64,000 bases of DNA, from positions 62,001-126,000 of the forward strand of contig NZ_FXAX01000003.1 of the NCBI RefSeq assembly GCF_900177805.1, in the 5' to 3' direction. A program made the position numbers and the translations under genes. This DNA is from Fibrobacter sp. UWB13. GTDB lineage: Bacteria > Fibrobacterota > Fibrobacteria > Fibrobacterales > Fibrobacteraceae. The stretch's first letter is position 1, and the number at the start of each line of letters is the position of its first letter. Under the pieces are notes generated by a model, which was not told the DNA's origin, ran no database searches, and saw only the letters and a list, made by a program, of their open reading frames with translations. Positions 1 through 64,000 of the stretch are shown here, in pieces.

Positions 1-21
1 GAATTTTAAAGAGATTGATTA

Positions 22-1866
22 ATGGCAGCTACGAAATATACAGAAGACAGCATCAAATCCCTAGAGTGGCATGAACACATCCGTCTGCGCCCCGGTATGT
101 ACATCGGTAAGCTTGGCGACGGACAGAGCCCGGACGACGGCATTTACGTGCTCGTCAAGGAAATTATCGACAACTCCATCGACGAATTCGTGATGGGTGC
201 CGGCAAGAAGATTGAAATCAACATTGACGACCATGCGGCTCGCGTGCGCGACTACGGGCGCGGCATTCCGCTGGGCAAGGTCATCGACTGCGTGTCGAAG
301 ATCAACACAGGTGGTAAGTACGATTCCGAAGCGTTCCAGAAGTCCGTCGGTTTGAACGGTGTGGGTACAAAGGCTGTGAACGCCCTTTCTACCAGATTCA
401 TCGTCAAGAGCTACCGCGACGGCCGCATGAAGCAGGCAGAATTCAGCCGCGGCGTGCTCGTACAAGACTATAAGGAATGCGCCACAAACGAAAAGAACGG
501 TACCGAAATTTACTTTGAACCGGATGCTGACATTTTCAAGAACTACCGCTTCCTCCCAGCCTACATGGAAGAGAAGGTCTGGAACTACGCCTACTTGAAC
601 AACGGGCTTCAGCTCGTGATGAACGACAAGGTTTACACGAGCCCGAACGGCCTTTTGGATCTTTTGAACAAACACGTGGACGATTCCATCCGCTACCCGG
701 TAATACACTTCAAGGGCAAGGATATCGAATGCGCCTTCACGCACGGTAACCAGTACGGCGAACATTACTACAGCTTTGTAAACGGTCAGCACACCACTCA
801 GGGTGGTACGCACCAGCAGGCTTTCCGCGAAGGTCTTGTCAAAGGCGCCCGCGACCACTTCAAGAAGGACTTGGACCCGCAAGACGTGCGCAACTGCGTC
901 ATTGGAGCCATTTCCGTGCGCATCCAGGAACCAGTTTTCGAATCCCAGACAAAGACAAAGCTCGGCTCGACGACGGTCGCTCCGGGTGGCGCCCAGCTGC
1001 GCTCCTGGGTTGTGGATTACGTAGCAAGTGAGTTCGACAACTTCTTGCACAAGAATCCCGAAACCGAAAAGGCACTCCTCAACCGCATCACGCAAAACGA
1101 ACGTGAACGTAAGGAAATTGCAGGCATCAAGAAGCTTGCAAACGAACGCGCCAAGAAGGCAAACTTGCACAACCGCAAGCTGCGCGACTGCAAGATCCAC
1201 CTCACCGACGTGAAGAACGCGCTCAACCGCGAATCGATGATTTTCATTACAGAAGGTGACTCCGCATCCGGCTCTATCACCAAGGCCCGTAACGTGCAGA
1301 CGCAGGCTGTGTTCAGTTTGCGCGGTAAGCCGCTCAACAGCTTTGGCATGACGAAGAAGGTCGTGTACGAGAACGAAGAATTCAACTTGTTGCAGCACGC
1401 ACTCGACATCGAAAACGGTCTCGAGAACTTGCGTTACGACAAAGTGATTATCGCGACCGATGCTGATGTGGACGGTATGCACATTCGCCTTTTGCTCATG
1501 ACGTTCTTCTTGCAGTTCTTCCCGGAACTCGTGGAACAGAAGCACTTGTACATCTTGCAGACACCGCTTTTCCGCGTGCGCAACAAGCAGGTGACCAAGT
1601 ACTGCTACGACGAAGCGGAACGCGACAAGGCTGCAAAGGAAATCGGCAAGACCGGTCTCGAGATTACTCGATTCAAAGGTCTTGGCGAAATCAGCCCGGA
1701 AGAATTCGGACAGTTCATCAACGAGGACATGCGCCTTGAAACGGTGAGCATTCCGCCCGACGCTTCGCTCGGCAAGATGCTGGAATACTACATGGGCAAC
1801 AACACGCCTATGCGCCAGGAACACATCGTGCTGAACCTGAGAGCTGAAGCAGTCGAAGAATTGTAG
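22..1866 (+). CDS. parE: DNA topoisomerase IV subunit B (type IIA topoisomerase ATPase subunit)
   Basis: 614 residues, a normal ParE length. It is the ATPase/Toprim subunit that works with ParC to decatenate and relax DNA. The GHKL ATPase motifs are visible: N-box [10 protein letters not shown] (about 47-56), DYGRGIP (77-83) and GLNGVGTK (110-117). The Toprim metal motifs are EGDSASG (from E411) and DADVDG (480-485). The short, insert-free Toprim region and the sequence style resemble ParE of Bacteroidetes-like bacteria more than long GyrB, but a gyrase-B role cannot be excluded from one subunit. The start is supported by a purine-rich AGAG upstream. parC is not in the window after this gene; what lies before it is unseen. 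A hairpin terminator follows. Confidence 0.92.
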
Positions 1867-1891
1867 TTGATTCAGTAGACAGTAGGAGAAA

Positions 1892-1933
1892 GAAGCCCGC
1901 GAACACAAAAATCGCGAGCTTCTTCTTTTTTTA
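1892..1933 (+). terminator. Rho-independent terminator of parE
   Basis: Stem GAAGC/GCTTC extended by CGCGA/TCGCG around an A-rich loop, followed by TTCTTTTTTT, 25 bases after the parE stop codon. Confidence 0.8.
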
Positions 1934-1943
1934 GGTCCAAAAA

Positions 1944-3008
1944 TTAAAAAGGCAAATCTGCATCCTTATCCATCTCATCAATGTCATCGTTGAAATCGGG
2001 ACAAGAATCCGGATCCATTGAGGCGAGTTCCACAAACCATTGAGGAAGACGATCTTCCAATTCCAAAACGGAATTATCAAACATATCCCTTACCTGCTTG
2101 GGATCCGTGATATTCCATTGTTCGAGATTTCCCTTAAACTGCGATTCGCAAAACATACAGTTCAAATCCGTTTTTTCAGAAACATTCCATGATGAAATAT
2201 CCCCATTGAATTCGGATCGATAAAACATGTTCGACATATCCCTTGCATGCGAAACATCCCAGCCGCTAATATCGCCATTGAACCTGGATGATGCAAACAT
2301 TCCGTTAAAGTCTTCGACTTTAGAAACATCCCAACCGCTAATATTGCCATTAAACACAGAAAGATTGAACATGTAGGACATGCAAAGGACATGAGAGGTA
2401 TCCCACAAACTGATATCGCCGTTAAATTGGGAACGTTCAAACATAAAGCCCATATCACTCACGTTAGAAACATCCCAATGTCCTATATCGCCATTAAATT
2501 CCGAATCACAAAACATCAAACTCATACACTGCACTTTAGATACATTCCACTGGCTGATATCGCCATTGAATTTTGTGGCAGAAAACATCATATCCATATC
2601 TACCACATTGGAAACATCCCACTGGCTAATGTCACCCATAAATTTTGAGCAATGGAATGTACCTTTCATGTACTTTACATTGGAAACATCCCAGCCGCTA
2701 ATATCGCCATTGAACTCAGAATCGCTAAACATAAATTCCATAGTTTCCACATGAGACACATCCCACTTACTAATATCACCATTGAACTTGGAATTAGAAA
2801 AAACACCGTTCATATTCCTTACGTTGGACACATCCCATTGACTGATGTCGCCATTGAAATTTTGGTTGGGATAAGAGAACAGGTCATCCAGTTCATACAA
2901 ATCCGAGACATCGATAAAATTCAAATCGCAATTAGGACCAAGCTTTTCCATGTATTCATGGACGAGCTTTTTCAGATGTCCCAAATTTCTCGCTACAACT
3001 TTTTCCAC
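1944..3008 (-). CDS. DUF285/BspA-type leucine-rich repeat protein, no signal peptide
   Basis: 354 residues. After an N-terminal segment with the usual lead-in (LVHEYMEKLGPNCDLNFIDVS) come eleven consecutive 24-residue repeats of the form FNGDISxWDVSxVxxMxxMF, encoded by 72-bp DNA repeats, then an acidic tail. This is the pattern of the BspA-like surface protein family (PF03382). In other bacteria such proteins bind host or matrix proteins, but this one shows no signal peptide, lipobox or sorting domain, so its location is unclear. The start is GTG at 3008, backed by AGGAG eight bases upstream. The gene is more AT-rich than its neighbours and stands alone between parE and the corC operon, which may point to transfer or fast evolution. 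Function unknown. Confidence 0.8.
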   Translation of the reverse strand: MEKVVARNLGHLKKLVHEYMEKLGPNCDLNFIDVSDLYELDDLFSYPNQNFNGDISQWDVSNVRNMNGVFSNSKFNGDISKWDVSHVETMEFMFSDSEFNGDISGWDVSNVKYMKGTFHCSKFMGDISQWDVSNVVDMDMMFSATKFNGDISQWNVSKVQCMSLMFCDSEFNGDIGHWDVSNVSDMGFMFERSQFNGDISLWDTSHVLCMSYMFNLSVFNGNISGWDVSKVEDFNGMFASSRFNGDISGWDVSHARDMSNMFYRSEFNGDISSWNVSEKTDLNCMFCESQFKGNLEQWNITDPKQVRDMFDNSVLELEDRLPQWFVELASMDPDSCPDFNDDIDEMDKDADLPF

Positions 3009-3081
3009 TTTATAATCTCCTTTATATCCTTATTATCGTATGAACGTCTCGTATTGTAAAATCTGCGGAATTTTCGGCAAA

Positions 3082-3106
3082 AGAAAAAGCCCCGATTAGG
3101 GGCTTT
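3082..3106 (-). terminator. Terminator of the corC-like operon
   Basis: Stem AAAGCCCC / GGGGCTTT with a five-base loop; on the minus strand it runs into TTTTTCTTTT. It lies about 30 bases past the stop of the CorC-like gene. Confidence 0.8.
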
Positions 3107-3136
3107 CCTCACTTTTTTGAGATGCAACTTCGAGCT

Positions 3137-4462
3137 CTACACTTTGTGGAGTGTCTGCGTCTTGGGGCCTTTCACGCCAGCAGGGAGGATCATCATGACC
3201 TTTTCCATGCGGGTGCCATCCATGCGCAGAACGCGGAACGTGTAACCCTGAATCTTGACTTCGGCACCCGGTGACGGGATGATGCCAAGCGTTGCCTGGA
3301 TGAGGCCAGAGAGCGTTTCCACGTGGGAATTCTCAGGCGGCTTGAGTTCCACATCGAGCTCGTATTCCAAATCCGAAAGCGTCATTAACGGGTCGAGAAT
3401 GTAGCGTCCGTCCTTCAACTTCTGCACGTCCTCGTCTTCGTCCATGTCGTCTTCGTCGCGGATTTCACCGACGATTTCTTCGAGAATGTCTTCGAGCGTT
3501 ACAAGGCCAGCCGTGCCGCCGTATTCGTCCACGACAATCGCGAGCTGGTTACCCGTCTTGCGGAGTTCCGTCAAAAGATCATCAATCTTCTTGTGGTACG
3601 GCACATAAACCGGCGGCATCACGAGCTTCATCAAGTCAAACGGCTCGTCGTGATGTTCCGTGTACCATTCCAAGAAGTCGCGGTTCGAAAGGATACCGAC
3701 AATATTGTCGACCGTTTCCTTGTAAACCGGCAAACGGGAATGGCGTTCGTTGTTCAAGACCTTCACCAAGTCCTCAAGCGACGTGTCCACATCAATCGCG
3801 CACATGTCCACACGCGGAGTCATGATTTCGCGCACCGGAGTTTCCACGAAGTCGAAGATATTGAGGATCATCTGGCGTTCTTCTTTTTCAAGGCCTTCGC
3901 CTTCAGAGAGCGAAGCATCCGAGAGGTCCGCCTGCACAGCGTCACGGCGTTCTTCGGGCAAGAAGCTGAGCTTAGCGTCGTAACCCAAGGCGTTCAGCAA
4001 CTTGAGGTAAATGGTATGGCAAACGCGTCCCACCGGCACGAACGGCATGCGGATAAGCCTGTACAGCGGCACAAGCACCACAGACAAAGTATCCGGCTTC
4101 AAGTTGCCAATCAAGTTCGGGCAGAAGATGGTCACTATATAAATCACGGCACAGGCGCAAAGCATGTACGCCATGATTCCGAGCAGCCAGAAGTCGTGCG
4201 TCCACTGCCACGGCGCATTCGAGAACAAATAAAATCCGAACACGCCAATGCCCACGTCCGAAAAGATTCGGCCAATGGAGACGGTTTCGTTGTAGCCTCG
4301 GTTTTCGACAATCTTTGCAATCTTCGCTTCGCGGTCCGTGCGATCGTGGTCTTCACGCTTGGCATAGATGGCGGCAAAGACTGCCTTGATTAAAGTAAAC
4401 GATGCCGAAACTAAAAGAAAGAAAACGAGAAGAACAATCGCAATGGTGTTCGTATCACCCAT
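3137..4462 (-). CDS. CorC/HlyC-type CBS-domain membrane protein
   Basis: 441 residues. Hydrophobic segments at the N terminus (about 6-30, then 70-120) form a membrane part. A CBS pair follows (start at VREIMTPRVDMCAID; second half around VDEYGGTAGLVTLEDILEEIVGEI), then a C-terminal CorC_HlyC transporter-associated domain ending near the stop. Family members are linked to magnesium/cobalt efflux or, as GldE, to gliding and type IX secretion accessory roles. It overlaps ybeY by 8 bases; the E. coli ybeY-ybeX pair has the same partnership, so a conserved functional link to ribosome or Mg2+ homeostasis is likely. The N-terminal region is less typical of DUF21, so the transport activity is not proven. 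Confidence 0.85.
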   Translation of the reverse strand: MGDTNTIAIVLLVFFLLVSASFTLIKAVFAAIYAKREDHDRTDREAKIAKIVENRGYNETVSIGRIFSDVGIGVFGFYLFSNAPWQWTHDFWLLGIMAYMLCACAVIYIVTIFCPNLIGNLKPDTLSVVLVPLYRLIRMPFVPVGRVCHTIYLKLLNALGYDAKLSFLPEERRDAVQADLSDASLSEGEGLEKEERQMILNIFDFVETPVREIMTPRVDMCAIDVDTSLEDLVKVLNNERHSRLPVYKETVDNIVGILSNRDFLEWYTEHHDEPFDLMKLVMPPVYVPYHKKIDDLLTELRKTGNQLAIVVDEYGGTAGLVTLEDILEEIVGEIRDEDDMDEDEDVQKLKDGRYILDPLMTLSDLEYELDVELKPPENSHVETLSGLIQATLGIIPSPGAEVKIQGYTFRVLRMDGTRMEKVMMILPAGVKGPKTQTLHKV

Positions 4463-4940
4463 TTTCCATGCTCTCCTTGTCCTTGTACGGATCCAGTCCC
4501 AAGAACTCGCATTCGCGGGCGCGCATCACCTTGCGGTCGGCAGCCTTGATATGGTCGTACCCCGACAGGTGGAGTAGTCCGTGAACAATCACGCGCTTCA
4601 TCTCGGCAAAAAAGCTATTGCCGTACTGCGGGGCCTGGCGCTTGACCTGGTCCCTTGCGATGTAGATTTCGCCGAGCATCTCTTCTTCGCCCGGGATTTC
4701 TTCGTGCCATTCGAACGAAAGCACGTCCGTCACCTTGTCGAGCCCGCGGTAGTTTTTGTTCATCTCGCGAACGAACTCGTCGGTGCAGAGCACGATGTTG
4801 ACGTTGTTCTCCGTGCCTTCTTCGGCAAGGAGCTTGCGGGCCATAGCTTCGAACTTATCCTTCCACGGGAAGGACTCGATATTCCCCTCGCACAGGAAAT
4901 CGATAGTGTAGTCTTTCTTTTTACTAGCAGGGTCTGGCAT
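4455..4940 (-). CDS. ybeY: Endoribonuclease YbeY (rRNA maturation factor)
   Basis: 161 residues. The zinc-binding signature of the UPF0054 family is intact: HGLLHLSGYDH gives the three histidines spaced H-x3-H-x5-H near residue 125. The preceding region (NxxYRGLDKVTDVLSFE) is also typical. YbeY acts in 16S rRNA 3'-end processing and ribosome quality control. Its start codon overlaps the stop of the upstream small gene as TAATG, and its end overlaps the CorC-like gene by 8 bases, so the three genes are translationally coupled. Confidence 0.93.
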   Translation of the reverse strand: MPDPASKKKDYTIDFLCEGNIESFPWKDKFEAMARKLLAEEGTENNVNIVLCTDEFVREMNKNYRGLDKVTDVLSFEWHEEIPGEEEMLGEIYIARDQVKRQAPQYGNSFFAEMKRVIVHGLLHLSGYDHIKAADRKVMRARECEFLGLDPYKDKESMENG

Positions 4941-5230
4941 TAAATGTTATACCACTTTTTTAAGACGTTGATAATGGCTTCGGCTTGCGCCTTGCCTGTA
5001 ATCTTGAACTTGCCTTGGGGCTTAAACGTGCCTTGCATCTTGCGGTAACGGCGCAGAGAGACCTTCGGTTCGCTGAACTCGCCCGTTTTCGGGTCACGGT
5101 CCTGGTAGAAGAACATCACGGTCGGCCAGGCGCCCTTTGAAAGGACTTCCTTGCTCAATTCCTTGATGACGACTTCGCCGGTTTCTTCGTCAGTGTATTC
5201 GACGGTCAAATCTTCAACTTCTGCACTCAT
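4940..5230 (-). CDS. Small conserved cytoplasmic protein (unknown function)
   Basis: 96 residues, MSAEVEDLTVEYTDEETGEV at the start. The open frame extends further upstream, but the ATG at 5230 has GGAGG six bases before it, so that start is chosen. No signal peptide or membrane span. I recognise it as a type of short conserved hypothetical protein also seen in deltaproteobacteria and related groups (VLSKGAWPTVMFFYQDRD... KVSLRRYRK), but no function is known to me. It is coupled to ybeY by a TAATG overlap, which suggests a housekeeping role linked to translation or RNA metabolism; that part is inference. Confidence 0.75.
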   Translation of the reverse strand: MSAEVEDLTVEYTDEETGEVVIKELSKEVLSKGAWPTVMFFYQDRDPKTGEFSEPKVSLRRYRKMQGTFKPQGKFKITGKAQAEAIINVLKKWYNI

Positions 5231-5291
5231 CTTTACCTCCAATGAAACACAAGTACTATACAATTATAACATTATTATGGAGCTTGTGGGT

Positions 5292-6059
5292 TCACACTTC
5301 GTGGTGATGATGCTCGCAGCAGCCACCGTGGGTATGGTCGTGGCTCCCGAGAACACGATGCGGCACCCCGTGGGCAATCAAATCGACCTCGCAGCCATAA
5401 GTGCTATGCAACATTTCTTCGGTCAGGTTCGCCCCTTCATGGTAATGCACAGAATGGTTCACGCAAACGACGCTTTTCACCTTATGCGAAAGAGCCATCA
5501 AGTCATGCGTCACAATCACAATCGTCATCGTCTCGCTGAATTCAGCAAGCATGCTATAAAGCGCTTCAATCCCAGCGACGTCAATATTATTGGATGGTTC
5601 ATCCAAAAAGAGAATCTTCGGATTGCAGACAAGAGAACGTGCAATGAGTACGCGTTGGCGTTCACCGCCACTCAGTTCGCCCAAACGACGGTCCAAAAAG
5701 GCGCCAATATGCACACGCTCAAGCGCTGCCTTCACTTCATCCGACTTGGGAGAAAGCCCGGTCTTGCCAGTGGCAACGCACTCGCCCACCGTAATCGGGA
5801 AGTCGATATTCTTGTTCGTGTTCTGCGGCACATAGCCAATAGCCACTTTCTTTGTCGGGACCTTTTCGCCAAAAACGCGCACAGTCCCAGACGTCGGTTT
5901 CAAGAGCCCGACCATCAACCTCATCAACGTGGACTTGCCACCGCCATTCGGTCCGATAATAGCAACAAAGTCATTTTCGTCAATGGACAAGTTCACGTCC
6001 GTAAGCACGGGCGACTTTCCATAGCCAAAACTGAGATTGCTTATATCGATAGCAGACAT
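5292..6059 (-). CDS. znuC: Zinc/manganese-type ABC transporter ATP-binding protein (ZnuC-like)
   Basis: 255 residues. Walker A is GPNGGGKST (36-44), the ABC signature LSGGERQRV lies near 133, and Walker B ILFLDEPSNNID near 157, with a switch His in IVIVTHD. The C terminus carries a His/Cys-rich tail (HDHTHGGCCEHHHH), a plausible metal-binding extension. Energises import of a metal bound by the adjacent ZnuA-like protein; start and upstream stop overlap as TAATG. The inner-membrane permease (ZnuB) that the complex needs is not next to it or elsewhere in the window. Confidence 0.88.
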   Translation of the reverse strand: MSAIDISNLSFGYGKSPVLTDVNLSIDENDFVAIIGPNGGGKSTLMRLMVGLLKPTSGTVRVFGEKVPTKKVAIGYVPQNTNKNIDFPITVGECVATGKTGLSPKSDEVKAALERVHIGAFLDRRLGELSGGERQRVLIARSLVCNPKILFLDEPSNNIDVAGIEALYSMLAEFSETMTIVIVTHDLMALSHKVKSVVCVNHSVHYHEGANLTEEMLHSTYGCEVDLIAHGVPHRVLGSHDHTHGGCCEHHHHEV

Positions 6060-6934
6060 TACTTCTTGCTAGCCTCTTTAAGAGCTTCGATGAACTTACG
6101 GGTATTGCCAATGAAATCAGCATCGAGCGGATCCGTTTCAACAACGACGGCATTCAAGTCCTTAGCAATAGTTGCAGCGGCGCGCTTGCTAAACTGCGGT
6201 TGCACAAATACGGTCTTCACGCCATTCTTGCGTCCCATCTTGATAAGTTCAGCCAAATCCTTCGGCTTGGGTTCCTTGCCATTGACCTCGATAGCGTACT
6301 GCTTGAGCTTGCAATCCTTGGCGAGATAACCGTATGACGGATGGAACACAATAAACGAACGACGGGCAATAGGCATATTGATAACGGTTTCGTTCAGCTC
6401 GCGTTCAAGCTTGCTCAAAGTTTTCTGGGTTTCTTGGATTCGGGAAATGTAGTACGTTTCATGTTCAGAATCTATCTTTTTGAGTTCCTGATAAACATTC
6501 TGCGCTAAGATTTTCACGCGATACGGAGAGGTCCAAATATGCGGATCGAGTTCTTCTTCATGATGATGACCATGAGCTTCGTGTTCATGTTCTTCCATCT
6601 TCATCCATTCCATATTTTTTGCAATATTAATGACCTGAACCTTTTTGTTGGCGCCCAGGAATCGAGGCAGCCAAGCCTTGTCCAAGCCGGAACCATCCGT
6701 GAAATAAATCTGAGCGAGCGAGAAAGCCTTGATAATCGCAGGCTTCGGTTCGTAATTGTGCGGATCAGCACCCGGAGGCAAAAGCGTCACCACATTCACG
6801 CGAGAACCACCGACCATCTTTACGAGAGTTGCATACGGCTGCAACGAAACAGCAACCGTAATGTGTTCATCGCCGGCAAATACAACGGCGGGAATCACGA
6901 CGAGCAGGAACAAAAGACGTGCAATATGACGCAT
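6059..6934 (-). CDS. znuA: Zinc-type ABC transporter periplasmic binding protein (ZnuA-like)
   Basis: 291 residues with a signal peptide (MRHIARLLFLLVVIPAVVFA). Cluster A-1/ZnuA features: the first metal His in GADPHNYEPKP, a His-rich loop (about 114-130, EEHEHEAHGHHHEEE), the second His in DPHIWTSP, the third in VFHPSYGYLAKD and a C-terminal Asp in VVETDPLDAD. The His-rich loop points to zinc rather than manganese. Genes on both sides overlap as TAATG, giving the order HAD phosphatase - znuA - znuC. No clear Zur box was recognised. Confidence 0.88.
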   Translation of the reverse strand: MRHIARLLFLLVVIPAVVFAGDEHITVAVSLQPYATLVKMVGGSRVNVVTLLPPGADPHNYEPKPAIIKAFSLAQIYFTDGSGLDKAWLPRFLGANKKVQVINIAKNMEWMKMEEHEHEAHGHHHEEELDPHIWTSPYRVKILAQNVYQELKKIDSEHETYYISRIQETQKTLSKLERELNETVINMPIARRSFIVFHPSYGYLAKDCKLKQYAIEVNGKEPKPKDLAELIKMGRKNGVKTVFVQPQFSKRAAATIAKDLNAVVVETDPLDADFIGNTRKFIEALKEASKK

Positions 6935-7725
6935 TATTTTTTTCCTTCTAAAAAGGCGTTGAAATCAATTTCACTAACGTTATTGACAATAAATTCGGGT
7001 TTCACGTCGAGATGCTCGACATCCGACATTTTCGATTCGCCACACAAGGGCAACACAAAACGGCAGCCGGAACGCTTTGCCAGTTCAAAATCCGTATAGA
7101 GGCGGTCACCCACAAACAGGATTTCTTCGGGGCGGTAAAGCTTCAAAAGTCCAGAGAGCATCGCCGGGTTCGGCTTGCCAAAGCTCATCTCGGGTTCGAC
7201 ACCGTAAGCCGTCTTGAGGAGAGCCATGAAGCTTCCGATATCGGGCACCGGACCGCGTTCGTCAGGGCAAACGAAATCCGTATGCGTGACCCAGAACGGG
7301 ATACCGCGCTGCACACGGAAAGAGAGTTCGCAAAGTTCTCGGTAATCAAAGCTGTTGTGGTAAGCGACAAGCACCAGCTCGGTTTCTTCGACCGAAGGGC
7401 GCAAATTGAGACTCGGGTCCTGCGCCGCAAACCATTCGTACACTTCCGGGTTCGCAAAGAAAAAGACGTTCTTGATCTTGCGTTCGTGAATCGCATCGAG
7501 CGAGAGGTACAACGCCGAGATAATGGAATCATCAGCCAGCGGAAGCCCCATGACCTTAAGGCGGTTCTCGTAAAAGACCGGAGACTTGCTCGTATTGTTG
7601 CTCAAATAATAGACCGGCACGCGCTTAGAGACGCGATTGACCGTTTCAACCGCACCTGGGTATGGGCGGCCACTCAAATAGAGAGTTCCGTCTAAATCGA
7701 AGACAACAGCTTTTACTTTTTTCAC
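6934..7725 (-). CDS. HAD-superfamily hydrolase, NagD/subclass IIA type
   Basis: 263 residues. Motif I is VFDLDGTLYLSG (Asp near residue 9), motif II YYLSNNTSKSP, and the C-terminal motif III/IV is GKPNPAMLSG... ILFVGDRLYTDFELAKRSG. This is the NagD / p-nitrophenylphosphatase branch, which acts on sugar phosphates, nucleotides or phosphoglycolate; the substrate cannot be read from sequence. Start is GTG at 7725; an obvious Shine-Dalgarno is missing. It is the first gene of the coupled znuA-znuC unit, so zinc-linked regulation is possible but not shown. Confidence 0.82.
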   Translation of the reverse strand: MKKVKAVVFDLDGTLYLSGRPYPGAVETVNRVSKRVPVYYLSNNTSKSPVFYENRLKVMGLPLADDSIISALYLSLDAIHERKIKNVFFFANPEVYEWFAAQDPSLNLRPSVEETELVLVAYHNSFDYRELCELSFRVQRGIPFWVTHTDFVCPDERGPVPDIGSFMALLKTAYGVEPEMSFGKPNPAMLSGLLKLYRPEEILFVGDRLYTDFELAKRSGCRFVLPLCGESKMSDVEHLDVKPEFIVNNVSEIDFNAFLEGKK

Positions 7726-7740
7726 GGGATGTAATATAGA

Positions 7741-7795
7741 AATTTAGTCTTTAGTTTTTAGTCGCTAGTCATTCGTCTATAGTGATTTGCTGTTT
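7741..7795. repeat. Intergenic heptad-repeat tract (single arm)
   Basis: About seven degenerate 7-bp units close to TTTAGTC / TTTAGTT / GCTAGTC / ATTCGTC between the divergent HAD and rsmE genes. Looks like one arm of the palindromic elements seen at 12.6, 30.0 and 50.4 kb, without the central hairpin. Confidence 0.55.
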
Positions 7796-7815
7796 GGTTT
7801 GCTATTTTTACTCCT

Positions 7816-8541
7816 ATGAAAACACCTGATAGTCGTTTCTATTGCCCACTCATTAGCGTTGGCACCATTATCTTGGACGAAAATGAAAGCAGCCATGCCG
7901 TGCGCGTTTGCCGCGCCGCAAATGGCGATACGCTACAACTCTGCGACGGCCTCGGGCATTACGCCGATGCAACAATCACCAAGGCAGACGCCAAAGCCTG
8001 CGAAGTCCGTGTAGACACAGTCGAAGACGCTCCGTTCAAGCGCCCGCGCCTGAATCTCGGTATCGCCTGCCTCAAGGATGACGCCCTCGAAGAAGTCGTT
8101 TTCCATGCGGCACAGACCGAAACGGATAGCATCATCTTTTTGCGTACGGACTATTCACAAGAGCCCAAGAACTCCGACTTGAAAAAGACGGTTCGACGCG
8201 CCGAGCTCAAATCGCTCGTGAGCCTCAAGCAATCCAAGAAGCCCTGGATGACGCGCATCGAAGGGCCGATTGAATTCGACAAGTGGCTCAAGGATTATCA
8301 GGGAGACTTGATTCTCTGCGATATCGATGGAGAACGTAAGCTGGATTTGGGTGAAGGTTCCGCAGATGGAACGCCCGCCAAGCCGATTACTTTACTTGTA
8401 GGCCCGGAAGGCGGATTTTCACCTCGCGAAATCGAAGCGATAAAAGCGTTCAAGAACGGGAAAGTCCATTTGCTGAACTTAGGCAACACGCGCCTCCGCG
8501 CCCGCACCGCCGCCATAATCGCATTAGGAAAAGTGCTATAA
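7816..8541 (+). CDS. rsmE: 16S rRNA (uracil-1498-N3)-methyltransferase
   Basis: 241 residues, usual RsmE length. The N-terminal PUA-like part (HAVRVCRAANGDTLQLCDG) is followed by the SPOUT methyltransferase domain with the knot motifs LLVGPEGGFSPREIEAI and LLNLGNTRLRARTAAIIAL. It methylates U1498 of 16S rRNA using S-adenosylmethionine. It is transcribed alone, divergent from the HAD-znu unit, and closed by a strong hairpin terminator. Confidence 0.94.
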   Translation: MKTPDSRFYCPLISVGTIILDENESSHAVRVCRAANGDTLQLCDGLGHYADATITKADAKACEVRVDTVEDAPFKRPRLNLGIACLKDDALEEVVFHAAQTETDSIIFLRTDYSQEPKNSDLKKTVRRAELKSLVSLKQSKKPWMTRIEGPIEFDKWLKDYQGDLILCDIDGERKLDLGEGSADGTPAKPITLLVGPEGGFSPREIEAIKAFKNGKVHLLNLGNTRLRARTAAIIALGKVL

Positions 8542-8544
8542 CAA

Positions 8545-8576
8545 AAAGAGCCGCGCAACCGCGCGACTCTTTTAAC
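8545..8576. terminator. Bidirectional terminator between rsmE and the GLUG protein gene
   Basis: Stem AAAGAG-cc-GCGC with its complement GCGC-ga-CTCTTT and a four-base loop; T runs on both strands suit both convergent genes. Confidence 0.8.
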
Positions 8577-8578
8577 AT

Positions 8579-11500
8579 TTATCGAACATTCACGATTCTA
8601 TTTCGTCCGGCAACCCGCAAGAGGTATCGACCGGATTGAGTCACTTGCAACATGACCGTAGAACCGTTTGCATAGCCACGCTGTAACAGTCTGCCCTGCA
8701 AGTCCATGAGCGCATAAGATTCGCCCATTTGCAAACCGCTAATTTCAACCATGCGCCCCTGCGTACGAATCGCTATTGGCGATGCAACAAAAGCAGACGC
8801 AATCGAGACCTTGCCGGAACTGCTTGATTTCACAGAACTACTACTGGATTTCGACTTGTTCGACGAACTCGACGATTTCACTGAACTGCTACTGGATTTC
8901 ACCTTTTCGCTAGAAGACGACGACTTCACAGAACTACTACTAGACTTCGGTACGCTTGACGAGCTAGACGACTTCACAGAACTGCTGCTAGATTTCACCA
9001 TTTCGCTATAAGATGACGAGGACTTCGGCTCACTCGACGAAGACACATCCACAGCACTTGAAGAGCTTGAAGAACTCGAAACGCTCGAAGAGCTAGAACT
9101 TCTCGGAGCAGTCACCACAGCGAGCAGGCTATCGATAAACTTATCCGAAACAGACTTGTTCAACACCGGGTACTTATCGCTATCCGACTGCGTCCAAACA
9201 GAACCATCCAAGCCATGATCCCTGTAAGACTGCAAACGCTTCAGAAGATTCTTGTTGGCGAAATCTTCGGCAGCAACCGCCGTACCGCCAAGACCCTCCG
9301 GCAAGCCTTCCAAATAGTAGGCACCGTCTAAATGAAGATCTACATAATTTTTCTTGAATCCGCAAATACCGCCAATAGAATCCGAGCCCGAAACATTACC
9401 CATGTTGTACGAATTGTATACAAGCGTCGAATCATTCTTAAGGTATCCGACAAGTCCACCAATTCCTCCCTTTTTAGAAGAAGAAACTGTAGCCACATTA
9501 TAGGAATTACTCAAATGCAAGAAATCCGTTATTTCGCCTCCAATTAGCCCACCAACCGCTTGAGTTGCACTGACGGAGCCTTCATTGTAAGAATACATCA
9601 TCGTAAGAGAACCTTTGGTTTCATACGAAAGTCCAATAAGTCCACCCACATCAGCAGCACCTTCAACAGGACCTCGGTGGAAACAAGAAAGTACCAAGGT
9701 CTGTGTACGATCCGTGTAGCCAATCAAGCCACCGACATCTTCGTAACCTTTTACAACACCTTCAAAATAAGAATTGGCAATAACTAAGGACTTCCCATAC
9801 ATCGCTCCGACAAAACCGCCAACACTGTTCCCGCCAAAGACATACGAATCAACAATTCCCAAATTCTTGATAACCAGATTTCCCGATTCAATCCTGCCAA
9901 AGAAACCACACGCAGCATGCGAAGAACTATGGCAATACAGCTCCGACAAAATCAATCCAGAAATCGTATGGCCATTTCCGTCAAACACACCTTGATAGTT
10001 ATTCAACGGGAACCACGGCTCAAACGAAGATATTTTCGACGAATCCAGTTTTCCATCAACAAGGACATTTTCGTTCAGAACAATATCATCAGTCAACTTT
10101 GCACAAAGAGGAGTCTTCAGACTATCCACAATATCCCTGAACAGATTCAATTCACTTACATTTGCAATTTCATAGCAACCATCTTTCTGCAACGGGTAAT
10201 GGATCCACTTTGCGTAGAAAGTCTGCGGGCCCTTCGCCTCAGCAGGAATAGCCTTCATGGCTTCGCCCGAAAAATCCGCATTAGCATACCAACCGCCAAA
10301 GACATCACCATCCTTTACAGGAATCGGAAGCGTCGTAACAATCCCCTCTTTATACTTGTTGTAATATTTCACCGTATCATCCGGGAATGTCACCAGCTTC
10401 AAGTCCGACAAGGCAACGCTCGCCGAGATGGAGCCACTAAAAATCGGATAACTATCGGAGCCAACTTTCTGTCCCCAAACGAGTCCGTCGCGCCCGGCAG
10501 TCCGGTAATTGTGGAGCAAAGTCGCAACAGTTCCATCAGAAAAAAGTTCAGAATCAACATTGGAAACCACAACAGAATCTACGGTACGATAAGTTTTTTC
10601 TATTTGCTTTTTAGTTGTTTCCGTGAACGTATTCTCAAATTCAGGAGCTAAACGCGTTTCAATCGAAGAAATAGCAGGCCTCACCTCTAAAGACTTTTCT
10701 TTTGCATAGGGGTCTATTCCATACGAATTAACAACAAAAAGTCTATAATCCTGAGTATAACTATATCCAACGCGCCCCACCAAAAGCCCGACATAATTAG
10801 AAGAAATCAGCTTTGCCGCACTATAAGAATTTGCAATCAGAGTTTTCCCATAAGTTTGACCAATCAAGCCACCGGATAAAGAACCATTAACAATACCATC
10901 ATTGTACGAAAGCTCTAGCGTCAAAGAATCTCCTCGATGATGACCCACAAGACCAGCACCGCTTCCAAGAATATAGGATGACGAATAGCAGTTCCTCACA
11001 TGGACAGCCTTGCTAGAATCACGAACAAGCCCCACAATCGCGCCTACGCCACTAGCGCCATGGAAATACGAATCCATAACGCCTACATTTTCGATTTTCA
11101 CTTCGCGTTCGGGATCCGGATTCATGACAGACCCAAACAAACCGATATAATAATATCCGTCATTGAAATAGAGACCCGATAAAACATGACCCGCACCGTC
11201 AAAATCTCCGGCAAAATTCCAGATAGGAATCCAAGGGAGGAAGTTTTTTCCATCCCCATTAAGGGTATCATTCAGCAACACATTTTTATTAACAACAATA
11301 TCCTTTGTCAACTTTCCACAAACGTAATCACCATTATAAGAAACCGCATTTGCAATCAAGGCAAAGCCATAAAGTTCCTCGGCTGAGCCAATCTGATAGC
11401 ATCCATCGGCTTTTTTAGGATACTTGACATCGAGTTTTTTCGCAGGATTTTCATACGTTCCCACGGAGCTTACCAAGACGCTACCCGTCAGATTCGGGTA

Positions 11501-12496
11501 CAAGTCAGCACCCAACGTCTGTCCCCACATAGAGCCTTCAACACCATTTTTATTATAGTTGCGCAACCATTCGAGGATTAGGCCAAATCTAAAGTCATCC
11601 TTTTGCAAAGCCATTCCCAACTCGATGGGTTCTCCAAATTCCGGCAACAAATAAAAGATATTATCGGCAACCAAATCATCACTCTTATACGAGCCCACAA
11701 GAGGAAGCGGGTTGTCCGTGAATCCCCGTTCAATATAACTGAATGAATTGTAAATGCTCAATTTTCCAAGTGAAGTTCCAACAAGGCCACCAGCAACATC
11801 ACCAGAAGCCGAGCCTACATTATACGAATTCACAATAGTCAGATCACCGTCGTTACGACCTACAAAACCTCCACAACCTGTAGAGTCTCCTTCATAATAT
11901 CGGGAAACATACCCCTTATTATAGGATTCGCTAATTTTAAGAGAACTGGCACAGCCTACCAATCCGCCTGAAACCCAACGCGATTCAACGTTGCCACTTT
12001 GGTAGCTATTCGTTATTTCTGCTGCATGAGCTTTTCCTGCAATGGCGCCGTTACAACCCGCACCAGAAAAATAGTTGCCAGCGATACCTAGGTTCTTGAC
12101 AACTGCAAGTTTTTCAACGCTACCATCGGCGTTCGTAAAGCCACGGAGTTCACCAAACAACCCTACACTTGATGTAGAATCCTTTGAAAACTGGTACGCA
12201 CTGTAATAAAGATTTTCAATGGTATGGTTTTGCCCATCGAAAACACCCCGGAAAAGCTCTATGGGAACCCAGTAATTCGTGTAATTCCAACTCTCCCAAT
12301 CCACGTAAATATCAGCCGTCAGCTTACCACATTCGTCGTGCGTTTTGGAAGCATTTACAATATCGGCAAAGCCATAAAGCTCTTCAGCGGTCGAAATGGC
12401 GTAGCAGCCATCGGAATCAAGCTTAGGCGCAGACGGGACAATCGGATCAGCAGCAAAAGCTACAGCCGCCAAAGCAAGAATTAAAAAACGTTCCAT
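8579..12496 (-). CDS. Giant secreted GLUG-repeat protein with Ser-rich linker and T9SS-like C-terminal domain
   Basis: 1305 residues. The ATG at 12496 is chosen because AGGAGG lies six bases upstream and a clear signal peptide follows (MERFLILALAAVAFA). Three large sections each begin with a DGCYxIxxxxEL motif, and carry GLUG-type repeats (GGLVGxxxGxLxIxNSYN and similar). About residues 700-765 form an InlB/Listeria-Bacteroides-type repeat (GGWYANADFSGE... FYAKW). Residues about 1130-1227 are a linker of SSSSS blocks with K, V, P and E. The last 75 or so residues (ALMDLQGRLLQRG... GRYLLRVAG) fit a type IX secretion sorting domain. Likely exported to the surface; adhesion or matrix role is inference. 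A close architectural paralogue lies at 41.0-45.5 kb. Confidence 0.8.
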   Translation of the reverse strand: MERFLILALAAVAFAADPIVPSAPKLDSDGCYAISTAEELYGFADIVNASKTHDECGKLTADIYVDWESWNYTNYWVPIELFRGVFDGQNHTIENLYYSAYQFSKDSTSSVGLFGELRGFTNADGSVEKLAVVKNLGIAGNYFSGAGCNGAIAGKAHAAEITNSYQSGNVESRWVSGGLVGCASSLKISESYNKGYVSRYYEGDSTGCGGFVGRNDGDLTIVNSYNVGSASGDVAGGLVGTSLGKLSIYNSFSYIERGFTDNPLPLVGSYKSDDLVADNIFYLLPEFGEPIELGMALQKDDFRFGLILEWLRNYNKNGVEGSMWGQTLGADLYPNLTGSVLVSSVGTYENPAKKLDVKYPKKADGCYQIGSAEELYGFALIANAVSYNGDYVCGKLTKDIVVNKNVLLNDTLNGDGKNFLPWIPIWNFAGDFDGAGHVLSGLYFNDGYYYIGLFGSVMNPDPEREVKIENVGVMDSYFHGASGVGAIVGLVRDSSKAVHVRNCYSSSYILGSGAGLVGHHRGDSLTLELSYNDGIVNGSLSGGLIGQTYGKTLIANSYSAAKLISSNYVGLLVGRVGYSYTQDYRLFVVNSYGIDPYAKEKSLEVRPAISSIETRLAPEFENTFTETTKKQIEKTYRTVDSVVVSNVDSELFSDGTVATLLHNYRTAGRDGLVWGQKVGSDSYPIFSGSISASVALSDLKLVTFPDDTVKYYNKYKEGIVTTLPIPVKDGDVFGGWYANADFSGEAMKAIPAEAKGPQTFYAKWIHYPLQKDGCYEIANVSELNLFRDIVDSLKTPLCAKLTDDIVLNENVLVDGKLDSSKISSFEPWFPLNNYQGVFDGNGHTISGLILSELYCHSSSHAACGFFGRIESGNLVIKNLGIVDSYVFGGNSVGGFVGAMYGKSLVIANSYFEGVVKGYEDVGGLIGYTDRTQTLVLSCFHRGPVEGAADVGGLIGLSYETKGSLTMMYSYNEGSVSATQAVGGLIGGEITDFLHLSNSYNVATVSSSKKGGIGGLVGYLKNDSTLVYNSYNMGNVSGSDSIGGICGFKKNYVDLHLDGAYYLEGLPEGLGGTAVAAEDFANKNLLKRLQSYRDHGLDGSVWTQSDSDKYPVLNKSVSDKFIDSLLAVVTAPRSSSSSSVSSSSSSSSAVDVSSSSEPKSSSSYSEMVKSSSSSVKSSSSSSVPKSSSSSVKSSSSSEKVKSSSSSVKSSSSSNKSKSSSSSVKSSSSGKVSIASAFVASPIAIRTQGRMVEISGLQMGESYALMDLQGRLLQRGYANGSTVMLQVTQSGRYLLRVAGRNRIVNVR
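8815..9110 (-). repeat. Low-complexity DNA encoding the poly-Ser linker
   Basis: Reiterated codons for Ser with interspersed Lys, Val and Glu (units like KSSSSSV). The repeated pattern makes this segment prone to length change by slippage or recombination. Confidence 0.75.
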
Positions 12497-12581
12497 AAAT
12501 TTCCTCCTTCTTTTCAACAAGAAAAGCACCCCGACTTAAAAGCCAGGATGCTGTATAAAATACAAATTTTTCGAAAAAATT

Positions 12582-12684
12582 CAGTAATTAGTCATCAGTC
12601 ATTAGTCAATAGTTACTGTTAGGCACCAAAGGTGCGACTATTCAACCAAAAACTAAAGACTAATGACTAGCAACTACAAACTAA
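12582..12684. repeat. Palindromic heptad-repeat element with central hairpin
   Basis: Left arm is a run of 7-bp units near AGTCATT (12583-12613). The centre is GCACC-aaa-GGTGC (12623-12635). The right arm holds the complementary heptads (ACTAAAG, ACTAATG, ACTAGCA, ACTACAA) and ends AACTAA. The two arms can pair over about 40 bp. The right arm runs into the last codons and stop of purT (stop at 12674-12676). Same design as the element at 50.35-50.46 kb. Confidence 0.7.
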
Positions 12685-13858
12685 TTTTCACTTTTTCGCG
12701 CATAGCCATGACAGTTGCCTTGGCTTCTTCGACAGTATCACGGCGAGCAAGGAGAACGCCCATACGGCGGTGGCCCTTGAGTTCCGGCTTTCCGAACAAG
12801 CGAAGGCCCGTATCCGGTTCTGCAAGAACTTCTTCCAAGCCGCTGAACTTCACATGGTCAGAATTGCCATCGACAACGATTGCCTTCGAGGCGCTCGGGC
12901 CGTGGAATGCAATGTTCGGAATCGGGAGACCGAGAATAGCGCGGGCATGCAATGCAAATTCGGAGAGGTCCTGAGAAATGAGCGTCACCATGCCCGTATC
13001 GTGCGGACGCGGAGAGACTTCGCTGAACAAGACTTCGTCCTTGCAAACGAAAAGTTCCACACCAAAGATGCCACGACCGCCAAGAGCGTCCGTGACCTTC
13101 TTTGCAATCACCTTTGCCTGTTCCAAGAGTTCCGGCTTCATCGGCTGCGGCTGCCAAGATTCCTGATAGTCGCCGCCCACTTGATGGTGACCAATCGGTT
13201 CCAAGAAGCTGGTGCCGCCCACATGGCGCACCGTAAGCAAAGTAATTTCGTAATCGAATGGCACAAAGCCTTCGACAATCACGCGGCTGGCAGCACCAGT
13301 GCGACCACCCGTCTGGGAAATGTTCCAGGAATTTTCAATGTCGGCTTCGGTCTTGATGACGCTCTGACCGTGACCGGAAGAACTCATCACCGGCTTTACA
13401 ACGCACGGGATGCCGATTTCTTTGACCGCCGCCTTGAAATCTTCGTAGTTATCCGCAAAGCGGTACGGGCTCGTCTTGAGTCCGAGCTCTTCGGCAGCCA
13501 AGCGGCGAATGCCTTCGCGGTTCATCGTGAGCTTCGTGGCCTTAGCGGTCGGGATGACATTGTAGCCTTCCTTTTCAAGTTCCACGAGCGTATCCGTTGC
13601 AATCGCTTCGACTTCCGGCACGATGTAGTCCGGTTTTTCCTTTTCAATGACGGCACGGAGTTCCTTGCCATCGAGCATGTTAATCACGTAGCTGCGATGA
13701 GCCACCTGCATGCCCGGAGCGTTGGCGTAACGGTCCACTGCAATCACTTCGACGCCAAGACGCATCATTTCGATGATGACTTCCTTGCCCAATTCGCCAG
13801 AACCGCAAAAGAGAACCTTCGTTGCGGTAGAACTAAGAGGTGTACCGATCTCTGCCAT
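12674..13858 (-). CDS. purT: Formate-dependent phosphoribosylglycinamide formyltransferase (GAR transformylase 2)
   Basis: 394 residues, the typical PurT length. The N-terminal pre-ATP-grasp fold shows [20 protein letters not shown] and [17 protein letters not shown]. The ATP-grasp domain has [17 protein letters not shown] and [31 protein letters not shown], and the substrate-binding region [27 protein letters not shown] is standard. It makes formyl-GAR from GAR, formate and ATP in purine synthesis. AGGAG precedes the ATG. The gene appears monocistronic. A repeat element overlaps its 3' end. Confidence 0.95.
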
Positions 13859-13904
13859 AAAAACTCCTTGTTGTGACTACAAATATAAAATTATTAGGCA
13901 ACCA

Positions 13905-13960
13905 TTAACGGAGATGCCCTCCCGGAACGGGGTCCGGGATGACAAGTGGCGGGCATGAAT
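13905..13960. repeat. Intergenic GGAGAT...CGGGATGAC...GGCATGA repeat
   Basis: Contains GGAGATGCCC, then an inner hairpin (CCCGGaacggggtCCGGG), then ATGAC and GGCGGGCATGA. Related copies lie at 15.55, 31.82 (reverse), 47.33 kb and, within the asparaginase gene, 52.17-52.26 kb. Confidence 0.6.
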
Positions 13961-15531
13961 TAGAATTTCAAATCAACCGGATTGAAATTGAATTTCACGC
14001 CTGAGCGGATCCAGGCGTCAGAGCCATCTTCACGCTTGTCATGAGCAAGATTGCGATACACGCGAAAGCCTCCGCCAAAGTAGAATCTAAACCAGTCTTG
14101 CACTTTTCTTTCATAAAGAACATCAACGACAAACTGTTTTTCCACAACGCCCGAAAGCGCACTTTCCGGTTTCAAAGCAACATCGTAGTCCGTATAAAGC
14201 TCCTTATCGCCTTGACGCAGCCAAGCAAGCGTAAGCGTTGCCGAATGAACGCTCCATTTCCAGTTCATGTCAAACCAGAGATCAAGTGCATCGCAGCCTC
14301 TGCGGTAACCAATGGGATAATCAACAAAGTAAGCATCGGCGTAATCAGGTTCTCCCTGCTCGCGATAATTACTGCGATAATTGCGACGACCCGTGTATTT
14401 CAAAAGCGGAAGTCGGCTGTTGTTTGCCGCCGGGTCCGTTTTCACGACATCCAAGCGCCAAGAGAACTTGCCGTAGTTGCGGGTTTCAAGTTCATGATAG
14501 TATCCGACCATGTAATTAATGATGGAGCGGTTCGTACCCTTCTTTTTATCTTCACCCACCGGGCTTGCAATATCTTCCATGTTAATTTGGCTATAGAACT
14601 TAGCACCATTGGAAGTCTTGTAACCAAATTCTACAGAAGTCGCAGCAGACGTATATCCCGTAGCGTAGTTATCATGCCAATACATAAACGGATTGAAAGA
14701 GCGGAATTCCAGAGACTTGCCGCCAATGACACTTTGTTCCACAAGGTAAATCCAGAATTTCTTTGTATCGACACCGAGCCTATGGAATACCATGTTTTTC
14801 ACATTTTCGGTATAAGTACGATTGCGCTGGTTACTAACCTGACGACCGAGTTGCGTACATTTTTGGGCATACGCTTCGCTCCCTTCAGGCGGGCAGCCTG
14901 TTTCGTGATCAATCACATCATTAAAAAGCCAGGCGTTCAACGAACTCAGCAAAAAGTCATAGCGGAAAATGCCAATATTCAATTTCCAGTGAATGCCATC
15001 GTGATACGGCAAACCTCCCAGAAAAACATCATTCTTGGAAACTTTCAAATCTTCGGGATTAAAACGACCAAACTGCACAAAGCCAACTTCATTATCCCAC
15101 TTGGCATAGGCATTGATCGGCACATTGATATCAAGTTCACTCGGCTTGTAGGTAAAGTTCGTCTTGAGTTCGCTATTGTACCAAGCTTCCAAATCCTTGC
15201 GCAAAGGAGCTTCTATCAAGAAGTGGAAATCCTTGTAGCCCGCGCGGAAACTCAGCGTAAAGAACGGATTGATGCGTTCCTCGTAACTACGAGCCGTTTC
15301 TAGTGGAATTCTGATACCATACCAGTTATCACCAATTTTGCTGGTTTTATAGTTTTCGAGTTTTTCAACAGAAAACATCGGGTCGGTCGGTCCGCCGTTA
15401 AAGCCGAAATTGAAATCAGTCCCAATCTGGAAATAGCCAACCTTTTCCGCAAGCTTTTCAGAAACATTTTCAGTCGAGGCAAGCGCCGCCCCCGCCATCA
15501 AACAAGCAAACAATAAAGCACGAGATAACAT
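13960..15531 (-). CDS. Putative outer-membrane beta-barrel protein
   Basis: 523 residues with a signal peptide (MLSRALLFACLMAGAALAS). The mature part is rich in alternating aromatic/polar stretches ending in Phe or Tyr, and ends WIRSGVKFNFNPVDLKF with a terminal Phe, as outer-membrane barrels do. The segment FRSFNPFMYWHDNY... GAKFYSQINMEDI recalls Wzi-like capsule-assembly barrels, but the match is weak and from memory. Role in surface polysaccharide attachment or transport is therefore only a suggestion. The gene is next to ftsZ on the same strand but separated from it by 330 bp of structured intergenic sequence. Confidence 0.6.
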   Translation of the reverse strand: MLSRALLFACLMAGAALASTENVSEKLAEKVGYFQIGTDFNFGFNGGPTDPMFSVEKLENYKTSKIGDNWYGIRIPLETARSYEERINPFFTLSFRAGYKDFHFLIEAPLRKDLEAWYNSELKTNFTYKPSELDINVPINAYAKWDNEVGFVQFGRFNPEDLKVSKNDVFLGGLPYHDGIHWKLNIGIFRYDFLLSSLNAWLFNDVIDHETGCPPEGSEAYAQKCTQLGRQVSNQRNRTYTENVKNMVFHRLGVDTKKFWIYLVEQSVIGGKSLEFRSFNPFMYWHDNYATGYTSAATSVEFGYKTSNGAKFYSQINMEDIASPVGEDKKKGTNRSIINYMVGYYHELETRNYGKFSWRLDVVKTDPAANNSRLPLLKYTGRRNYRSNYREQGEPDYADAYFVDYPIGYRRGCDALDLWFDMNWKWSVHSATLTLAWLRQGDKELYTDYDVALKPESALSGVVEKQFVVDVLYERKVQDWFRFYFGGGFRVYRNLAHDKREDGSDAWIRSGVKFNFNPVDLKF

Positions 15532-15549
15532 AACATAAATGTATTAAAA

Positions 15550-15592
15550 AGGTGATTCCGGCACGGAGGCCGGAATGACAAATCAGGCATGA
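15550..15592. repeat. Intergenic GATTCCGG...CCGGAATGAC...GGCATGA repeat
   Basis: Hairpin CCGG-cacggagg-CCGG followed by AATGACA and GGCATGA; same family as the copy at 13.9 kb, and 20 bases before the start of the barrel gene (on the other side of its start codon). Confidence 0.55.
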
Positions 15593-15866
15593 AGCAAGCA
15601 CGCCGTGAGCCCCAAGTGCCTCGTATCAACGAGGCATGGTGGCGAAAGCGGAGCGCCGACGGAGTTTTTCTATTGATTCAGAGCGGAGCGGACACGATAA
15701 GGACCACCCAGGCAGGGAGACCCGGGTGATCCCTTGTGTTGTGGTGGGTGCGCACTCACGCACCCGTGTGTGTGTATTCGTTCTCGGAGGCGCACTCGAA
15801 AACATTCGAACGCACCAGGTCGAATTTCGTTATTGCAATGTAGAGCTAATCGTTATGCACGATTAG
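15593..15866 (-). other. Structured intergenic region downstream of ftsZ (five stem-loops, possible 3' UTR or small RNA)
   Basis: In minus-strand order: an 8-bp stem at 15846-15866 that includes the ftsZ stop codon; a stem-loop at 15789-15816; a perfect 7-bp GC stem at 15746-15765; a long stem at 15701-15732; and an 8-bp stem at 15617-15636. Two stems (15789-15816 and 15701-15732) contain G-U pairs on the minus strand that would be A-C mismatches on the plus strand, which favours an RNA made in the ftsZ direction. No T run follows, so the 3' end is undefined. Confidence 0.45.
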
Positions 15867-17536
15867 AACAAGTCTGTCATACGCATAAAGGCCGGCAATT
15901 CGTAATCGACATCGCGGTCCTTGAGAGCGTCTTCAGAAGCCTTCTGGCTACGCATGTAAGCCGGAGTAGCATAATCAACAGTGTTCACCTGTTCGGTCTG
16001 AGCCGGACGGGATTCCTGCTTGAAAGTGCTAGTGTAGTTGCCGTTAGAAAGCGGATCTGCTTCGGCGGCACCCGGAAGTTCTTCGGATTCACGAGCGTTC
16101 TTGGACGGAGCAACAGTTTCTTCCGTATAGCTAGCCTTAGCATCGAAGCTCGGGGAAGCGAAAGAAGAAGCCGGAGCAAACATGGCAGCAGCAGCGTTCA
16201 CCGGAGCAGCCTGGCGGGCTGCAGCGGGCTGAGCATAAGTGTTCTGCGGAGCCGTGTAAGACTGAGCAGAGTAAGACGGAGCAGCCGGAGCTGTTGCCGG
16301 AACAACGCGCTGAGTAACAGCCGGAGTAGCAACCGTCGGAGCGGCAGGCATAGCGGCAGTCGGCATGGCAGCCGTGTTACGGCCAGCAAGAGCAAGGAAG
16401 TTCGTGGTCGGACGCGGAGTAGCAGCCTGCACCGGAGCAGCCGGGGCCTGATACTGAGCCTGTGCCTGATTCATCTGGTAAGCAGCAGTACCGATACCAG
16501 CGTAATTCACTGCAGCGGCATTGTTAGAGCCACCGCAACCCGTTGCGATGATGGTGATGCAAACCTTGTCGCCAAGTTCCGGAAGAGTGATATCACCGAC
16601 GATGATGTTCGGGTTGCCTTCTTCGCCCACAGCGTCGTAAATGTGTTCCATAGCTTCGTTGTGTTCGAGCAAGGAGTAGTTTTCGCCGTGAGAAACGTTG
16701 ATGAGCACGCCAGAAGCACCCTGGATGTCGATATCTTCGAGAAGCGGAGAAGAGAGAGCTGCATCGGCAGCGGCAACACCGCGGCCTTCGCCTTCTGCAG
16801 TACCCGTACCCATAAGAGCGGAACCACCCTTGAGCATAACCTTGCGGATATCAGCAAAGTCAACGTGCACAAGACCGTGACGGAACATGATGCTGCAGAT
16901 GCTCTGCACTGCGTTACCGAGGATTTCGTCAGCCATCTTGAAGGCTTCGTCAACAGTAGCGCTCTTGTTCGTGTTCTGGATGAGGTTCAAAAGCTTCTTG
17001 TTTTCGATAACGATGATCGTATCGGCAGCTTCGCGAAGAGCGCGAACGCCATTCTGAGCCAAGGAATTACGGACGTTACCTTCAAAGCGGAACGGCTTTG
17101 TAACAACGGCAACCGTAAGGATTCCAAGTTCACGTGCAACAGTAGCAACGATCGGAGCAGCACCCGTACCGGTACCACCGCCCATGCCTGCGGTCACAAA
17201 CACGAGGTCCGCACCCATCATGGCCTTCTTCAAGTCATCGATGTTTTCTTCGACAGCCTTGCGACCCATTTCCGGATCCATGCCAGCACCGAGATTTCTC
17301 GTGCTCTTTTCACCGATAAGGATCTTGTGGTCGGCGAGACTCTGATCCAGAGCCATAGCATCGGTATTGATGGCATAGTATTCTACACCTTCAATATTCA
17401 TCTGCTTCATACGGTTCACAGTATTGCCGCCAGCACCGCCGACGCCAAAAACTTTCACCTTGGCATTTCTGGTTGGAGTGTCATCACCCGTGATACGAGA
17501 CATAGCCTCGAAATTGATATTTGCAAAGTCACTCAT
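15863..17536 (-). CDS. ftsZ: Cell division GTPase FtsZ
   Basis: 557 residues, much longer than the usual 380-400. The GTPase core covers about 1-330: FGVGGAGGNTV (30-40), the tubulin signature GGGTGTGAAP (119-128) and the T7 loop. In the T7 loop the sequence reads HVDFADI where most FtsZ have NxDFxD: the two catalytic Asp remain but Asn is His. A roughly 200-residue Ala/Pro/Thr/Gln-rich disordered linker follows, then a conserved C-terminal peptide (YELPAFMRMTDLF) for FtsA binding. It forms the Z ring with the adjacent ftsA product. Last gene of the dcw cluster. Confidence 0.97.
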   Translation of the reverse strand: MSDFANINFEAMSRITGDDTPTRNAKVKVFGVGGAGGNTVNRMKQMNIEGVEYYAINTDAMALDQSLADHKILIGEKSTRNLGAGMDPEMGRKAVEENIDDLKKAMMGADLVFVTAGMGGGTGTGAAPIVATVARELGILTVAVVTKPFRFEGNVRNSLAQNGVRALREAADTIIVIENKKLLNLIQNTNKSATVDEAFKMADEILGNAVQSICSIMFRHGLVHVDFADIRKVMLKGGSALMGTGTAEGEGRGVAAADAALSSPLLEDIDIQGASGVLINVSHGENYSLLEHNEAMEHIYDAVGEEGNPNIIVGDITLPELGDKVCITIIATGCGGSNNAAAVNYAGIGTAAYQMNQAQAQYQAPAAPVQAATPRPTTNFLALAGRNTAAMPTAAMPAAPTVATPAVTQRVVPATAPAAPSYSAQSYTAPQNTYAQPAAARQAAPVNAAAAMFAPASSFASPSFDAKASYTEETVAPSKNARESEELPGAAEADPLSNGNYTSTFKQESRPAQTEQVNTVDYATPAYMRSQKASEDALKDRDVDYELPAFMRMTDLF

Positions 17537-17567
17537 AGTTTATCTCCCTGATTTGAGTGGTTTATGG

Positions 17568-18809
17568 TTAGAAGTAAGTCTTGATGATGTCGCGAAGGCG
17601 CTGCATACCCTTCTTCACAGTTACAAGCAACTGGGTATCCGTGTCACGCTGTTTTCTTTCGCGATGTTTCTTGTTCGCGTAATACAAGAGGCCAATGCCG
17701 GTTGCATAAGACGGATTCTGGTATGCATCCTGAATGCCACTCATGCCCTTCGGCTTTCCGATATGGACAGGCTTCTTGAATATTTTAGTCGCAATTTCTT
17801 CAATGCCGGCAAGGTTGCAGCAGCCACCCGTAAGGACGATACCGCCATCGATGACCGTATCGAGGTGGTGCTTTTCCAAATCCTTAGCCAAAAGCTTGAA
17901 GATTTCTGCAACGCGAGCAGTAATAATTTGAGCCAAAAGCTTACGAGAACAAAGAACTTCTCCACGGTCGCCCACACCAGGGACCGGGAAGGTTTCATCT
18001 TCAATCAAATTGTTGAGCGAGCAGGTGCCGTACTTTTTCTTGAGTTCTTCAGCCTTCGAAAGCGAGACCGGAACCTTGAGGCACTTGCTAATGTCACTAG
18101 TAATAATGTTGCCTGCAATGTCGAGCGAAGCCGTGTAACGCACGGAATCCTTGACAAAGACAGCGACGTCGGCAGAACCGGCACCGATATCGATCAGCGC
18201 CACACCGAGTTCACGTTCGTCATTAGACAAGACAGCAGATGCAGCGGCAAGCGGTTCAAGCACAAAGCCTGCCACATTGAGGCCAGCGCGATTCACGCAC
18301 TTGGCAATATCCTGGAGAGCGTTCGGGCGTGAGGTAACCACCTGAACTTCAACTCCGAGGCGACGGCCAGAATAGCCTTTCGGATTGCGAATACCCGTTT
18401 CGTCATCCAGCGTATATTCACCCGGAAAAATATGGATGATTTCGCCCGCCTTGTCCGGCAGCGTACTTGCCTGTCTCTGGACGTTGATGATATCTTCTTC
18501 ACGGACTTCGTTCGTCGGAAGCGTCACAAGACCTTTGTAGCTGAACGAAGACACATGCTTACCCGCAATGCCCACATAGACATCGCGCACATCGACTCCA
18601 GCAATCGATTCCAGCGTATGAACGGCCTTCTGCAATGTTTCCACAACGGAATCGTATTCATCAGACGATTCAAGCGGAAAGTCACCGCATTCTACCACTC
18701 GGACGGAATCCCCTTCCGAGATGCCAACGAACAAATTCACTTTCGAGGCGCCAATATCAAGCCCGAAAATGTAGTCCTCTTTTTTGACTATTTGCTTATT
18801 GTCATCCAT
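17568..18809 (-). CDS. ftsA: Cell division protein FtsA
   Basis: 413 residues. Actin-like fold: phosphate-1 motif FGLDIGASKVNLFVG near the N terminus, phosphate-2 VALIDIGAGSADVAVF and adenosine motif GGIVLTGGCCNLAGIEE. The C terminus (RLRDIIKTYF) is an amphipathic membrane-targeting helix. It anchors FtsZ to the inner membrane. ATG 18809 is chosen because AGAGG lies seven bases upstream, and it overlaps the ftsQ stop by 8 bases; a TTG six codons earlier would sit inside that ribosome-binding site. Confidence 0.95.
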   Translation of the reverse strand: MDDNKQIVKKEDYIFGLDIGASKVNLFVGISEGDSVRVVECGDFPLESSDEYDSVVETLQKAVHTLESIAGVDVRDVYVGIAGKHVSSFSYKGLVTLPTNEVREEDIINVQRQASTLPDKAGEIIHIFPGEYTLDDETGIRNPKGYSGRRLGVEVQVVTSRPNALQDIAKCVNRAGLNVAGFVLEPLAAASAVLSNDERELGVALIDIGAGSADVAVFVKDSVRYTASLDIAGNIITSDISKCLKVPVSLSKAEELKKKYGTCSLNNLIEDETFPVPGVGDRGEVLCSRKLLAQIITARVAEIFKLLAKDLEKHHLDTVIDGGIVLTGGCCNLAGIEEIATKIFKKPVHIGKPKGMSGIQDAYQNPSYATGIGLLYYANKKHRERKQRDTDTQLLVTVKKGMQRLRDIIKTYF

Positions 18810-19623
18810 TGATACACCTCTTATCAAAGTTTTTTATATACGCAAATCCATGAAATCTCATATCTACCTCGCCAGCGCAAAGGAGGTCTCTCCGAAAGCC
18901 CTTTCCGACAGCATTGTACAAAGTAAACAAATCCTTATCCCAGTTCGATTCCGGGAACATCACGCGGAACCCGGCATCCTTAAAGAACACTTCATAAGCC
19001 CTATCTTGCTCGGACCAGCCCACCTGCGATACACGATCGTAAAGGGACTTATCTTCCTTGCGCATCGCCGACAAAAACTGAGCCACCTGTTTCAACTTCC
19101 CTACAGATTCGTTTTCAAGAATCGGCAAGTGTAGTGCCGTCATCATCGACATGGGAAGCGAAAGACCTCTTTCGGAATACACAGTTCCTTTGCCATCTTC
19201 AAGCACAGAAAGAATCGGAGACGCTTCCTGGAGCTTGATGTATAGCGACGACGGGAACTTGCTTTCCACTTCTGCCGAATGGATCAGCGGAATCTGCAAG
19301 AGAGACTTCTTTACAGAGTCAGCATCCAGTTCCGACATGAGCATGCCCGTTTCCACCTGGGCGCTCTGCACTACGTCCTCCCACGAAAGCATACGATTAC
19401 CTTCGATTTCGATGTACTGCAAGTGCCTGAGTTCAAGCGGATTGATTTGATGCAGATAGAAACGACTTTGCCACAGCGCGACGGTAGCAACGACAACGAG
19501 CAAAGCAAAAAACCAGCCCTTGCGTTTGTACCAACGAACAGTTTTAGCAACACGCATGCGCCTCATACGGGAGCGCTTGCGTCTACGCTTGCGTTCGTTG
19601 TATCCGATCCGTCGACCGAACAT
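18802..19623 (-). CDS. ftsQ: Cell division protein FtsQ/DivIB
   Basis: 273 residues from the ATG at 19623. A very basic cytoplasmic N terminus (RKRRRKRSRMRRMR) precedes one membrane span (about 37-52), then a POTRA domain (about 60-135, LQYIEIEGNRMLSWEDVVQ... IPLIHSAEVESKFPSSLYIKLQEASP) and a beta domain. It is a bitopic division protein that links FtsL and the septal synthase. A longer frame starts at TTG 19680 inside murC, but it has no ribosome-binding site, so the ATG 17 bases after the murC stop is preferred. Confidence 0.85.
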   Translation of the reverse strand: MFGRRIGYNERKRRRKRSRMRRMRVAKTVRWYKRKGWFFALLVVVATVALWQSRFYLHQINPLELRHLQYIEIEGNRMLSWEDVVQSAQVETGMLMSELDADSVKKSLLQIPLIHSAEVESKFPSSLYIKLQEASPILSVLEDGKGTVYSERGLSLPMSMMTALHLPILENESVGKLKQVAQFLSAMRKEDKSLYDRVSQVGWSEQDRAYEVFFKDAGFRVMFPESNWDKDLFTLYNAVGKGFRRDLLCAGEVDMRFHGFAYIKNFDKRCING

Positions 19624-19640
19624 TGTTGTTTCTTCTAAAG

Positions 19641-21023
19641 TCAAATGCTCTTCTCCAAAATCGTCTGACCTAGCTTCCAAATGTTACCGGCACCCATCAG
19701 AACAATCACGTCGTTCGGCTTAAGCAAATCCTTGCAAACCGGAATCAAGTTGTTCACATCGCCAATGAAGCGAGCATCGCGGTGACCACGGTCAGCGGCG
19801 CTGTTGGCTACCATCGCCCCGGTCACACCTTCAATCGGCTTTTCGCGGGACGGATAGATGTCGGTCACCAAGAGCACATCGCAGTTCGAGAAAGCACTAC
19901 CAAATGCTTCGTGCTGGTCGCGGGTACGCGTAAACAAGTGCGGCTGGAAAGCGACAATGATGCGCTTGTCCGGGAACGCTTCGCGGAAACCAAGGAGTGT
20001 AGCAGTCGCTTCAGTCGGGTGGTGGGCATAGTCATCAAAGACCATGACGCCATTCTTTTCACCGATGAATTCAAAGCGGCGCTTGACGCCTTCGAACGCA
20101 GCCACAGCCTTGCGGGCAACTTCAATCGAAATACCTTCTTCGACAGCGAGGGCTACAGCAGCCGTCGCATTCAGCACGTTGTGGCGGCCAGGAATCTGAA
20201 GTTTGAACTGTCCGAGGCTCTTACCATCGCAAACAATTTCAAACTGCGGGTAACCCTTCACGAACGTGAGATTTTCAACGCGGTACTTAGCCTGGCGAGT
20301 AAAGCCGTATGTAATCACCGGCTTCTTGAGGTGCGACAGAATCTGCTGCACGTTCGGGTCGTCGAGGCATACAATTACCTGACCGTAGAACGGAATCTTG
20401 TTTGCAAACTGAGTGAATGCATCCTTGATGGCATCGATGTTCTCGTACGTATCGAGATGGTCGGCATCAATGTTCGTGATGATAGCCGAAGAAGGCATCA
20501 TCGAAAGGAAGCTGCGGTCAAATTCGTCACTTTCGGCAATGAGGTAGTCGCCATGGCCCACTTTGGCACCACTGCACTTACCCTTCACAATGCCACCCAC
20601 GATAATCGTCGGGTCAAGTCCGGCTTCTTCCCAAATGGCGCCAACGATAGACGTCGTCGTGGTCTTGCCATGTGTACCGGCAATGGAAAGCGTGTACTTG
20701 AGGCGCATCAGTTCACCGAGCATTTCTGCGCGGCGGATCACCGGAATGCGGCGGGCACGAGCCTCAACAAGTTCCGGATTGTCAAACGGAATGGCAGAGG
20801 AATAAACGACCAAGTCCGCATCTACGACATTCTTTGCTTCGTGCTTCGGATCAATACGGATGCCAAGGCCTTTCAAATAGTCAATGACAGCACCCTCGCC
20901 CATATCGGAACCCGTCACCACAAATCCGTTTTCATGGAGCACTTCGGCAATACCGGACATACCGGCACCACCGATACCCACAAAATGAAGGCGACGAACA
21001 CGTTTACAATCATTAATCTGCAT
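19641..21023 (-). CDS. murC: UDP-N-acetylmuramate--L-alanine ligase
   Basis: 460 residues. N-terminal Rossmann part HFVGIGGAGMSGIAEVL, ATP-binding P-loop AGTHGKTTTTS, central Mur ligase motifs (ITNIDADHLDTYENI; PGRHNVLNATAAVALA) and C-terminal FDDYAHHPTEATATLLGFREAFP. It adds L-Ala to UDP-MurNAc, the first cytoplasmic peptide step. Stop of murG and start of murC share bases as TAATG. Confidence 0.97.
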   Translation of the reverse strand: MQINDCKRVRRLHFVGIGGAGMSGIAEVLHENGFVVTGSDMGEGAVIDYLKGLGIRIDPKHEAKNVVDADLVVYSSAIPFDNPELVEARARRIPVIRRAEMLGELMRLKYTLSIAGTHGKTTTTSIVGAIWEEAGLDPTIIVGGIVKGKCSGAKVGHGDYLIAESDEFDRSFLSMMPSSAIITNIDADHLDTYENIDAIKDAFTQFANKIPFYGQVIVCLDDPNVQQILSHLKKPVITYGFTRQAKYRVENLTFVKGYPQFEIVCDGKSLGQFKLQIPGRHNVLNATAAVALAVEEGISIEVARKAVAAFEGVKRRFEFIGEKNGVMVFDDYAHHPTEATATLLGFREAFPDKRIIVAFQPHLFTRTRDQHEAFGSAFSNCDVLLVTDIYPSREKPIEGVTGAMVANSAADRGHRDARFIGDVNNLIPVCKDLLKPNDVIVLMGAGNIWKLGQTILEKSI

Positions 21024-22093
21024 TACGTTCTCTCCATATCCAGGATAATTTTTGCAATCTGGTCAGCGGCATCGGGCATGCCAAGCGATTTAGCGGCTTC
21101 GCCCATCTTCTCCAGACGTTCAGAATCGTACAGGAGAGATTCCACCTTGTTCCAAAGATCATTCGGTTCATCATCAAGTTCCACAAGCGCTGCGCCAGCC
21201 TTTTCGACTACGCGGGCATTGTGTTCCTGATGGTTTGCAGTCGCATGCGGGTACGGGAGCAAAATAGACGGCTTGCCAAAAGCAAGGATTTCTGCAAGTC
21301 CCGATGCGCCGGCGCGGCTAATAATCAAGTCGGCATGTTTCATGTAAGCATAGATGTTGTCCAAGAAGCCACGGACAGCGACATTCGGCAAAATGCCAAG
21401 GCGGTTGTTGATGTCATCGACATTCTTTACGCCCACCTGCCAAACCACGCTAATATCTTCGTGGGCGGCAATGCGGTCAATACTTTCTTCAATCTTGTTG
21501 TTGATGCCAGAAGCGCCCTGAGAGCCACCGACAATAAACACAGCCTTACGGCCTTCACGGAATTCCACCGGACGTGCCAAGGAATCCGCAGTAGGCAAGT
21601 CACGAATCGGGTTGCCGAGAATGCGAGTTTTTTCGATCGGGAATCCCTTCATTGCTTCTTCGGAGGTCACAAAGACCGTCTTTGCATAACGGGCACCGAC
21701 CTTGTTGGCAATACCTGCCACAGCGTTCTGTTCCTGCAAATAGACCGGAATACCCATAGAACCTGCAGCAAGCACAATCGGAAGCGAAACATAGCCACCC
21801 GTTGCAATCACGACATCCGGTGCAACCTTCTTTACAACGCTCTTTGCACGGATCAAGGACTTCGTCAAGTTGAACGGCAAAGCCAAATTCTTGAGGAACG
21901 GTCCACGATGCAGAGGAACTGCCGAAATGTATTCGTATGGCCAGTTCTTTGCCACAAGGCGTTCTTCCATAGAATCCTTACGACCAGCAAAAGTAATCTG
22001 GGTGACACCCATCTTCTTCAAACTCTCGGCAATAGCCACTGCCGGGAAAATATGGCCACCAGTGCCACCGCAAACAAAGAGGAACTTTTTCAT
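21023..22093 (-). CDS. murG: UDP-GlcNAc:lipid I GlcNAc transferase MurG
   Basis: 356 residues, GT28 family. The N-terminal glycine loop FVCGGTGGHIFPAVAIAE and the second loop FIVGGSQGASGINNKIEE are present, and the donor-site region reads ADLIISRAGASGLAEILAFGKPSILLPYPHATANHQEHNA. It makes lipid II on the inner face of the membrane. It overlaps ftsW by four bases (ATGA). Confidence 0.97.
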   Translation of the reverse strand: MKKFLFVCGGTGGHIFPAVAIAESLKKMGVTQITFAGRKDSMEERLVAKNWPYEYISAVPLHRGPFLKNLALPFNLTKSLIRAKSVVKKVAPDVVIATGGYVSLPIVLAAGSMGIPVYLQEQNAVAGIANKVGARYAKTVFVTSEEAMKGFPIEKTRILGNPIRDLPTADSLARPVEFREGRKAVFIVGGSQGASGINNKIEESIDRIAAHEDISVVWQVGVKNVDDINNRLGILPNVAVRGFLDNIYAYMKHADLIISRAGASGLAEILAFGKPSILLPYPHATANHQEHNARVVEKAGAALVELDDEPNDLWNKVESLLYDSERLEKMGEAAKSLGMPDAADQIAKIILDMERT

Positions 22094-23265
22094 ATAGAAC
22101 TCCTTCTTGTCCTAAAACTCATAAAGGAACTCGCATCAAACGAAACCGTGTTGTTCATATAAGGTTCACGAATGCTCCGGCCACTCGTCGGGCGAGAAAT
22201 ATTCAACATAATTCCAATAAAAGCAGACGACATCAACAGATTCGTACCGCCAAAACTCAAGAACGGAAGCGGCTGACCCGTCGTCGGGAAAAGCCCTACA
22301 CACACGCAAACGTGAATGGCAAAATTCAAGAAAAGCGAAGTCGTGAGCGCCACTGCCATGTACCTGCCAAATCGGGTCGTCGAAGCTTTTGCAATATTGA
22401 AGCCCTGCGAGAAAAGTATTGCAAAAGCGACAAGCACGAGGAACGTTACCACAAATCCAAATTCTTCACCAATGGCAGCATAAACCACGTCCTTGTGGGC
22501 TTCGGGCAAATAGCCGAGTTTCTGTTCACCCATGCCTGCACCCGTTCCAAAAAGACCGCCATTGCCAAGCGCTTCAAGAGAATGTTCCAACTGGCGCTTC
22601 GATTCCTTCATAGTTCCATCATCGCCCGAGAAGAACGCCTTAATGCGCGTGCTTGTATGCGCCTTGCAAAGCAATACGATAAGTCCCAGCGGAATAGAAG
22701 CACCCAAACCCGAAAACAAATATTTATAGTTTGCCCCTGCAATAAAGAGCAAGGTGAAAAGCAAAGCTGCAAACATAATAAGCATCGAGAAATTCGGTTG
22801 GAGCGCAAGCAAAAGTGCAGAAATTGCAAACGGAACTGCGGGCTGGACAATCGTACACTTGATGGACTTGATTTCGTCCCCTGCATTCGAAAGCTTCGCA
22901 CAGACCCAGCAGATAAAGCCAAACTTCATAATCTCAGACGGCTGGATGCCGAAAATCCAGCGGGATGCACCCTTCACCTCACCACCCGAAACAATAGCAG
23001 CTAGCGTAAGGACTGCACCAACACCAAAGACAACGCGGGACATATCTTTCCAAAGCGCATAATCAATCTTGTAGAACACGCCCATGATAATGACCGATGC
23101 CACGACCTTGTAAAGGTGCTTCATGAGGAAGTATTCAGGCGGCAGGTTTTTCGCCAAAGCCACAGGCGTAGACGTCGAATAAACGACTACGATGCCAAAG
23201 CACATTAATGCTAATGCGACAAATAGCAAAAGTTTGTTCATTCCTGTGGACTGAGTGTTCGACAT
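22090..23265 (-). CDS. ftsW: SEDS peptidoglycan polymerase FtsW
   Basis: 391 residues with about ten membrane spans. SEDS hallmarks: an N-terminal GIVVVYSTSTPVAL, the loop WIFGIQPSEIMKFGFI, GLGNGGLFGTGAGMGEQKLGYLPEAHKDVVYAAIGEEFGF and the last PFLSFGGTNLLMSSAFIGIMLNISR. It polymerises septal glycan from lipid II together with the PBP encoded upstream. It sits 21 bases after murF, just where mraY and murD are often found in other genomes; both are missing here. Confidence 0.95.
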   Translation of the reverse strand: MSNTQSTGMNKLLLFVALALMCFGIVVVYSTSTPVALAKNLPPEYFLMKHLYKVVASVIIMGVFYKIDYALWKDMSRVVFGVGAVLTLAAIVSGGEVKGASRWIFGIQPSEIMKFGFICWVCAKLSNAGDEIKSIKCTIVQPAVPFAISALLLALQPNFSMLIMFAALLFTLLFIAGANYKYLFSGLGASIPLGLIVLLCKAHTSTRIKAFFSGDDGTMKESKRQLEHSLEALGNGGLFGTGAGMGEQKLGYLPEAHKDVVYAAIGEEFGFVVTFLVLVAFAILFSQGFNIAKASTTRFGRYMAVALTTSLFLNFAIHVCVCVGLFPTTGQPLPFLSFGGTNLLMSSAFIGIMLNISRPTSGRSIREPYMNNTVSFDASSFMSFRTRRSSI

Positions 23266-23286
23266 CTTAAATTCTAAAAACCAACC

Positions 23287-24672
23287 TTAAACCTTGAATA
23301 CCGGCACCATGTGGAGGAGCGCTTCCACCACCTGTTCCATGTGCATACCGCGACTGCCCTTCACCAAAAGGATATCACCTTCGGCGACAATTTCGCTCAA
23401 TTCGCTGATGACTTCCGGAACCGTTTCAAAATACTGCACGTTCTTCATGCCGCGAGACTTGGCACCTTCCACGTACTTCTTTGCTTCCTTGCCGACAGCG
23501 AGGAGCATATCGAAATTCATTTCAGGCACGAGAGCTCCAATCTGCTTGTGCAAATTGCCACTTTCCTTGCCAAGTTCGAGCATGTCGCCAAGAACTGCAA
23601 TGCGCTTGCCTTCGACACGCATGTTGCCAAGCGTCTGGAGAGCCATCTTCGTCGAAGACGGGTTAGCATTGTAGCAGTCCGAAATCACCTTGAAGCCGTT
23701 AGCGTTCTTGATTTCCATGCGCATGCTTGTGGAGGTAAAGCTAGCCAAAGCCTTAGCGATATCGCCCTTCGGGATGCGGAGAGCCTGACCCACAGCAATT
23801 GCTGCGAGAGCGTCATAAAGGTTATGGTCACCAGGGACGTTCAACACAAAATGCGTACGACCGATGTAGAAATCAGCGCAGAGGTTTTCGGTCCACTTGA
23901 GCTTTTCAGGCTTCACGACACCACGATGCACACCGAAAGTCACGACCTTGTAATGCTTGGTCGCCTTTACCTTGCAAAGGCGTTCGTCATCGGCATTCAC
24001 AATCAGCGTGCCGTTTTCCTTGAGACCTGCGACAATGTTAATTTTTTCATTGAACACGCCGTCCAAATCGCCGAGGCGTTCCAAGTGGCTTGCGCCAATG
24101 TTCGTAATCACGGCAATATCCGGTTCCGTAGCCAAGGAAAGCGGGCGGATTTCATCCGGACCACTCGTACCCATTTCGACAACGGCAGCTTCGTGGCTGT
24201 GCTTCAGCTGGAACAGTGTCATCGGGACACCGATATGGTTGTTGAAGTTACCCTTAGTCGCATGGGTGTTGTACTTCATCGAAAGTACAGCCTTCGTCAT
24301 TTCCTTCGTCGTCGTCTTGCCGTTACTACCGGTAATAGCGACCTTCTTCAACTTGAAAAATTTCTGATAGCCCTTGGCAAGCTTCAAGAGAGCCTTCGTC
24401 GTATCATCGACCGGAGCGTACATCTTGAAATTCGGATCGATAGCGGTTTGGTTTACTACGCTCATCAGAGCTCCATCCTTTTCCATTTGAGGTACAAACT
24501 GGTGGGCGTCAAAACGTGCGCCCTTAATCGGCCAAAAGACAACACCTTTGGCACTTTCACGAGAATCCATGCAGAGATTCACCTTGCGTTTCAAGGTACG
24601 GGCAGGAACGCCGACAGCTTCGGTTTCCAGAATCTCAAGCATTTGTCCAATAGTCAAATCAAGCTTCAGCAT
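23287..24672 (-). CDS. murF: UDP-MurNAc-tripeptide--D-alanyl-D-alanine ligase
   Basis: 461 residues. Mur ligase fold: ATP loop AITGSNGKTTTKEM, NHIGVPMTLF, EMGTSGPDEIRPLSLATEPDIAVITNIGASHLERLG, and C-terminal DCYNANPSSTKMALQTLGN and AVLGDMLELG, which are MurF-specific. It adds D-Ala-D-Ala. Overlaps the end of murE by 14 bases. Confidence 0.96.
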   Translation of the reverse strand: MLKLDLTIGQMLEILETEAVGVPARTLKRKVNLCMDSRESAKGVVFWPIKGARFDAHQFVPQMEKDGALMSVVNQTAIDPNFKMYAPVDDTTKALLKLAKGYQKFFKLKKVAITGSNGKTTTKEMTKAVLSMKYNTHATKGNFNNHIGVPMTLFQLKHSHEAAVVEMGTSGPDEIRPLSLATEPDIAVITNIGASHLERLGDLDGVFNEKINIVAGLKENGTLIVNADDERLCKVKATKHYKVVTFGVHRGVVKPEKLKWTENLCADFYIGRTHFVLNVPGDHNLYDALAAIAVGQALRIPKGDIAKALASFTSTSMRMEIKNANGFKVISDCYNANPSSTKMALQTLGNMRVEGKRIAVLGDMLELGKESGNLHKQIGALVPEMNFDMLLAVGKEAKKYVEGAKSRGMKNVQYFETVPEVISELSEIVAEGDILLVKGSRGMHMEQVVEALLHMVPVFKV

Positions 24673-26080
24673 CAGTCATCGCCTTCACCGCGATTTCGCG
24701 ATCGTCAAAATGATGTTTGGTCTTACCAATGATCTGGTAATCCTCATGACCCTTGCCCGCAATCACAAGCCAGTCACCGCTCTTGAGTTCTGCACAAGCG
24801 CGGTTGATAGCTTCTTCGCGGTTTTCGACCACTTCAAACTTGTCCGTCGTCATGCCGGCGCGAACGTCAGCGATGATGTCAGCAGGCTTTTCGGTGCGCG
24901 GATTGTCCGACGTGAGCCAAGCCTTGTCCGCAATGCGTTCGGCAATGCCACCCATAATCGGGCGCTTCGTCTTGTCACGGTCACCACCGCAGCCAAACAC
25001 GGTCGAAAGCTTGCCGCGGCAGAGGCTACGGGCCACATTCAACACGCGTTCAAGAGCATCCGGCGTGTGGGCATAGTCCACAATCACATGCTTGCCGTCC
25101 TTGCTCCAGACCTTTTCAAAGCGACCCGGAACACGAACAGCTGCAATCGCCTTGCGCATGGCATCTTCAGGCACGCAGAGAGCATGAGCCCAGGCAAGCA
25201 CCAGGAGCAAATTGTCCACGTTAAAGTCGCCGCAGAGCGGAGTTTCAAACTTTTCCGTCGCAATCATCGGGAGCGCAAATTCGAGACCGTCTTCGGTGCT
25301 CTTGATTTCGCCAAACGGCTTCACATCAGCCTTAGCCTTGCCAAGTCTCGATACAGCCACCTTGCGGCAGTCCAGCACGTTAAAGAGCTTTTCGCCATGA
25401 GCATCGTCAATGTTGATGACAGCCACGCCATTTTCTGCGAGGTACTTCGTAAAGAGCAACTTCTTTGCTTCGAAGTAGGCGTCCATCGTCTTGTGGTAAT
25501 CGAGATGGTCCTGCGTCAAGTTGCTAAAAAGACCGCTTCTGAACTTGATACCAGCAACACGACCTTGGTGGAGAGAATGCGAAGACGCTTCCATCACGAG
25601 GTCGGTGCAGCCTTCAGCCACAGCGCGAGATGCAAATTCATAAAGGTCCAAAAGACCCGGAGTCGTAAGCGAAGCCGGCACAGACTTGTCGCCAATCTTA
25701 TTCTTGATGGTACCGAGCAGAGCCGTCTTGCGGCCTTCCGCTTCGAGCATCGCATTCATAAGGAACGCACTTGTCGTCTTGCCGTTCGTGCCCGTAATGG
25801 CATGGCAAATAAGCTTGCTGAACGGATCCTTGTAGAAAATCTTAGCAGCTTCGAGGCGAGCCAGCTTCACATCTGGTACCTGGATCCACTTGGACGTCAG
25901 TCCTTCGGGAGCCATAGTCTCGCCAACAACAGCAACGGCACCCGCCGCAATGGCACTGCGGGCAAAAACCTCGTAGCCATCCGCCGGAATGGAGAAGAAC
26001 AAATTCCCCGGTTTCACACGGCGGGAATCATCACAAAGCCCCGTCACGGACAACTTTTGCATCAGTCCTTCCGAAATCAT
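24659..26080 (-). CDS. murE: UDP-MurNAc-L-Ala-D-Glu ligase for the third residue (MurE)
   Basis: 473 residues. Motifs: AITGTNGKTTSAFLMNAML, LVMEASSHSLHQGRVAGIKF, FSNLTQDHLDYHKTMDAYF, VDYAHTPDALERVLN and, near the C terminus, TSDNPRTEKPADIIADV. DNPR is the motif associated with meso-diaminopimelate addition (the lysine enzymes differ here), so a DAP-type peptidoglycan is likely. ATG 26080 is preferred (AGGAG eight bases upstream; TGATG overlap with ftsI) over an ATG ten codons upstream inside ftsI. Confidence 0.95.
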   Translation of the reverse strand: MISEGLMQKLSVTGLCDDSRRVKPGNLFFSIPADGYEVFARSAIAAGAVAVVGETMAPEGLTSKWIQVPDVKLARLEAAKIFYKDPFSKLICHAITGTNGKTTSAFLMNAMLEAEGRKTALLGTIKNKIGDKSVPASLTTPGLLDLYEFASRAVAEGCTDLVMEASSHSLHQGRVAGIKFRSGLFSNLTQDHLDYHKTMDAYFEAKKLLFTKYLAENGVAVINIDDAHGEKLFNVLDCRKVAVSRLGKAKADVKPFGEIKSTEDGLEFALPMIATEKFETPLCGDFNVDNLLLVLAWAHALCVPEDAMRKAIAAVRVPGRFEKVWSKDGKHVIVDYAHTPDALERVLNVARSLCRGKLSTVFGCGGDRDKTKRPIMGGIAERIADKAWLTSDNPRTEKPADIIADVRAGMTTDKFEVVENREEAINRACAELKSGDWLVIAGKGHEDYQIIGKTKHHFDDREIAVKAMTDAEA

Positions 26081-27966
26081 CAGCTTTTCTCCTTTAAGGT
26101 CAGTTTGCAAATCGCACCTTTCTGCAAGGCTTCTTCTGCCTTGGGTTCCTGAGCGACAACGCGGCCTTTTCCTGTATATTCAACATTCATGCGGATGTTC
26201 CCCATCACTTCGAGAGCATCCTTCAACGATAAACCCTTCAAATCCGGCATTTTCTTTGCCACGGCATCGCCGAGCAAAAGCGTCTTGCCATTGACAAGTC
26301 CTCCGTCCATGCGTTCCGAAATCACACGGAGTCCCTTGCCTTCAAAGCGAACCGGGCACTTATTCCTCTTTGCGAAATCCTTAGCCGCAGACACCATCAT
26401 CCCGGAAAAGTCCTTATCGCACGGAGAACCAAGCTTGACCTGTTTCAAATTATGAGCGAGCGGCGAAATTGCCGGGTGGTAGTAAATCCCTTCCATGATG
26501 CGGCGGAAAATCGGACCTGCAGTAAGACCACCCACAGTCTTTCCATGCGGTTCATCCACAAGCACAAGGCATACATAACGCGTATCTTCGAACGGAGCAA
26601 GCCCGATAAACGAAGCCACCTGCAAATTGCGATCGTAAGAGCGAGTTTCCTTATTGTACTTTTCAGCCGTACCCGTCTTGCCGCCAAACAACACGTCGGT
26701 AAGTTTCTGCGAAGCCACCTTCTTTGCCGTACCGCTATTCACCACACGATAGAGCATTTTACGGATGGTTGCAGCCGTCTTTTCAGAAATCACACGGCGA
26801 AGTTCCATCGGTTCAATCTTTTTCACGACTTCACCCTTGGAGTTACGCCATTCCTTCACAATTTGCGGGCGCATGAGCTTGCCGCCGTTTGCAATAGCCG
26901 AATAAGCCATCACCATCTGGATCGGCGTCACAGAAACAGCATGACCAAAGCCCATCGTCTTGAGCGTTCTATCGTCGCGAGTAAGTTCAGCCGGCTTCAA
27001 AAGTCTTCCACTTTCTTCGCCAATGTAGTTGTCAAAAGCCCTTTCGCCAATGCCAAAAGCACGAGCCATTCTGTACATACGCATAGCCCCCACTTCAGAG
27101 GCAATCTTTGCAAACACAATATTCGAGGACTGCACCATCGCTTCGCTCATGTCCATATCGCCATAGATATGGGTATCGCAAATTCTTTCGGACTTCGGGT
27201 TCCATTTCCAGCATTTGCCTTCGTTGGCATAAACCTTCTGCGGACTGACAACATGGTTTTCAAGAGCGGCCGCAGCCGTAATCACCTTGAACGTTGAACC
27301 CGGTTCATACGACAACGAAACAATTTCATTCTTTGCAGCGCGATCGACACCCTGATTCTTGGAATTCGGGTCAAATGTCGGGTAGCTCGCCATCGCAAGG
27401 ATTTCGCCCGTATACGGATCCACGACAACAGCACTTGCGTTTTTCGCCGAGAATTCAGCGACACCGTCCTTCAAAGCCTTCTCTACAATTTCCTGCATGT
27501 TGCGGTCAATCGTCAGCACGAGATCCAATCCTGTCCTGGCTTCAATCACATTCTTAGAACGGTTGTAGACCTCTTTCTGGTGCGCATCCTGGACACTTAC
27601 GCGAATGCCTTCGTCACCACGGAGACTATCGTTGTAAATCTGTTCCATGCCCATGCTACCCGAGCCATTATAGCCCACCTTGCCCACAATCTGCGATGCA
27701 AGGGTCCCCTGCAAGAACAAACGGCTATAGCCCAGATTATCACTCGTATCGCGCATGCTTTCGGCAAACACGACTCCGTTTCTATCCATAATAGAGCCAC
27801 GTTCCGCATACAAGTTCTTTGTACGCGTCACAATCGACCTCGTAGTCGCCTGGTAAACACCACGGTTCATCACCTGGATGTCAAACGTCTGCAAAATCAG
27901 CCCGCCCACAACGCAAAGCACAAAAACCTTCAAGAGAAGCAGAGGATCCCAATTTCGCTTATTCAT
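26080..27966 (-). CDS. ftsI: Septal transpeptidase FtsI-type penicillin-binding protein with PASTA domain
   Basis: 628 residues. One N-terminal span (about 9-27), a dimerisation/pedestal domain (ERGSIMDRNGVVFAES), and a transpeptidase domain with S224 in EPGSTFK, the SSN motif in VQSSNIVFAK and KTG in FGGKTGTAEKYN. The C terminus (about 565-628, MPDLKGLSLKDALEVMG...) is a single PASTA-like domain, more usual in Gram-positive and Spo-type division PBPs than in proteobacterial FtsI. It cross-links septal peptidoglycan with FtsW. Its start overlaps the end of ftsL by 8 bases. Confidence 0.94.
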   Translation of the reverse strand: MNKRNWDPLLLLKVFVLCVVGGLILQTFDIQVMNRGVYQATTRSIVTRTKNLYAERGSIMDRNGVVFAESMRDTSDNLGYSRLFLQGTLASQIVGKVGYNGSGSMGMEQIYNDSLRGDEGIRVSVQDAHQKEVYNRSKNVIEARTGLDLVLTIDRNMQEIVEKALKDGVAEFSAKNASAVVVDPYTGEILAMASYPTFDPNSKNQGVDRAAKNEIVSLSYEPGSTFKVITAAAALENHVVSPQKVYANEGKCWKWNPKSERICDTHIYGDMDMSEAMVQSSNIVFAKIASEVGAMRMYRMARAFGIGERAFDNYIGEESGRLLKPAELTRDDRTLKTMGFGHAVSVTPIQMVMAYSAIANGGKLMRPQIVKEWRNSKGEVVKKIEPMELRRVISEKTAATIRKMLYRVVNSGTAKKVASQKLTDVLFGGKTGTAEKYNKETRSYDRNLQVASFIGLAPFEDTRYVCLVLVDEPHGKTVGGLTAGPIFRRIMEGIYYHPAISPLAHNLKQVKLGSPCDKDFSGMMVSAAKDFAKRNKCPVRFEGKGLRVISERMDGGLVNGKTLLLGDAVAKKMPDLKGLSLKDALEVMGNIRMNVEYTGKGRVVAQEPKAEEALQKGAICKLTLKEKS

Positions 27967-28276
27967 GCGAACCCTCCGTTATCATGATTTTTACCGGAAC
28001 TTCATTCAATCCAAGTCCCGTCTTTTCTGCAAACTTTGCAAGATGGTTAATCGAAGTGAGCTTGTTGATTTCGAAATCCTTCAAAAGGATTTCACGCTTG
28101 AGCAAGCTAGACTTCTCCCTCAAGCCGTAATAATTACCATAAAGGCGGTTGATACTATTCTGCATGTACACCGGGCACATGCAAGCCACAGTCACCATGA
28201 AAACCAACAGAAGCACAAGCCCCATAATAACGTTCTTCCCGGACTTTACGGGTTCATTCTGCACATTATCGATCAT
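27959..28276 (-). CDS. ftsL: FtsL-like division protein
   Basis: 105 residues. Short cytoplasmic N terminus, one membrane span (about 15-38), then a heptad-type coiled coil (YGLREKSSLLKREILLKDFEINKLTS) and a short tail. Length, topology and place between rsmH and ftsI are those of FtsL, which scaffolds FtsQ and the FtsWI synthase. Sequence identity in this family is always low, so the call depends mainly on context. Overlaps rsmH by four bases (ATGA). Confidence 0.82.
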   Translation of the reverse strand: MIDNVQNEPVKSGKNVIMGLVLLLVFMVTVACMCPVYMQNSINRLYGNYYGLREKSSLLKREILLKDFEINKLTSINHLAKFAEKTGLGLNEVPVKIMITEGSHE

Positions 28277-29286
28277 ACTCTTTCATAGATCCTTAACTTC
28301 GCAGAACGAGCCCGGCTGTTCCTGTTGATTTCTTCGGCCGAGGGCAAAATCGGCTTACGGTTCACTTTCTTCAAACGCTGGTGGTTGCCACCGCACATGC
28401 AAACCGGCAAGTTTTCCGGGCAAATGCATGCTTTTTCAAATTCAGCCGCCGTTTCCTTGACACAGCGGTCTTCGACAGAGTGGTAGCTCATCACGACCAA
28501 GCGACCGCCCACCTTGAGACAATTGACTGCGGCACGGAGGCTATCTTCAATCTGCTTGAGTTCGCCGTTCACTTCCATGCGGACAGCCTGGAATATGCGG
28601 GCAAGCAAACTATTGGCATCACGGCGCTTATCCGGGAATACGGCTTCGACAACAGCCTTGATATCGCTCGGGAGCACTTCGCGACCTTCGGTGGTAATTT
28701 CTCCCACTTTTTCCTTGATGCGAGTGGCAAGCTTGAACGCACGATCCATATCGGCATTTTTGCGGAGAGCGGCTGCAAAATCATCTTCGCTCACAGAGCG
28801 GAGCCATTCCTGCGCAGAGACGCTTTCACGACGGTCCATGCGGAGATCGAGCGGATTATCGCCTACAAACGTAAAACCACGGCTAGAGTCATCTACCTGA
28901 TGGCTGCTGATGCCGAGATCGTAAAGGACACCGTCGAGTGTATTCGGTTCAATTTCGTTTCCGAGTTCGCTAAACGGAACCGGATGGACAATAAACTTGG
29001 GGAGAACGCCTGCAAGGCGCTTCGTTGCAAACTGGACCGCTTCATCGTCGCGGTCAAACGCGTGGAGCGTACCATCAGAATCCAGCTTTTGGGCAATAGC
29101 GTAAGAATGGCCGCCACCGCCAAGTGTGCAGTCCGAATAGGTGCCGTTCGGCTTGATATTCAAGCCTTCAAGGCATTCCTTGAGCATCACCGGATCGTGA
29201 TAGAATTCTCTCCCTTGAACTCCAGCGACCGCAGCTTCCGAAATTTCATTTACATGTACTGACTTGCGGAGATTGTTATCTGCCAT
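28273..29286 (-). CDS. rsmH: 16S rRNA (cytosine-1402-N4)-methyltransferase
   Basis: 337 residues. MraW/RsmH signatures: REFYHDPVMLKECLEGL, SAM-binding YSDCTLGGGGHSYAIAQKL, DGVLYDLGISSHQVDDSSRGFTF, LDLRMDRRESVSAQEWL, and C-terminal LVVMSYHSVEDRCVKE. It methylates C1402 in the ribosomal P site. Overlaps mraZ by 11 bases, the standard second dcw gene. Confidence 0.96.
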   Translation of the reverse strand: MADNNLRKSVHVNEISEAAVAGVQGREFYHDPVMLKECLEGLNIKPNGTYSDCTLGGGGHSYAIAQKLDSDGTLHAFDRDDEAVQFATKRLAGVLPKFIVHPVPFSELGNEIEPNTLDGVLYDLGISSHQVDDSSRGFTFVGDNPLDLRMDRRESVSAQEWLRSVSEDDFAAALRKNADMDRAFKLATRIKEKVGEITTEGREVLPSDIKAVVEAVFPDKRRDANSLLARIFQAVRMEVNGELKQIEDSLRAAVNCLKVGGRLVVMSYHSVEDRCVKETAAEFEKACICPENLPVCMCGGNHQRLKKVNRKPILPSAEEINRNSRARSAKLRIYERV

Positions 29287-29749
29287 TATCCCCCTCCGTC
29301 AAGCCACCACCATAGAACGCGGCAGAGAAAGCATCGATTGCTTCATTTGTCTGCAAACCATACTTTTCGTTATAGCGTTCAGGATTCCATAATTCGAGAG
29401 CTTTACCGCGAGCCGTAACATAAAGAACTTCGTCTTTAAGGCCGGCATACTCCAGTAAAATTTTGGGGAGTAAAATGCGATTCTGGCCATCCATCTCCAC
29501 AACTGTGGGGCAGAGGCCTCTCCGAACTAAGTCGGCTTGACGGCGGTCGGACCAGCTGTCCAAGTCCGCCATAAATTTCTCAAACTCAGGAAGAACAAAC
29601 AACCGGAGGGTGCGGTCCGGGCCACGGGTGACCACGAACTCATTCCCTTCGGACGCCGAAAGCTGACGACGGAATTCCCTAGGGAAGGAGGTCCTTCCCT
29701 TTCCATCGATAGCCGTTTGGGCTTGTCCTATGAAAGAAGTGAAATTCAT
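29276..29749 (-). CDS. mraZ: Transcriptional regulator MraZ
   Basis: 157 residues from ATG 29749 (a GTG four codons upstream at 29761 is possible; neither has a clear ribosome-binding site). Two SpoVT/AbrB-like halves: FIGQAQTAIDGKGRTSFPREFR and, after LCPTVVEMDGQNRILLPKILLEYAGL, the second. MraZ binds repeats in its own promoter and represses dcw transcription; matching repeats are seen just upstream. Confidence 0.93.
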   Translation of the reverse strand: MNFTSFIGQAQTAIDGKGRTSFPREFRRQLSASEGNEFVVTRGPDRTLRLFVLPEFEKFMADLDSWSDRRQADLVRRGLCPTVVEMDGQNRILLPKILLEYAGLKDEVLYVTARGKALELWNPERYNEKYGLQTNEAIDAFSAAFYGGGLTEGDNGR

Positions 29750-29791
29750 ATTATTTGACACATTTTACCACAACACATATCACACGTGGAA

Positions 29792-29820
29792 AATATACCC
29801 ACTTTCAACCACACTGGCAA
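29792..29820 (-). promoter_or_regulatory. dcw promoter with MraZ-box-like repeats
   Basis: On the minus strand TTGCCA (29815-29820) and TATATT (29792-29797) are separated by exactly 17 bases. Within that spacer are GTGGT (29808-29812) and GTGGG (29798-29802), 10 bases apart, and a third GTGGT lies at 29767-29771, about three helical turns further on. The spacing and sequence fit the 10-bp-phased GTGGG/TGGGN boxes bound by MraZ. Confidence 0.65.
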
Positions 29821-29956
29821 TACAAAACCGAAACCGAGATTAAAAAAAACATACTTTTTGGCTTTGTTAAGAAAATTTTTACATAAATTTTCATTCCTCC
29901 CAGCAATTTTCAGCCGACGCAAGGTAATATTTGCGTAAGATTTTTGTTACAAGCGG

Positions 29957-30072
29957 TAAGGGTAAGTGATTAGTGGTTAGTAGACAGTAGGAAGCAAACA
30001 GAGGATGACAAGGCGCTATTTTCTAAATTTTCTAGTAACTACTAACTACTAACTATTAACTAGTAACTAAGT
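29957..30072. repeat. Heptad-repeat element upstream of the FliB-like gene
   Basis: Left arm units GTGATTA, GTGGTTA, GTAGACA, GTAGGAA. Middle contains GGCGC. Right arm is a cleaner run of TAGTAAC/TACTAAC/TATTAAC units (30031-30068) ending AACTAA, complementary in sense to the left arm. The right arm ends nine bases before the next start codon and leaves no room for a normal ribosome-binding site. The rest of this 330-bp gap (29762-29956) holds the dcw promoter and AT-rich sequence in which I see nothing else. Confidence 0.65.
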
Positions 30073-30076
30073 TTCC

Positions 30077-31108
30077 ATGCTTCTCCGTGTTCCAGAATTC
30101 TACGATTCGTTCCATTGCATTGCCGGCAAATGCACCGACACCTGTTGCATCGGTTGGGAAATCGACATCGATGACGAGAGCGCCAAGCGCTACGCCAAAG
30201 TTCAAGGCGAATTCGGCAAAAGGCTCCAGCAGAACATCGAAGACGGACATTTCAAACTGATCCCCGGCGACCGTTGCCCATTTTTAAGAGAAGACGGACT
30301 CTGCGACATGATTTGCCACCTCGGTGAATCTAGTTTGTGCGACATCTGCCGTGAGCACCCTCGATTTGTGGAAGTCTACGGAGACATCATGGAAAAGGGC
30401 GTTGGACTCTGCTGCGAAGAAGCCGTACGCTTACTGCTAGAGAGCAAAGGTTCCGCCACCTCGCCCATTGCGTTTGTCGAACGCGAAATCGACGAAATTC
30501 CAGACGAGATCCCCGATGACGCCATCGAAGCTCGCGACGCTATTTTCGAAGAACGAGAACATTTATTCAAAATACTTGCCGACCACAGCAAGCCACTGAA
30601 CAAACGACTCGTCAAACTGCTCGACTACGCCATCGAAACAAGCGGTTTCGAATTTCCAGAAACACGCCCATCCGAAATCAATGCCACCGATAAAATTTCG
30701 GACAACGCCCACCAGACGTGGATCGAGATCCTCGGCAAAGGCGAAAGTTACGGCCCCGCATGGGACACCGCATACAAGCAGCTAAAAGAAAACGGTTGGG
30801 CAAAAATCGCCCGCCAAGATTCGCCTCATCCACTTTTCACAGACAGCGATGGCGAAAAAATCATCGCCTACTTGCTATTCCGCTACTATGAAAAAAGCCT
30901 GTTCGACGGCAACAGCCTCACCAAAGTCGAGTTCGCCATTTACTTCTGGGTGATGGTGCAAAAGTTCCAAGCCACCAAAATCGACGCCATCAAATTGCTC
31001 AGCAAGCAAACCGAATATTCCGAAGAAATCATGGAACTTTTCGAGCAGGAATTCATGGAAAATCCAGCATTTTTCCCCGACAGCATCAAGAAGATATTAA
31101 TGGAATAG
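30077..31108 (+). CDS. FliB-family Cys-cluster protein (annotated elsewhere as flagellin lysine-N-methylase)
   Basis: 343 residues. The N terminus has the family's Cys pattern, C-x4-C-x3-CC (FHCIAGKCTDTCCIGW), then CPFLREDGLCDMICHLGESSLCDICREHPRF and a late CC (GLCCEEAVRLLL). These cysteines probably bind a metal or Fe-S cluster. In Salmonella the family is linked to methylation of flagellin lysines; no flagellar gene is seen here and Fibrobacter is not known to be flagellated, so the substrate must be something else. The start lacks a Shine-Dalgarno because a heptad repeat abuts it. Monocistronic. Confidence 0.8.
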   Translation: MLLRVPEFYDSFHCIAGKCTDTCCIGWEIDIDDESAKRYAKVQGEFGKRLQQNIEDGHFKLIPGDRCPFLREDGLCDMICHLGESSLCDICREHPRFVEVYGDIMEKGVGLCCEEAVRLLLESKGSATSPIAFVEREIDEIPDEIPDDAIEARDAIFEEREHLFKILADHSKPLNKRLVKLLDYAIETSGFEFPETRPSEINATDKISDNAHQTWIEILGKGESYGPAWDTAYKQLKENGWAKIARQDSPHPLFTDSDGEKIIAYLLFRYYEKSLFDGNSLTKVEFAIYFWVMVQKFQATKIDAIKLLSKQTEYSEEIMELFEQEFMENPAFFPDSIKKILME

Positions 31109-31267
31109 ACGAGGGGCGGCAAAACCTTTCAAAAAACGCAATTTTTACATTATTTTTCCCGTTTTTTGACAGAAATCACAATCCATCCCTTTATTTTTTG
31201 GTATTTTACAACTGTTTAAAAGGGATCCCCTTCAGGATCAACGAAAAACGTTTTTAGGAGTATGTGT

Positions 31268-31810
31268 ATGCTTAGTCGCATTTTCAGTTTGGTAGCTTTT
31301 GTAGCCGTCATGGGTTTTGCGCAGTTCGCACCGGAGCCGCAGGTTGCCGATATCAAATTGATGATGGATTCCACAACGAATCAGCCCATGAAGATGGACT
31401 TTTCCAAGCATCTTTCGGGCATCAGTGATCCGGGCATTATTTTCGCCCACTTCAGCAACCGCCCGCTGCTCATCTATTACTTCAGCCCGAAGTGCCCGCA
31501 CTGCCAAAAGCACTTCCCCGAGATCCAAAATCTCATCAAGGAATATGAATCCAAGGGACTCACCGGCATTGCTATTGGTTTAAACGGCGGCATCAAGAAG
31601 AACGACATCCGTTTGTTCATCGACCAGTACCACGCGGTCATTCCGGTATTCCAGGACACCGACAGCAAGTTCGGACCGGCTTACGGCACGGGCTACATCC
31701 CGGTGGTCTACCTCGTGCAGAAGGACGGCACGTTCTACCGCTACGAAACACTCAACGAAGCGAACATGAACCATTTGCGCGCTACGCTGAACAAGATTTT
31801 GAAGAAGTAA
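31268..31810 (+). CDS. Secreted thioredoxin-fold (TlpA/AhpC-TSA-like) protein
   Basis: 180 residues. ATG 31268 is chosen over the ATG six bases earlier because AGGAG then has normal spacing. A signal peptide (MLSRIFSLVAFVAVMGFA) is followed by a thioredoxin fold with active-site CPHC (YYFSPKCPHCQKHFPEIQ) and the cis-Pro loop GYIPVVYLV. Likely a periplasmic thiol-disulfide reductase, perhaps for cytochrome maturation or oxidative protection; the partner is unknown. Confidence 0.82.
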   Translation: MLSRIFSLVAFVAVMGFAQFAPEPQVADIKLMMDSTTNQPMKMDFSKHLSGISDPGIIFAHFSNRPLLIYYFSPKCPHCQKHFPEIQNLIKEYESKGLTGIAIGLNGGIKKNDIRLFIDQYHAVIPVFQDTDSKFGPAYGTGYIPVVYLVQKDGTFYRYETLNEANMNHLRATLNKILKK

Positions 31811-31815
31811 TTGCC

Positions 31816-31882
31816 ATTCCCGCCTTTGAGCGGGAATCTCCATTTTTAGGCAGCCCCGGCCTCTGTGCCGGGGTCTGTTGTT
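31816..31882. repeat. Intergenic hairpin repeats after the thioredoxin-like gene
   Basis: TTCCCGCctttgaGCGGGAA followed by TCTCC is a reverse-oriented copy of the GGAGAT...CGGGAATG repeat. Next comes CCCCGGC-ctctgt-GCCGGGG with a weak T-rich tail, which may serve as the gene's terminator. Confidence 0.5.
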
Positions 31883-32015
31883 TTATAGACCGTCGGCGGG
31901 AGGCACAAAGCACTCCGTGCTTTGTAGCCTCTGCTACGGCTCGGCAAAGCCCGAGCGAGCTCGGGCGCTGCGCTCGCCTTGCGCAGAGGTCGAACTTGTG
32001 TTTTCCTCAACACCA
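31881..32015. other. Partial duplicate of the tRNA-Arg 3' end plus GC-rich stem-loops
   Basis: TTTTATAgaCCGTCGGCGGGAG at 31881-31902 repeats, with a two-base insertion, the 3' end and flank of the tRNA gene at 32054-32074. Beyond it the sequence diverges into stems: CACAAAGCAC/GTGCTTTGT, CCTCTGC/GCAGAGG and GCCCGAG/CTCGGGC. Looks like a decayed tRNA copy or an old recombination junction. Confidence 0.4.
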
Positions 32016-32023
32016 AAAATATA

Positions 32024-32056
32024 AAAGGTTCGCACGCCTACGGCGCACGAACCTTT
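32024..32056 (-). terminator. Terminator of the tRNA-Arg gene
   Basis: A 15-bp stem (AAAGGTTCG core with complement CGAACCTTT) with a three-base loop; on the minus strand it is followed by TATATTTTT. Two pairs are G-U only on the minus strand. It starts right after the tRNA 3' end. Confidence 0.85.
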
Positions 32057-32058
32057 TA

Positions 32059-32132
32059 TACCGTCGGCGGGAGTCGAACCCACGACCCGTTGCTTAGAAG
32101 GCAACTGCTCTATCCAACTGAGCTACGACGGC
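32059..32132 (-). tRNA. tRNA-Arg (anticodon TCT)
   Basis: Full cloverleaf on the minus strand: acceptor GCCGTCG, T8-A9, D arm GCTC/GAGC, anticodon loop CTTCTAA giving TCT (reads AGA), and T arm GTGGG-TTCGACT-CCCGC. The first acceptor pair is G-U. No CCA is encoded. Confidence 0.95.
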
Positions 32133-32146
32133 GTTTGTGAGCACAC

Positions 32147-32176
32147 AATATAGTAAATAATTTGATTTTTCGTCAA
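32147..32176 (-). promoter_or_regulatory. Promoter of tRNA-Arg
   Basis: TTGACG (32171-32176) and TATATT (32147-32152) on the minus strand, 18-base spacer, about 15 bases before the mature tRNA 5' end. Confidence 0.65.
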
Positions 32177-32225
32177 TTTTCGCACGAATCAAAACCTATC
32201 TCTCCAAAAAATTACGCATTCCCCG

Positions 32226-32254
32226 TTGCCATTGTAGGAAATTTTATCTACATT
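32226..32254 (+). promoter_or_regulatory. Probable metF promoter
   Basis: TTGCCA (32226-32231), 17-base spacer, TACATT (32249-32254). It leaves a leader of about 90 bases that contains a TATGCA/TGCATA inverted repeat (about 32255-32281); no known riboswitch class was recognised in it. Confidence 0.5.
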
Positions 32255-32351
32255 TATGCATGAATTCAAATATTTGCATAAAACAAAAGCGTAACATTCG
32301 ACATTGCACTGCGGATCCAAAGCTCAATGCCGACCGTTGCACGGAGATACA

Positions 32352-33242
32352 ATGAAGATTATCGACATCCTGAAGCAAGACAAGATGAGCCTCTCCTTCG
32401 AGGTGTTCCCGCCGAAGAAAGAAACGAGTTTTGAAAACGTTAAAGCAGCTACCGAAGCAATTGCAAAGCTTAACCCCGCATTCATGAGCGTCACATACGG
32501 CGCAGGCGGTGGCGTGAGCCAGTACACGCTCGAAATTGCGAAGAATCTCAAGTACAATTTCAACATTCCGATGCTCGCCCACCTCACCTGCATTTCGAGC
32601 ACCAAGGAAACCATCCACCAGCGCATCGAAGACATGAAGGCCGCCGGCATCAAGAACGTGATGGCACTCCGTGGCGACCTCACGCCGGAACTCATTGCAA
32701 ATGGCCGTGGCGACTGCGACTACCACCACGCTGTGGAACTCATCCGCGAACTCAAGGCCGCTGATGCAGACTTTTGCATTGGCGCTGCCTGCTACCCCGA
32801 AAAGCACCCGGAAAGTCCAAACCAAGCCGAAGATATCAAGCACCTCAAGGAAAAGGTCGATGCAGGCGCCGACTTCCTCACGACGCAGATGGTCTTCGAC
32901 AACAACCTTTTCTTCAGCTTCCTTTACAAGCTCCGCGATGCAGGCGTGAACTGCCCGGTGCTCCCCGGCATCATGCCCATCACGAACGCAAACCAGGTCG
33001 ATCGCGCCATTAAGCTTTCGGGTTCATTCATGCCGCAACGTTTCAAGTCGCTTGTGGACAAGTTCGGTAGCGATCCGGACGCCATGAAGCAGGCTGGCAT
33101 CATCTACGCCACCGACCAGATCATCGACCTCTACGCGAACGGCATCACGAACGTCCACGTTTATTCCATGAACAAGCCGGACGTCGCCGAAGGCATCCTC
33201 AAGAACGTCTCTGCCATCCTCGGCAAGAACTTCGCAGGGTAA
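32352..33242 (+). CDS. metF: 5,10-methylenetetrahydrofolate reductase
   Basis: 296 residues from ATG 32352 (GGAG six bases upstream; the longer frame lacks support). MetF TIM-barrel motifs: MSLSFEVFPPKKE, AFMSVTYGAGGG, MLAHLTCISSTKE, NVMALRGDLTP, ACYPEKHPES and TTQMVFDNNLFFSFL. Reduces methylene-THF to methyl-THF for methionine synthesis, with FAD. Monocistronic; followed by a strong terminator shared with the convergent ompA-like gene. Confidence 0.95.
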   Translation: MKIIDILKQDKMSLSFEVFPPKKETSFENVKAATEAIAKLNPAFMSVTYGAGGGVSQYTLEIAKNLKYNFNIPMLAHLTCISSTKETIHQRIEDMKAAGIKNVMALRGDLTPELIANGRGDCDYHHAVELIRELKAADADFCIGAACYPEKHPESPNQAEDIKHLKEKVDAGADFLTTQMVFDNNLFFSFLYKLRDAGVNCPVLPGIMPITNANQVDRAIKLSGSFMPQRFKSLVDKFGSDPDAMKQAGIIYATDQIIDLYANGITNVHVYSMNKPDVAEGILKNVSAILGKNFAG

Positions 33243-33285
33243 AAACGAGAGAAGCCCGCTTCCGCGAGCCCATTAAATTCAACGA

Positions 33286-33316
33286 AAAAGACCTGGCTCT
33301 CAGCCAGGTCTTTTTG
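33286..33316. terminator. Bidirectional terminator between metF and the OmpA/TSP3 gene
   Basis: AAAAAGACCTGGC / GCCAGGTCTTTTT with a five-base loop. Nearly the same sequence occurs as an orphan terminator at 40023-40053. Confidence 0.88.
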
Positions 33317-33321
33317 CAATT

Positions 33322-35505
33322 CTATTTTTTTAACTCTTCGACAGCCTTTTCAGCTTTTTCGCGGAGAGCTCGTATTTTCTTAGCACCCGCCTTCGAAGCG
33401 GACCTCACCTTCTTTTCGGCATTGGCCTTGAGCTTCACCTTCACTTCGGGCTTGGATTCCGGCTTCACCTCGGACTTTGTCGGAGGCGGCACAGCCGTGC
33501 TGTCGTTCAGCAGAGAGTCAGACGGAGCAGCCACAGTGCCATCGCCTTCGGTGTAATAGCCGAACGGGATGAGTTCCACGCGGCGGTTCTTAGCACGGCC
33601 TTCGTCAGAGACGTTATCGGCAACCGGTACGCGAGTGCCAAAGCCAATAGCGCGTAAGCGGTCGGCGGCGATTCCCTTCGATTCCATATAATCCGTCACG
33701 GAGTGGGCACGGTCTTCAGAAAGCTTCTGGTTGTAGTCTTCGGTACCCACGATGTCCGTATGACCCTGGACTTCAAGCTTCACTTCCGGAATCTTTTCCA
33801 AAAGCGCGATGATGTCGTCCAAGGTCGGGTAACTGGACGTCAAAAGCTTTGCCGAGTCGAATTCAAACTGGATGCCTTTCTTGAGGTAATCCAAGTCTTC
33901 CTTGCGGCGCAGCGGGCAGCCACGCTTGTTCACCTGAATTCCCGGGAGCGTATTCGGGCACTTGTCCTTGTAATCGGGCACGCCGTCCTTATCGGTATCG
34001 AGCGGGCAGCCATCAGCATCCACGGCAACACCTTGCGGCGTATCCGGGCACTTGTCCGGCCCATCAAAGACTCCGTCCTTGTCGCTGTCGAGCGGGCAAC
34101 CAACAGAATCCACAGGCAAGCCCTTCGGCGTTTCAGGGCACTGGTCCTTGTAATCTGGGACCGTGTCTTCGTCCGTATCCAGCGGGCAGCCGACAGAATC
34201 TACCTTGACGCCCTTCGGCGTATCCGGGCACATATCCTTGTAGTCATAGACGCCATCTTCGTCCGTATCGAACGGGCAACCGACGCTATCCACAGGCACA
34301 CCCTTCGGCGTATCTGGGCACTTATCGATGCCGTCAAAGACCTTATCTTCGTCCGTATCGATGCCGCAGCCGTCTTCGTCCACGACTATCGGCGGGAACG
34401 TTTCCGGACACTTGTCCTTGCGGTTCTTTACGCCATCGTTATCGTCGTCCGTGTCAAAGCCAAACGTCCATGTGAGCTTTGCGATACCGGCAATAAGCGG
34501 CTGAGCCACATAGCAGTAGCTTGCGCGGTAGCCATTTTCGCCCTTGTACTTGATCTGGAAATCCTTGCAGTTGTCCATGGCGTCTTTGCGATCATAGCCA
34601 TCCACAAGGTTACCAATACCAATATCAATACCCGCGGCAAAGTCAATGTTGAAGAACGGAATCTTCACATTGATACCCGGCGTGAGCACCATCGGGTCGG
34701 TAATCGGGCTGAACGGATACGCATCATTGCCAAAGCGCATTTCGCCACTGAATTCGAGGAACGGCTGGAAATAATCGTTCACGAGCCAGTTCACGCCAGT
34801 GCTATACACGAGTGTATTCGAAGCATCGCCAAAACCGAGCATCAGGCCAAGAGAAGAATTCCAAGTAAGAGGAACTCCCTTCTTGGAGTAATCGACAGAG
34901 ACAATGCCCGTGAGGCCGAGCATTACGCTGTTTGCCGTGTAGGCATACGTCGGGCCGCCTTCGTTATCGAGGAACCAGGCGTGACGCGGGCGAATACCCA
35001 TGCCCCTCCAGCCAGTCGGGACCGTCAAATCCACAACGGCGGCAGTTGTCATGTAATCCGGGCCAAACAAATGCGGCGTGCGGTATTTTGCATAGAACTG
35101 CAAGTCACCGAGGCCACCCTCGCCCATGTGAGCGCGAATCGCTTCGCCAGAGTAATCCTTTGCGTGGTCGTAGTAAATCGGGAGGCTCACGCCGATATCC
35201 AAGTCATCACGGAGGCCAAACGCAAAGTTAAAGTTACCGGCCAAAGCGCCGTCAATGCGGCCCTTTTCCATACGGGCATCCCACACATCGAGTTCCTGGG
35301 TACGACCATACTGGTCCGTAAACAAGGCGCCACGGGTGTAGCCCCAGTTATCGGTAGCAATCGTACCGCCAGTCCCTACACGGAAATGGAAAAATCCAAG
35401 CGTATTCGCATCTTGCTGGTGGAGGCCGGTTTTACCCCCCAGGAGGCCGGTCTGTGCAAAGACCGCCGCCTGCGCAAGAGCAAGTATAAGGGTAAGTTTT
35501 TTCAT
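33322..35505 (-). CDS. OmpA-family outer-membrane protein with thrombospondin type-3 repeats
   Basis: 727 residues, signal peptide MKKLTLILALAQAAVFAQ. Residues about 20-350 form a beta-barrel-like region. Residues about 355-535 hold seven or so acidic repeats (DTDxDGVxDYKDxCPDTPxGxxVDxxGCP), calcium-binding TSP3 units. The OmpA peptidoglycan-binding domain follows (about 545-650: FEFDSAKL, VQGHTDIVGTEDYNQKLSEDRA, GFGTRVPVADN, KNRRVEL). A Lys/Ala/Glu-rich tail of about 75 residues ends the protein. It likely ties the outer membrane to the wall. Related OmpA proteins are abundant in Fibrobacter envelopes. Confidence 0.92.
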   Translation of the reverse strand: MKKLTLILALAQAAVFAQTGLLGGKTGLHQQDANTLGFFHFRVGTGGTIATDNWGYTRGALFTDQYGRTQELDVWDARMEKGRIDGALAGNFNFAFGLRDDLDIGVSLPIYYDHAKDYSGEAIRAHMGEGGLGDLQFYAKYRTPHLFGPDYMTTAAVVDLTVPTGWRGMGIRPRHAWFLDNEGGPTYAYTANSVMLGLTGIVSVDYSKKGVPLTWNSSLGLMLGFGDASNTLVYSTGVNWLVNDYFQPFLEFSGEMRFGNDAYPFSPITDPMVLTPGINVKIPFFNIDFAAGIDIGIGNLVDGYDRKDAMDNCKDFQIKYKGENGYRASYCYVAQPLIAGIAKLTWTFGFDTDDDNDGVKNRKDKCPETFPPIVVDEDGCGIDTDEDKVFDGIDKCPDTPKGVPVDSVGCPFDTDEDGVYDYKDMCPDTPKGVKVDSVGCPLDTDEDTVPDYKDQCPETPKGLPVDSVGCPLDSDKDGVFDGPDKCPDTPQGVAVDADGCPLDTDKDGVPDYKDKCPNTLPGIQVNKRGCPLRRKEDLDYLKKGIQFEFDSAKLLTSSYPTLDDIIALLEKIPEVKLEVQGHTDIVGTEDYNQKLSEDRAHSVTDYMESKGIAADRLRAIGFGTRVPVADNVSDEGRAKNRRVELIPFGYYTEGDGTVAAPSDSLLNDSTAVPPPTKSEVKPESKPEVKVKLKANAEKKVRSASKAGAKKIRALREKAEKAVEELKK

Positions 35506-35523
35506 ATTCTAGTACAATTTCTA

Positions 35524-38500
35524 TCAGCGGGTCGGGCACCACCCAGCCCATTTATTTGAACCTTCGCAATAAATGTAAACTGCAAAATTAAATATGCAGG
35601 TCTCATCATGATTCGGATTAAACGCTTCGCAATATTCTTCCACAGTTTCTGCTTTCTTATAAACTTGATTTGTCTTTACGTAGTATTCCGTTTGTTCGTA
35701 ATACCTAAGAGTAGACTCAGTTATATCTTCACCTACATGATTGACAAATTCACAGGCGGAACCTGTAGAATGGTCTTCGCAATATTCTGCCACAGATTGC
35801 CACATGCTCTCCAATTTGACGAAAGACTCGGTACCGACATGGCAGATTTTCTTGTCGGTTTCCGTTTGACAATCAATATATACACCACAGTGAGACATAC
35901 TAGAAGAACTACGCGGATTGTTATGATACCCACCGTAAGTCAAATTTTCACCATGAGTTTCGCAGTACTCATCAGAAGTAATCCACTGATACATGGATGA
36001 TTCATCCTTGTACGCACAGACATAGGTTACGCTTTCTTTGGTAACAGTTGCATCTTCGTTATCTCTGTTGCAAATCTTGTCGAGAGCAATGTCTGTGGAG
36101 GCGTCAACCCACTTACCATCGCCATTTACGACTTCTTTAGCTATAGAGCACTTGAAACTGAGGCTTTCACCATCCTTGAGGGTTTCGCTCTTAATGTCTG
36201 TAATATTTTTAGTATCACCTCCATCGGTATCGCAAATACCAAGCTTGGCGTTAAGGTACTCTTTTTCATCAATTACTAGCCAATCTGTGGAGGAAGAACT
36301 TGCGGGGATTCCTTCTACGTTATTATTAGAAAGACATCCATAGTATGCGTCACCGACTATAGCGACATCTTTTTCGTTCATTCGATTACTCGTGCAAATT
36401 CCAAGCGTTGCGTTTTCATCCAAATCGCTTGCTTTAACCCAAGAGTATCCGCTGGAAACTCCAGAAATGTAGTTACACTTGTATTTTTCCCCTCCGTAAA
36501 CAGCTACTTTGGTTTGATTTTTCATCTTATCTTCATCGCATTCGCCATAGATATCCTCAAAGGTAGGTTCGTGCCAATCATCTCTCTTGGCACTAGCGAC
36601 AAACGTCTTCGGATTTTCGCCACTCTTTAACGTTACGTTGACTTCAAAGGCGATGCCGTCGGCGTAGCCACTAGCACGCTTGTAATCGCCATAGTTGCAA
36701 AGGACATTAATCCATTTCTGTTTTTCGACTTCTGGCATATTCGAGGCAATTTTACTCTGCACGGTTTCTACAGAATCAGGCTCACAGTAGATGTTGACCC
36801 AATCGTTACAAGCGTAAATTATATTATCCTTATAACCATTCAAGAGCAAGAGGACGCTGTTTCTTGTGCTTTCGTTGGTAAAATTACCGTAGTACACCCA
36901 TTCCTTGGCCCCGCTAGCAGTATTGTTTCTCGCATAGGTAGAACCGTGGTAGCTACACTTTTCGTTGAAGGTCGATTCGCCGAGGTCTTCGTCTTCAACC
37001 TTCTGCACTGTAGCCTCGACGCGATCACCCACGCAATATTCATCAACAGTCGTTTCACGCCATTCATGGCTATGGTTACCCCAGTTGTCTGTATATTCAG
37101 AATTTTCTTCACAAACATATTCATAACCGGATTCAGTAACCAATTTTTCATTGACATAGCCATAATGGCAAGCCTTTTTAACAATATACACTTCTTGCCA
37201 ATCAGCAGCGATCCATTCGTATTTTTCCTGTTTATCAAGGTAATCGCACTTATAATAATCGGAACCAGTTTCTGCCTTGACTTCGCCCTTTTCCATCGTA
37301 GTTTTTGTACATATTCCATATTCCTCGTCATGACCATCTTTCTGTCTCCATTTGGAGCCATCACATACAAGGGTTATTTTGCTCGTTGTCGTGGCTAGTT
37401 CCGCATTTTTGTAGTCGAACAGCTTTTCTTTGCCTTCGTTTACTGTAGCGCTGCATTCACCGAGATAAAGCTTAGAAGACGGATCATTTGCAAGTTCTTC
37501 CGGAGTCATGCCACTTGCAGCGCTAGAAGAGGATGCAACAGAGTTCGAAGAGTTCGGAATACCAGGCACAAGAGCATCGCAAGTAGAAGAAGCTGATAGA
37601 TCACATTCGCACTCATACTCTTGAATTTCCCCGTCAAAGAACGCCGATCCCTTATCTCCTTTATTACGGCCCAAGCATACATTTTCAGTATCTTGCCAGT
37701 AGCATTTTCCATTGTCGCATACACAAACGGCATTTTCATCAAGACCTTCAAAGCTATAGAAGAAGGTCGAATTAACTGCGTCAGCATCGCAAACTTGTTC
37801 CACCGTTGCAACACCTACAGCCCAAAGTGTTACAGGATACCAAACTTGTTCGTTTTCGATATATTCAAAGTAACGGAAATATCCCCCTTTGACATCAGAC
37901 TTATACACCTTGCTGCTATAGCCAGACGGATCATTGAAAACCTTTGCGTCTTCGACTTTAAGCTTATAGGCTTCCACAAATCCATTCTGCAAAATCTTGT
38001 AATAGACGGCATCCGTACCACTCCAGACATTCGTTTCAGCAGTATAGTCGCCATGCTGCATTTGGTTCCACTTGAAGAAGTTCGCGTCGATAAGCAAAGC
38101 GAGGTAATCAACAAAGAACATGCTGTGTTCCTTGCCTGCGTAAGTCGTATTGACGGCGGTGTTAAAGTTGCCGTTTTCGGCAAAGACATTGCGGAAAGCG
38201 TTATAGACCGAGTTAAAACCCGGAGTCTTGTCCTTTTGGTCAATGAGGGCCATCACCCACACGATGCTGTTGAAGTTTTCGGCCAGGCCAATCTGATCGG
38301 GGGCATAATGTTCGAAAGACGGATATTCTTCGCTGTTTTCCAAATAAAGAGCGTGGGCAAGGTCCTTGTTTGCCTGCTCGTTTGCAACACCAAAACCGTT
38401 ACCATCGTCAACCAATTTCTTTACGCGGGCTGCCTTGTAGTCGGTCAAGAAGTCGATGACAACCGTATCGGAAGCATCGGACAAGTCTGCATAGGCGTTG

Positions 38501-39864
38501 TAAATGACATCCGTTGCGTTCGAGCCAAATCCGCCAAAGGCGCCGAAAGCGTTGTTACTCAAGTTCAGCTTGACGCGGAGCTTCACAACCGGGGTCGTAA
38601 GGTTCGTGATGTCGAGATCCCCTTCGAGGCGTGCAACCTTGTATTCCACCGCTTTTTCGTTGGTTTCTTCGATTGTCACAAAGGATTTATTGGCAGAGGC
38701 GAACAAGTCCTGCATAAACACCTTGCCGCTCGGGGCGAACTTTTCGTCAAGATCCGTCACGGTAAGTTCTGCATTGTCGCCACCCTTGAGGTTCTTCCAG
38801 ATTTCTTCATAGATGTCGTCAGTTTTTGTTTCCTTGTTGGCCTGCACCGGGAAACGCACGACAACATGCTTCTTGTACACCTTGGCGAGGTTCTCGTTCA
38901 CGACTGTGAACGGGATTTCCATCTTGGTTTCGGCTTCGCCGCACTTGATGGTCACGGTAATGATAGCCTTTTCGTTGTCACGAACCGTATCGACGATGGC
39001 GCAAGACTTGTCTTCTAGTTCTGCATTCCAGCTGCTGTAGGCGTCATTGAACTTGCTGTCGATATCTTCGCCGAACTTGTCTGTTGCAGAGCTCAAGTTC
39101 TTGAGGGCGTCATCGACATCCTTCTGGTTCTTAGCAGAGGCGCTACTCAAATTCTTGAGAGCTTCGTCAATTTCGCTCTGGCTCTTGGCAGAGGCGCTGC
39201 TGAACTTGGCGTCAATATCCTTGTTGATGGCGTCCATATCGGCATCCTTGCCATCCTTACCATTAGTGCCGTCCTTGCCGTCTTCACCCTTCAGGGATTC
39301 AAGCCATTCCTTTTCGGTACCCGTAAAACCGTTATCCTTCGCGATTTCGTAAGCGGACTTACCATTCGTTCCGCTAGATCCGTTCGTTCCGCTGGCTCCA
39401 TTCGTTCCATCGACACCATCTTTACCATTCGTGCCATTGGTGCCGTTCGTACCGTTTTTGCCGTCGGCACCATCCTTACCATTCGTACCGTCCTTACCAT
39501 CAGCACCATCCTTACCGTTGGCACCATCTTTACCATTGTGGACAACACCAATCGTATCGCTACCATCGCAAACAATGGCAAAGCCGGACTTATCTTTCAG
39601 TTCCTTGGATTCGCAACGGTACTGAATAGCTTCGTGGTCGTTCATGGCGACCCATTCGCCTTCAGAGCACACGTACATCGTAGCCTCGGACTTAACAAAG
39701 GCCATGGAGCCTTCGGTCTTTTCACTACAGTCATCGTCATTCAAGGAAGAAACCGTGGTAAACTGGTTGCCATCCTGAGAATACAACAGGTCATCGCCGC
39801 AACCGGCGAAATAGAAAGCCATTGCAGAAATTGCAAGACCAAGCTTGATGGATTTATTTTTCAT
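35524..39864 (-). CDS. Large collagen-like lipoprotein with Cys-rich modules
   Basis: 1446 residues from ATG 39864 (39873 is also possible). A lipoprotein signal ends in the lipobox YFAGC. After a short Cys module there is a collagen-like stretch of Gly-x-y triplets (NGKDGANGKDG..., coding region about 39240-39540), interrupted by a SAYEIAKDNGFTGTEKEWL motif like those of phage and surface collagen-like proteins. A predicted coiled coil (SAKSQSEIDEALKNLSSAS repeats) and a long globular part follow, then a Ser patch and many 50-60-residue modules with paired Cys and Trp (about 820-1446). Probably a surface-exposed stalk-like lipoprotein; function unknown. Its upstream region is duplicated nearby. 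Confidence 0.8.
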   Translation of the reverse strand: MKNKSIKLGLAISAMAFYFAGCGDDLLYSQDGNQFTTVSSLNDDDCSEKTEGSMAFVKSEATMYVCSEGEWVAMNDHEAIQYRCESKELKDKSGFAIVCDGSDTIGVVHNGKDGANGKDGADGKDGTNGKDGADGKNGTNGTNGTNGKDGVDGTNGASGTNGSSGTNGKSAYEIAKDNGFTGTEKEWLESLKGEDGKDGTNGKDGKDADMDAINKDIDAKFSSASAKSQSEIDEALKNLSSASAKNQKDVDDALKNLSSATDKFGEDIDSKFNDAYSSWNAELEDKSCAIVDTVRDNEKAIITVTIKCGEAETKMEIPFTVVNENLAKVYKKHVVVRFPVQANKETKTDDIYEEIWKNLKGGDNAELTVTDLDEKFAPSGKVFMQDLFASANKSFVTIEETNEKAVEYKVARLEGDLDITNLTTPVVKLRVKLNLSNNAFGAFGGFGSNATDVIYNAYADLSDASDTVVIDFLTDYKAARVKKLVDDGNGFGVANEQANKDLAHALYLENSEEYPSFEHYAPDQIGLAENFNSIVWVMALIDQKDKTPGFNSVYNAFRNVFAENGNFNTAVNTTYAGKEHSMFFVDYLALLIDANFFKWNQMQHGDYTAETNVWSGTDAVYYKILQNGFVEAYKLKVEDAKVFNDPSGYSSKVYKSDVKGGYFRYFEYIENEQVWYPVTLWAVGVATVEQVCDADAVNSTFFYSFEGLDENAVCVCDNGKCYWQDTENVCLGRNKGDKGSAFFDGEIQEYECECDLSASSTCDALVPGIPNSSNSVASSSSAASGMTPEELANDPSSKLYLGECSATVNEGKEKLFDYKNAELATTTSKITLVCDGSKWRQKDGHDEEYGICTKTTMEKGEVKAETGSDYYKCDYLDKQEKYEWIAADWQEVYIVKKACHYGYVNEKLVTESGYEYVCEENSEYTDNWGNHSHEWRETTVDEYCVGDRVEATVQKVEDEDLGESTFNEKCSYHGSTYARNNTASGAKEWVYYGNFTNESTRNSVLLLLNGYKDNIIYACNDWVNIYCEPDSVETVQSKIASNMPEVEKQKWINVLCNYGDYKRASGYADGIAFEVNVTLKSGENPKTFVASAKRDDWHEPTFEDIYGECDEDKMKNQTKVAVYGGEKYKCNYISGVSSGYSWVKASDLDENATLGICTSNRMNEKDVAIVGDAYYGCLSNNNVEGIPASSSSTDWLVIDEKEYLNAKLGICDTDGGDTKNITDIKSETLKDGESLSFKCSIAKEVVNGDGKWVDASTDIALDKICNRDNEDATVTKESVTYVCAYKDESSMYQWITSDEYCETHGENLTYGGYHNNPRSSSSMSHCGVYIDCQTETDKKICHVGTESFVKLESMWQSVAEYCEDHSTGSACEFVNHVGEDITESTLRYYEQTEYYVKTNQVYKKAETVEEYCEAFNPNHDETCIFNFAVYIYCEGSNKWAGWCPTR
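39240..39540 (-). repeat. 9-bp-type repeats encoding collagen-like Gly-x-y triplets
   Basis: Reiterated codons for NGKDG, DGTNG and TNGTNG on the minus strand; a low-complexity tract likely to vary in length. Confidence 0.75.
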
Positions 39865-39886
39865 TTTTCTCATTTCCAATTTTTTA

Positions 39887-40185
39887 CATTTTGAAAAACG
39901 TGGCAAAATCTAGTTTTTTTGGGCAAATTGTAAAGAGATTCTTGCATAGTCCATTTGGGCGATGGCAAACGAAAAAAATATTAGTAAAAAAGAGTTTTAG
40001 ACCATTTTAAACACTTTTATACGGAAAAGACCTGGCATTCGCCAGGCCTTTATTTTAGAAGGATCAACTTTACTTTTTCATTTGAAAAAACGTGGCGAAA
40101 ATTAATTCAAATTTTTCATTTCGTAAAGAGATAAGGTCATAGTCCATTTGGGCTATAGCAAATCCAAAAAGTTTTAGTAACATGG
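39887..40185. repeat. Direct repeat of about 105 bp flanking an orphan terminator
   Basis: Copy 1 (39887-39994) and copy 2 (40079-40185) share TTGAAAAACGTGGC, GTAAAGAGAT, CATAGTCCATTTGGGC and GCAAA in the same order, about 191 bases apart. Between them lies the terminator at 40023-40053. On the minus strand copy 2 ends in ATGAAAAAGTAA (40070-40081), a start codon, two Lys codons and a stop. The rest of this gap (39995-40022 and 40186-40353) is AT-rich with nothing else seen. Confidence 0.7.
40023..40056. terminator. Orphan terminator between divergent genes
   Basis: AAAAGACCTGGC-attc-GCCAGGCCTTTATTTT. Both flanking genes point away from it, so it ends no visible gene. The stem matches the metF/ompA terminator almost exactly. 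Confidence 0.7.
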
Positions 40186-40353
40186 CATTTTTAACCCGAT
40201 AAAAAGATTTTTCGACACATCCCATCATTTTTTGCGTAAAAAACAGGCTTTTTCCCTCCTTTTAAAAAAAACAGTCGATTTTTTAACTAAGCTTTATGTA
40301 TATTCAAATCATGGGCATCAACAATGCTCGAAGTTTTTAAAAAAAGGTTAATA

Positions 40354-40878
40354 ATGCTTTCTTATCAAGACGCCTACAAAATTGCAGAATCCGTTCACCA
40401 AGGTCAGCAAGACAAGGCCGGTGGCCCATACATCGATTTCCTCCAGAACGTCGCCGACTATCTCAAGAACAAAGGCGAATCCGAAGATGTCCAGGTTCTC
40501 GCTATTTTGCAGGATTCCATTACTTCTGCCACTAAAAAGACTCCGGCCGACATGATCAAGATGGGCGTGCCAGCTGATATGGTCGACCTCATCCAAAAGA
40601 TGACCTACCACAAGAATCAGGCTTGGATTGACGAATACAGCTGCCACCTCATGGAAAAGGGTGTGCCGGCCGAAGACGCCACCTATGACGCCCGCGAAAA
40701 GGACTTTGTACGCTTTGTCGAAACACTCAAGGACAATCCGACTGCAGCAAAGGCAAAGAGCGCTATCTTGAACGTGCTCATGGACGACAAGTACATCCAC
40801 CGCCAGGAACGCCGCGAACTCAAGACGAAGTTCCGCCTCAAGAAGTACAAGGCAGCCATCCAGGCACTTGGTGTGTAA
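40354..40878 (+). CDS. Degenerate RelA/SpoT-type (MESH1-like) HD-fold protein
   Basis: 174 residues from ATG 40354, which has AAGG upstream. The order of conserved blocks follows short (p)ppGpp-hydrolase/phosphohydrolase proteins: AYKIAESVHQGQQDKAGGPYIDFLQNVA, AILQDSITSATKKTPADMIKMGVPADMV and a final RLKKYKAAIQAL. But the metal ligands are lost: the His after PYI is Phe, the HD pair in the LLHD motif is Q-D, and the KLAD motif reads KSAIL. It is therefore probably catalytically inactive and may bind a nucleotide or a partner. Monocistronic with its own terminator. Confidence 0.6.
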   Translation: MLSYQDAYKIAESVHQGQQDKAGGPYIDFLQNVADYLKNKGESEDVQVLAILQDSITSATKKTPADMIKMGVPADMVDLIQKMTYHKNQAWIDEYSCHLMEKGVPAEDATYDAREKDFVRFVETLKDNPTAAKAKSAILNVLMDDKYIHRQERRELKTKFRLKKYKAAIQALGV

Positions 40879-40915
40879 TTCAGTATAGAGAACGCCGCAC
40901 GCGGCTACTGACTAG

Positions 40916-40940
40916 AGACGAGAGAAATCTCGTCTTTTTC
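40916..40940 (+). terminator. Terminator of the HD-like gene
   Basis: AGACGAGA / TCTCGTCT stem followed by TTTTC. Confidence 0.8.
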
Positions 40941-40956
40941 TTTACCTCTCACCTAT

Positions 40957-40989
40957 AAAAAAATCTCGGATGTTCTCCGAGATTTTTTT
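40957..40989 (-). terminator. Terminator of the second GLUG protein gene
   Basis: AAATCTCGGA / TCCGAGATTT stem with T7 run on the minus strand, 20 bases past the stop codon. Confidence 0.8.
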
Positions 40990-41008
40990 CGCTTCAAATC
41001 GCCAATCC

Positions 41009-44000
41009 TTACTTCAGGATTACACTTTGGACAAGTCCATCAACACGCACAATATAGGTGCCCGCTTTTTCCAAAGCTATGTTCGCATTTCCAGACGCAT
41101 CAACATGTTTCGACGCCACAAGATGTCCAAGAGCATCAAAGACCTGGACACGTTTGCCACGCGCTGTCGAAAGCACAATCATACGACCCTGCACCTGAAC
41201 ACGGAAGGAACGCTGCACTAGAGTCTTCAAACTTGTTGCCGAACTCGAAGAGCGCTTCACAGAACTGCTCGATTTAGCCTTACTAGAGCTTGACGATTCA
41301 ACAACCGAGCTACTCGATTTTGCCTTGCCAGAGCTTGACGATTCAACAACCGAGCTACTCGATGCAGGCTTTGACGAACTGCTAGACGAACGGTCGATCA
41401 CAACAGAAGAACTGCTCTTCACTACAGAAGACGAAGATGCCACAGAACTCGACGAGAGCGGTTCATAGCTAAACGACATGCCAAGAGTCTCTTCGTCAAA
41501 CACCGGATAAGTCTCGCTCTTTTTCCAAATATGGCTATTTTCAGCCGTATTGCCGGATGTATTCAGCAAGTCCACAAAATCATCGGATTGCATATATTTT
41601 GTGCTAAGCGGATTCGTATAGACATAGAAATTTTGCAAGGTTTCATCTTCCAAAAATGTTTGGATTTGTTGGCAGCTCTTTTCGCGAGAATAAGAGGAAT
41701 CATAGTAAACAAGCGCCGTAAAATCAGGATAAACCTCATCCGGGCATTTCGGAGAAACGCCTACAGGATTTGCCTTGGATGCATTGACCGGAGCAGCATT
41801 ATAAACGTTCCTTATAAACTCATTGAGGTCAGAAGAATAAGGTATTCCAGACCTTTCTGGAAAGAATTCATTTATATGCCCATAAAGTCCGCCCGCTTCG
41901 CCATCCGTCGTAACCGCACCCCAGTTATAGGCATCGCGGAATTCTTCAGTTGAAAGCAAAGCCACAAGGCCACCACCAATCACCTTTTCACTTTCTCCTA
42001 GAACCGTCACCGGGGCCACATTGGCAACCATCTTCAAACGTCCACTCGCATAGCCCGCAAGACCGCCCACAGTGTTATAGTAGGTATCGTCTTTTGACTT
42101 TTTCATGGTCACACTGCCCAAATTTATAGACTTCTCAATATTATGGCATGAACCGCAAATTCCACCAGTAGAACCGTCTTTATGATTGACTCCCAAAACC
42201 TCTATACGGCCGTAATTGACGACGCGGGCAATCGAATCCTGTGAATTCGCAACAACTCCGCCGACAACGCCTAAGCCAAAAACGTTTCCCTTGTTGACGC
42301 AATCAAAGGTATTTCTAGAATCTGCAGCAACACCACCGACCATGAAATCTTCAATCATGCCATAATTTTTAGAAGAATCCGCTAAAACTATTTTCACGTC
42401 ACCTTCGTTTCTGCTAGAAGAGACATTCGCTCGGCCAGCCACTCCACCAAGCATTATAGTTTTAAGTATCAATGATGTAGAATCAACAAACGTGATAGCA
42501 CCTGTATTCAAGGAATGATCAAGCTTTACATCCTTAAACACATACGTTCCGGCCGACACACCACCTAAGATGAGCCCACCCTTGAAATCATCCATAGCAA
42601 TTGCGGTAATATCACCATGGTTTTCACACGAATCAAGGTCAGCATCATCGGCGACAACGCCAGCAACATGAGAAGGAGAGAATAAAGATGCTCTAGGATC
42701 AATGCTAATGCCATCATAACTCCCAAGCAACCTGACCGTGATTTTTCCAAAATTCTTGGAACCTTTAATCATACCCCAACCATTGTCAGCCACAAGACCG
42801 CCAAGATTCATGTTCCTATAACCAACGTATTCAATATCACCTTCGTTTATGCAATTTAAAATAGAGCCCTTATCACTATTTGACGCAACAATACCAGCAA
42901 CACGCGTAGACCCGTTCGCCTTTATGTTTCCAAGATTGCGGCTATTGCGAATAATCCCGTCATTGAGGCTTGCAAAACCGGCAACCTCTTCATACGAGCC
43001 CGCTGGCACATCAAAATCACTGTAATTGACACAGCTATCAATAATTGAAGCATTATAATTTTGATAGACAAAGCCTGCGACCGTGCGCAAATTTTCGCCA
43101 TTTTCAAGGACCGCTCTCCGAAGAGACGAATTCAGAATTTCTCCGCGATTCAACTGAGCAAAAGCCCCGTACCCTCCCTTGAGAAGAGAATTGACGAGAT
43201 GCAAATTCTTGATCTGACCATAATTGTCTCTAAACAAGGAACCGTTCAATCCGTATATCTTATGGTTGTTGCCATCAAAAACACGTTTAACATATCGGCC
43301 AAACTCGCCTAACGTTTTCAGTTCGCGCGTCATCACCGATAACGAATCCTTGCCCATGACAATATCATTGACCAAAGCCGCCCTAGTTGTATAATTAGCG
43401 CCTTTCGACAAATACCAAGCCAATTCCGACGGCGTGAAAATCGCCCAGTTGAGCGACGTGTCCAGATGCATGCGCAGTTTGGGGATGCTCAGCTCGCCAT
43501 TCCAGCCAATGACTGTCGGATCAGGACGGTACACGACCAAAGAAGGATCCTTAATCGTCTTGGAATACTTGGCATAAATAGTAGCGGGACCATTGAACAC
43601 AGTCGATTTCGAAACCGTTTTACCCGTAGAATCGACCCAGCCTTCAAAATAGCGACCTTTCGTAGAATATGCCGGAGGCAAGTCTACAAGATGTCCCTTG
43701 TAATCCGTAAATCCATAAGACACAAAAAGGCTATCGTCTAGATCAATCCTAAAAAGCGGCAAATGCGAAGAATCACTAAAGTGCGGATAACCGCCATCGA
43801 AACTCCAGTCCAACCTTGAATAACGGCCCTCTTCATACATAATCCGCCCCTTAGCCTCGTCTCTCAGGGCTTCGTTCAACTTGTCCACAAATTCAGCCGA
43901 TTGCATTTCTTTTGTCGATAGAGCAAAGGACTCTAAAACCGATCCTTCCTTTTCTTGGAGCGCCACAATTTCAACAGACGGAAGCAAAGTCGAATCGTAA

Positions 44001-45463
44001 GCCGAAGTGACAATCCGGCCAGAGTTGACTGCGGCAATTCCTCCAATCAAGTCCGTCGCTGAAGCGGATGTATAAGAATATGACGAAATTACCAAGTCCT
44101 TGTTTCTTCCGCAAATTCCACCGACAGAATCCCCCGCCAAAACACCGCGGTTGATTGACTGGCGAATACTGCTGGTATTCATGCCTGCGATACCGCCGAC
44201 GCATTTTCCCTTCACTTCGCCTTCATTGACGCTAAAATAGATAGCCCCGCCATCTCCGACAATTCCACCGGCATAATTACCCTCCACGCTCCCCTTATTA
44301 GTGCACCAACTGATATCCGTACCACGTACAACGATACCCGTACCATTTCCAATAATACCCCCTGCATTTCGTCCGCCATAAATGCTCCCTGTATTTTCGC
44401 AATAGTAGGCATGTTTTCCATTCCCCGAAATGCCCCCCGCATCGCCATAATCAATTGAAACCGAACCAGAGTTACTGCAATGGACCACGAATGCCTTAGC
44501 AAATCCCACAATTCCACCAGCTTCACTTGATTGATTAGTCGATTGAGACTTAGAAACAATTTTTCCCGTATTCGAACAATAAGAAACCGAATCTACAAGT
44601 ACGGTAGTCCCAGGCGACGTTATGAAACCAACAACGCCACCTATCGTCTGATCAGAATCAAAATGAACCTCAATGTCACTTGCATTAGAGCAACTGTCGA
44701 TGAGCCCATCCATCCGCCCAACTACATTGCCAATAGTCACATGGTCAACACCCACATAGCCCTCATCACCCATCTTCCTTGGAAGAGCCTCAAACTTAAT
44801 CAAGCCTCCACGGGTATGCACATTGTGAATAATGGAAGAAGACGTAAATCCAACAAGGGCAGCCCCATAAAAAGAACTAACATAAGCGTTCGAATCAGCC
44901 CCAAAAGAAGCGCCGTAATTGGCTATCGTCACATTTTTAAAGAATCCATTATCCACAAATCCAAACAATCCAAAAACAGAATCCTTTTTAGACGCTAGAT
45001 TAAGTCCATAAATTGTGTGGTTCTTGCCATCAAAGAGCAACGCGTCAATAAAGCCTTCCGCATTTCCAATAGGCTCCCAAGGAAATTCCGAGACAGAAGA
45101 CATGTCACTCCCAAAAACGATGTCGTTGTCTAGCACGATACAGCCCCGCCAAGGCTCTTTGACCGTCGGTTCCTTGGCATTTTCATCCGCATCGGGATCT
45201 TCAGCAGGATCTTCGGACGGAGTTTCCACGAAATTTATCATTTTCGCAAGACCCGCCAACTGTTCCGGCGTGGAAATATGGTAAAGCGGAAATGTAACAT
45301 CGATAATTTCATTATTGCCCGCTTCAATTTGTAAAACGGTATCGCGAGCCTCAGGCACCGTAGCACTACCGTCCCAGGCGGCAAATGCAAAAGAAGCCCC
45401 CAAACACGACATTGCAAAATAAAACGAGGTCAAAGAATAGACCGATTTACCTTTATCAAACAC
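41009..45463 (-). CDS. Second giant secreted GLUG-repeat protein with Ser-rich linker and T9SS-like C-terminal domain
   Basis: 1484 residues. GTG start at 45463 with AGGAGG five bases upstream; signal peptide up to about residue 28 (GASFAFA). Two long blocks of GLUG-type repeats (GGIVGxGxxIxxCxNxGxI and similar) flank an InlB-type repeat near 573-634 (YFEGWVDSTGKTV... IYAKYSKT). A Ser-rich linker (about 1334-1409) leads to a C-terminal sorting domain (VQVFDALGHLVASKHV... GTYIVRVDG). Same architecture as the protein at 8.6-12.5 kb but with little direct sequence identity between repeats, so the two are old paralogues or share modules. Probable surface protein; ligand unknown. Confidence 0.8.
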   Translation of the reverse strand: MFDKGKSVYSLTSFYFAMSCLGASFAFAAWDGSATVPEARDTVLQIEAGNNEIIDVTFPLYHISTPEQLAGLAKMINFVETPSEDPAEDPDADENAKEPTVKEPWRGCIVLDNDIVFGSDMSSVSEFPWEPIGNAEGFIDALLFDGKNHTIYGLNLASKKDSVFGLFGFVDNGFFKNVTIANYGASFGADSNAYVSSFYGAALVGFTSSSIIHNVHTRGGLIKFEALPRKMGDEGYVGVDHVTIGNVVGRMDGLIDSCSNASDIEVHFDSDQTIGGVVGFITSPGTTVLVDSVSYCSNTGKIVSKSQSTNQSSEAGGIVGFAKAFVVHCSNSGSVSIDYGDAGGISGNGKHAYYCENTGSIYGGRNAGGIIGNGTGIVVRGTDISWCTNKGSVEGNYAGGIVGDGGAIYFSVNEGEVKGKCVGGIAGMNTSSIRQSINRGVLAGDSVGGICGRNKDLVISSYSYTSASATDLIGGIAAVNSGRIVTSAYDSTLLPSVEIVALQEKEGSVLESFALSTKEMQSAEFVDKLNEALRDEAKGRIMYEEGRYSRLDWSFDGGYPHFSDSSHLPLFRIDLDDSLFVSYGFTDYKGHLVDLPPAYSTKGRYFEGWVDSTGKTVSKSTVFNGPATIYAKYSKTIKDPSLVVYRPDPTVIGWNGELSIPKLRMHLDTSLNWAIFTPSELAWYLSKGANYTTRAALVNDIVMGKDSLSVMTRELKTLGEFGRYVKRVFDGNNHKIYGLNGSLFRDNYGQIKNLHLVNSLLKGGYGAFAQLNRGEILNSSLRRAVLENGENLRTVAGFVYQNYNASIIDSCVNYSDFDVPAGSYEEVAGFASLNDGIIRNSRNLGNIKANGSTRVAGIVASNSDKGSILNCINEGDIEYVGYRNMNLGGLVADNGWGMIKGSKNFGKITVRLLGSYDGISIDPRASLFSPSHVAGVVADDADLDSCENHGDITAIAMDDFKGGLILGGVSAGTYVFKDVKLDHSLNTGAITFVDSTSLILKTIMLGGVAGRANVSSSRNEGDVKIVLADSSKNYGMIEDFMVGGVAADSRNTFDCVNKGNVFGLGVVGGVVANSQDSIARVVNYGRIEVLGVNHKDGSTGGICGSCHNIEKSINLGSVTMKKSKDDTYYNTVGGLAGYASGRLKMVANVAPVTVLGESEKVIGGGLVALLSTEEFRDAYNWGAVTTDGEAGGLYGHINEFFPERSGIPYSSDLNEFIRNVYNAAPVNASKANPVGVSPKCPDEVYPDFTALVYYDSSYSREKSCQQIQTFLEDETLQNFYVYTNPLSTKYMQSDDFVDLLNTSGNTAENSHIWKKSETYPVFDEETLGMSFSYEPLSSSSVASSSSVVKSSSSVVIDRSSSSSSKPASSSSVVESSSSGKAKSSSSVVESSSSSKAKSSSSVKRSSSSATSLKTLVQRSFRVQVQGRMIVLSTARGKRVQVFDALGHLVASKHVDASGNANIALEKAGTYIVRVDGLVQSVILK

Positions 45464-45664
45464 AGCATCCTCCTTTTTATGGACTAAATAATAATTTGTA
45501 TTGGAAAATCTGACAACCTTTTTTGCATTTTATCACTCTATAACGACCCTTAAAATCTTTTTATGACCACCGATATAGCCGAACGGAACGGATTTTGCTA
45601 TTTTTACAGCGTAATTTTTACATGGGTTCACGCCCAGGAATAACCCCTAAAAAGGAACACAACA

Positions 45665-46771
45665 ATGGCAAATAAAGTCTATAACTTTAGCGCAGGACCG
45701 TCGGTCTTGCCGGAACAGGCACTCAAGGAAGCATCTGCTGCATGCATCGACTTCGAAAACAGCGGCATCAGTATCCTCTCCATGAGTCACCGTTCAAAGC
45801 CGATTGAAAACATGTTCGCCCAGACGGAACAGTACCTCCGTGAATTGATGGGCATCCCGGAAGATTACGACATCGTGTTCCTCGGTGGTGGTTGCTCACT
45901 TTTGTTCTGCATGCTCCCGATGAACTTCCTCGACCAGAACGCTACGGCCGACTATGCTTTGACCGGCGTTTGGGCAAACAAGGCTTACAAGGAAGCTAAG
46001 CAGTTCGGTAACGCTCTCGCCGCTTGCGACACCAAGTCTGAAACTTACAGCCGCATCGACAAGAACTTGAAGCTCAGCGACAACGCTAGCTACCTCCACG
46101 TGACCGCCAACAACACAATCTACGGTACGGAATGGCACAACTTCCCGAAGCCGAAGTCCGGCTTCCTCATGGCTGACGTGAGCTCCGACTTCCTCGCCCG
46201 CAAGATCAACGTGTCTGACTTCGGTGTCGTCTATGGCGGCGCTCAGAAGAACATCAGCTGCGCTGGCGTGACTGTCACGATCATCAAGAAGGGCCTCCTC
46301 GGCAAGGTAAACCGCACCATCCCGACCATGCTCAACTTCCAGACCCACATCGACGCTGCCAACATGTTCAACACTCCTCCGGTCTTTGCCGTGTACGTGA
46401 TGAACCGCACCCTCAAGTGGCTCAAGGATTTCGGTGGCGTGGACGCTATCGAAAAGGTGAACCGCAGCAAGGCTGCTCTCCTCTACAGCGCACTCGACAA
46501 CTCCAAAGTGTTCGTCGGTACGGCTGCTAAGGAAGACCGTTCTATCATGAACGTTCCGTTCGTATTCAACAAGGACGTCGTTGCAGCTGACAAGGCTGAC
46601 GATCTCGCCAAGGAATTCCTTGAATTCGCTAAGGCTCGTGGCCTCCAGCAGCTCAAGGGTCACCGTTCTGTCGGCGGCTTCCGCGCTTCTATCTACAACG
46701 CCATGCCGGTCGAAGGCGTGCAGGCTCTCGTTGACTGCCTCGGCGACTTCGAAAAGAAAGTTCTTGGCTAA
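45665..46771 (+). CDS. serC: Phosphoserine aminotransferase
   Basis: 368 residues. Class V aminotransferase: YNFSAGPSVLPEQALKEA, SHRSKPIENMF, FLGGGCSLLFCMLPMNF, and the PLP-binding Lys in YGGAQKNISCAGVTVTII (near residue 195). The C-terminal GHRSVGGFRASIYNAMP is typical. Converts 3-phosphohydroxypyruvate to phosphoserine, and can serve pyridoxal phosphate synthesis. AAGGAA precedes the start. serA is not adjacent. Codon use is strongly biased, suggesting high expression. Confidence 0.95.
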   Translation: MANKVYNFSAGPSVLPEQALKEASAACIDFENSGISILSMSHRSKPIENMFAQTEQYLRELMGIPEDYDIVFLGGGCSLLFCMLPMNFLDQNATADYALTGVWANKAYKEAKQFGNALAACDTKSETYSRIDKNLKLSDNASYLHVTANNTIYGTEWHNFPKPKSGFLMADVSSDFLARKINVSDFGVVYGGAQKNISCAGVTVTIIKKGLLGKVNRTIPTMLNFQTHIDAANMFNTPPVFAVYVMNRTLKWLKDFGGVDAIEKVNRSKAALLYSALDNSKVFVGTAAKEDRSIMNVPFVFNKDVVAADKADDLAKEFLEFAKARGLQQLKGHRSVGGFRASIYNAMPVEGVQALVDCLGDFEKKVLG

Positions 46772-46797
46772 TTAACCGCGCAATGCATTTGAGAAGG

Positions 46798-46824
46798 TCC
46801 CGGCCTATGGCCGGGGCTTTTTCG
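46798..46824 (+). terminator. Terminator of serC
   Basis: CCCGGCC-tat-GGCCGGG stem followed by GCTTTTTCG. Confidence 0.85.
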
Positions 46825-46844
46825 TTTACAATCGTCATCCCGTC

Positions 46845-46908
46845 GCAAACGTAGTTACGAGAAATAATGGATCCCCTATGCTTCGCTTCGAGGATGACTG
46901 GTCATGAC
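46845..46908. repeat. Intergenic GGATCC...AGGATGAC...CATGAC repeat
   Basis: GGATCCCCTATGCTTCG, then TCGAGGATGAC and GTCATGAC. A related unit lies inside the asparaginase gene at 52336-52392. Preceded by a GTCATCCCG half-unit. Confidence 0.5.
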
Positions 46909-46916
46909 AAAAGAAG

Positions 46917-46953
46917 AACCTCCTCATGGAGTATGAGGAGGTCCTATTTTTTG
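46917..46953. terminator. Bidirectional orphan hairpin terminator
   Basis: ACCTCCTCAT / ATGAGGAGGT, loop of five, T-rich on both strands. No confident gene ends here. From here to 47325 the gap is AT-rich; a 139-codon minus-strand frame crosses it but was not accepted as a gene. Confidence 0.6.
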
Positions 46954-47325
46954 TGTTAGGAGTACGCCATTACGGCGCCTTGGAGGAGGATTTCGTGGCA
47001 CGTATGTCCCCGTGCCGGGTGTTTCACAAGGTCCCAACAACCAAACACGACCTTGCAAAACTTGCGAGATAAGTTTAGAACCTTCTTTTTGTTCTCAAAA
47101 TTACTAACCCATATGCACCCAAAGGCTTTCACTTTCTCGTTTTTACATGAATAAAGATACTCTTTTAAATAGCGAATGTCAATAGAAAACCCCATTTTTT
47201 TAACATAATTTTGCAAAATATCACATTCAGCCCGCTCCCAAAATGTTCTCAAATTTTTAGCAAAGTTTTCAAAAAGTACAAAAACAGAGAAAAAGACCAA
47301 TAAAATTCTGTTTTTGACTAAAAAA

Positions 47326-47372
47326 GGAGATTCCCGCTCAAGGCGAGAACGACATGCAAGGCGGGAACACCG
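47326..47372. repeat. Intergenic GGAGATTCCCGC...GGCGGGAA repeat
   Basis: GGAGATTCCCGCTCAAGGCGAG, then ACGACATG and GGCGGGAACA; same family as the copies at 13.9 and 31.8 kb. Confidence 0.55.
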
Positions 47373-47375
47373 CAC

Positions 47376-47404
47376 AAAAAAAGCCGGAACTAGTCCGGCA
47401 AAAT
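47376..47404 (-). terminator. Terminator of the GerW-like gene
   Basis: GCCGGA-ctagt-TCCGGC stem with a T7 run on the minus strand. Confidence 0.8.
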
Positions 47405-47435
47405 AAAATCGAGAACAACGATTTAGAAAGGGCGG

Positions 47436-47771
47436 TTAATTGTCCGCAGGCTTCTTTGCAAATTTATTTGTAATATCAGGTACGATATCCATAATCTTAG
47501 AGACGAGCGAGCTATCCTTGGTAATCGGCATGATGCGCACGTCGTCACCCTTGATGACAAGGAATGCGACCGGATCGACCGAAGCGCCACCGCCAGATGC
47601 AGATGTATCGCCCTTATTCTGGTGACCACCAAAGCCAAAGCCAACGGACACGCGGCTTACCGGCACAACAGTTGTTTCGCCCGCCTGGATGGGTTCACCA
47701 ATGACGGTTTCCGCCTTCGTGATGAAGCGGAGCTTTTCTAAAAGAGTTTCAGCAAGTTTTTCAATAGCCAT
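47436..47771 (-). CDS. GerW/YtfJ-family protein
   Basis: 111 residues from ATG 47771; no clear ribosome-binding site. The family pattern is seen: ETLLEKLRFITKAETVIGEPI, VVPVSRVSVGFGFGG, then a Gly/Ser loop and DPVAFLVIKGDDVRIMPI. In Bacillus the family is tied to spore germination, yet members are widespread in non-sporulating bacteria and their function there is unknown. It follows a lipoprotein gene on the same strand by 16 bases, so the two may be co-transcribed. Confidence 0.85.
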   Translation of the reverse strand: MAIEKLAETLLEKLRFITKAETVIGEPIQAGETTVVPVSRVSVGFGFGGHQNKGDTSASGGGASVDPVAFLVIKGDDVRIMPITKDSSLVSKIMDIVPDITNKFAKKPADN

Positions 47772-47787
47772 GTTTTGAATATAGTAA

Positions 47788-48657
47788 TTAATATCTTGCG
47801 CCGTAAACGCGGTCGCTCGCGGTAAAGAACTTACGTTCCAAATCCGTCCAATCGAGGTAACCCCACACCGCCACAACGCGCCCACCCGGGAGCCTTGTCG
47901 CCATGCCGTTCACACCCTCGCCCGCATTAAAATAAAGCGTCGAAGTCTCGCGATAAATGCCTTTAGGCTGCACAATGTTCAACTGGCGCCCCCAAGCGAT
48001 AAAATCGTTTTCATCGACAAGGTCCCAGCTACGTGCAACATTCCACTGCAAATCGGCATCTCTATAGACCTGTGCCAACACCGGGAAATAAGCTTTCACG
48101 CCAATGAAATACTTCGTCAATACGGACGTATGTCCAGGTTCGCGATGTTCAAACGGAAGGCTAAGGAATTCCTGAGGGAACCCACCATGCCTTGCGTTCG
48201 GGAACTGGTGAACATAACTTTCCAGATCGCTTCGTTCATAACGGCGGAAGCTATCGTGCTTAAAGATGAAGATTCGCGAAGCAGAACGGATACTTTGTTC
48301 TAGGAAAGAGCCGCGCAGAATCGGCACAATTCCCTGAAAACGCCCACTATTCATGTAATAATCAAGCGCATACACATCGCTCTTGAATTCAAGAATAGTC
48401 ACATCCAGCGTATCCCCCGTCATATTCATCGGGTAACGCAAATCGACACGTTTCACAAGAGCCTTGATGTTTTCGTTCGGATTATCGTCGATACGAATAT
48501 CATCCATCGGCCACCTGTCGTTGTAGCACAGCTCCGTATAATCAACAGTTTCTTCTTCTTTCGGTTCGCATGCGCACAAAACAAGCGCCGCAGCGCAAAA
48601 GCAGACAAACTTAGGCAACACCGAAAGGAAACGATTCATACTCATAAAATTTAGCAT
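47788..48657 (-). CDS. Hypothetical lipoprotein
   Basis: 289 residues (internal ATGs at 48645 and 48639 are also possible starts). Signal peptide with lipobox VLCAC, then an acidic stretch and a single globular domain (VTILEFKSDVYALDYYMNSGRFQG, SASRIFIFKHDSFRRYERSDLESYV, HTSVLTKYFIGVKAYFPVLAQVYRDAD). The middle recalls proteins of the DUF6599 type, which is a weak memory match only. Likely faces the periplasm. It starts three bases after the preceding Fe-S gene, so the two form an operon with psd upstream. Confidence 0.7.
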   Translation of the reverse strand: MLNFMSMNRFLSVLPKFVCFCAAALVLCACEPKEEETVDYTELCYNDRWPMDDIRIDDNPNENIKALVKRVDLRYPMNMTGDTLDVTILEFKSDVYALDYYMNSGRFQGIVPILRGSFLEQSIRSASRIFIFKHDSFRRYERSDLESYVHQFPNARHGGFPQEFLSLPFEHREPGHTSVLTKYFIGVKAYFPVLAQVYRDADLQWNVARSWDLVDENDFIAWGRQLNIVQPKGIYRETSTLYFNAGEGVNGMATRLPGGRVVAVWGYLDWTDLERKFFTASDRVYGARY

Positions 48658-48660
48658 ACA

Positions 48661-49491
48661 TCAATCGCGTTTGCGGACTTCGGCATAATTACAATACTCA
48701 TAAAGCGGGCACTTCGCGCAATGCGATGTCAGCTCGCGGCAAATAAAGCCCTCGCTCCCATTCTCCAAAAAGAACTGGAGGGAATGCGCAGCGAAATACG
48801 GGTTCTCCGGAGCAAGTGCGATAAAATATTCATTCGCGAGTTTCTGCTTTTGAGATGGTTCAAGTTCTGCAAAGCTAGATTCCTTCGCGGGCCCAAGCAT
48901 CGCGAGGAAACGGCGAGCCCCCATCGTAAGCGGCAAGTGAGGCATTCTAGAACTGTCGCGGCACGTAAGTCCAAGACCTAGCGGCCGCGGAGCAAGCAAG
49001 CGGTAAATTGCGGCACAAGCTTTAGGGCGCGGATTCGAACGGCCCATAAAATAGATTTCGCCCAAGTCCCGCCACATCTCTTCGGGGGTTCGTTCACGCA
49101 TCCAAGATGTCAAATCCAGATGATGGCGCACAAAAAGCCCGACGCTCCAAAAAATCCCGGAGACATGCTCAAAGACCGTCCAGTTGCGGCTATTGAACGT
49201 CTGCTCAACAACCTCCTCAATTTCACCGCCTTTCGGCACAGGGAGCGACCAAAGCTTATCGCCCGGGAAACGCTCGTGCAACTTCACGAGGAGGCGTAAA
49301 ATATCGGGGTAAGAACGATCCTGGAACAAGACCGTTCCAAGCAATGTCCACGCAATTTGTTCATTTGCCGTGGGCATTTTTTGAGCAACATAAACTACGG
49401 GATCAGCGCACTTGAAAAGAAGCGCTACAAAAGCTTTCGAAGCCTTGAATAGCGCTGGTTCATCGTGAATAAAACGCTTTACCGAGACCAA
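48661..49491 (-). CDS. Divergent protein with an endonuclease III-type Fe-S cluster motif
   Basis: 276 residues. Start is TTG 49491, with GAGG eight bases upstream, immediately after the psd stop. The C terminus contains CRELTSHCAKCPLYEYC, that is C-x6-C-x2-C-x5-C, exactly the 4Fe-4S loop spacing of EndoIII/MutY. The helical body (WTLLGTVLFQDRSYPDILRLLVKLHERFPGDKLW) resembles the start of that fold, but the helix-hairpin-helix GVGxKTA and the catalytic Lys/Asp are not evident. It could be a glycosylase-like DNA-binding protein without lyase activity, or another use of the same cluster. The function is not known. Confidence 0.6.
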   Translation of the reverse strand: MVSVKRFIHDEPALFKASKAFVALLFKCADPVVYVAQKMPTANEQIAWTLLGTVLFQDRSYPDILRLLVKLHERFPGDKLWSLPVPKGGEIEEVVEQTFNSRNWTVFEHVSGIFWSVGLFVRHHLDLTSWMRERTPEEMWRDLGEIYFMGRSNPRPKACAAIYRLLAPRPLGLGLTCRDSSRMPHLPLTMGARRFLAMLGPAKESSFAELEPSQKQKLANEYFIALAPENPYFAAHSLQFFLENGSEGFICRELTSHCAKCPLYEYCNYAEVRKRD

Positions 49492-50349
49492 CTAGAGAGC
49501 CTCGCCCACCTTCACCGCCTGTCCGAGACGTGCCTTGAACAGGTCCGGATGGCGTTCGCGAATTTTCTTGTCGACCACGAGAATCACGGTGCTGCCCATT
49601 TCAAAGCGGCCAAGTTCATCGCCACGGTCAAACGAGTACTGCTGATTCGGAATCCAGTCCAAGCGCTTTTTGTCGCGCGGGAGCTTGCCTGCGTTCGTCA
49701 AGATGGAATCGTTATACACGACGCCAATGCGACCAACGTTTGTCGCACCGACCTTGACCACGAGCACTTCGGAACCGTCCGCCAAGCGGAGTTCACTCGT
49801 CAAGCGTTCGTTGATGCTGAAAAGACCTTCGACACGTTCTACACTACCTGCGTTGACCGGCCAGAGCGTGCCCGGGCAATAGCTCGAAAGCACGAGGTCG
49901 CCCTTGACGGGACTGTGGATGCGGTGGTAGTTGAACGGAGCCAAGTAAATCGTCGCAAAGGCGCCGCCCTTGAAACGTTCTGCAAGTTCTTCGCTACGCA
50001 AAAGACTCTTGAGCGTATAAGTCTTGCCCTTCGCCTGGATCAAGTTCTGGTCATCGCCATCGAACGTTCCCGTCTGCGAAAGCACGCCATCGACCGGGCT
50101 CACGATTTCGGCACCATCGGCAACAGGGCGCATACCCGGCTTGAGCTTGCGGATAAAAAGTTCACCGATGTTCTTGTAATGGCTGAGCGGGTATTCCGAT
50201 TCAGACATATCGAGCTTGTAATAGCTAGCAAAGGCGTTGCGAGCAATTTTGCTCAGGAACGGGATGCGCAAACGCGTAAAGGCACCGAAAATGCGGCTTG
50301 CGGCATTCTTCGGCAAAAGCTTCATAAAAACGTAGAAAGGAGTGTTCAT
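49492..50349 (-). CDS. psd: Phosphatidylserine decarboxylase
   Basis: 285 residues, the membrane (Psd-I) type. Key motifs: FIRKLKPGMRPVAD, SPVDGVL (Asp of the triad), NYHRIHSPVKGDL (His) and the self-cleavage site MGSTVILVVD near residue 252, where Gly-Ser yields the pyruvoyl group. Makes phosphatidylethanolamine. pssA is not next to it. A heptad repeat element lies just upstream of the start. Confidence 0.95.
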   Translation of the reverse strand: MNTPFYVFMKLLPKNAASRIFGAFTRLRIPFLSKIARNAFASYYKLDMSESEYPLSHYKNIGELFIRKLKPGMRPVADGAEIVSPVDGVLSQTGTFDGDDQNLIQAKGKTYTLKSLLRSEELAERFKGGAFATIYLAPFNYHRIHSPVKGDLVLSSYCPGTLWPVNAGSVERVEGLFSINERLTSELRLADGSEVLVVKVGATNVGRIGVVYNDSILTNAGKLPRDKKRLDWIPNQQYSFDRGDELGRFEMGSTVILVVDKKIRERHPDLFKARLGQAVKVGEAL

Positions 50350-50460
50350 AACTTAAAAAGTAGTAATTAGTTTTTAGTCAACGGTCTGTAGTTATTTATA
50401 ATTGCGCCGAAGGCGCCAAAAATTAATCTAATAACTAATGACTAAGAACTCGTAACTAAA
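50350..50460. repeat. Palindromic heptad-repeat element with central hairpin
   Basis: Left arm AGTAGTAATTAGTTTTTAG onwards, centre GCGCC-gaa-GGCGC (50404-50416), right arm CTAATAACTAATGACTAAG and ending AACTAA. The best-preserved copy; it fills the whole gap between the psd start and the lipoprotein stop codon. Confidence 0.75.
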
Positions 50461-51288
50461 TCAGTGGTTTTCGAAATGCGCGACGTCGGTGTTGAGCAGT
50501 TTCCAGAGTCTAGCGGCAAAAGGCGTTGCCCATTCCTTTTCAGGCGCCACGCGAGTCGTCGTTGCGGCGGTAAATTTGGAGTAAGTGAGGGCAACAAGTT
50601 CACCGTAGCGGGCATCCCACATGCTCCACACAATTTGCCATGTGAAGCCACCTTTTTTGCCCAAATCAGGGTCCATTTCCACATTCAACACTAACGGAAT
50701 CGTCAAATAACGGAGTTCATAGCGGCTAGCAATTCCGTTCAACAAGTCCTTTAGCTTAAACGGCAACTGGCGAGCAATCGTCTGTTCCACACCATCGCGC
50801 TCTTCCCACGGAGTCACGTCATCCAAGCGTTTGCCTTCCACGAATTTTTCAGCAAGAAGTTTTGCAGACAAAGAATCGACGTAAGCGGAATCCGTTTCCG
50901 GCACACGCATACCGACAATCATCAAGTCTCGTTGCATTTTCGGGAACGCTTTTGCAAACAAAGAATCTTCGATGCGGGCAAGATCAAAGTCGAGGGCATC
51001 GGCACTGAAGCTATGGCACATTTTGCAGTTTTCGGGGCGAGTCGCCGTTACCTTGAGCGAAGGGAAAACGCCCACAACAGCATTGGAATCGATACGGCTA
51101 AATGCGACCTGGTTCCATTCGCGGTAGAACTTTTCGTCTGTGATATTCAGCACGATATCACCTTGCGTGCCACATTCCGTGCAAGGAGCATCCGCCATAT
51201 CGCCGCCTTCGGGAGCGCTATCGCGCGAACCCACACAAGAGACGAATAGCATTGACGCGAACAACAACATAAATTGCAAAACTTTCAT
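50461..51288 (-). CDS. Hypothetical lipoprotein with CxxC motifs
   Basis: 275 residues from ATG 51288 (GGAG six bases upstream). Signal peptide with lipobox MLFVSC. Soon after are two pairs, APCTECGTQGD and ENCKMCHSFS; the latter is C-x2-C-H, a haem-c binding motif (CxxCH). So this may be a small lipid-anchored cytochrome c-like protein, although the rest (FTWQIVWSMWDARYGELVALTYSKF) does not look like a cytochrome fold. No second haem motif is seen. Transcribed on its own behind dtd. Confidence 0.65.
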   Translation of the reverse strand: MKVLQFMLLFASMLFVSCVGSRDSAPEGGDMADAPCTECGTQGDIVLNITDEKFYREWNQVAFSRIDSNAVVGVFPSLKVTATRPENCKMCHSFSADALDFDLARIEDSLFAKAFPKMQRDLMIVGMRVPETDSAYVDSLSAKLLAEKFVEGKRLDDVTPWEERDGVEQTIARQLPFKLKDLLNGIASRYELRYLTIPLVLNVEMDPDLGKKGGFTWQIVWSMWDARYGELVALTYSKFTAATTTRVAPEKEWATPFAARLWKLLNTDVAHFENH

Positions 51289-51356
51289 ATAAAGCTCCAA
51301 AACATTTTGCAGAACAAGACTTGACTGGATGGGGCTACGTCCCAATGCGCAAGGCT

Positions 51357-51794
51357 TTATTCTAGCATTATAGTAAATGGACCGTCGTTGACGAGGCTCA
51401 CTTGCATATCGGCACCGAATTTTCCGGTTTCTACGACAGCGACTTCTTTTTTGCACTGTTCAATAATGTACTCGTATAGTTCATTGGCGAGTGTCGGGTT
51501 GCCAGCACCATTGAATGTCGGGCGATTGCCCTTATTGCAATTGGCATACAACGTAAATTGAGAAACAAGCAAAAGCGAACCGCCGACATCCTTGATGGAG
51601 AGGTTCGTCTTTCCGTTTTCGTCGGCAAAGATACGGAGCGCAAGCATTTTCTTGATGAAGCGGTCGGCGATTTCGCGGGTATCGCCCTCGCCTACGCCAA
51701 TCAGCACAAGGAATCCCTTGTTATCAATTTTACCGACAGTTTGACCTTCAATATCGACTTGAGCCTTAGTGACTCGCTGGATGAGGAATTTCAT
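51357..51794 (-). CDS. dtd: D-aminoacyl-tRNA deacylase
   Basis: 145 residues, standard Dtd. MKFLIQRVTKAQVDIEGQ at the N terminus, LLVSQFTLYANCNKGNRPTFNGAGNP in the middle, and the Gly-cisPro motif NDGPFTIMLE at the C terminus. Removes D-amino acids from mischarged tRNA. Three bases separate it from the asparaginase gene upstream, so the two are co-transcribed. Confidence 0.96.
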   Translation of the reverse strand: MKFLIQRVTKAQVDIEGQTVGKIDNKGFLVLIGVGEGDTREIADRFIKKMLALRIFADENGKTNLSIKDVGGSLLLVSQFTLYANCNKGNRPTFNGAGNPTLANELYEYIIEQCKKEVAVVETGKFGADMQVSLVNDGPFTIMLE

Positions 51795-51797
51795 TTT

Positions 51798-52814
51798 TTA
51801 GCTCTCTAGAAAAATCTTTTGAATGGCCGCAGGGTCATTCGTGACGGTTAATGCAAGGCGCAAGAGAACGGCGGCTTTAGCAGGGGGCAAATCGTAAGCG
51901 GCAATCGTTCCTGGCACAAGGAGCTGTTCTGGGACAATGCGACCGCGATTGATTCGCGTAGAAATCACGACGGGGATATTCTTTTCTGCGACAGCATCTG
52001 CAATCGCACTAGCCCATGCACGAGAAAATTCGCCAGCGCCAGCGCCAGCAATGATAAGCCCTGCCGAACGTTCCGCCGCAAAGCGCACGAGTTCTGCATC
52101 AGCATCAGCGTTAAAGTAAAGGACGGTAACGCGCGGCAATTCGCGCAAGTTCGAGATGTCGAACGATTTTACGAAAGGGAGATGTCCGCTTCCTTCGACT
52201 TCGCTCAGGGCAGGCTCTGGCAGGCAAGACAGTTCATGAGGCGGGCATGACAATTCAGCAAATGCATCCAAATCATTCGCGTGAATCTTTTGCACCGAGC
52301 GAGCGTTCATTAATTTGCCTGCAAAGGCGATGTAAACAGCACAGGATCCTATCGCCTTCGGCTCCAGGATGACATTCGGGCATGACACTGCGTTTTTCAC
52401 GGCAAAGAGGAGGTTTGCGGGACCGTCCGGTTCTGCAGCGGTAGCGGGTCGCATCGAACCAGTCAAAATCACAGGCTTCGCGGCAGTCTCAGCAGCATTT
52501 AAAACTAAGCTCAAAAATAAAGCTGTTTCTTCCATCGTATCGGTCCCGTGCATAACCACGATACCGTCGACATCTTCGCGCTGCAAATGCTCTCGAATCC
52601 GGCGAGCCAAAGCAATCCAAAGTTCAGAAGTGATATCGTCCGAATTGATATTGCAAAATTGCTCCACACAAATGTTTGCCACATTCTTCAATTCCGGAAT
52701 CGCATCAATCAGCGTTTGCGCCTTGATTGAGCCCGACTTGTACCCAATATTTTTACCTAGCTCGCCCGCGCCAGCAATTGTACCGCCCGTCGCGAGAATC
52801 ACAATATTTTTCAT
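51798..52814 (-). CDS. L-asparaginase (type II-like), with two repeat-derived inserts
   Basis: 338 residues. Catalytic motifs: LATGGTIAGAG (first Thr), NIGYKSG (Tyr), INSDDIT, and VVMHGTDTMEETA (second Thr-Asp). No signal peptide, so a cytoplasmic enzyme although the sequence resembles type II. Two segments do not fit the family: about SCPNVILEPKAIGS and about ELSCPPHELSCLPEPALS-EVEGSG. The DNA of both matches intergenic repeats found elsewhere in the window. They lie in the region before and after an intact KLMNARSVQKIHANDLDAF stretch, so they are probably loop insertions that keep the frame. It overlaps the upstream TPR gene by four bases. Confidence 0.9.
   Translation of the reverse strand: MKNIVILATGGTIAGAGELGKNIGYKSGSIKAQTLIDAIPELKNVANICVEQFCNINSDDITSELWIALARRIREHLQREDVDGIVVMHGTDTMEETALFLSLVLNAAETAAKPVILTGSMRPATAAEPDGPANLLFAVKNAVSCPNVILEPKAIGSCAVYIAFAGKLMNARSVQKIHANDLDAFAELSCPPHELSCLPEPALSEVEGSGHLPFVKSFDISNLRELPRVTVLYFNADADAELVRFAAERSAGLIIAGAGAGEFSRAWASAIADAVAEKNIPVVISTRINRGRIVPEQLLVPGTIAAYDLPPAKAAVLLRLALTVTNDPAAIQKIFLES
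52170..52262. repeat. Repeat unit inside the asparaginase gene (first)
   Basis: GGGAGATGTCC at one end and GGCGGGCATGACAATT at the other match the ends of the intergenic repeat at 13905-13960. Between them is TTCGACTTCGCTCAGG, a short sequence known as a dispersed repeat in many unrelated genomes (it gives the peptide ALSEVEG). Confidence 0.65.
52336..52392. repeat. Repeat unit inside the asparaginase gene (second)
   Basis: GGATCCTATCGCCTTCGGCTCCAGGATGAC followed by GGGCATGACA parallels the intergenic unit at 46868-46908. Confidence 0.55.
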
Positions 52815-53830
52815 TTTACAGACTCCAACAAATCACGGGCGGTCATTCCATAATGCTTTTTCAATGCACCATCGGTACCGAGCTCTTGCAAATCCTGCAA
52901 GCATTTTGCAAAATTGCGAAACGCATCCGCACCGCCGCCATCACGCCATAAAAGTTCTTGGACCATTCTCTTCGAGAACCAGTAAAGTTTCTTTGCCTTT
53001 TCCGTATTCGATTCATTCACAAAAGGGTCCGTAAGCGATTTGAGATTCGGGTACGACCCAATCGGGCGAGGCTCATCGTTATGCGAGCCGTCAACCACCA
53101 TCGCAATGCCCTCGTTCATCCACAGCGGCACCTGCGCACGCGTCATAGAACGAACAAATGAATGCGTCAGTTCATGGAACAACACCGGGCGATAAACTTC
53201 ACGGTAAGCCATCAAGTTCACAGGCACACGCAACTTGCCATCAAAAACAGCAGCCACCCAGTCCGGGCGCGGTCCCACACCTTGATATTCCTTCTCCTGG
53301 TACAGTACCAAACTCATCTTGTTTTCGGGCAAGAAATCGAACAAATTACTAATCGAATCGTACGCTACTTCCAAAACGGCAAGAGCTTCCATCACATCTT
53401 TTTTAGAGGGACTACCATCAAATTCCAAACGAAAATGCATCGACTTTTCGACGCCAAGATTTTCCATTTCCTGTTCTAGGCGCTTCGCTTTTACGATAAA
53501 ATAATCCAGCTTTTCGCTCATAAAATCCAAAGATTCAATGTAACTTACACATTCCTTATAGCGTTCCTGCTCAAGCAGGAGCCCCGCCAAATGCATTCGC
53601 AAGTTCGTATCGTTCGGTTCTGCCTTTAAAAGCTCACGGACATTGCGTTCGGCACATTTCCAGTCACCCGCCGCAAGGCAATCGTTCGTCTCCTTAACCA
53701 TCGCTTCACGCTCTTCAAATTCGGCATTTTTCTTGCTATAGGTGATAAAAACGAACGCAACAAAGATAAAGAGTACCAAAAGTACCACAAATAACGATCC
53801 CTTTGGGGATTGACTTCTGTTTTTTCGCAT
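52811..53830 (-). CDS. Membrane-anchored TPR and gluzincin (peptidase MA-like) protein
   Basis: 339 residues. A basic N terminus and one membrane span (about 13-32) are followed by TPR-like helices (CLAAGDWKCAERNVRELLKAEPNDTNLRMHLAGLLLEQERYKECV). The C-terminal half has LFHELTHSFV, an HExxH zinc-protease motif, and WMNEGIAMVVDG with the third-ligand Glu, as in the peptidase MA family. It is likely a periplasmic metalloprotease; the substrate is unknown. Divergent from the regulator gene at 53.9 kb. Confidence 0.8.
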   Translation of the reverse strand: MRKNRSQSPKGSLFVVLLVLFIFVAFVFITYSKKNAEFEEREAMVKETNDCLAAGDWKCAERNVRELLKAEPNDTNLRMHLAGLLLEQERYKECVSYIESLDFMSEKLDYFIVKAKRLEQEMENLGVEKSMHFRLEFDGSPSKKDVMEALAVLEVAYDSISNLFDFLPENKMSLVLYQEKEYQGVGPRPDWVAAVFDGKLRVPVNLMAYREVYRPVLFHELTHSFVRSMTRAQVPLWMNEGIAMVVDGSHNDEPRPIGSYPNLKSLTDPFVNESNTEKAKKLYWFSKRMVQELLWRDGGGADAFRNFAKCLQDLQELGTDGALKKHYGMTARDLLESVK

Positions 53831-53892
53831 GGTAAGATTAATCTAATAATTTTCCGAAAAGAATTTAAAGTATATTTAGCATAGGTTTGGTT

Positions 53893-54723
53893 ATGGCAGA
53901 AATCTTTGATTACGATGACTACCGGGATATGATCAAGGATTATTACTTGGAGCATAAGAAACACAACTCCTTGTATTCCTTCAGCACTCTCGGCAAGACG
54001 CTTGGCTTGGATTCAAGTCACGCTTACTACATTGTTCAGAAAAAGCGCAATCTCCCCGTCCACGCAGTCCCCGCCGCAAAAAAAATGCTCGGGCTCGACG
54101 GTCGCGGAGCCGCATACTTCGACTTATTGATTGTCGCATCGCGCACGAAATCCGAAAAGACAAAGGCTGAAATCCTGCAAAAGGCGTTCCAGCTGCGCGA
54201 CGTGAAGCGCCATTTGCTCAAGGACAACGAGCTCAAGTATTTAAGCGCCTGGTGGACAATCGTCGTAAGAGCGCTTATCGAAGTGAAACACGGCAACGTG
54301 GACATCCCGGAAATCGCAAACAGCGTGATTCCGCCTATTACCGAAGAACAGGCGCAAGAAAGCATCGAGATTTTAAAGTCGCTCGGCTTTATCCAGCCGA
54401 TCAACAACAACAGCAAAGTCCGCCTCGCCGACCCGCACATCACGGTCCAAGGTGCCGAAAAGGCCGAAGCCATCCGCAGTTTCCATTCGAAGGTTATGCA
54501 GTTTGGCATCCGCTCGCTCAATGAAATTCCGCCAGAGAACCGCGACATTTCGACCATCACCATGGCGGTCGATTCCAAGGGATTCGAAGACCTGAAAAAG
54601 ATGCTCAAGGAATTCCGCAAAGAAATCCAGATTCGCGTTGACAAGTGCATTGTCCCTGATCGCGTTATGCAGTTGAACCTCGCTTTATTCCCCGTCGCAC
54701 TCAATAAGAAGAAGGAAAAATAA
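53893..54723 (+). CDS. TIGR02147-family protein (Fibrobacter-type regulator)
   Basis: 276 residues. The N terminus IFDYDDYRDMIKDYYLEHKK... SLYSFSTLGKTLGLDSSHAYYIVQKKRNLP is the hallmark of TIGR02147, a family described mainly in Fibrobacter and Bdellovibrio-like bacteria, with an HTH-like N-terminal part. A winged-helix-like segment (ITEEQAQESIEILKSLGFI) lies in the middle. It is very probably a DNA-binding regulator. It is followed after one base by a lipoprotein gene, the arrangement often seen for this family. ATG 53893 is preferred over a TTG six bases upstream. Confidence 0.88.
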   Translation: MAEIFDYDDYRDMIKDYYLEHKKHNSLYSFSTLGKTLGLDSSHAYYIVQKKRNLPVHAVPAAKKMLGLDGRGAAYFDLLIVASRTKSEKTKAEILQKAFQLRDVKRHLLKDNELKYLSAWWTIVVRALIEVKHGNVDIPEIANSVIPPITEEQAQESIEILKSLGFIQPINNNSKVRLADPHITVQGAEKAEAIRSFHSKVMQFGIRSLNEIPPENRDISTITMAVDSKGFEDLKKMLKEFRKEIQIRVDKCIVPDRVMQLNLALFPVALNKKKEK

Positions 54724-54724
54724 A

Positions 54725-56260
54725 ATGAAAAATTTTAACAAGCTTCTTTATTTGGTACCCTTTGGTCTCCTCGCTGCCTGCACAGCAAGCAACGACACGG
54801 CAGGGAATACGACGGAAATTGAAAACGCCATCGCCATCCGTGTTTTTGACGACGGTGCACCGGCTGCCAAAGTACGCTACCAGGTGCTCCCCTCTTGGTA
54901 CGTAGCCGACACCGCCGAAACAAGCACCGTAAAGTACACCTACGAAGGCGAAACCGATACAAACGGTTGGGTGCATATCGACGGCCACCAGAACGGATCT
55001 TACACCATCAATTTCACTAAGGGCGATTCTTCTATCGTCTTGCAGTACACGCTCAACAACCTGAACCACGAATACACGCTCGACAGCGCATCGCTCGAAG
55101 CGGTCGGCACGGTCAAGGGTCTTGTGGACTTGCCGGACTCCGCCAACTACGCCTGGGTTGCCGTCCAGGGCGTGAACACCATTGTCAAGACCGATACGCT
55201 CGGACAGTTCGTCATCCAGAAGGCTCCATGCGGGAACCTCACCGTGAGCGCCTGGGATTCCGAAGACCTCAGCTCCATTGGCGGAACCTCCGCAGTTGTG
55301 ACCTCGAACGACACGACGGATCTCGGCCTCATCGAGAACCCGAACAAGGTCGTCCCCGAGAACGCCATCCGCTTTATGCCTTCCGACTTGATTTCGGACT
55401 GGATGCGCCCGCTCAGCTTCCCGACCGTACTCGTCCTGCGCCTGACTGAAGAGAACTTCGACTTCTCGAAGGCCGAAAAGGACGGAAGTGACATTCGCCT
55501 CTACGACGGAAGCAACAACCTCATTCCGTTTGAAATCGACGGCTGGGATACGAGCATCAATAGCGCCACGCTCAACATCCGCGTCGAAAGCGCAGCTGAT
55601 ACCGTCAGACCGTGGATGCTCATGTGGGGCGACAAGAAGGCAAAGAAGATTGAAGACGTCGATGTTTGGGAAGGGCTCAGCGATTCGCTCGTCAGCGCCC
55701 TCAACAGCGTCGAGGTTTTGAATTTCGAAGCAGGCACCGACTTAAACGCACTGCCCGCGCCACTTAACTACAACTGGTACGTACAACCGCACGATAGTGC
55801 AACGGTCAAGAACAACCTTGACCAGAAGCCGACCAACGGCATCGAAAAGGCTGACAGCACCATCTTCGGCAAGAACATGCTGCATGTGCAGTACCAGGCG
55901 AACAAGCTCGGACGCTACGTTGTCATCGGAACGCGCATAGCCGCGCACCAGCACGACTTGAGCAGACTCGACTCCGTGGAAGTTTGGCTCAAGGGCAGCG
56001 GGGATTTCGAAGTATTCCTCGAGACGATTGTAGAATCCGATACAAACTACAAGACCTCGTATAAAGGAAGTGTCAACGAAGAATGGACTCGTGTCGCCAT
56101 CAAGCCATCCGATTTCACAAATCCGGACAAAAAAAGCTACCACGGCTGGGACGTGACACGCAACAAGATTACGCGCTTTACCATCTTTGTGTACAACGGC
56201 ACGGATATCTGGATTGATAACGTCAGAATGTACGGGATCAATTTAGACGACTTGCTGTAA
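54725..56260 (+). CDS. Lipoprotein with carbohydrate-binding-like C-terminal domain
   Basis: 511 residues. Lipobox LLAAC at the end of the signal peptide. Domains: a carboxypeptidase-regulatory-like beta domain (about 25-200, with a second repeat around GTVKGLVDLPDSANYAWV), a DUF2341-like segment (NAIRFMPSDLISDWMRPLSFPTVLVLRLTEENFDFSKAEKDGSDIRLYD), and a C-terminal jelly-roll (about 335-505; VLNFEAGTDLNAL... DSVEVWLKGSGDFEVFLET... IDNVRMYG) that resembles CBM11/CIA30-like modules. It probably binds polysaccharide at the cell surface. It is co-transcribed with the TIGR02147 gene. Confidence 0.75.
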   Translation: MKNFNKLLYLVPFGLLAACTASNDTAGNTTEIENAIAIRVFDDGAPAAKVRYQVLPSWYVADTAETSTVKYTYEGETDTNGWVHIDGHQNGSYTINFTKGDSSIVLQYTLNNLNHEYTLDSASLEAVGTVKGLVDLPDSANYAWVAVQGVNTIVKTDTLGQFVIQKAPCGNLTVSAWDSEDLSSIGGTSAVVTSNDTTDLGLIENPNKVVPENAIRFMPSDLISDWMRPLSFPTVLVLRLTEENFDFSKAEKDGSDIRLYDGSNNLIPFEIDGWDTSINSATLNIRVESAADTVRPWMLMWGDKKAKKIEDVDVWEGLSDSLVSALNSVEVLNFEAGTDLNALPAPLNYNWYVQPHDSATVKNNLDQKPTNGIEKADSTIFGKNMLHVQYQANKLGRYVVIGTRIAAHQHDLSRLDSVEVWLKGSGDFEVFLETIVESDTNYKTSYKGSVNEEWTRVAIKPSDFTNPDKKSYHGWDVTRNKITRFTIFVYNGTDIWIDNVRMYGINLDDLL

Positions 56261-56281
56261 TAACCCACTCTAAGGCAATTA

Positions 56282-56302
56282 AAAAGCCCCCTGTAAGGGG
56301 GC
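56282..56302 (-). terminator. Hairpin acting as minus-strand terminator
   Basis: GCCCCC-tgtaa-GGGGGC; on the minus strand it is followed by TTTTTAATT, on the plus strand by A8. It therefore ends transcripts coming from the MATE side. Confidence 0.65.
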
Positions 56303-56312
56303 AAAAAAAAAT

Positions 56313-56455
56313 GCCGGTTGGGATTAGAAGCTCTGTTCGGCAACTATCGAATCACGTCATTTTCGGTGAAAATCGATCAGAAGTCTCCATCCGATTACAG
56401 AAGCATCAGTTCTCCAACACTAACTGACGCTTTTTGCATCTAATCCCAAATCGGC
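56313..56455. ncRNA. Candidate structured RNA with a three-way junction
   Basis: The ends pair over about 16 bp (56313-56328 with 56439-56455: TTGGGATTAGA / TCTAATCCCAA plus GCCG / CGGC). Inside are an arm TCTGT-TCGG / CCGA-tt-ACAGA (56332-56340 with 56391-56401) carrying a further hairpin TTTTC-ggt-GAAAA with ATCGA/TCGAT, and a second arm GCATCAGTT / AACTGACGC (56403-56430). That last stem is perfect only on the minus strand (G-U), while the outer stem is slightly better on the plus strand. Each strand has a terminator on its far side. Confidence 0.5.
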
Positions 56456-56487
56456 TATTTGAACACTCGTAAATTACGTTTATTTAA

Positions 56488-56515
56488 GCCCCTTATCTCA
56501 AGAGGGCTTTTTTCG
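56488..56515 (+). terminator. Plus-strand terminator after the structured region
   Basis: AAGCCCC-ttatctcaag-AGGGCTTTTTTCG. It would end transcripts from the lipoprotein gene after they cross the structured element. The rest of the gap (56516-56584) holds a perfect inverted repeat TTGACA-aaa-TGTCAA (56520-56534) of unknown role. Confidence 0.7.
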
Positions 56516-56584
56516 TCCGTTGACAAAATGTCAAATTTTTGGCAATAGCGCCCGTATGGGCTAATCAGAAAACAAACATTTACA

Positions 56585-57934
56585 TTAAAAACGGGTATGT
56601 TTTACCCGATAAATGTATATCCCCGCCAAGACCATAATGGTCGTAATCCAGCTCACCGGATAAACCACCATCAGCGAAGCGAAGGAACGATACTGCGGGA
56701 ATACAAAAATAACCCAGAGGATTCGTATACCACAAACGCCAACCACGCAAGTCAGCGCCGGAGCCAAAGACTGCCCCATGCCTCGTAACGCGCCTGAGAA
56801 AACGTCCAAAAAGACATTGATAAACAGCACGCCAACCACGACGTACATGCGGATAGAACCCGTTGCAATAATTTCGGGATCGGACGTATACAACGAAAGC
56901 AAAGGCTTTGCAAAGTAGCAGCAAAGCATGCTCAACGCAAACGTAGAAGTCGTCGCAAGCAAAATGGTCCACCGGACTGCACTACGGCAGCGCTCCAGAT
57001 TTTTCGCCCCGTAATTTTGCCCCACGAATGTCACGCACGCATGCGAGAATGAATTGAGCCAGTAATAGACAATGAACTCGTAAGTGAGCGCCGCCGCAGA
57101 AGCCGCCACAGTTGCAGAACCAAGGCTGTTGATGGCCGACTGGAGGCAGACATTGCTAAACGAGAACACAACGCCCTGAAGCCCCGCCGGGAGCCCCACG
57201 CGCATAATGCGCCCGAGAAACACAGGCGTAATTCTCAACTTCCAGAATTCGAGCTTGAACGGTCCGACTTCGTGAAGCAAGAAGTAGAACAATGTCCCCG
57301 CACTCAGCGCATTTGCAATCACGGTCGCAAGCGCAACCCCCGTAACGCTCATGCCAAAACCTGCGACAAAGAGGACGTTCAGCAACACGTTGATAGCGCC
57401 CGTCGCAAGGAGCACGTAAAGCGGGCGTTTTGTATCGCCTTTGCCACGCAGGATTGCCGCCACAAAGTTATAAAGCATAACGAACGGAATCCCCGCAAAA
57501 TAGACTTGCAGATAGCGCACCGCCAAATCCAAGACATCCGCAGGTGTCGAAATTGCCGAAAGGATCGGCCGCGCAAAAAAGACTCCGATAAACGAGAGCA
57601 AAATTCCGCTTATGAACGAGACAATCACGGACGTGTGGACACTGCGGGTAATGGCACGATAGCTCTGCGCACCGATGGAATTCGCGACAACAACATTTAC
57701 GCCAACAGAGATGCCTACGAACAAGTTTATCAGCATGTTGATGACGAACGTATTCGCACCGACCGCCGCAAGTGCCTTGTCGCCAGCGAACTGTCCGACC
57801 ACGGCAATATCTGCCGCATTGAACAACTGTTGCAAAATGCTTGTCGCCGCAAGCGGAACGGCAAACCTCAGAATCTTACGACCGAGAGGTCCGTTCAACA
57901 TATCCATATTCGTCTTTAACGCATCCGTTGCCAT
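56585..57934 (-). CDS. MATE-family multidrug/organic cation exporter
   Basis: 449 residues with twelve predicted membrane spans in two similar halves. The N-terminal LNGPLGRKILRFAVPLAATSILQQLFNAADIAVVGQFAGDKALAAVGAN is the classic NorM/DinF-type signature; the second half starts near ITPVFLGRIMRVGLPAGLQGVVFSFSNVCLQSAINSLG. It exports drugs or metabolites in exchange for Na+ or H+. It is monocistronic and convergent with the lipoprotein gene. Confidence 0.92.
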   Translation of the reverse strand: MATDALKTNMDMLNGPLGRKILRFAVPLAATSILQQLFNAADIAVVGQFAGDKALAAVGANTFVINMLINLFVGISVGVNVVVANSIGAQSYRAITRSVHTSVIVSFISGILLSFIGVFFARPILSAISTPADVLDLAVRYLQVYFAGIPFVMLYNFVAAILRGKGDTKRPLYVLLATGAINVLLNVLFVAGFGMSVTGVALATVIANALSAGTLFYFLLHEVGPFKLEFWKLRITPVFLGRIMRVGLPAGLQGVVFSFSNVCLQSAINSLGSATVAASAAALTYEFIVYYWLNSFSHACVTFVGQNYGAKNLERCRSAVRWTILLATTSTFALSMLCCYFAKPLLSLYTSDPEIIATGSIRMYVVVGVLFINVFLDVFSGALRGMGQSLAPALTCVVGVCGIRILWVIFVFPQYRSFASLMVVYPVSWITTIMVLAGIYIYRVKHTRF

Positions 57935-58075
57935 ACAGCACCTTAAAACCGCGGCAAATTTAGATTTTTACGCTTTAAGCTTAAAGGGCAATTTTCTACC
58001 TTTACATCGCAAAAACAGGTGACTAGAATCGCTATAGGATAAAGCGATTACAAGCGCCACAAATCGGAGATTATC

Positions 58076-59173
58076 ATGGGTTTTAAATGCGGCATCGTAG
58101 GCCTCCCGAACGTAGGCAAGAGCACAATCTTCAACGCAATCACTAACGCAGGCGCAGAATCCGCCAACTATCCGTTCTGCACCATCGACCCGAACGTCGG
58201 CATGGTCAGCGTCCCGGATGCCCGCCTCGATGAACTTGTGAAGGTCTACAACCCGAAATCCATCGTCCCGGCTGTTACAGAATTCGTGGACATCGCAGGT
58301 CTTGTAAAAGGAGCTTCCAAGGGCGAAGGTCTCGGCAACCAGTTCCTCACCCACATCCGTGAATGCGAAGCCATCATGGAAGTGGTGCGCTGCTTTGATG
58401 ACGAAAACATCATCCACGTGAATGGTTCCGTGGACCCGATCCGCGACGTTGAAGTGATTGAAACGGAACTTATCCTCAAGGACTTGGACACTGTCGAAAA
58501 GCGCCTCGCTACCGAAGCAAAGTCTGCACGTACCGGTAACGCCGAAGCCAAGGCTCGCCTCGCCGCTTGCGAACTTTTGAAGACTACTATGGAAGAAGGC
58601 CGCGCCGCCCGCACCGTGATGCACGACAGCGAAGAGATGGAAGGCATCGTCAAGGACCTCGGACTCCTTACCGCAAAGCCGCTCTTCTACTGCGCGAACG
58701 TCAAGGAAGACGACATCCTCACCGGTAACGCTTACGTGGACCAGCTCAAGGAATACGCTTCCAAGCACGGTCACGACGTCATCGTCATCAGCGGCAAGAT
58801 CGAAGAAGAACTTTCCGCCATGGAACCGGCTGACAAGATTGAATTCCTCAAGGAACTCGGCATGAAGGAATCCGGACTCGATTCCGTTGTCCGCAAGGGT
58901 TACGAAATCCTCGGCCTCCGCACGTTCTTCACCGCAGGCGAAAAGGAATGCCGCGCATGGACGTTCCACGCAGGCTTCAAGGCACCGCAGTGCGCAGGTG
59001 TCATCCACACGGACTTCGAACGTGGCTTTATCCGCGCCGAAACTTTGAGCTACGCCGACTTCCTCAAGCACGGCAGCTGGAACGCCGCCAAGGAAGCTGG
59101 TCTCGTCCGTACGGAAGGTAAGGAATACCTCGTACAGGATGGCGACATCATGTACTTCCTGTTCAACGTGTAA
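58076..59173 (+). CDS. ychF: Ribosome-associated ATPase YchF
   Basis: 365 residues, the standard length. P-loop GLPNVGKST (9-17), switch region [22 protein letters not shown], nucleotide motif YCANVKEDD (NxxE type, giving ATP rather than GTP preference), and a C-terminal TGS domain ([18 protein letters not shown]... [10 protein letters not shown]). It is a translation-linked, redox-sensitive ATPase. GGAGA precedes the start. Monocistronic. Confidence 0.97.
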
Positions 59174-59227
59174 TGGCGCCGGTGGCGCAGTAGGAAGTAG
59201 ACAGTAGGCAGTAGACAGTAGGCAGGA
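59174..59227. repeat. Heptad-repeat tract with hairpin directly after ychF
   Basis: GCGCC-ggt-GGCGC (59176-59188) begins three bases after the ychF stop and is followed by CAGTAGG/AAGTAGA/CAGTAGG/CAGTAGA 7-bp units. Only one arm is present. Confidence 0.65.
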
Positions 59228-59264
59228 CTGCTATAGGAAAGTCTTACTGCTTAATGTTATAGAA

Positions 59265-59302
59265 AAGGTCGCGAGTGCTGAACTCGCGACCTTCTTTATT
59301 AT
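59265..59302. terminator. Bidirectional terminator between ychF and the membrane protein gene
   Basis: AAGGTCGCGAG / CTCGCGACCTT with a seven-base loop, T-rich on both sides. Confidence 0.8.
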
Positions 59303-59308
59303 CAAGAC

Positions 59309-59896
59309 CTAACCTTTTTTCGCTTTCTTCCGTTCGCGGCGAGCAATCACCATCGGGCGAACAAGCGTTGCGATGTTCATCGCCGTTCCGATTAAAATCA
59401 GGAAGCTTGCGCAGTATAACCCAACGCCACCCTCAACTTTTAATAGCGGAATTCCAAGAGTAGCCCCGATTTGCGAAAGCTTCATCAGCAGCGACCACAA
59501 CGAAATCATGGACAAAAGTCCCATCACGATTGACGCTAGCGGAACAATCCAAGCAAACACAGCCGCCAAAACGATAGCCGCCACAATACCGTACAAATGA
59601 TGGACAGGCTCCATCTTCGGGTAATTCGGCATTTGCGTCTTGAAATGATCCAAGATCTTCGGATTTTCCTTGACCATGCGGTTCATCTGGTTCAAAGCCG
59701 AGGATTTAACAGTTTCATCCAAATTAACGCCCGATGCAATCTGGTAAAACGTCATCTGAGCAATCGGCTTGCTATCGTCTTTTGCCGAGCAAGAAACATT
59801 TGCCAAAGGCATCAACAAAGCAAGCAACACGAGCAAATACGGGAATGCCGTCAGTTTCTTGAAAATGCTTTTTTCCTTATTAGAATTATCACTCAT
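59309..59896 (-). CDS. Hypothetical inner-membrane protein
   Basis: 195 residues. One hydrophobic segment near 17-35, a polar stretch of about 65 residues (METVHHL region at its end), then three spans (about 100-120, 122-142 and 160-182) and a basic Arg/Lys tail. I do not recognise the family. Its start codon overlaps the stop of the preceding FGE-like gene as TAATG, so the two are made together. It resembles T9SS partner GldL only in being small and membrane-bound next to an FGE-domain gene, which is too little to assign it. Confidence 0.65.
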   Translation of the reverse strand: MSDNSNKEKSIFKKLTAFPYLLVLLALLMPLANVSCSAKDDSKPIAQMTFYQIASGVNLDETVKSSALNQMNRMVKENPKILDHFKTQMPNYPKMEPVHHLYGIVAAIVLAAVFAWIVPLASIVMGLLSMISLWSLLMKLSQIGATLGIPLLKVEGGVGLYCASFLILIGTAMNIATLVRPMVIARRERKKAKKG

Positions 59897-62364
59897 TATC
59901 TTTTTTCCTGAAGAATTCTTTCAAGCGGGAACACACAGCGGAAGCCAATGAAATCAGACCAGTAGCGAGGATCTTCATCGTCACGCACAGTCATGTTCAA
60001 CTCTTTCGCCCTATCCTTCCAAGAACCACCCTTCAAAACTTTGCTTGTACCCCAATAAGAACCCGTTGGATTCGAGTCTTCAATAGAGAAGGTAATCGCA
60101 AAGTAGTTGTCACGAGTCCACTCCGCAACGTTACCGGACATATCGTAAAGTCCCCAAGCATTCGGAGATTTCGTAGCGACATCGTGCGGACCATAAGCAT
60201 CATTGCCCTTGCCCATCTTCAAAGAGTTTTCGGCAAAAACGGCATACGTGCCGACACTCATGACATCATCTGCTGTCCAGAGAACACCATCGTTGCTACC
60301 GGCACGACCCGCAAATTCCCACTGGGCTTCAGTCGGCAAATCACCGCCAAGCACCTTGCAAGCGTACTGAGCATTATCCCACGTGATATTCTGCACCGGT
60401 TTCTTTTCACCCTTGAACACAGACTTGTCCGGATAACGCTTTGCAGAATCCAAGCGAGCCATGATCTTCTGGAAAAATTCCTGAGTCACTTCAGTTGTAT
60501 GGATTGCAAATGGGGACATGGACACGACCTTACCACGGAAGCGGAACGAGCCAGAATCAATGATTGCAACCGTTCCACGAGTCGCGTGTTCGACAATATT
60601 TGCGCCCGGAGCAGTCTTAACCGTATCCACCGGAGCAGAAGACGAAGAGCTTACGATTGCAGATGACGAAGAAGACTCCGGTCCCTTTCTGAGCCATTCT
60701 ACCACTTCTTTTTCCATAGCGATATGTCTCGGCAAAGTAAACTTGCCCTTGCCCACGTAAAGGGAATCGCCAAGGCGGAAGCCAAGCTTTTCATAACGGT
60801 ACTGGTAGCGACCGACAAGATTTCCTTCCTTGAACACCCATACCGGCTTGTTGTTCACAAGGAACAAAGTCGTCACGAGATTGGAGTTTCCAGCGGCAAG
60901 CATCTCGACGAGTGAATCCATCGAAATACCATCGACAACGCCCTTCCACGATACCTGGACACGACCTCGGTCTGCACCAAAGCTCAAGTTCAAGGAATCG
61001 ACCTTAGTAACGACAACCGTTTTCTTTGTGGTATCTACCGCAGCCTTTTTAGCCTTGCCCTTCGTCACTTTCTTAGTCGATTCTACAGGAACCGTAATGG
61101 TATCCGTTCTCACGATTTTTTCAACGGCAACAGGCTTTATGTTAATCTGAGCCGGGAGCGTCTGGAGACTATCAAGCTTTTCGTGGAAAGCCTTGTATAT
61201 ATTGCTCACATCCCCGAGCTTTTTATTGCGCCACATGGTCTGCGCTTCTTTGCGCTTGAGGTTGTAGTGAGTAACATAGTTGCGATAATCCTTATCCGAT
61301 TCTGCAAGTCCGAGAGAATCCGCAGACTTGATAGCCGGATAGAATTTCGAAAATTCCATCGTATCCACGCGGTTCACATTCTTATCGACATCTGCAGAGA
61401 ATACGTCATAAAGGGTTTCTGTTTCTTCGAGCGTTTGAAGGGCGTACACCTTATCAAGCGTGACAGACGTTTTCGCCGGAGCGGAAGTACTAGAAGAAGA
61501 TCCGCCAGAAACAGGAACAGCGCTTGAACTAGAAGCACCAGCGTCAAAGCTAGGAATAACAATTCCCGAACTAGAGCTAGAACCTGCAATAACAACAGCC
61601 GGAACGGATTCGCTTGAACTCGAACTTTCAACAACAGCAACCGGAGTTGCCTCGCTTGAACCAGAAGCAACAGAATCAGGGCTTGGGAACTTCACATTGA
61701 ATGTGAGCACGTTCCCCGGCTTAAGCACACCCGCATCCACGTATGGAAGCTTGTCCGGAGCACCGAACGAAAAGACGTAAACACCATCCTCTGCTGGGAA
61801 AAGGGCACGGGTTCCCGGTTTCATTTTTGAATTCAGAGACAGAACATCCAAGTGCTTTTCATCGGACTGGATTTGCACCATCCCCGGATGATTGCTTTCG
61901 TTCAAAACCTGCCACTTGCCATTCTTCATGAACAGAAGCTTCGATACACGAGGGGAATAAACATATTCCGCATCGAAATAAATGTCGGCTTCGTCCTGGA
62001 ACGCTTTATACTGGCGAGAGGCGTACAAGCGGAGTCCGATAACTTCACGAGCGCCTAAATGATTATCCTTGAGATTAAAGGCATGGAGATTCTTGTATTC
62101 TTCCGGTTTTGCCTCACCCGAGAACCACAAGTATTCTTTCGCCGATTTTTTATGACGGAGATAGAGACGATTGGGATGCAACGGGAACACCGGTTCCTGG
62201 GAAATAGCAACAGAGCTATCCAATGCGATAGCCTTATCCGTTGCATGTTCTAGAACATTACCAACCTTGAAATGACTCGGATTCAATTTAAAGTTGCGAT
62301 CTTCATCTGCCATGGTTATTGCTGGCACCAGCAATAAAAGCGGAAGCAATCGGGAAATGTTCAT
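59896..62364 (-). CDS. Secreted protein with C-terminal formylglycine-generating-enzyme-like domain
   Basis: 822 residues, signal peptide MNISRLLPLLLLVPAITMA. The N-terminal half is a beta-rich domain; Ser-rich linkers lie about 235-300 and 560-580. A helical, charged part is in between (VYALQTLEETETLYDVFSADVDK). The C-terminal about 220 residues form a FGE-sulfatase/SUMF1 fold: PFAIHTTEVTQEFFQKIM, GDLPTEAQWEFAGRAG, AWGLYDMSGNVAEWTRDNYF, GTSKVLKGGSWKD and SDFIGFRCVFP. The two active-site Cys of true FGE are not obvious, so a structural role, as in gliding protein GldK, is more likely than catalysis. The Ser linkers suggest surface exposure. Confidence 0.75.
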   Translation of the reverse strand: MNISRLLPLLLLVPAITMADEDRNFKLNPSHFKVGNVLEHATDKAIALDSSVAISQEPVFPLHPNRLYLRHKKSAKEYLWFSGEAKPEEYKNLHAFNLKDNHLGAREVIGLRLYASRQYKAFQDEADIYFDAEYVYSPRVSKLLFMKNGKWQVLNESNHPGMVQIQSDEKHLDVLSLNSKMKPGTRALFPAEDGVYVFSFGAPDKLPYVDAGVLKPGNVLTFNVKFPSPDSVASGSSEATPVAVVESSSSSESVPAVVIAGSSSSSGIVIPSFDAGASSSSAVPVSGGSSSSTSAPAKTSVTLDKVYALQTLEETETLYDVFSADVDKNVNRVDTMEFSKFYPAIKSADSLGLAESDKDYRNYVTHYNLKRKEAQTMWRNKKLGDVSNIYKAFHEKLDSLQTLPAQINIKPVAVEKIVRTDTITVPVESTKKVTKGKAKKAAVDTTKKTVVVTKVDSLNLSFGADRGRVQVSWKGVVDGISMDSLVEMLAAGNSNLVTTLFLVNNKPVWVFKEGNLVGRYQYRYEKLGFRLGDSLYVGKGKFTLPRHIAMEKEVVEWLRKGPESSSSSAIVSSSSSAPVDTVKTAPGANIVEHATRGTVAIIDSGSFRFRGKVVSMSPFAIHTTEVTQEFFQKIMARLDSAKRYPDKSVFKGEKKPVQNITWDNAQYACKVLGGDLPTEAQWEFAGRAGSNDGVLWTADDVMSVGTYAVFAENSLKMGKGNDAYGPHDVATKSPNAWGLYDMSGNVAEWTRDNYFAITFSIEDSNPTGSYWGTSKVLKGGSWKDRAKELNMTVRDDEDPRYWSDFIGFRCVFPLERILQEKR

Positions 62365-62432
62365 AAGCGCTCCTGTCTTATTAAGGCTCTTCTTCTCAAA
62401 AAAAATAATTTCTTCTAATCAAATTAGTTCCA

Positions 62433-64000
62433 TTATTTTGTAGAATTAGCCCCCATTTCAAGCAAATAACCGCCATTCGAACCACCGACAGGACCCAATT
62501 CAACTTTCCAGTCAGCCAAACGGATAATATCGGGGTGGTGTTCAATGACAATGACCGTATCGCCACGCGCCGAGAGTCTGCGCAAAAGATTCCAGAGGAT
62601 TTGAATGTCCTTCAAATGGAGACCAGTTGTCGGCTCATCGAGGAGGTAAACCATTTCTGTTGCCGGACGGCGGCAGAGTTCAGCAGCAAGCTTCAAGCGC
62701 TGGGATTCGCCACCCGAAAGCGTTGTGACCGGCTGACCGAGTTTCACGTACGGGAGGCCCACATCGCGGAGGCATTCGAGCTTCGGCAAAATTTTCGGCT
62801 GATCCTTGAAGAACTCGCAAGCTTCTACGACACGCATATCAAGTACATCGGCAATGTTCTTGCCCTTGAACGTGACTGTAAGCGTTTCCTGATTGTAGCG
62901 CTTGCCACCGCAGACTTCGCAAGTTTCCCAGATGTCCGAAAGGAAGTGCATTTCGACCGCGACTGCACCACGGCCCTCGCAAGCGGGGCAACGGCCTCGC
63001 GCAAGGTTATAGCTAAAGCGACCGTAATCGAAGCCCTTCATCTTGGACTGTTCGAGTTTGGCAAACAGTTTGCGGATATCGTCAAAGACACCCGTAAAGC
63101 TCGCCGGCGTACTGCGCGGCGTTCCCGAAATCGGACTCTGGTCGACAAGCAAAACCTCGCCGCTCTGCTTTTTGCGACCGCGAGCCTGGAACTGCTTTTT
63201 GAGAGCCGGGAAGATTTCATCTACGACAAGCGAACTCTTGCCCGAACCCGAAACGCCACAGACAACGCTCACAGCCTTCTTTGGGAATTTTACAGACAAA
63301 TTCTTAAGGTTATTCGCCTTGAGGTTCTTGAATTCGTAAAATTCAGTATCATCCGTAATCTGCACGGGCTCCAGCTGGTTTGCCACCGGCGTGGAATACG
63401 TGAGGAACTTGACGGTTTCGCTGCGCGGGAACTGTTGCAGAGCATAAGGCTTCGCAAGTTCTGCTGGAGAGCCTTCGGCTACGACTTCACCACCAAAGTC
63501 TCCCGCCCCCGGACCCATATCAATAATGTGGTCTGCGGCTTGCATCATCTTGAGATCGTGTTCCACAACCACGAGCGTATTGCCAAGGTCACGCAAGCGG
63601 TAAAGCGTGTCCAAAAGTTTTGCAGTATCGCTTTCGTGAAGGCCGACGGTCGGTTCATCAAGCACGTACAAGACGCCTTCGAGACCGCTACCAATCTGGC
63701 TTGCCAAGCGGATGCGCTGCGACTCGCCACCGCTCAAAGTATCGCCCGCACGGTCAAGGCCAATATAGCCGAGGCCCACGCTAATCAAAAAGTCCAAACG
63801 GCCAATGATTTCGCGGAGGAGCGGAGCGGCAATTGTCGTCTTGCTTTGGATGGATGCGGACGTTGCATTTTCTTCGTTTGCGAAATCGACTTTTGCAAAC
63901 CAATCGCGAGCTTCGGCAATGCTCATGTGATGCACGTCCATGATGTTCTTGCCCAAGATGCGCACCGCAAGATATTCAGGCTTCAAGCGTTCGCCGTGGC
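62433..64000 (-). CDS. uvrA: Excinuclease ABC subunit A, C-terminal part (cut by the window end)
   Basis: The frame continues beyond base 64000 (…HGERLKPEYLAVRILGKNI is in frame), so only the last 520 or so residues are visible. Seen: first ABC signature DTLSGGESQRIRLASQIGSGL with LYVLDEPTVGLHESD, the second Walker A VSGSGKSSL, a zinc finger (CPACEGRG... CEVCGGKRYN) and the second signature TTLSGGESQRLKLAAELCRR with YLLDEPTTGLHLKD. It recognises DNA damage for nucleotide excision repair with UvrB. Confidence 0.96.
   Translation of the reverse strand, partial: HGERLKPEYLAVRILGKNIMDVHHMSIAEARDWFAKVDFANEENATSASIQSKTTIAAPLLREIIGRLDFLISVGLGYIGLDRAGDTLSGGESQRIRLASQIGSGLEGVLYVLDEPTVGLHESDTAKLLDTLYRLRDLGNTLVVVEHDLKMMQAADHIIDMGPGAGDFGGEVVAEGSPAELAKPYALQQFPRSETVKFLTYSTPVANQLEPVQITDDTEFYEFKNLKANNLKNLSVKFPKKAVSVVCGVSGSGKSSLVVDEIFPALKKQFQARGRKKQSGEVLLVDQSPISGTPRSTPASFTGVFDDIRKLFAKLEQSKMKGFDYGRFSYNLARGRCPACEGRGAVAVEMHFLSDIWETCEVCGGKRYNQETLTVTFKGKNIADVLDMRVVEACEFFKDQPKILPKLECLRDVGLPYVKLGQPVTTLSGGESQRLKLAAELCRRPATEMVYLLDEPTTGLHLKDIQILWNLLRRLSARGDTVIVIEHHPDIIRLADWKVELGPVGGSNGGYLLEMGANSTK

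Follow-up and report, generated by a model that had tools for sequence, protein, structure and literature searches.

Between two convergent protein-coding genes of Fibrobacter sp. UWB13 lies a long inverted repeat with inner arms, which raises the questions of whether it represents an RNA gene, which strand is functional and from what such an RNA could have arisen. The locus was analyzed within a window, that is, the whole stretch of 64,000 nucleotides under study (contig NZ_FXAX01000003.1, positions 62,001 to 126,000), to which all coordinates refer. A first-pass annotation had described the repeat and its arms at 56313–56455, between convergent genes and flanked by terminators in both directions. 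The repeat and arms were recovered at the position claimed, the convergent genes lie at 54725–56260 (plus strand) and 56585–57934 (minus strand), and terminator-like sites were detected at 56302–56286 on the minus strand and at 56490–56506 on the plus strand. Folding of 56313–56455 yielded –49.6 kcal/mol for the plus strand (z –5.8) and –51.0 kcal/mol for the minus strand (z –4.8), values equaled by 0 of 200 shuffles in either case. On the minus strand, the fold is a three-way junction: 17 pairs make up the closing stem P1, hairpin P3 has 10 bp and a loop of 10 nt, and the arm P2 bears an extra hairpin. We termed the 17 species that carry this RNA, the window genome included, type A. The features of the locus are:

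53887–54723, plus strand: gene of a putative regulator (TIGR02147/DUF4423), directly upstream of the lipoprotein gene
54725–56260, plus strand: gene of a 511-aa lipoprotein-like protein with a weak DUF2341 match, convergent, the syntenic partner
About 56281–56302, minus strand: second terminator hairpin, GCCCCC/GGGGGC followed by TTTTT (terminator scan)
56303–56311, minus strand: U-tract directly after P1, with P1 as predicted intrinsic terminator (from the sequence)
56313–56455, minus strand: structured RNA core of P1, P3 and the branched P2 (fold z –4.8, covariation, 17 species)
56313–56331, minus strand: 3′ arm of P1, ..TTCTAATCCCAACCGGC, equivalent to esterase codons L-I-P-N-G
56332–56401, minus strand: arm P2 with conserved UCUG/CAGA and UCGG/CCGA pairs, an internal loop with conserved UGGAG and a variable distal hairpin P2b
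56402–56431, minus strand: hairpin P3 of 10 bp, loop at 56412–56421 with invariant GUUGGAG
56436–56455, minus strand: 5′ arm of P1, GCCGATTTGGGATTAGATGC, equivalent to esterase codons A-D-L-G-L-D
56473–56478, minus strand: putative –10 element CGTAAT, CATAAT or GATAAT in many relatives (conservation)
56496–56501, minus strand: putative –35 element TTGAGA, 17 nt from the –10 (from the sequence)
56520–56535, minus strand: palindrome TTTGACATTTTGTCAA, a putative operator about 60 nt before the predicted start (97% mean identity, 17 species)
56585–57934, minus strand: MATE-family transporter gene, separating the RNA from ychF in all type-A genomes but G054

The regulator and lipoprotein-like genes are one base apart (53887–56260), and this pair is kept at the locus in 40 genomes, while the genes on the other side change.

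The covariance models of Rfam 15 detected no family at or above the gathering threshold at the window RNA or at the related type-B loci described below, and a low-threshold scan (E up to 10) returned only weak, sub-threshold matches at the RNA. A genome search found a single copy of the sequence in its own genome, which ruled out a mobile or repeated element (MITE, REP, attC). A riboswitch or other cis-acting leader was likewise rejected, given that the minus-strand RNA runs into terminators and then into the convergent lipoprotein gene. Elsewhere in the window, Rfam identified an ftsZ-DE RNA, a known family (RF02985; 15697–15765, minus strand, 97 bits), and a tRNA gene (RF00005; 32059–32132, minus strand).

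Full-length homologues with 73–80% identity to the window and the same synteny were present in 16 other Fibrobacter species. Applied to the minus strand of the 17 type-A sequences, RNAalifold recovered most of the junction without any prior structure. With the structure held fixed, 96.7% of the cells paired and 11 pairs were changed on both sides. A count as high as this was reached in 0 of 500 shuffles, and the covariation measures lay above all or all but one of the 500; shuffles ignore relatedness, whereas slid controls do not, and the latter stayed well below, reaching at most 6 double-changed pairs versus 11. Double changes affected four of the ten pairs of P3, all of whose cells were paired, and five of the seven pairs of P2b. 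The loop motifs GUUGGAG (P3) and UGGAG (P2) were invariant in type A and recurred as UUGGRG/GGAG in most other forms. G-U cells outnumbered A-C cells in the minus-strand structure by 48 to 4, demonstrating that the minus strand is the one under selection and ruling out an RNA encoded on the plus strand. A covariance model (R1) built from the 17 sequences scored them with 131–179 bits on the minus strand, compared to 19–29 bits for opposite-strand matches; among 168 genomes of the phylum, an R1 search found no homologue outside the genus. The mean pairwise identity across the 17 species was 97% in the operator and 81% in the RNA, while the bases just past the T-run dropped to 27%. With covariation, no Rfam match and conserved stems in 17 species, the earlier proposal of a new structured RNA withstood the check in related genomes that it had called for. 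The strand, the conservation in 16 other species and the descent from an esterase gene go beyond that annotation.

On the minus strand, the elements follow each other in the order palindrome, TTGAGA/TTGxxA box, 17 nt, –10-like element, about 15 nt, P1 and T-rich tract. The –10 region showed a mean identity of 84% in the 17 species versus 62–64% in its flanks, and the T-rich tract 3′ of P1 was found in nearly all of them. A simple sigma-70 consensus scan of the window reported no promoter at the RNA, where the –10 reads CGTAAT. Terminator-like sites were overrepresented (5 found versus 0.4 expected). The layout looks like that of a small RNA gene with a predicted promoter and terminated by its own closing stem; the predicted transcript of some 160 nt would begin near 56466, downstream of the palindromic operator, and end near 56303. 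No second site with up to one mismatch to the palindrome was found in the genome. Among relatives, TTGACAtttTGTCAA (56520–56535) varies symmetrically as TTTACAtttTGTAAA, as expected for the site of a dimeric regulator, and it is plausible that the neighboring TIGR02147 ("Fsuc_second") protein is the regulator reading it.

The first-pass annotation had left the choice between an independent RNA and a shared 3′ UTR module. The MATE gene separates the RNA from ychF in 16 of the 17 type-A species, neither in G054 nor in the other lineages examined, and appears to be a type-A insertion. Its absence from the RNA-bearing G054 indicated that the RNA is not simply the 3′ UTR of the MATE transcript. This observation, along with the minus strand, the upstream palindrome and –10-like region and the passage of P1 into a T-rich tract, favored the independent RNA over the UTR module.

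A search of 80 genomes of the genus with R1 revealed another 12 matches that were diverged yet full-length; each of them adjoined the orthologous lipoprotein gene, on the strand opposite to it. In 8 of the 12 (G059, G051, G022, G013, G021, G060, G063, G020), the match fell within an undamaged esterase gene encoding about 370 aa, which Pfam assigned to the SASA family, i.e., a sialic-acid-type carbohydrate esterase. The remaining four (G009, G053, G062, G078), termed type B, had kept the promoter region and a degraded piece of the esterase gene that bears the same closing stem. The fragment of G009 was 61% identical to esterase residues 194–244 (tblastn, 1e-16), and tblastn also matched type-B G078 to residues 201–238 (1.6e-4) as well as type-A G069 and G072 to residues 197–257 (3e-4) and 204–220 (0.001), respectively. 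When the stems were held fixed, the type-A interior outscored interior-shuffled controls in its alignment to the coding region in five of six comparisons (z up to 6.4), G057 being less clear than the other five. The reading frame itself was lost: most type-A forms contained stops or length changes, and no start codon was common to them.

The upstream region pointed in the same direction. In G059, G022, G013, G026, G063 and G020, the operator palindrome, as TTGACATTTTGTCAA or TTTACATTTTGTAAA, was located 105–138 nt before the first esterase ORF, in most cases with a comparable –10-like element after it. For the G059 group and G026, the palindrome stood ahead of a two-gene operon with the SASA esterase as its second gene. 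The RNA gene thus corresponds to the esterase gene or operon stripped of all but the promoter region and a single internal piece. As judged from these alignments, the RNA can be shown to descend from codons ~196–243 of a SASA-type esterase gene that is still present at the locus in relatives; both the orthologous position and the similarity to an intact coding gene that characterize a non-coding RNA from a lost protein gene were found. We consider an independent RNA gene and its esterase descent, taken together, very probable.

The closing stem could be followed into the coding genes. At the locus itself, the esterase genes showed perfect complementarity of 12–15 nt between the two arms of P1 (codons DLGLD and LIPNG), in contrast to stems of 3–7 bp in esterase homologues located elsewhere, among them the copy in the window genome (C1:425066). 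Synonymous shuffling reproduced the stem 0 or 1 times in 20,000 trials. The inner stem changed in sequence from lineage to lineage but kept its pairing: it read GACTC/GAGTC in the G059 group, GATCC/GGATC in G063 and G020, and GTTCC/GGAAC, CCCC/GGGG, CCTCA/TGAGG or CCCT/AGGG in type B. G026 possessed a 20-bp version of other sequence, and G028, from an earlier branch, only a weak 11-bp version. These comparisons show that the closing stem was already part of the coding gene and is older than the loss of the protein. Across the entire RNA region of the esterase genes, synonymous sites showed no excess conservation, the stem alone standing out. Whole-fold z scores of the coding forms lay between –1.9 and –3.0 for the G059 group and were –0.4 for G063 and –0.5 for G020.

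A locus tree of the neighboring TIGR02147, lipoprotein and ychF proteins placed types A, B and a further form, D, in one clade each. Type A was sister to the G059 esterase group (100/100), type B fell into another clade together with the intact esterases of G063 and G020 (100/99), and the early branches (G028/G037, G026) carried intact esterases. RNA-only forms thus occur in separate lineages, which implies that the protein was lost at least twice and the same piece kept; apparently, the coding gene decayed in at least two lineages, while its promoter region and the RNA segment were retained. Formally, the locus could also have been transferred horizontally; type A shares its operator version with the sister group that bears the esterase and not with type B. 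Type D (G003, G019, G064, G070) combined the operator with a shorter remnant and a differently built closing stem, and may represent a third case of protein loss with the RNA kept. Because its folds surpassed shuffles by no more than a moderate margin (z –1.6 to –2.7), we gave it no weight. The type-D remnants (L215, L217, L218, L216) are followed by a common terminator (type ACCGGTC..GACCGGTCTTTTTT) and have a stretch CUGGGUUGGAGA conserved among them. At two other loci (L214 in G044, L213 in G010), the lipoprotein gene was present with neither esterase nor RNA, so neither is essential in the genus.

Our reading of this history, which we hold to be slightly favored, is that a dual-use esterase mRNA evolved an RNA element within its coding sequence and that two to three lineages independently dropped the protein, keeping a piece of about 145 nt and the promoter region; the type-A line perhaps lost the whole two-gene operon. 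The esterase transcript would have carried an RNA element with a role of its own, which outlived the protein. The mode of action is the least certain part of the mechanism. The RNA might act in trans as a small regulator, a step we put forward tentatively and infer with less support than the preceding one. It would be made when the regulator of the operator, perhaps the neighboring TIGR02147 protein, permits, and the two purine-rich loops on the junction (GUUGGAG in P3, UGGAG in P2) would pair with mRNA or bind a protein other than CsrA or Hfq. The conserved loops suit a pairing or protein-binding site. Hfq (PF17209) had no match in the genome, while control genomes were positive, and an Hfq-dependent sRNA was rejected. 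A target search with the complement of the P3 loop returned 21 sites versus 17 for the reversed control pattern, i.e., no enrichment, with no site at a convincing start region.

Several other explanations were weighed against an esterase-derived, trans-acting RNA gene. That the RNA, or its closing stem, acts in cis on the convergent lipoprotein gene, whose transcript may extend across the locus, as an antisense or transcription-end module would agree with the tail-to-tail arrangement in nearly all forms and with the position of the sole plus-strand terminator found in the window (56490–56506), which sits beyond the RNA. However, this terminator is not conserved in all other species, base-pairing selection favors the minus strand, and a mere terminator requires neither invariant loops nor a 97% conserved upstream operator; we regard such a role as rather unlikely. 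Still less probable is a decaying pseudogene, that is, an esterase remnant with a promoter and a leftover inverted repeat but no function. Decay is at odds with the compensatory changes in P1, P3 and P2b, which exceeded every one of 500 shuffles, with loops invariant across 17 species, with the rebuilding of P1 from different sequences in type B and with the conservation of operator and RNA compared to the bases just after the T-run, even though the sequence is recognizable as an esterase remnant, remnant lengths differ and some relatives (G010, G044) have lost it entirely.

The conserved GGAG in both arms (P3 loop and P2 internal loop) would also fit a sponge of the CsrB/RsmY type, whose loop GGA motifs titrate a translation regulator. 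The conserved loop motifs number only two, however, and the genome contains no CsrA (Pfam PF02599 without a match, control genomes positive), making this option about as improbable as the pseudogene, although an RNA-binding protein other than CsrA may be the partner. Hardly credible at all is a small peptide encoded in P3: GGAGAAUUGAUG in several type-A species resembles a ribosome site and start codon (GGAG..AUG), but the start codon is gone in G057, G069 and G005, and indels between species break the frame. An independent, esterase-derived RNA gene acting in trans was retained as the best explanation as a whole, and as such we consider it probable.

SgrS is a dual-function RNA, with protein and RNA roles on one transcript. 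The inferred ancestral esterase transcript would resemble it in uniting both roles, but its protein is a 374-aa enzyme and the putative RNA element lies inside the coding sequence. With the CsrB/RsmY sponges the RNA shares GGA in loops, but it differs in architecture and belongs to a genome without CsrA. Conversion of protein genes into RNA genes has been documented for mammalian lncRNAs, e.g., XIST from Lnx3 (PMC5577775, PMC12101419). The Fibrobacter RNA parallels these in its orthologous position, recognizable coding remnant and lost reading frame; unlike them, it is bacterial, about 150 nt long and strongly folded, its closing stem is older than the protein loss and the loss occurred in parallel lineages. 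The IpeX RNA of the E. coli cryptic prophage DLP12 is processed from a porin transcript (PMC12197685) and is likewise a small RNA tied to the transcript and promoter of a protein gene, whereas in Fibrobacter the coding gene is mostly gone and the RNA lies directly behind the inherited promoter region. A literature search among open-licence papers turned up neither a small RNA from Fibrobacter nor a bacterial gene with intact, intermediate and RNA-only states.

With this locus, rumen Fibrobacter gains a new RNA family, in a genome searched without finding CsrA or Hfq. A bacterial case of a protein gene turned RNA gene with intact, intermediate and RNA-only states in one genus would make the steps directly testable. 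The locus also suggests that autonomous RNA elements reside within the coding sequence of some bacterial mRNAs, and that functional RNAs can go unnoticed among "pseudogene remnants".
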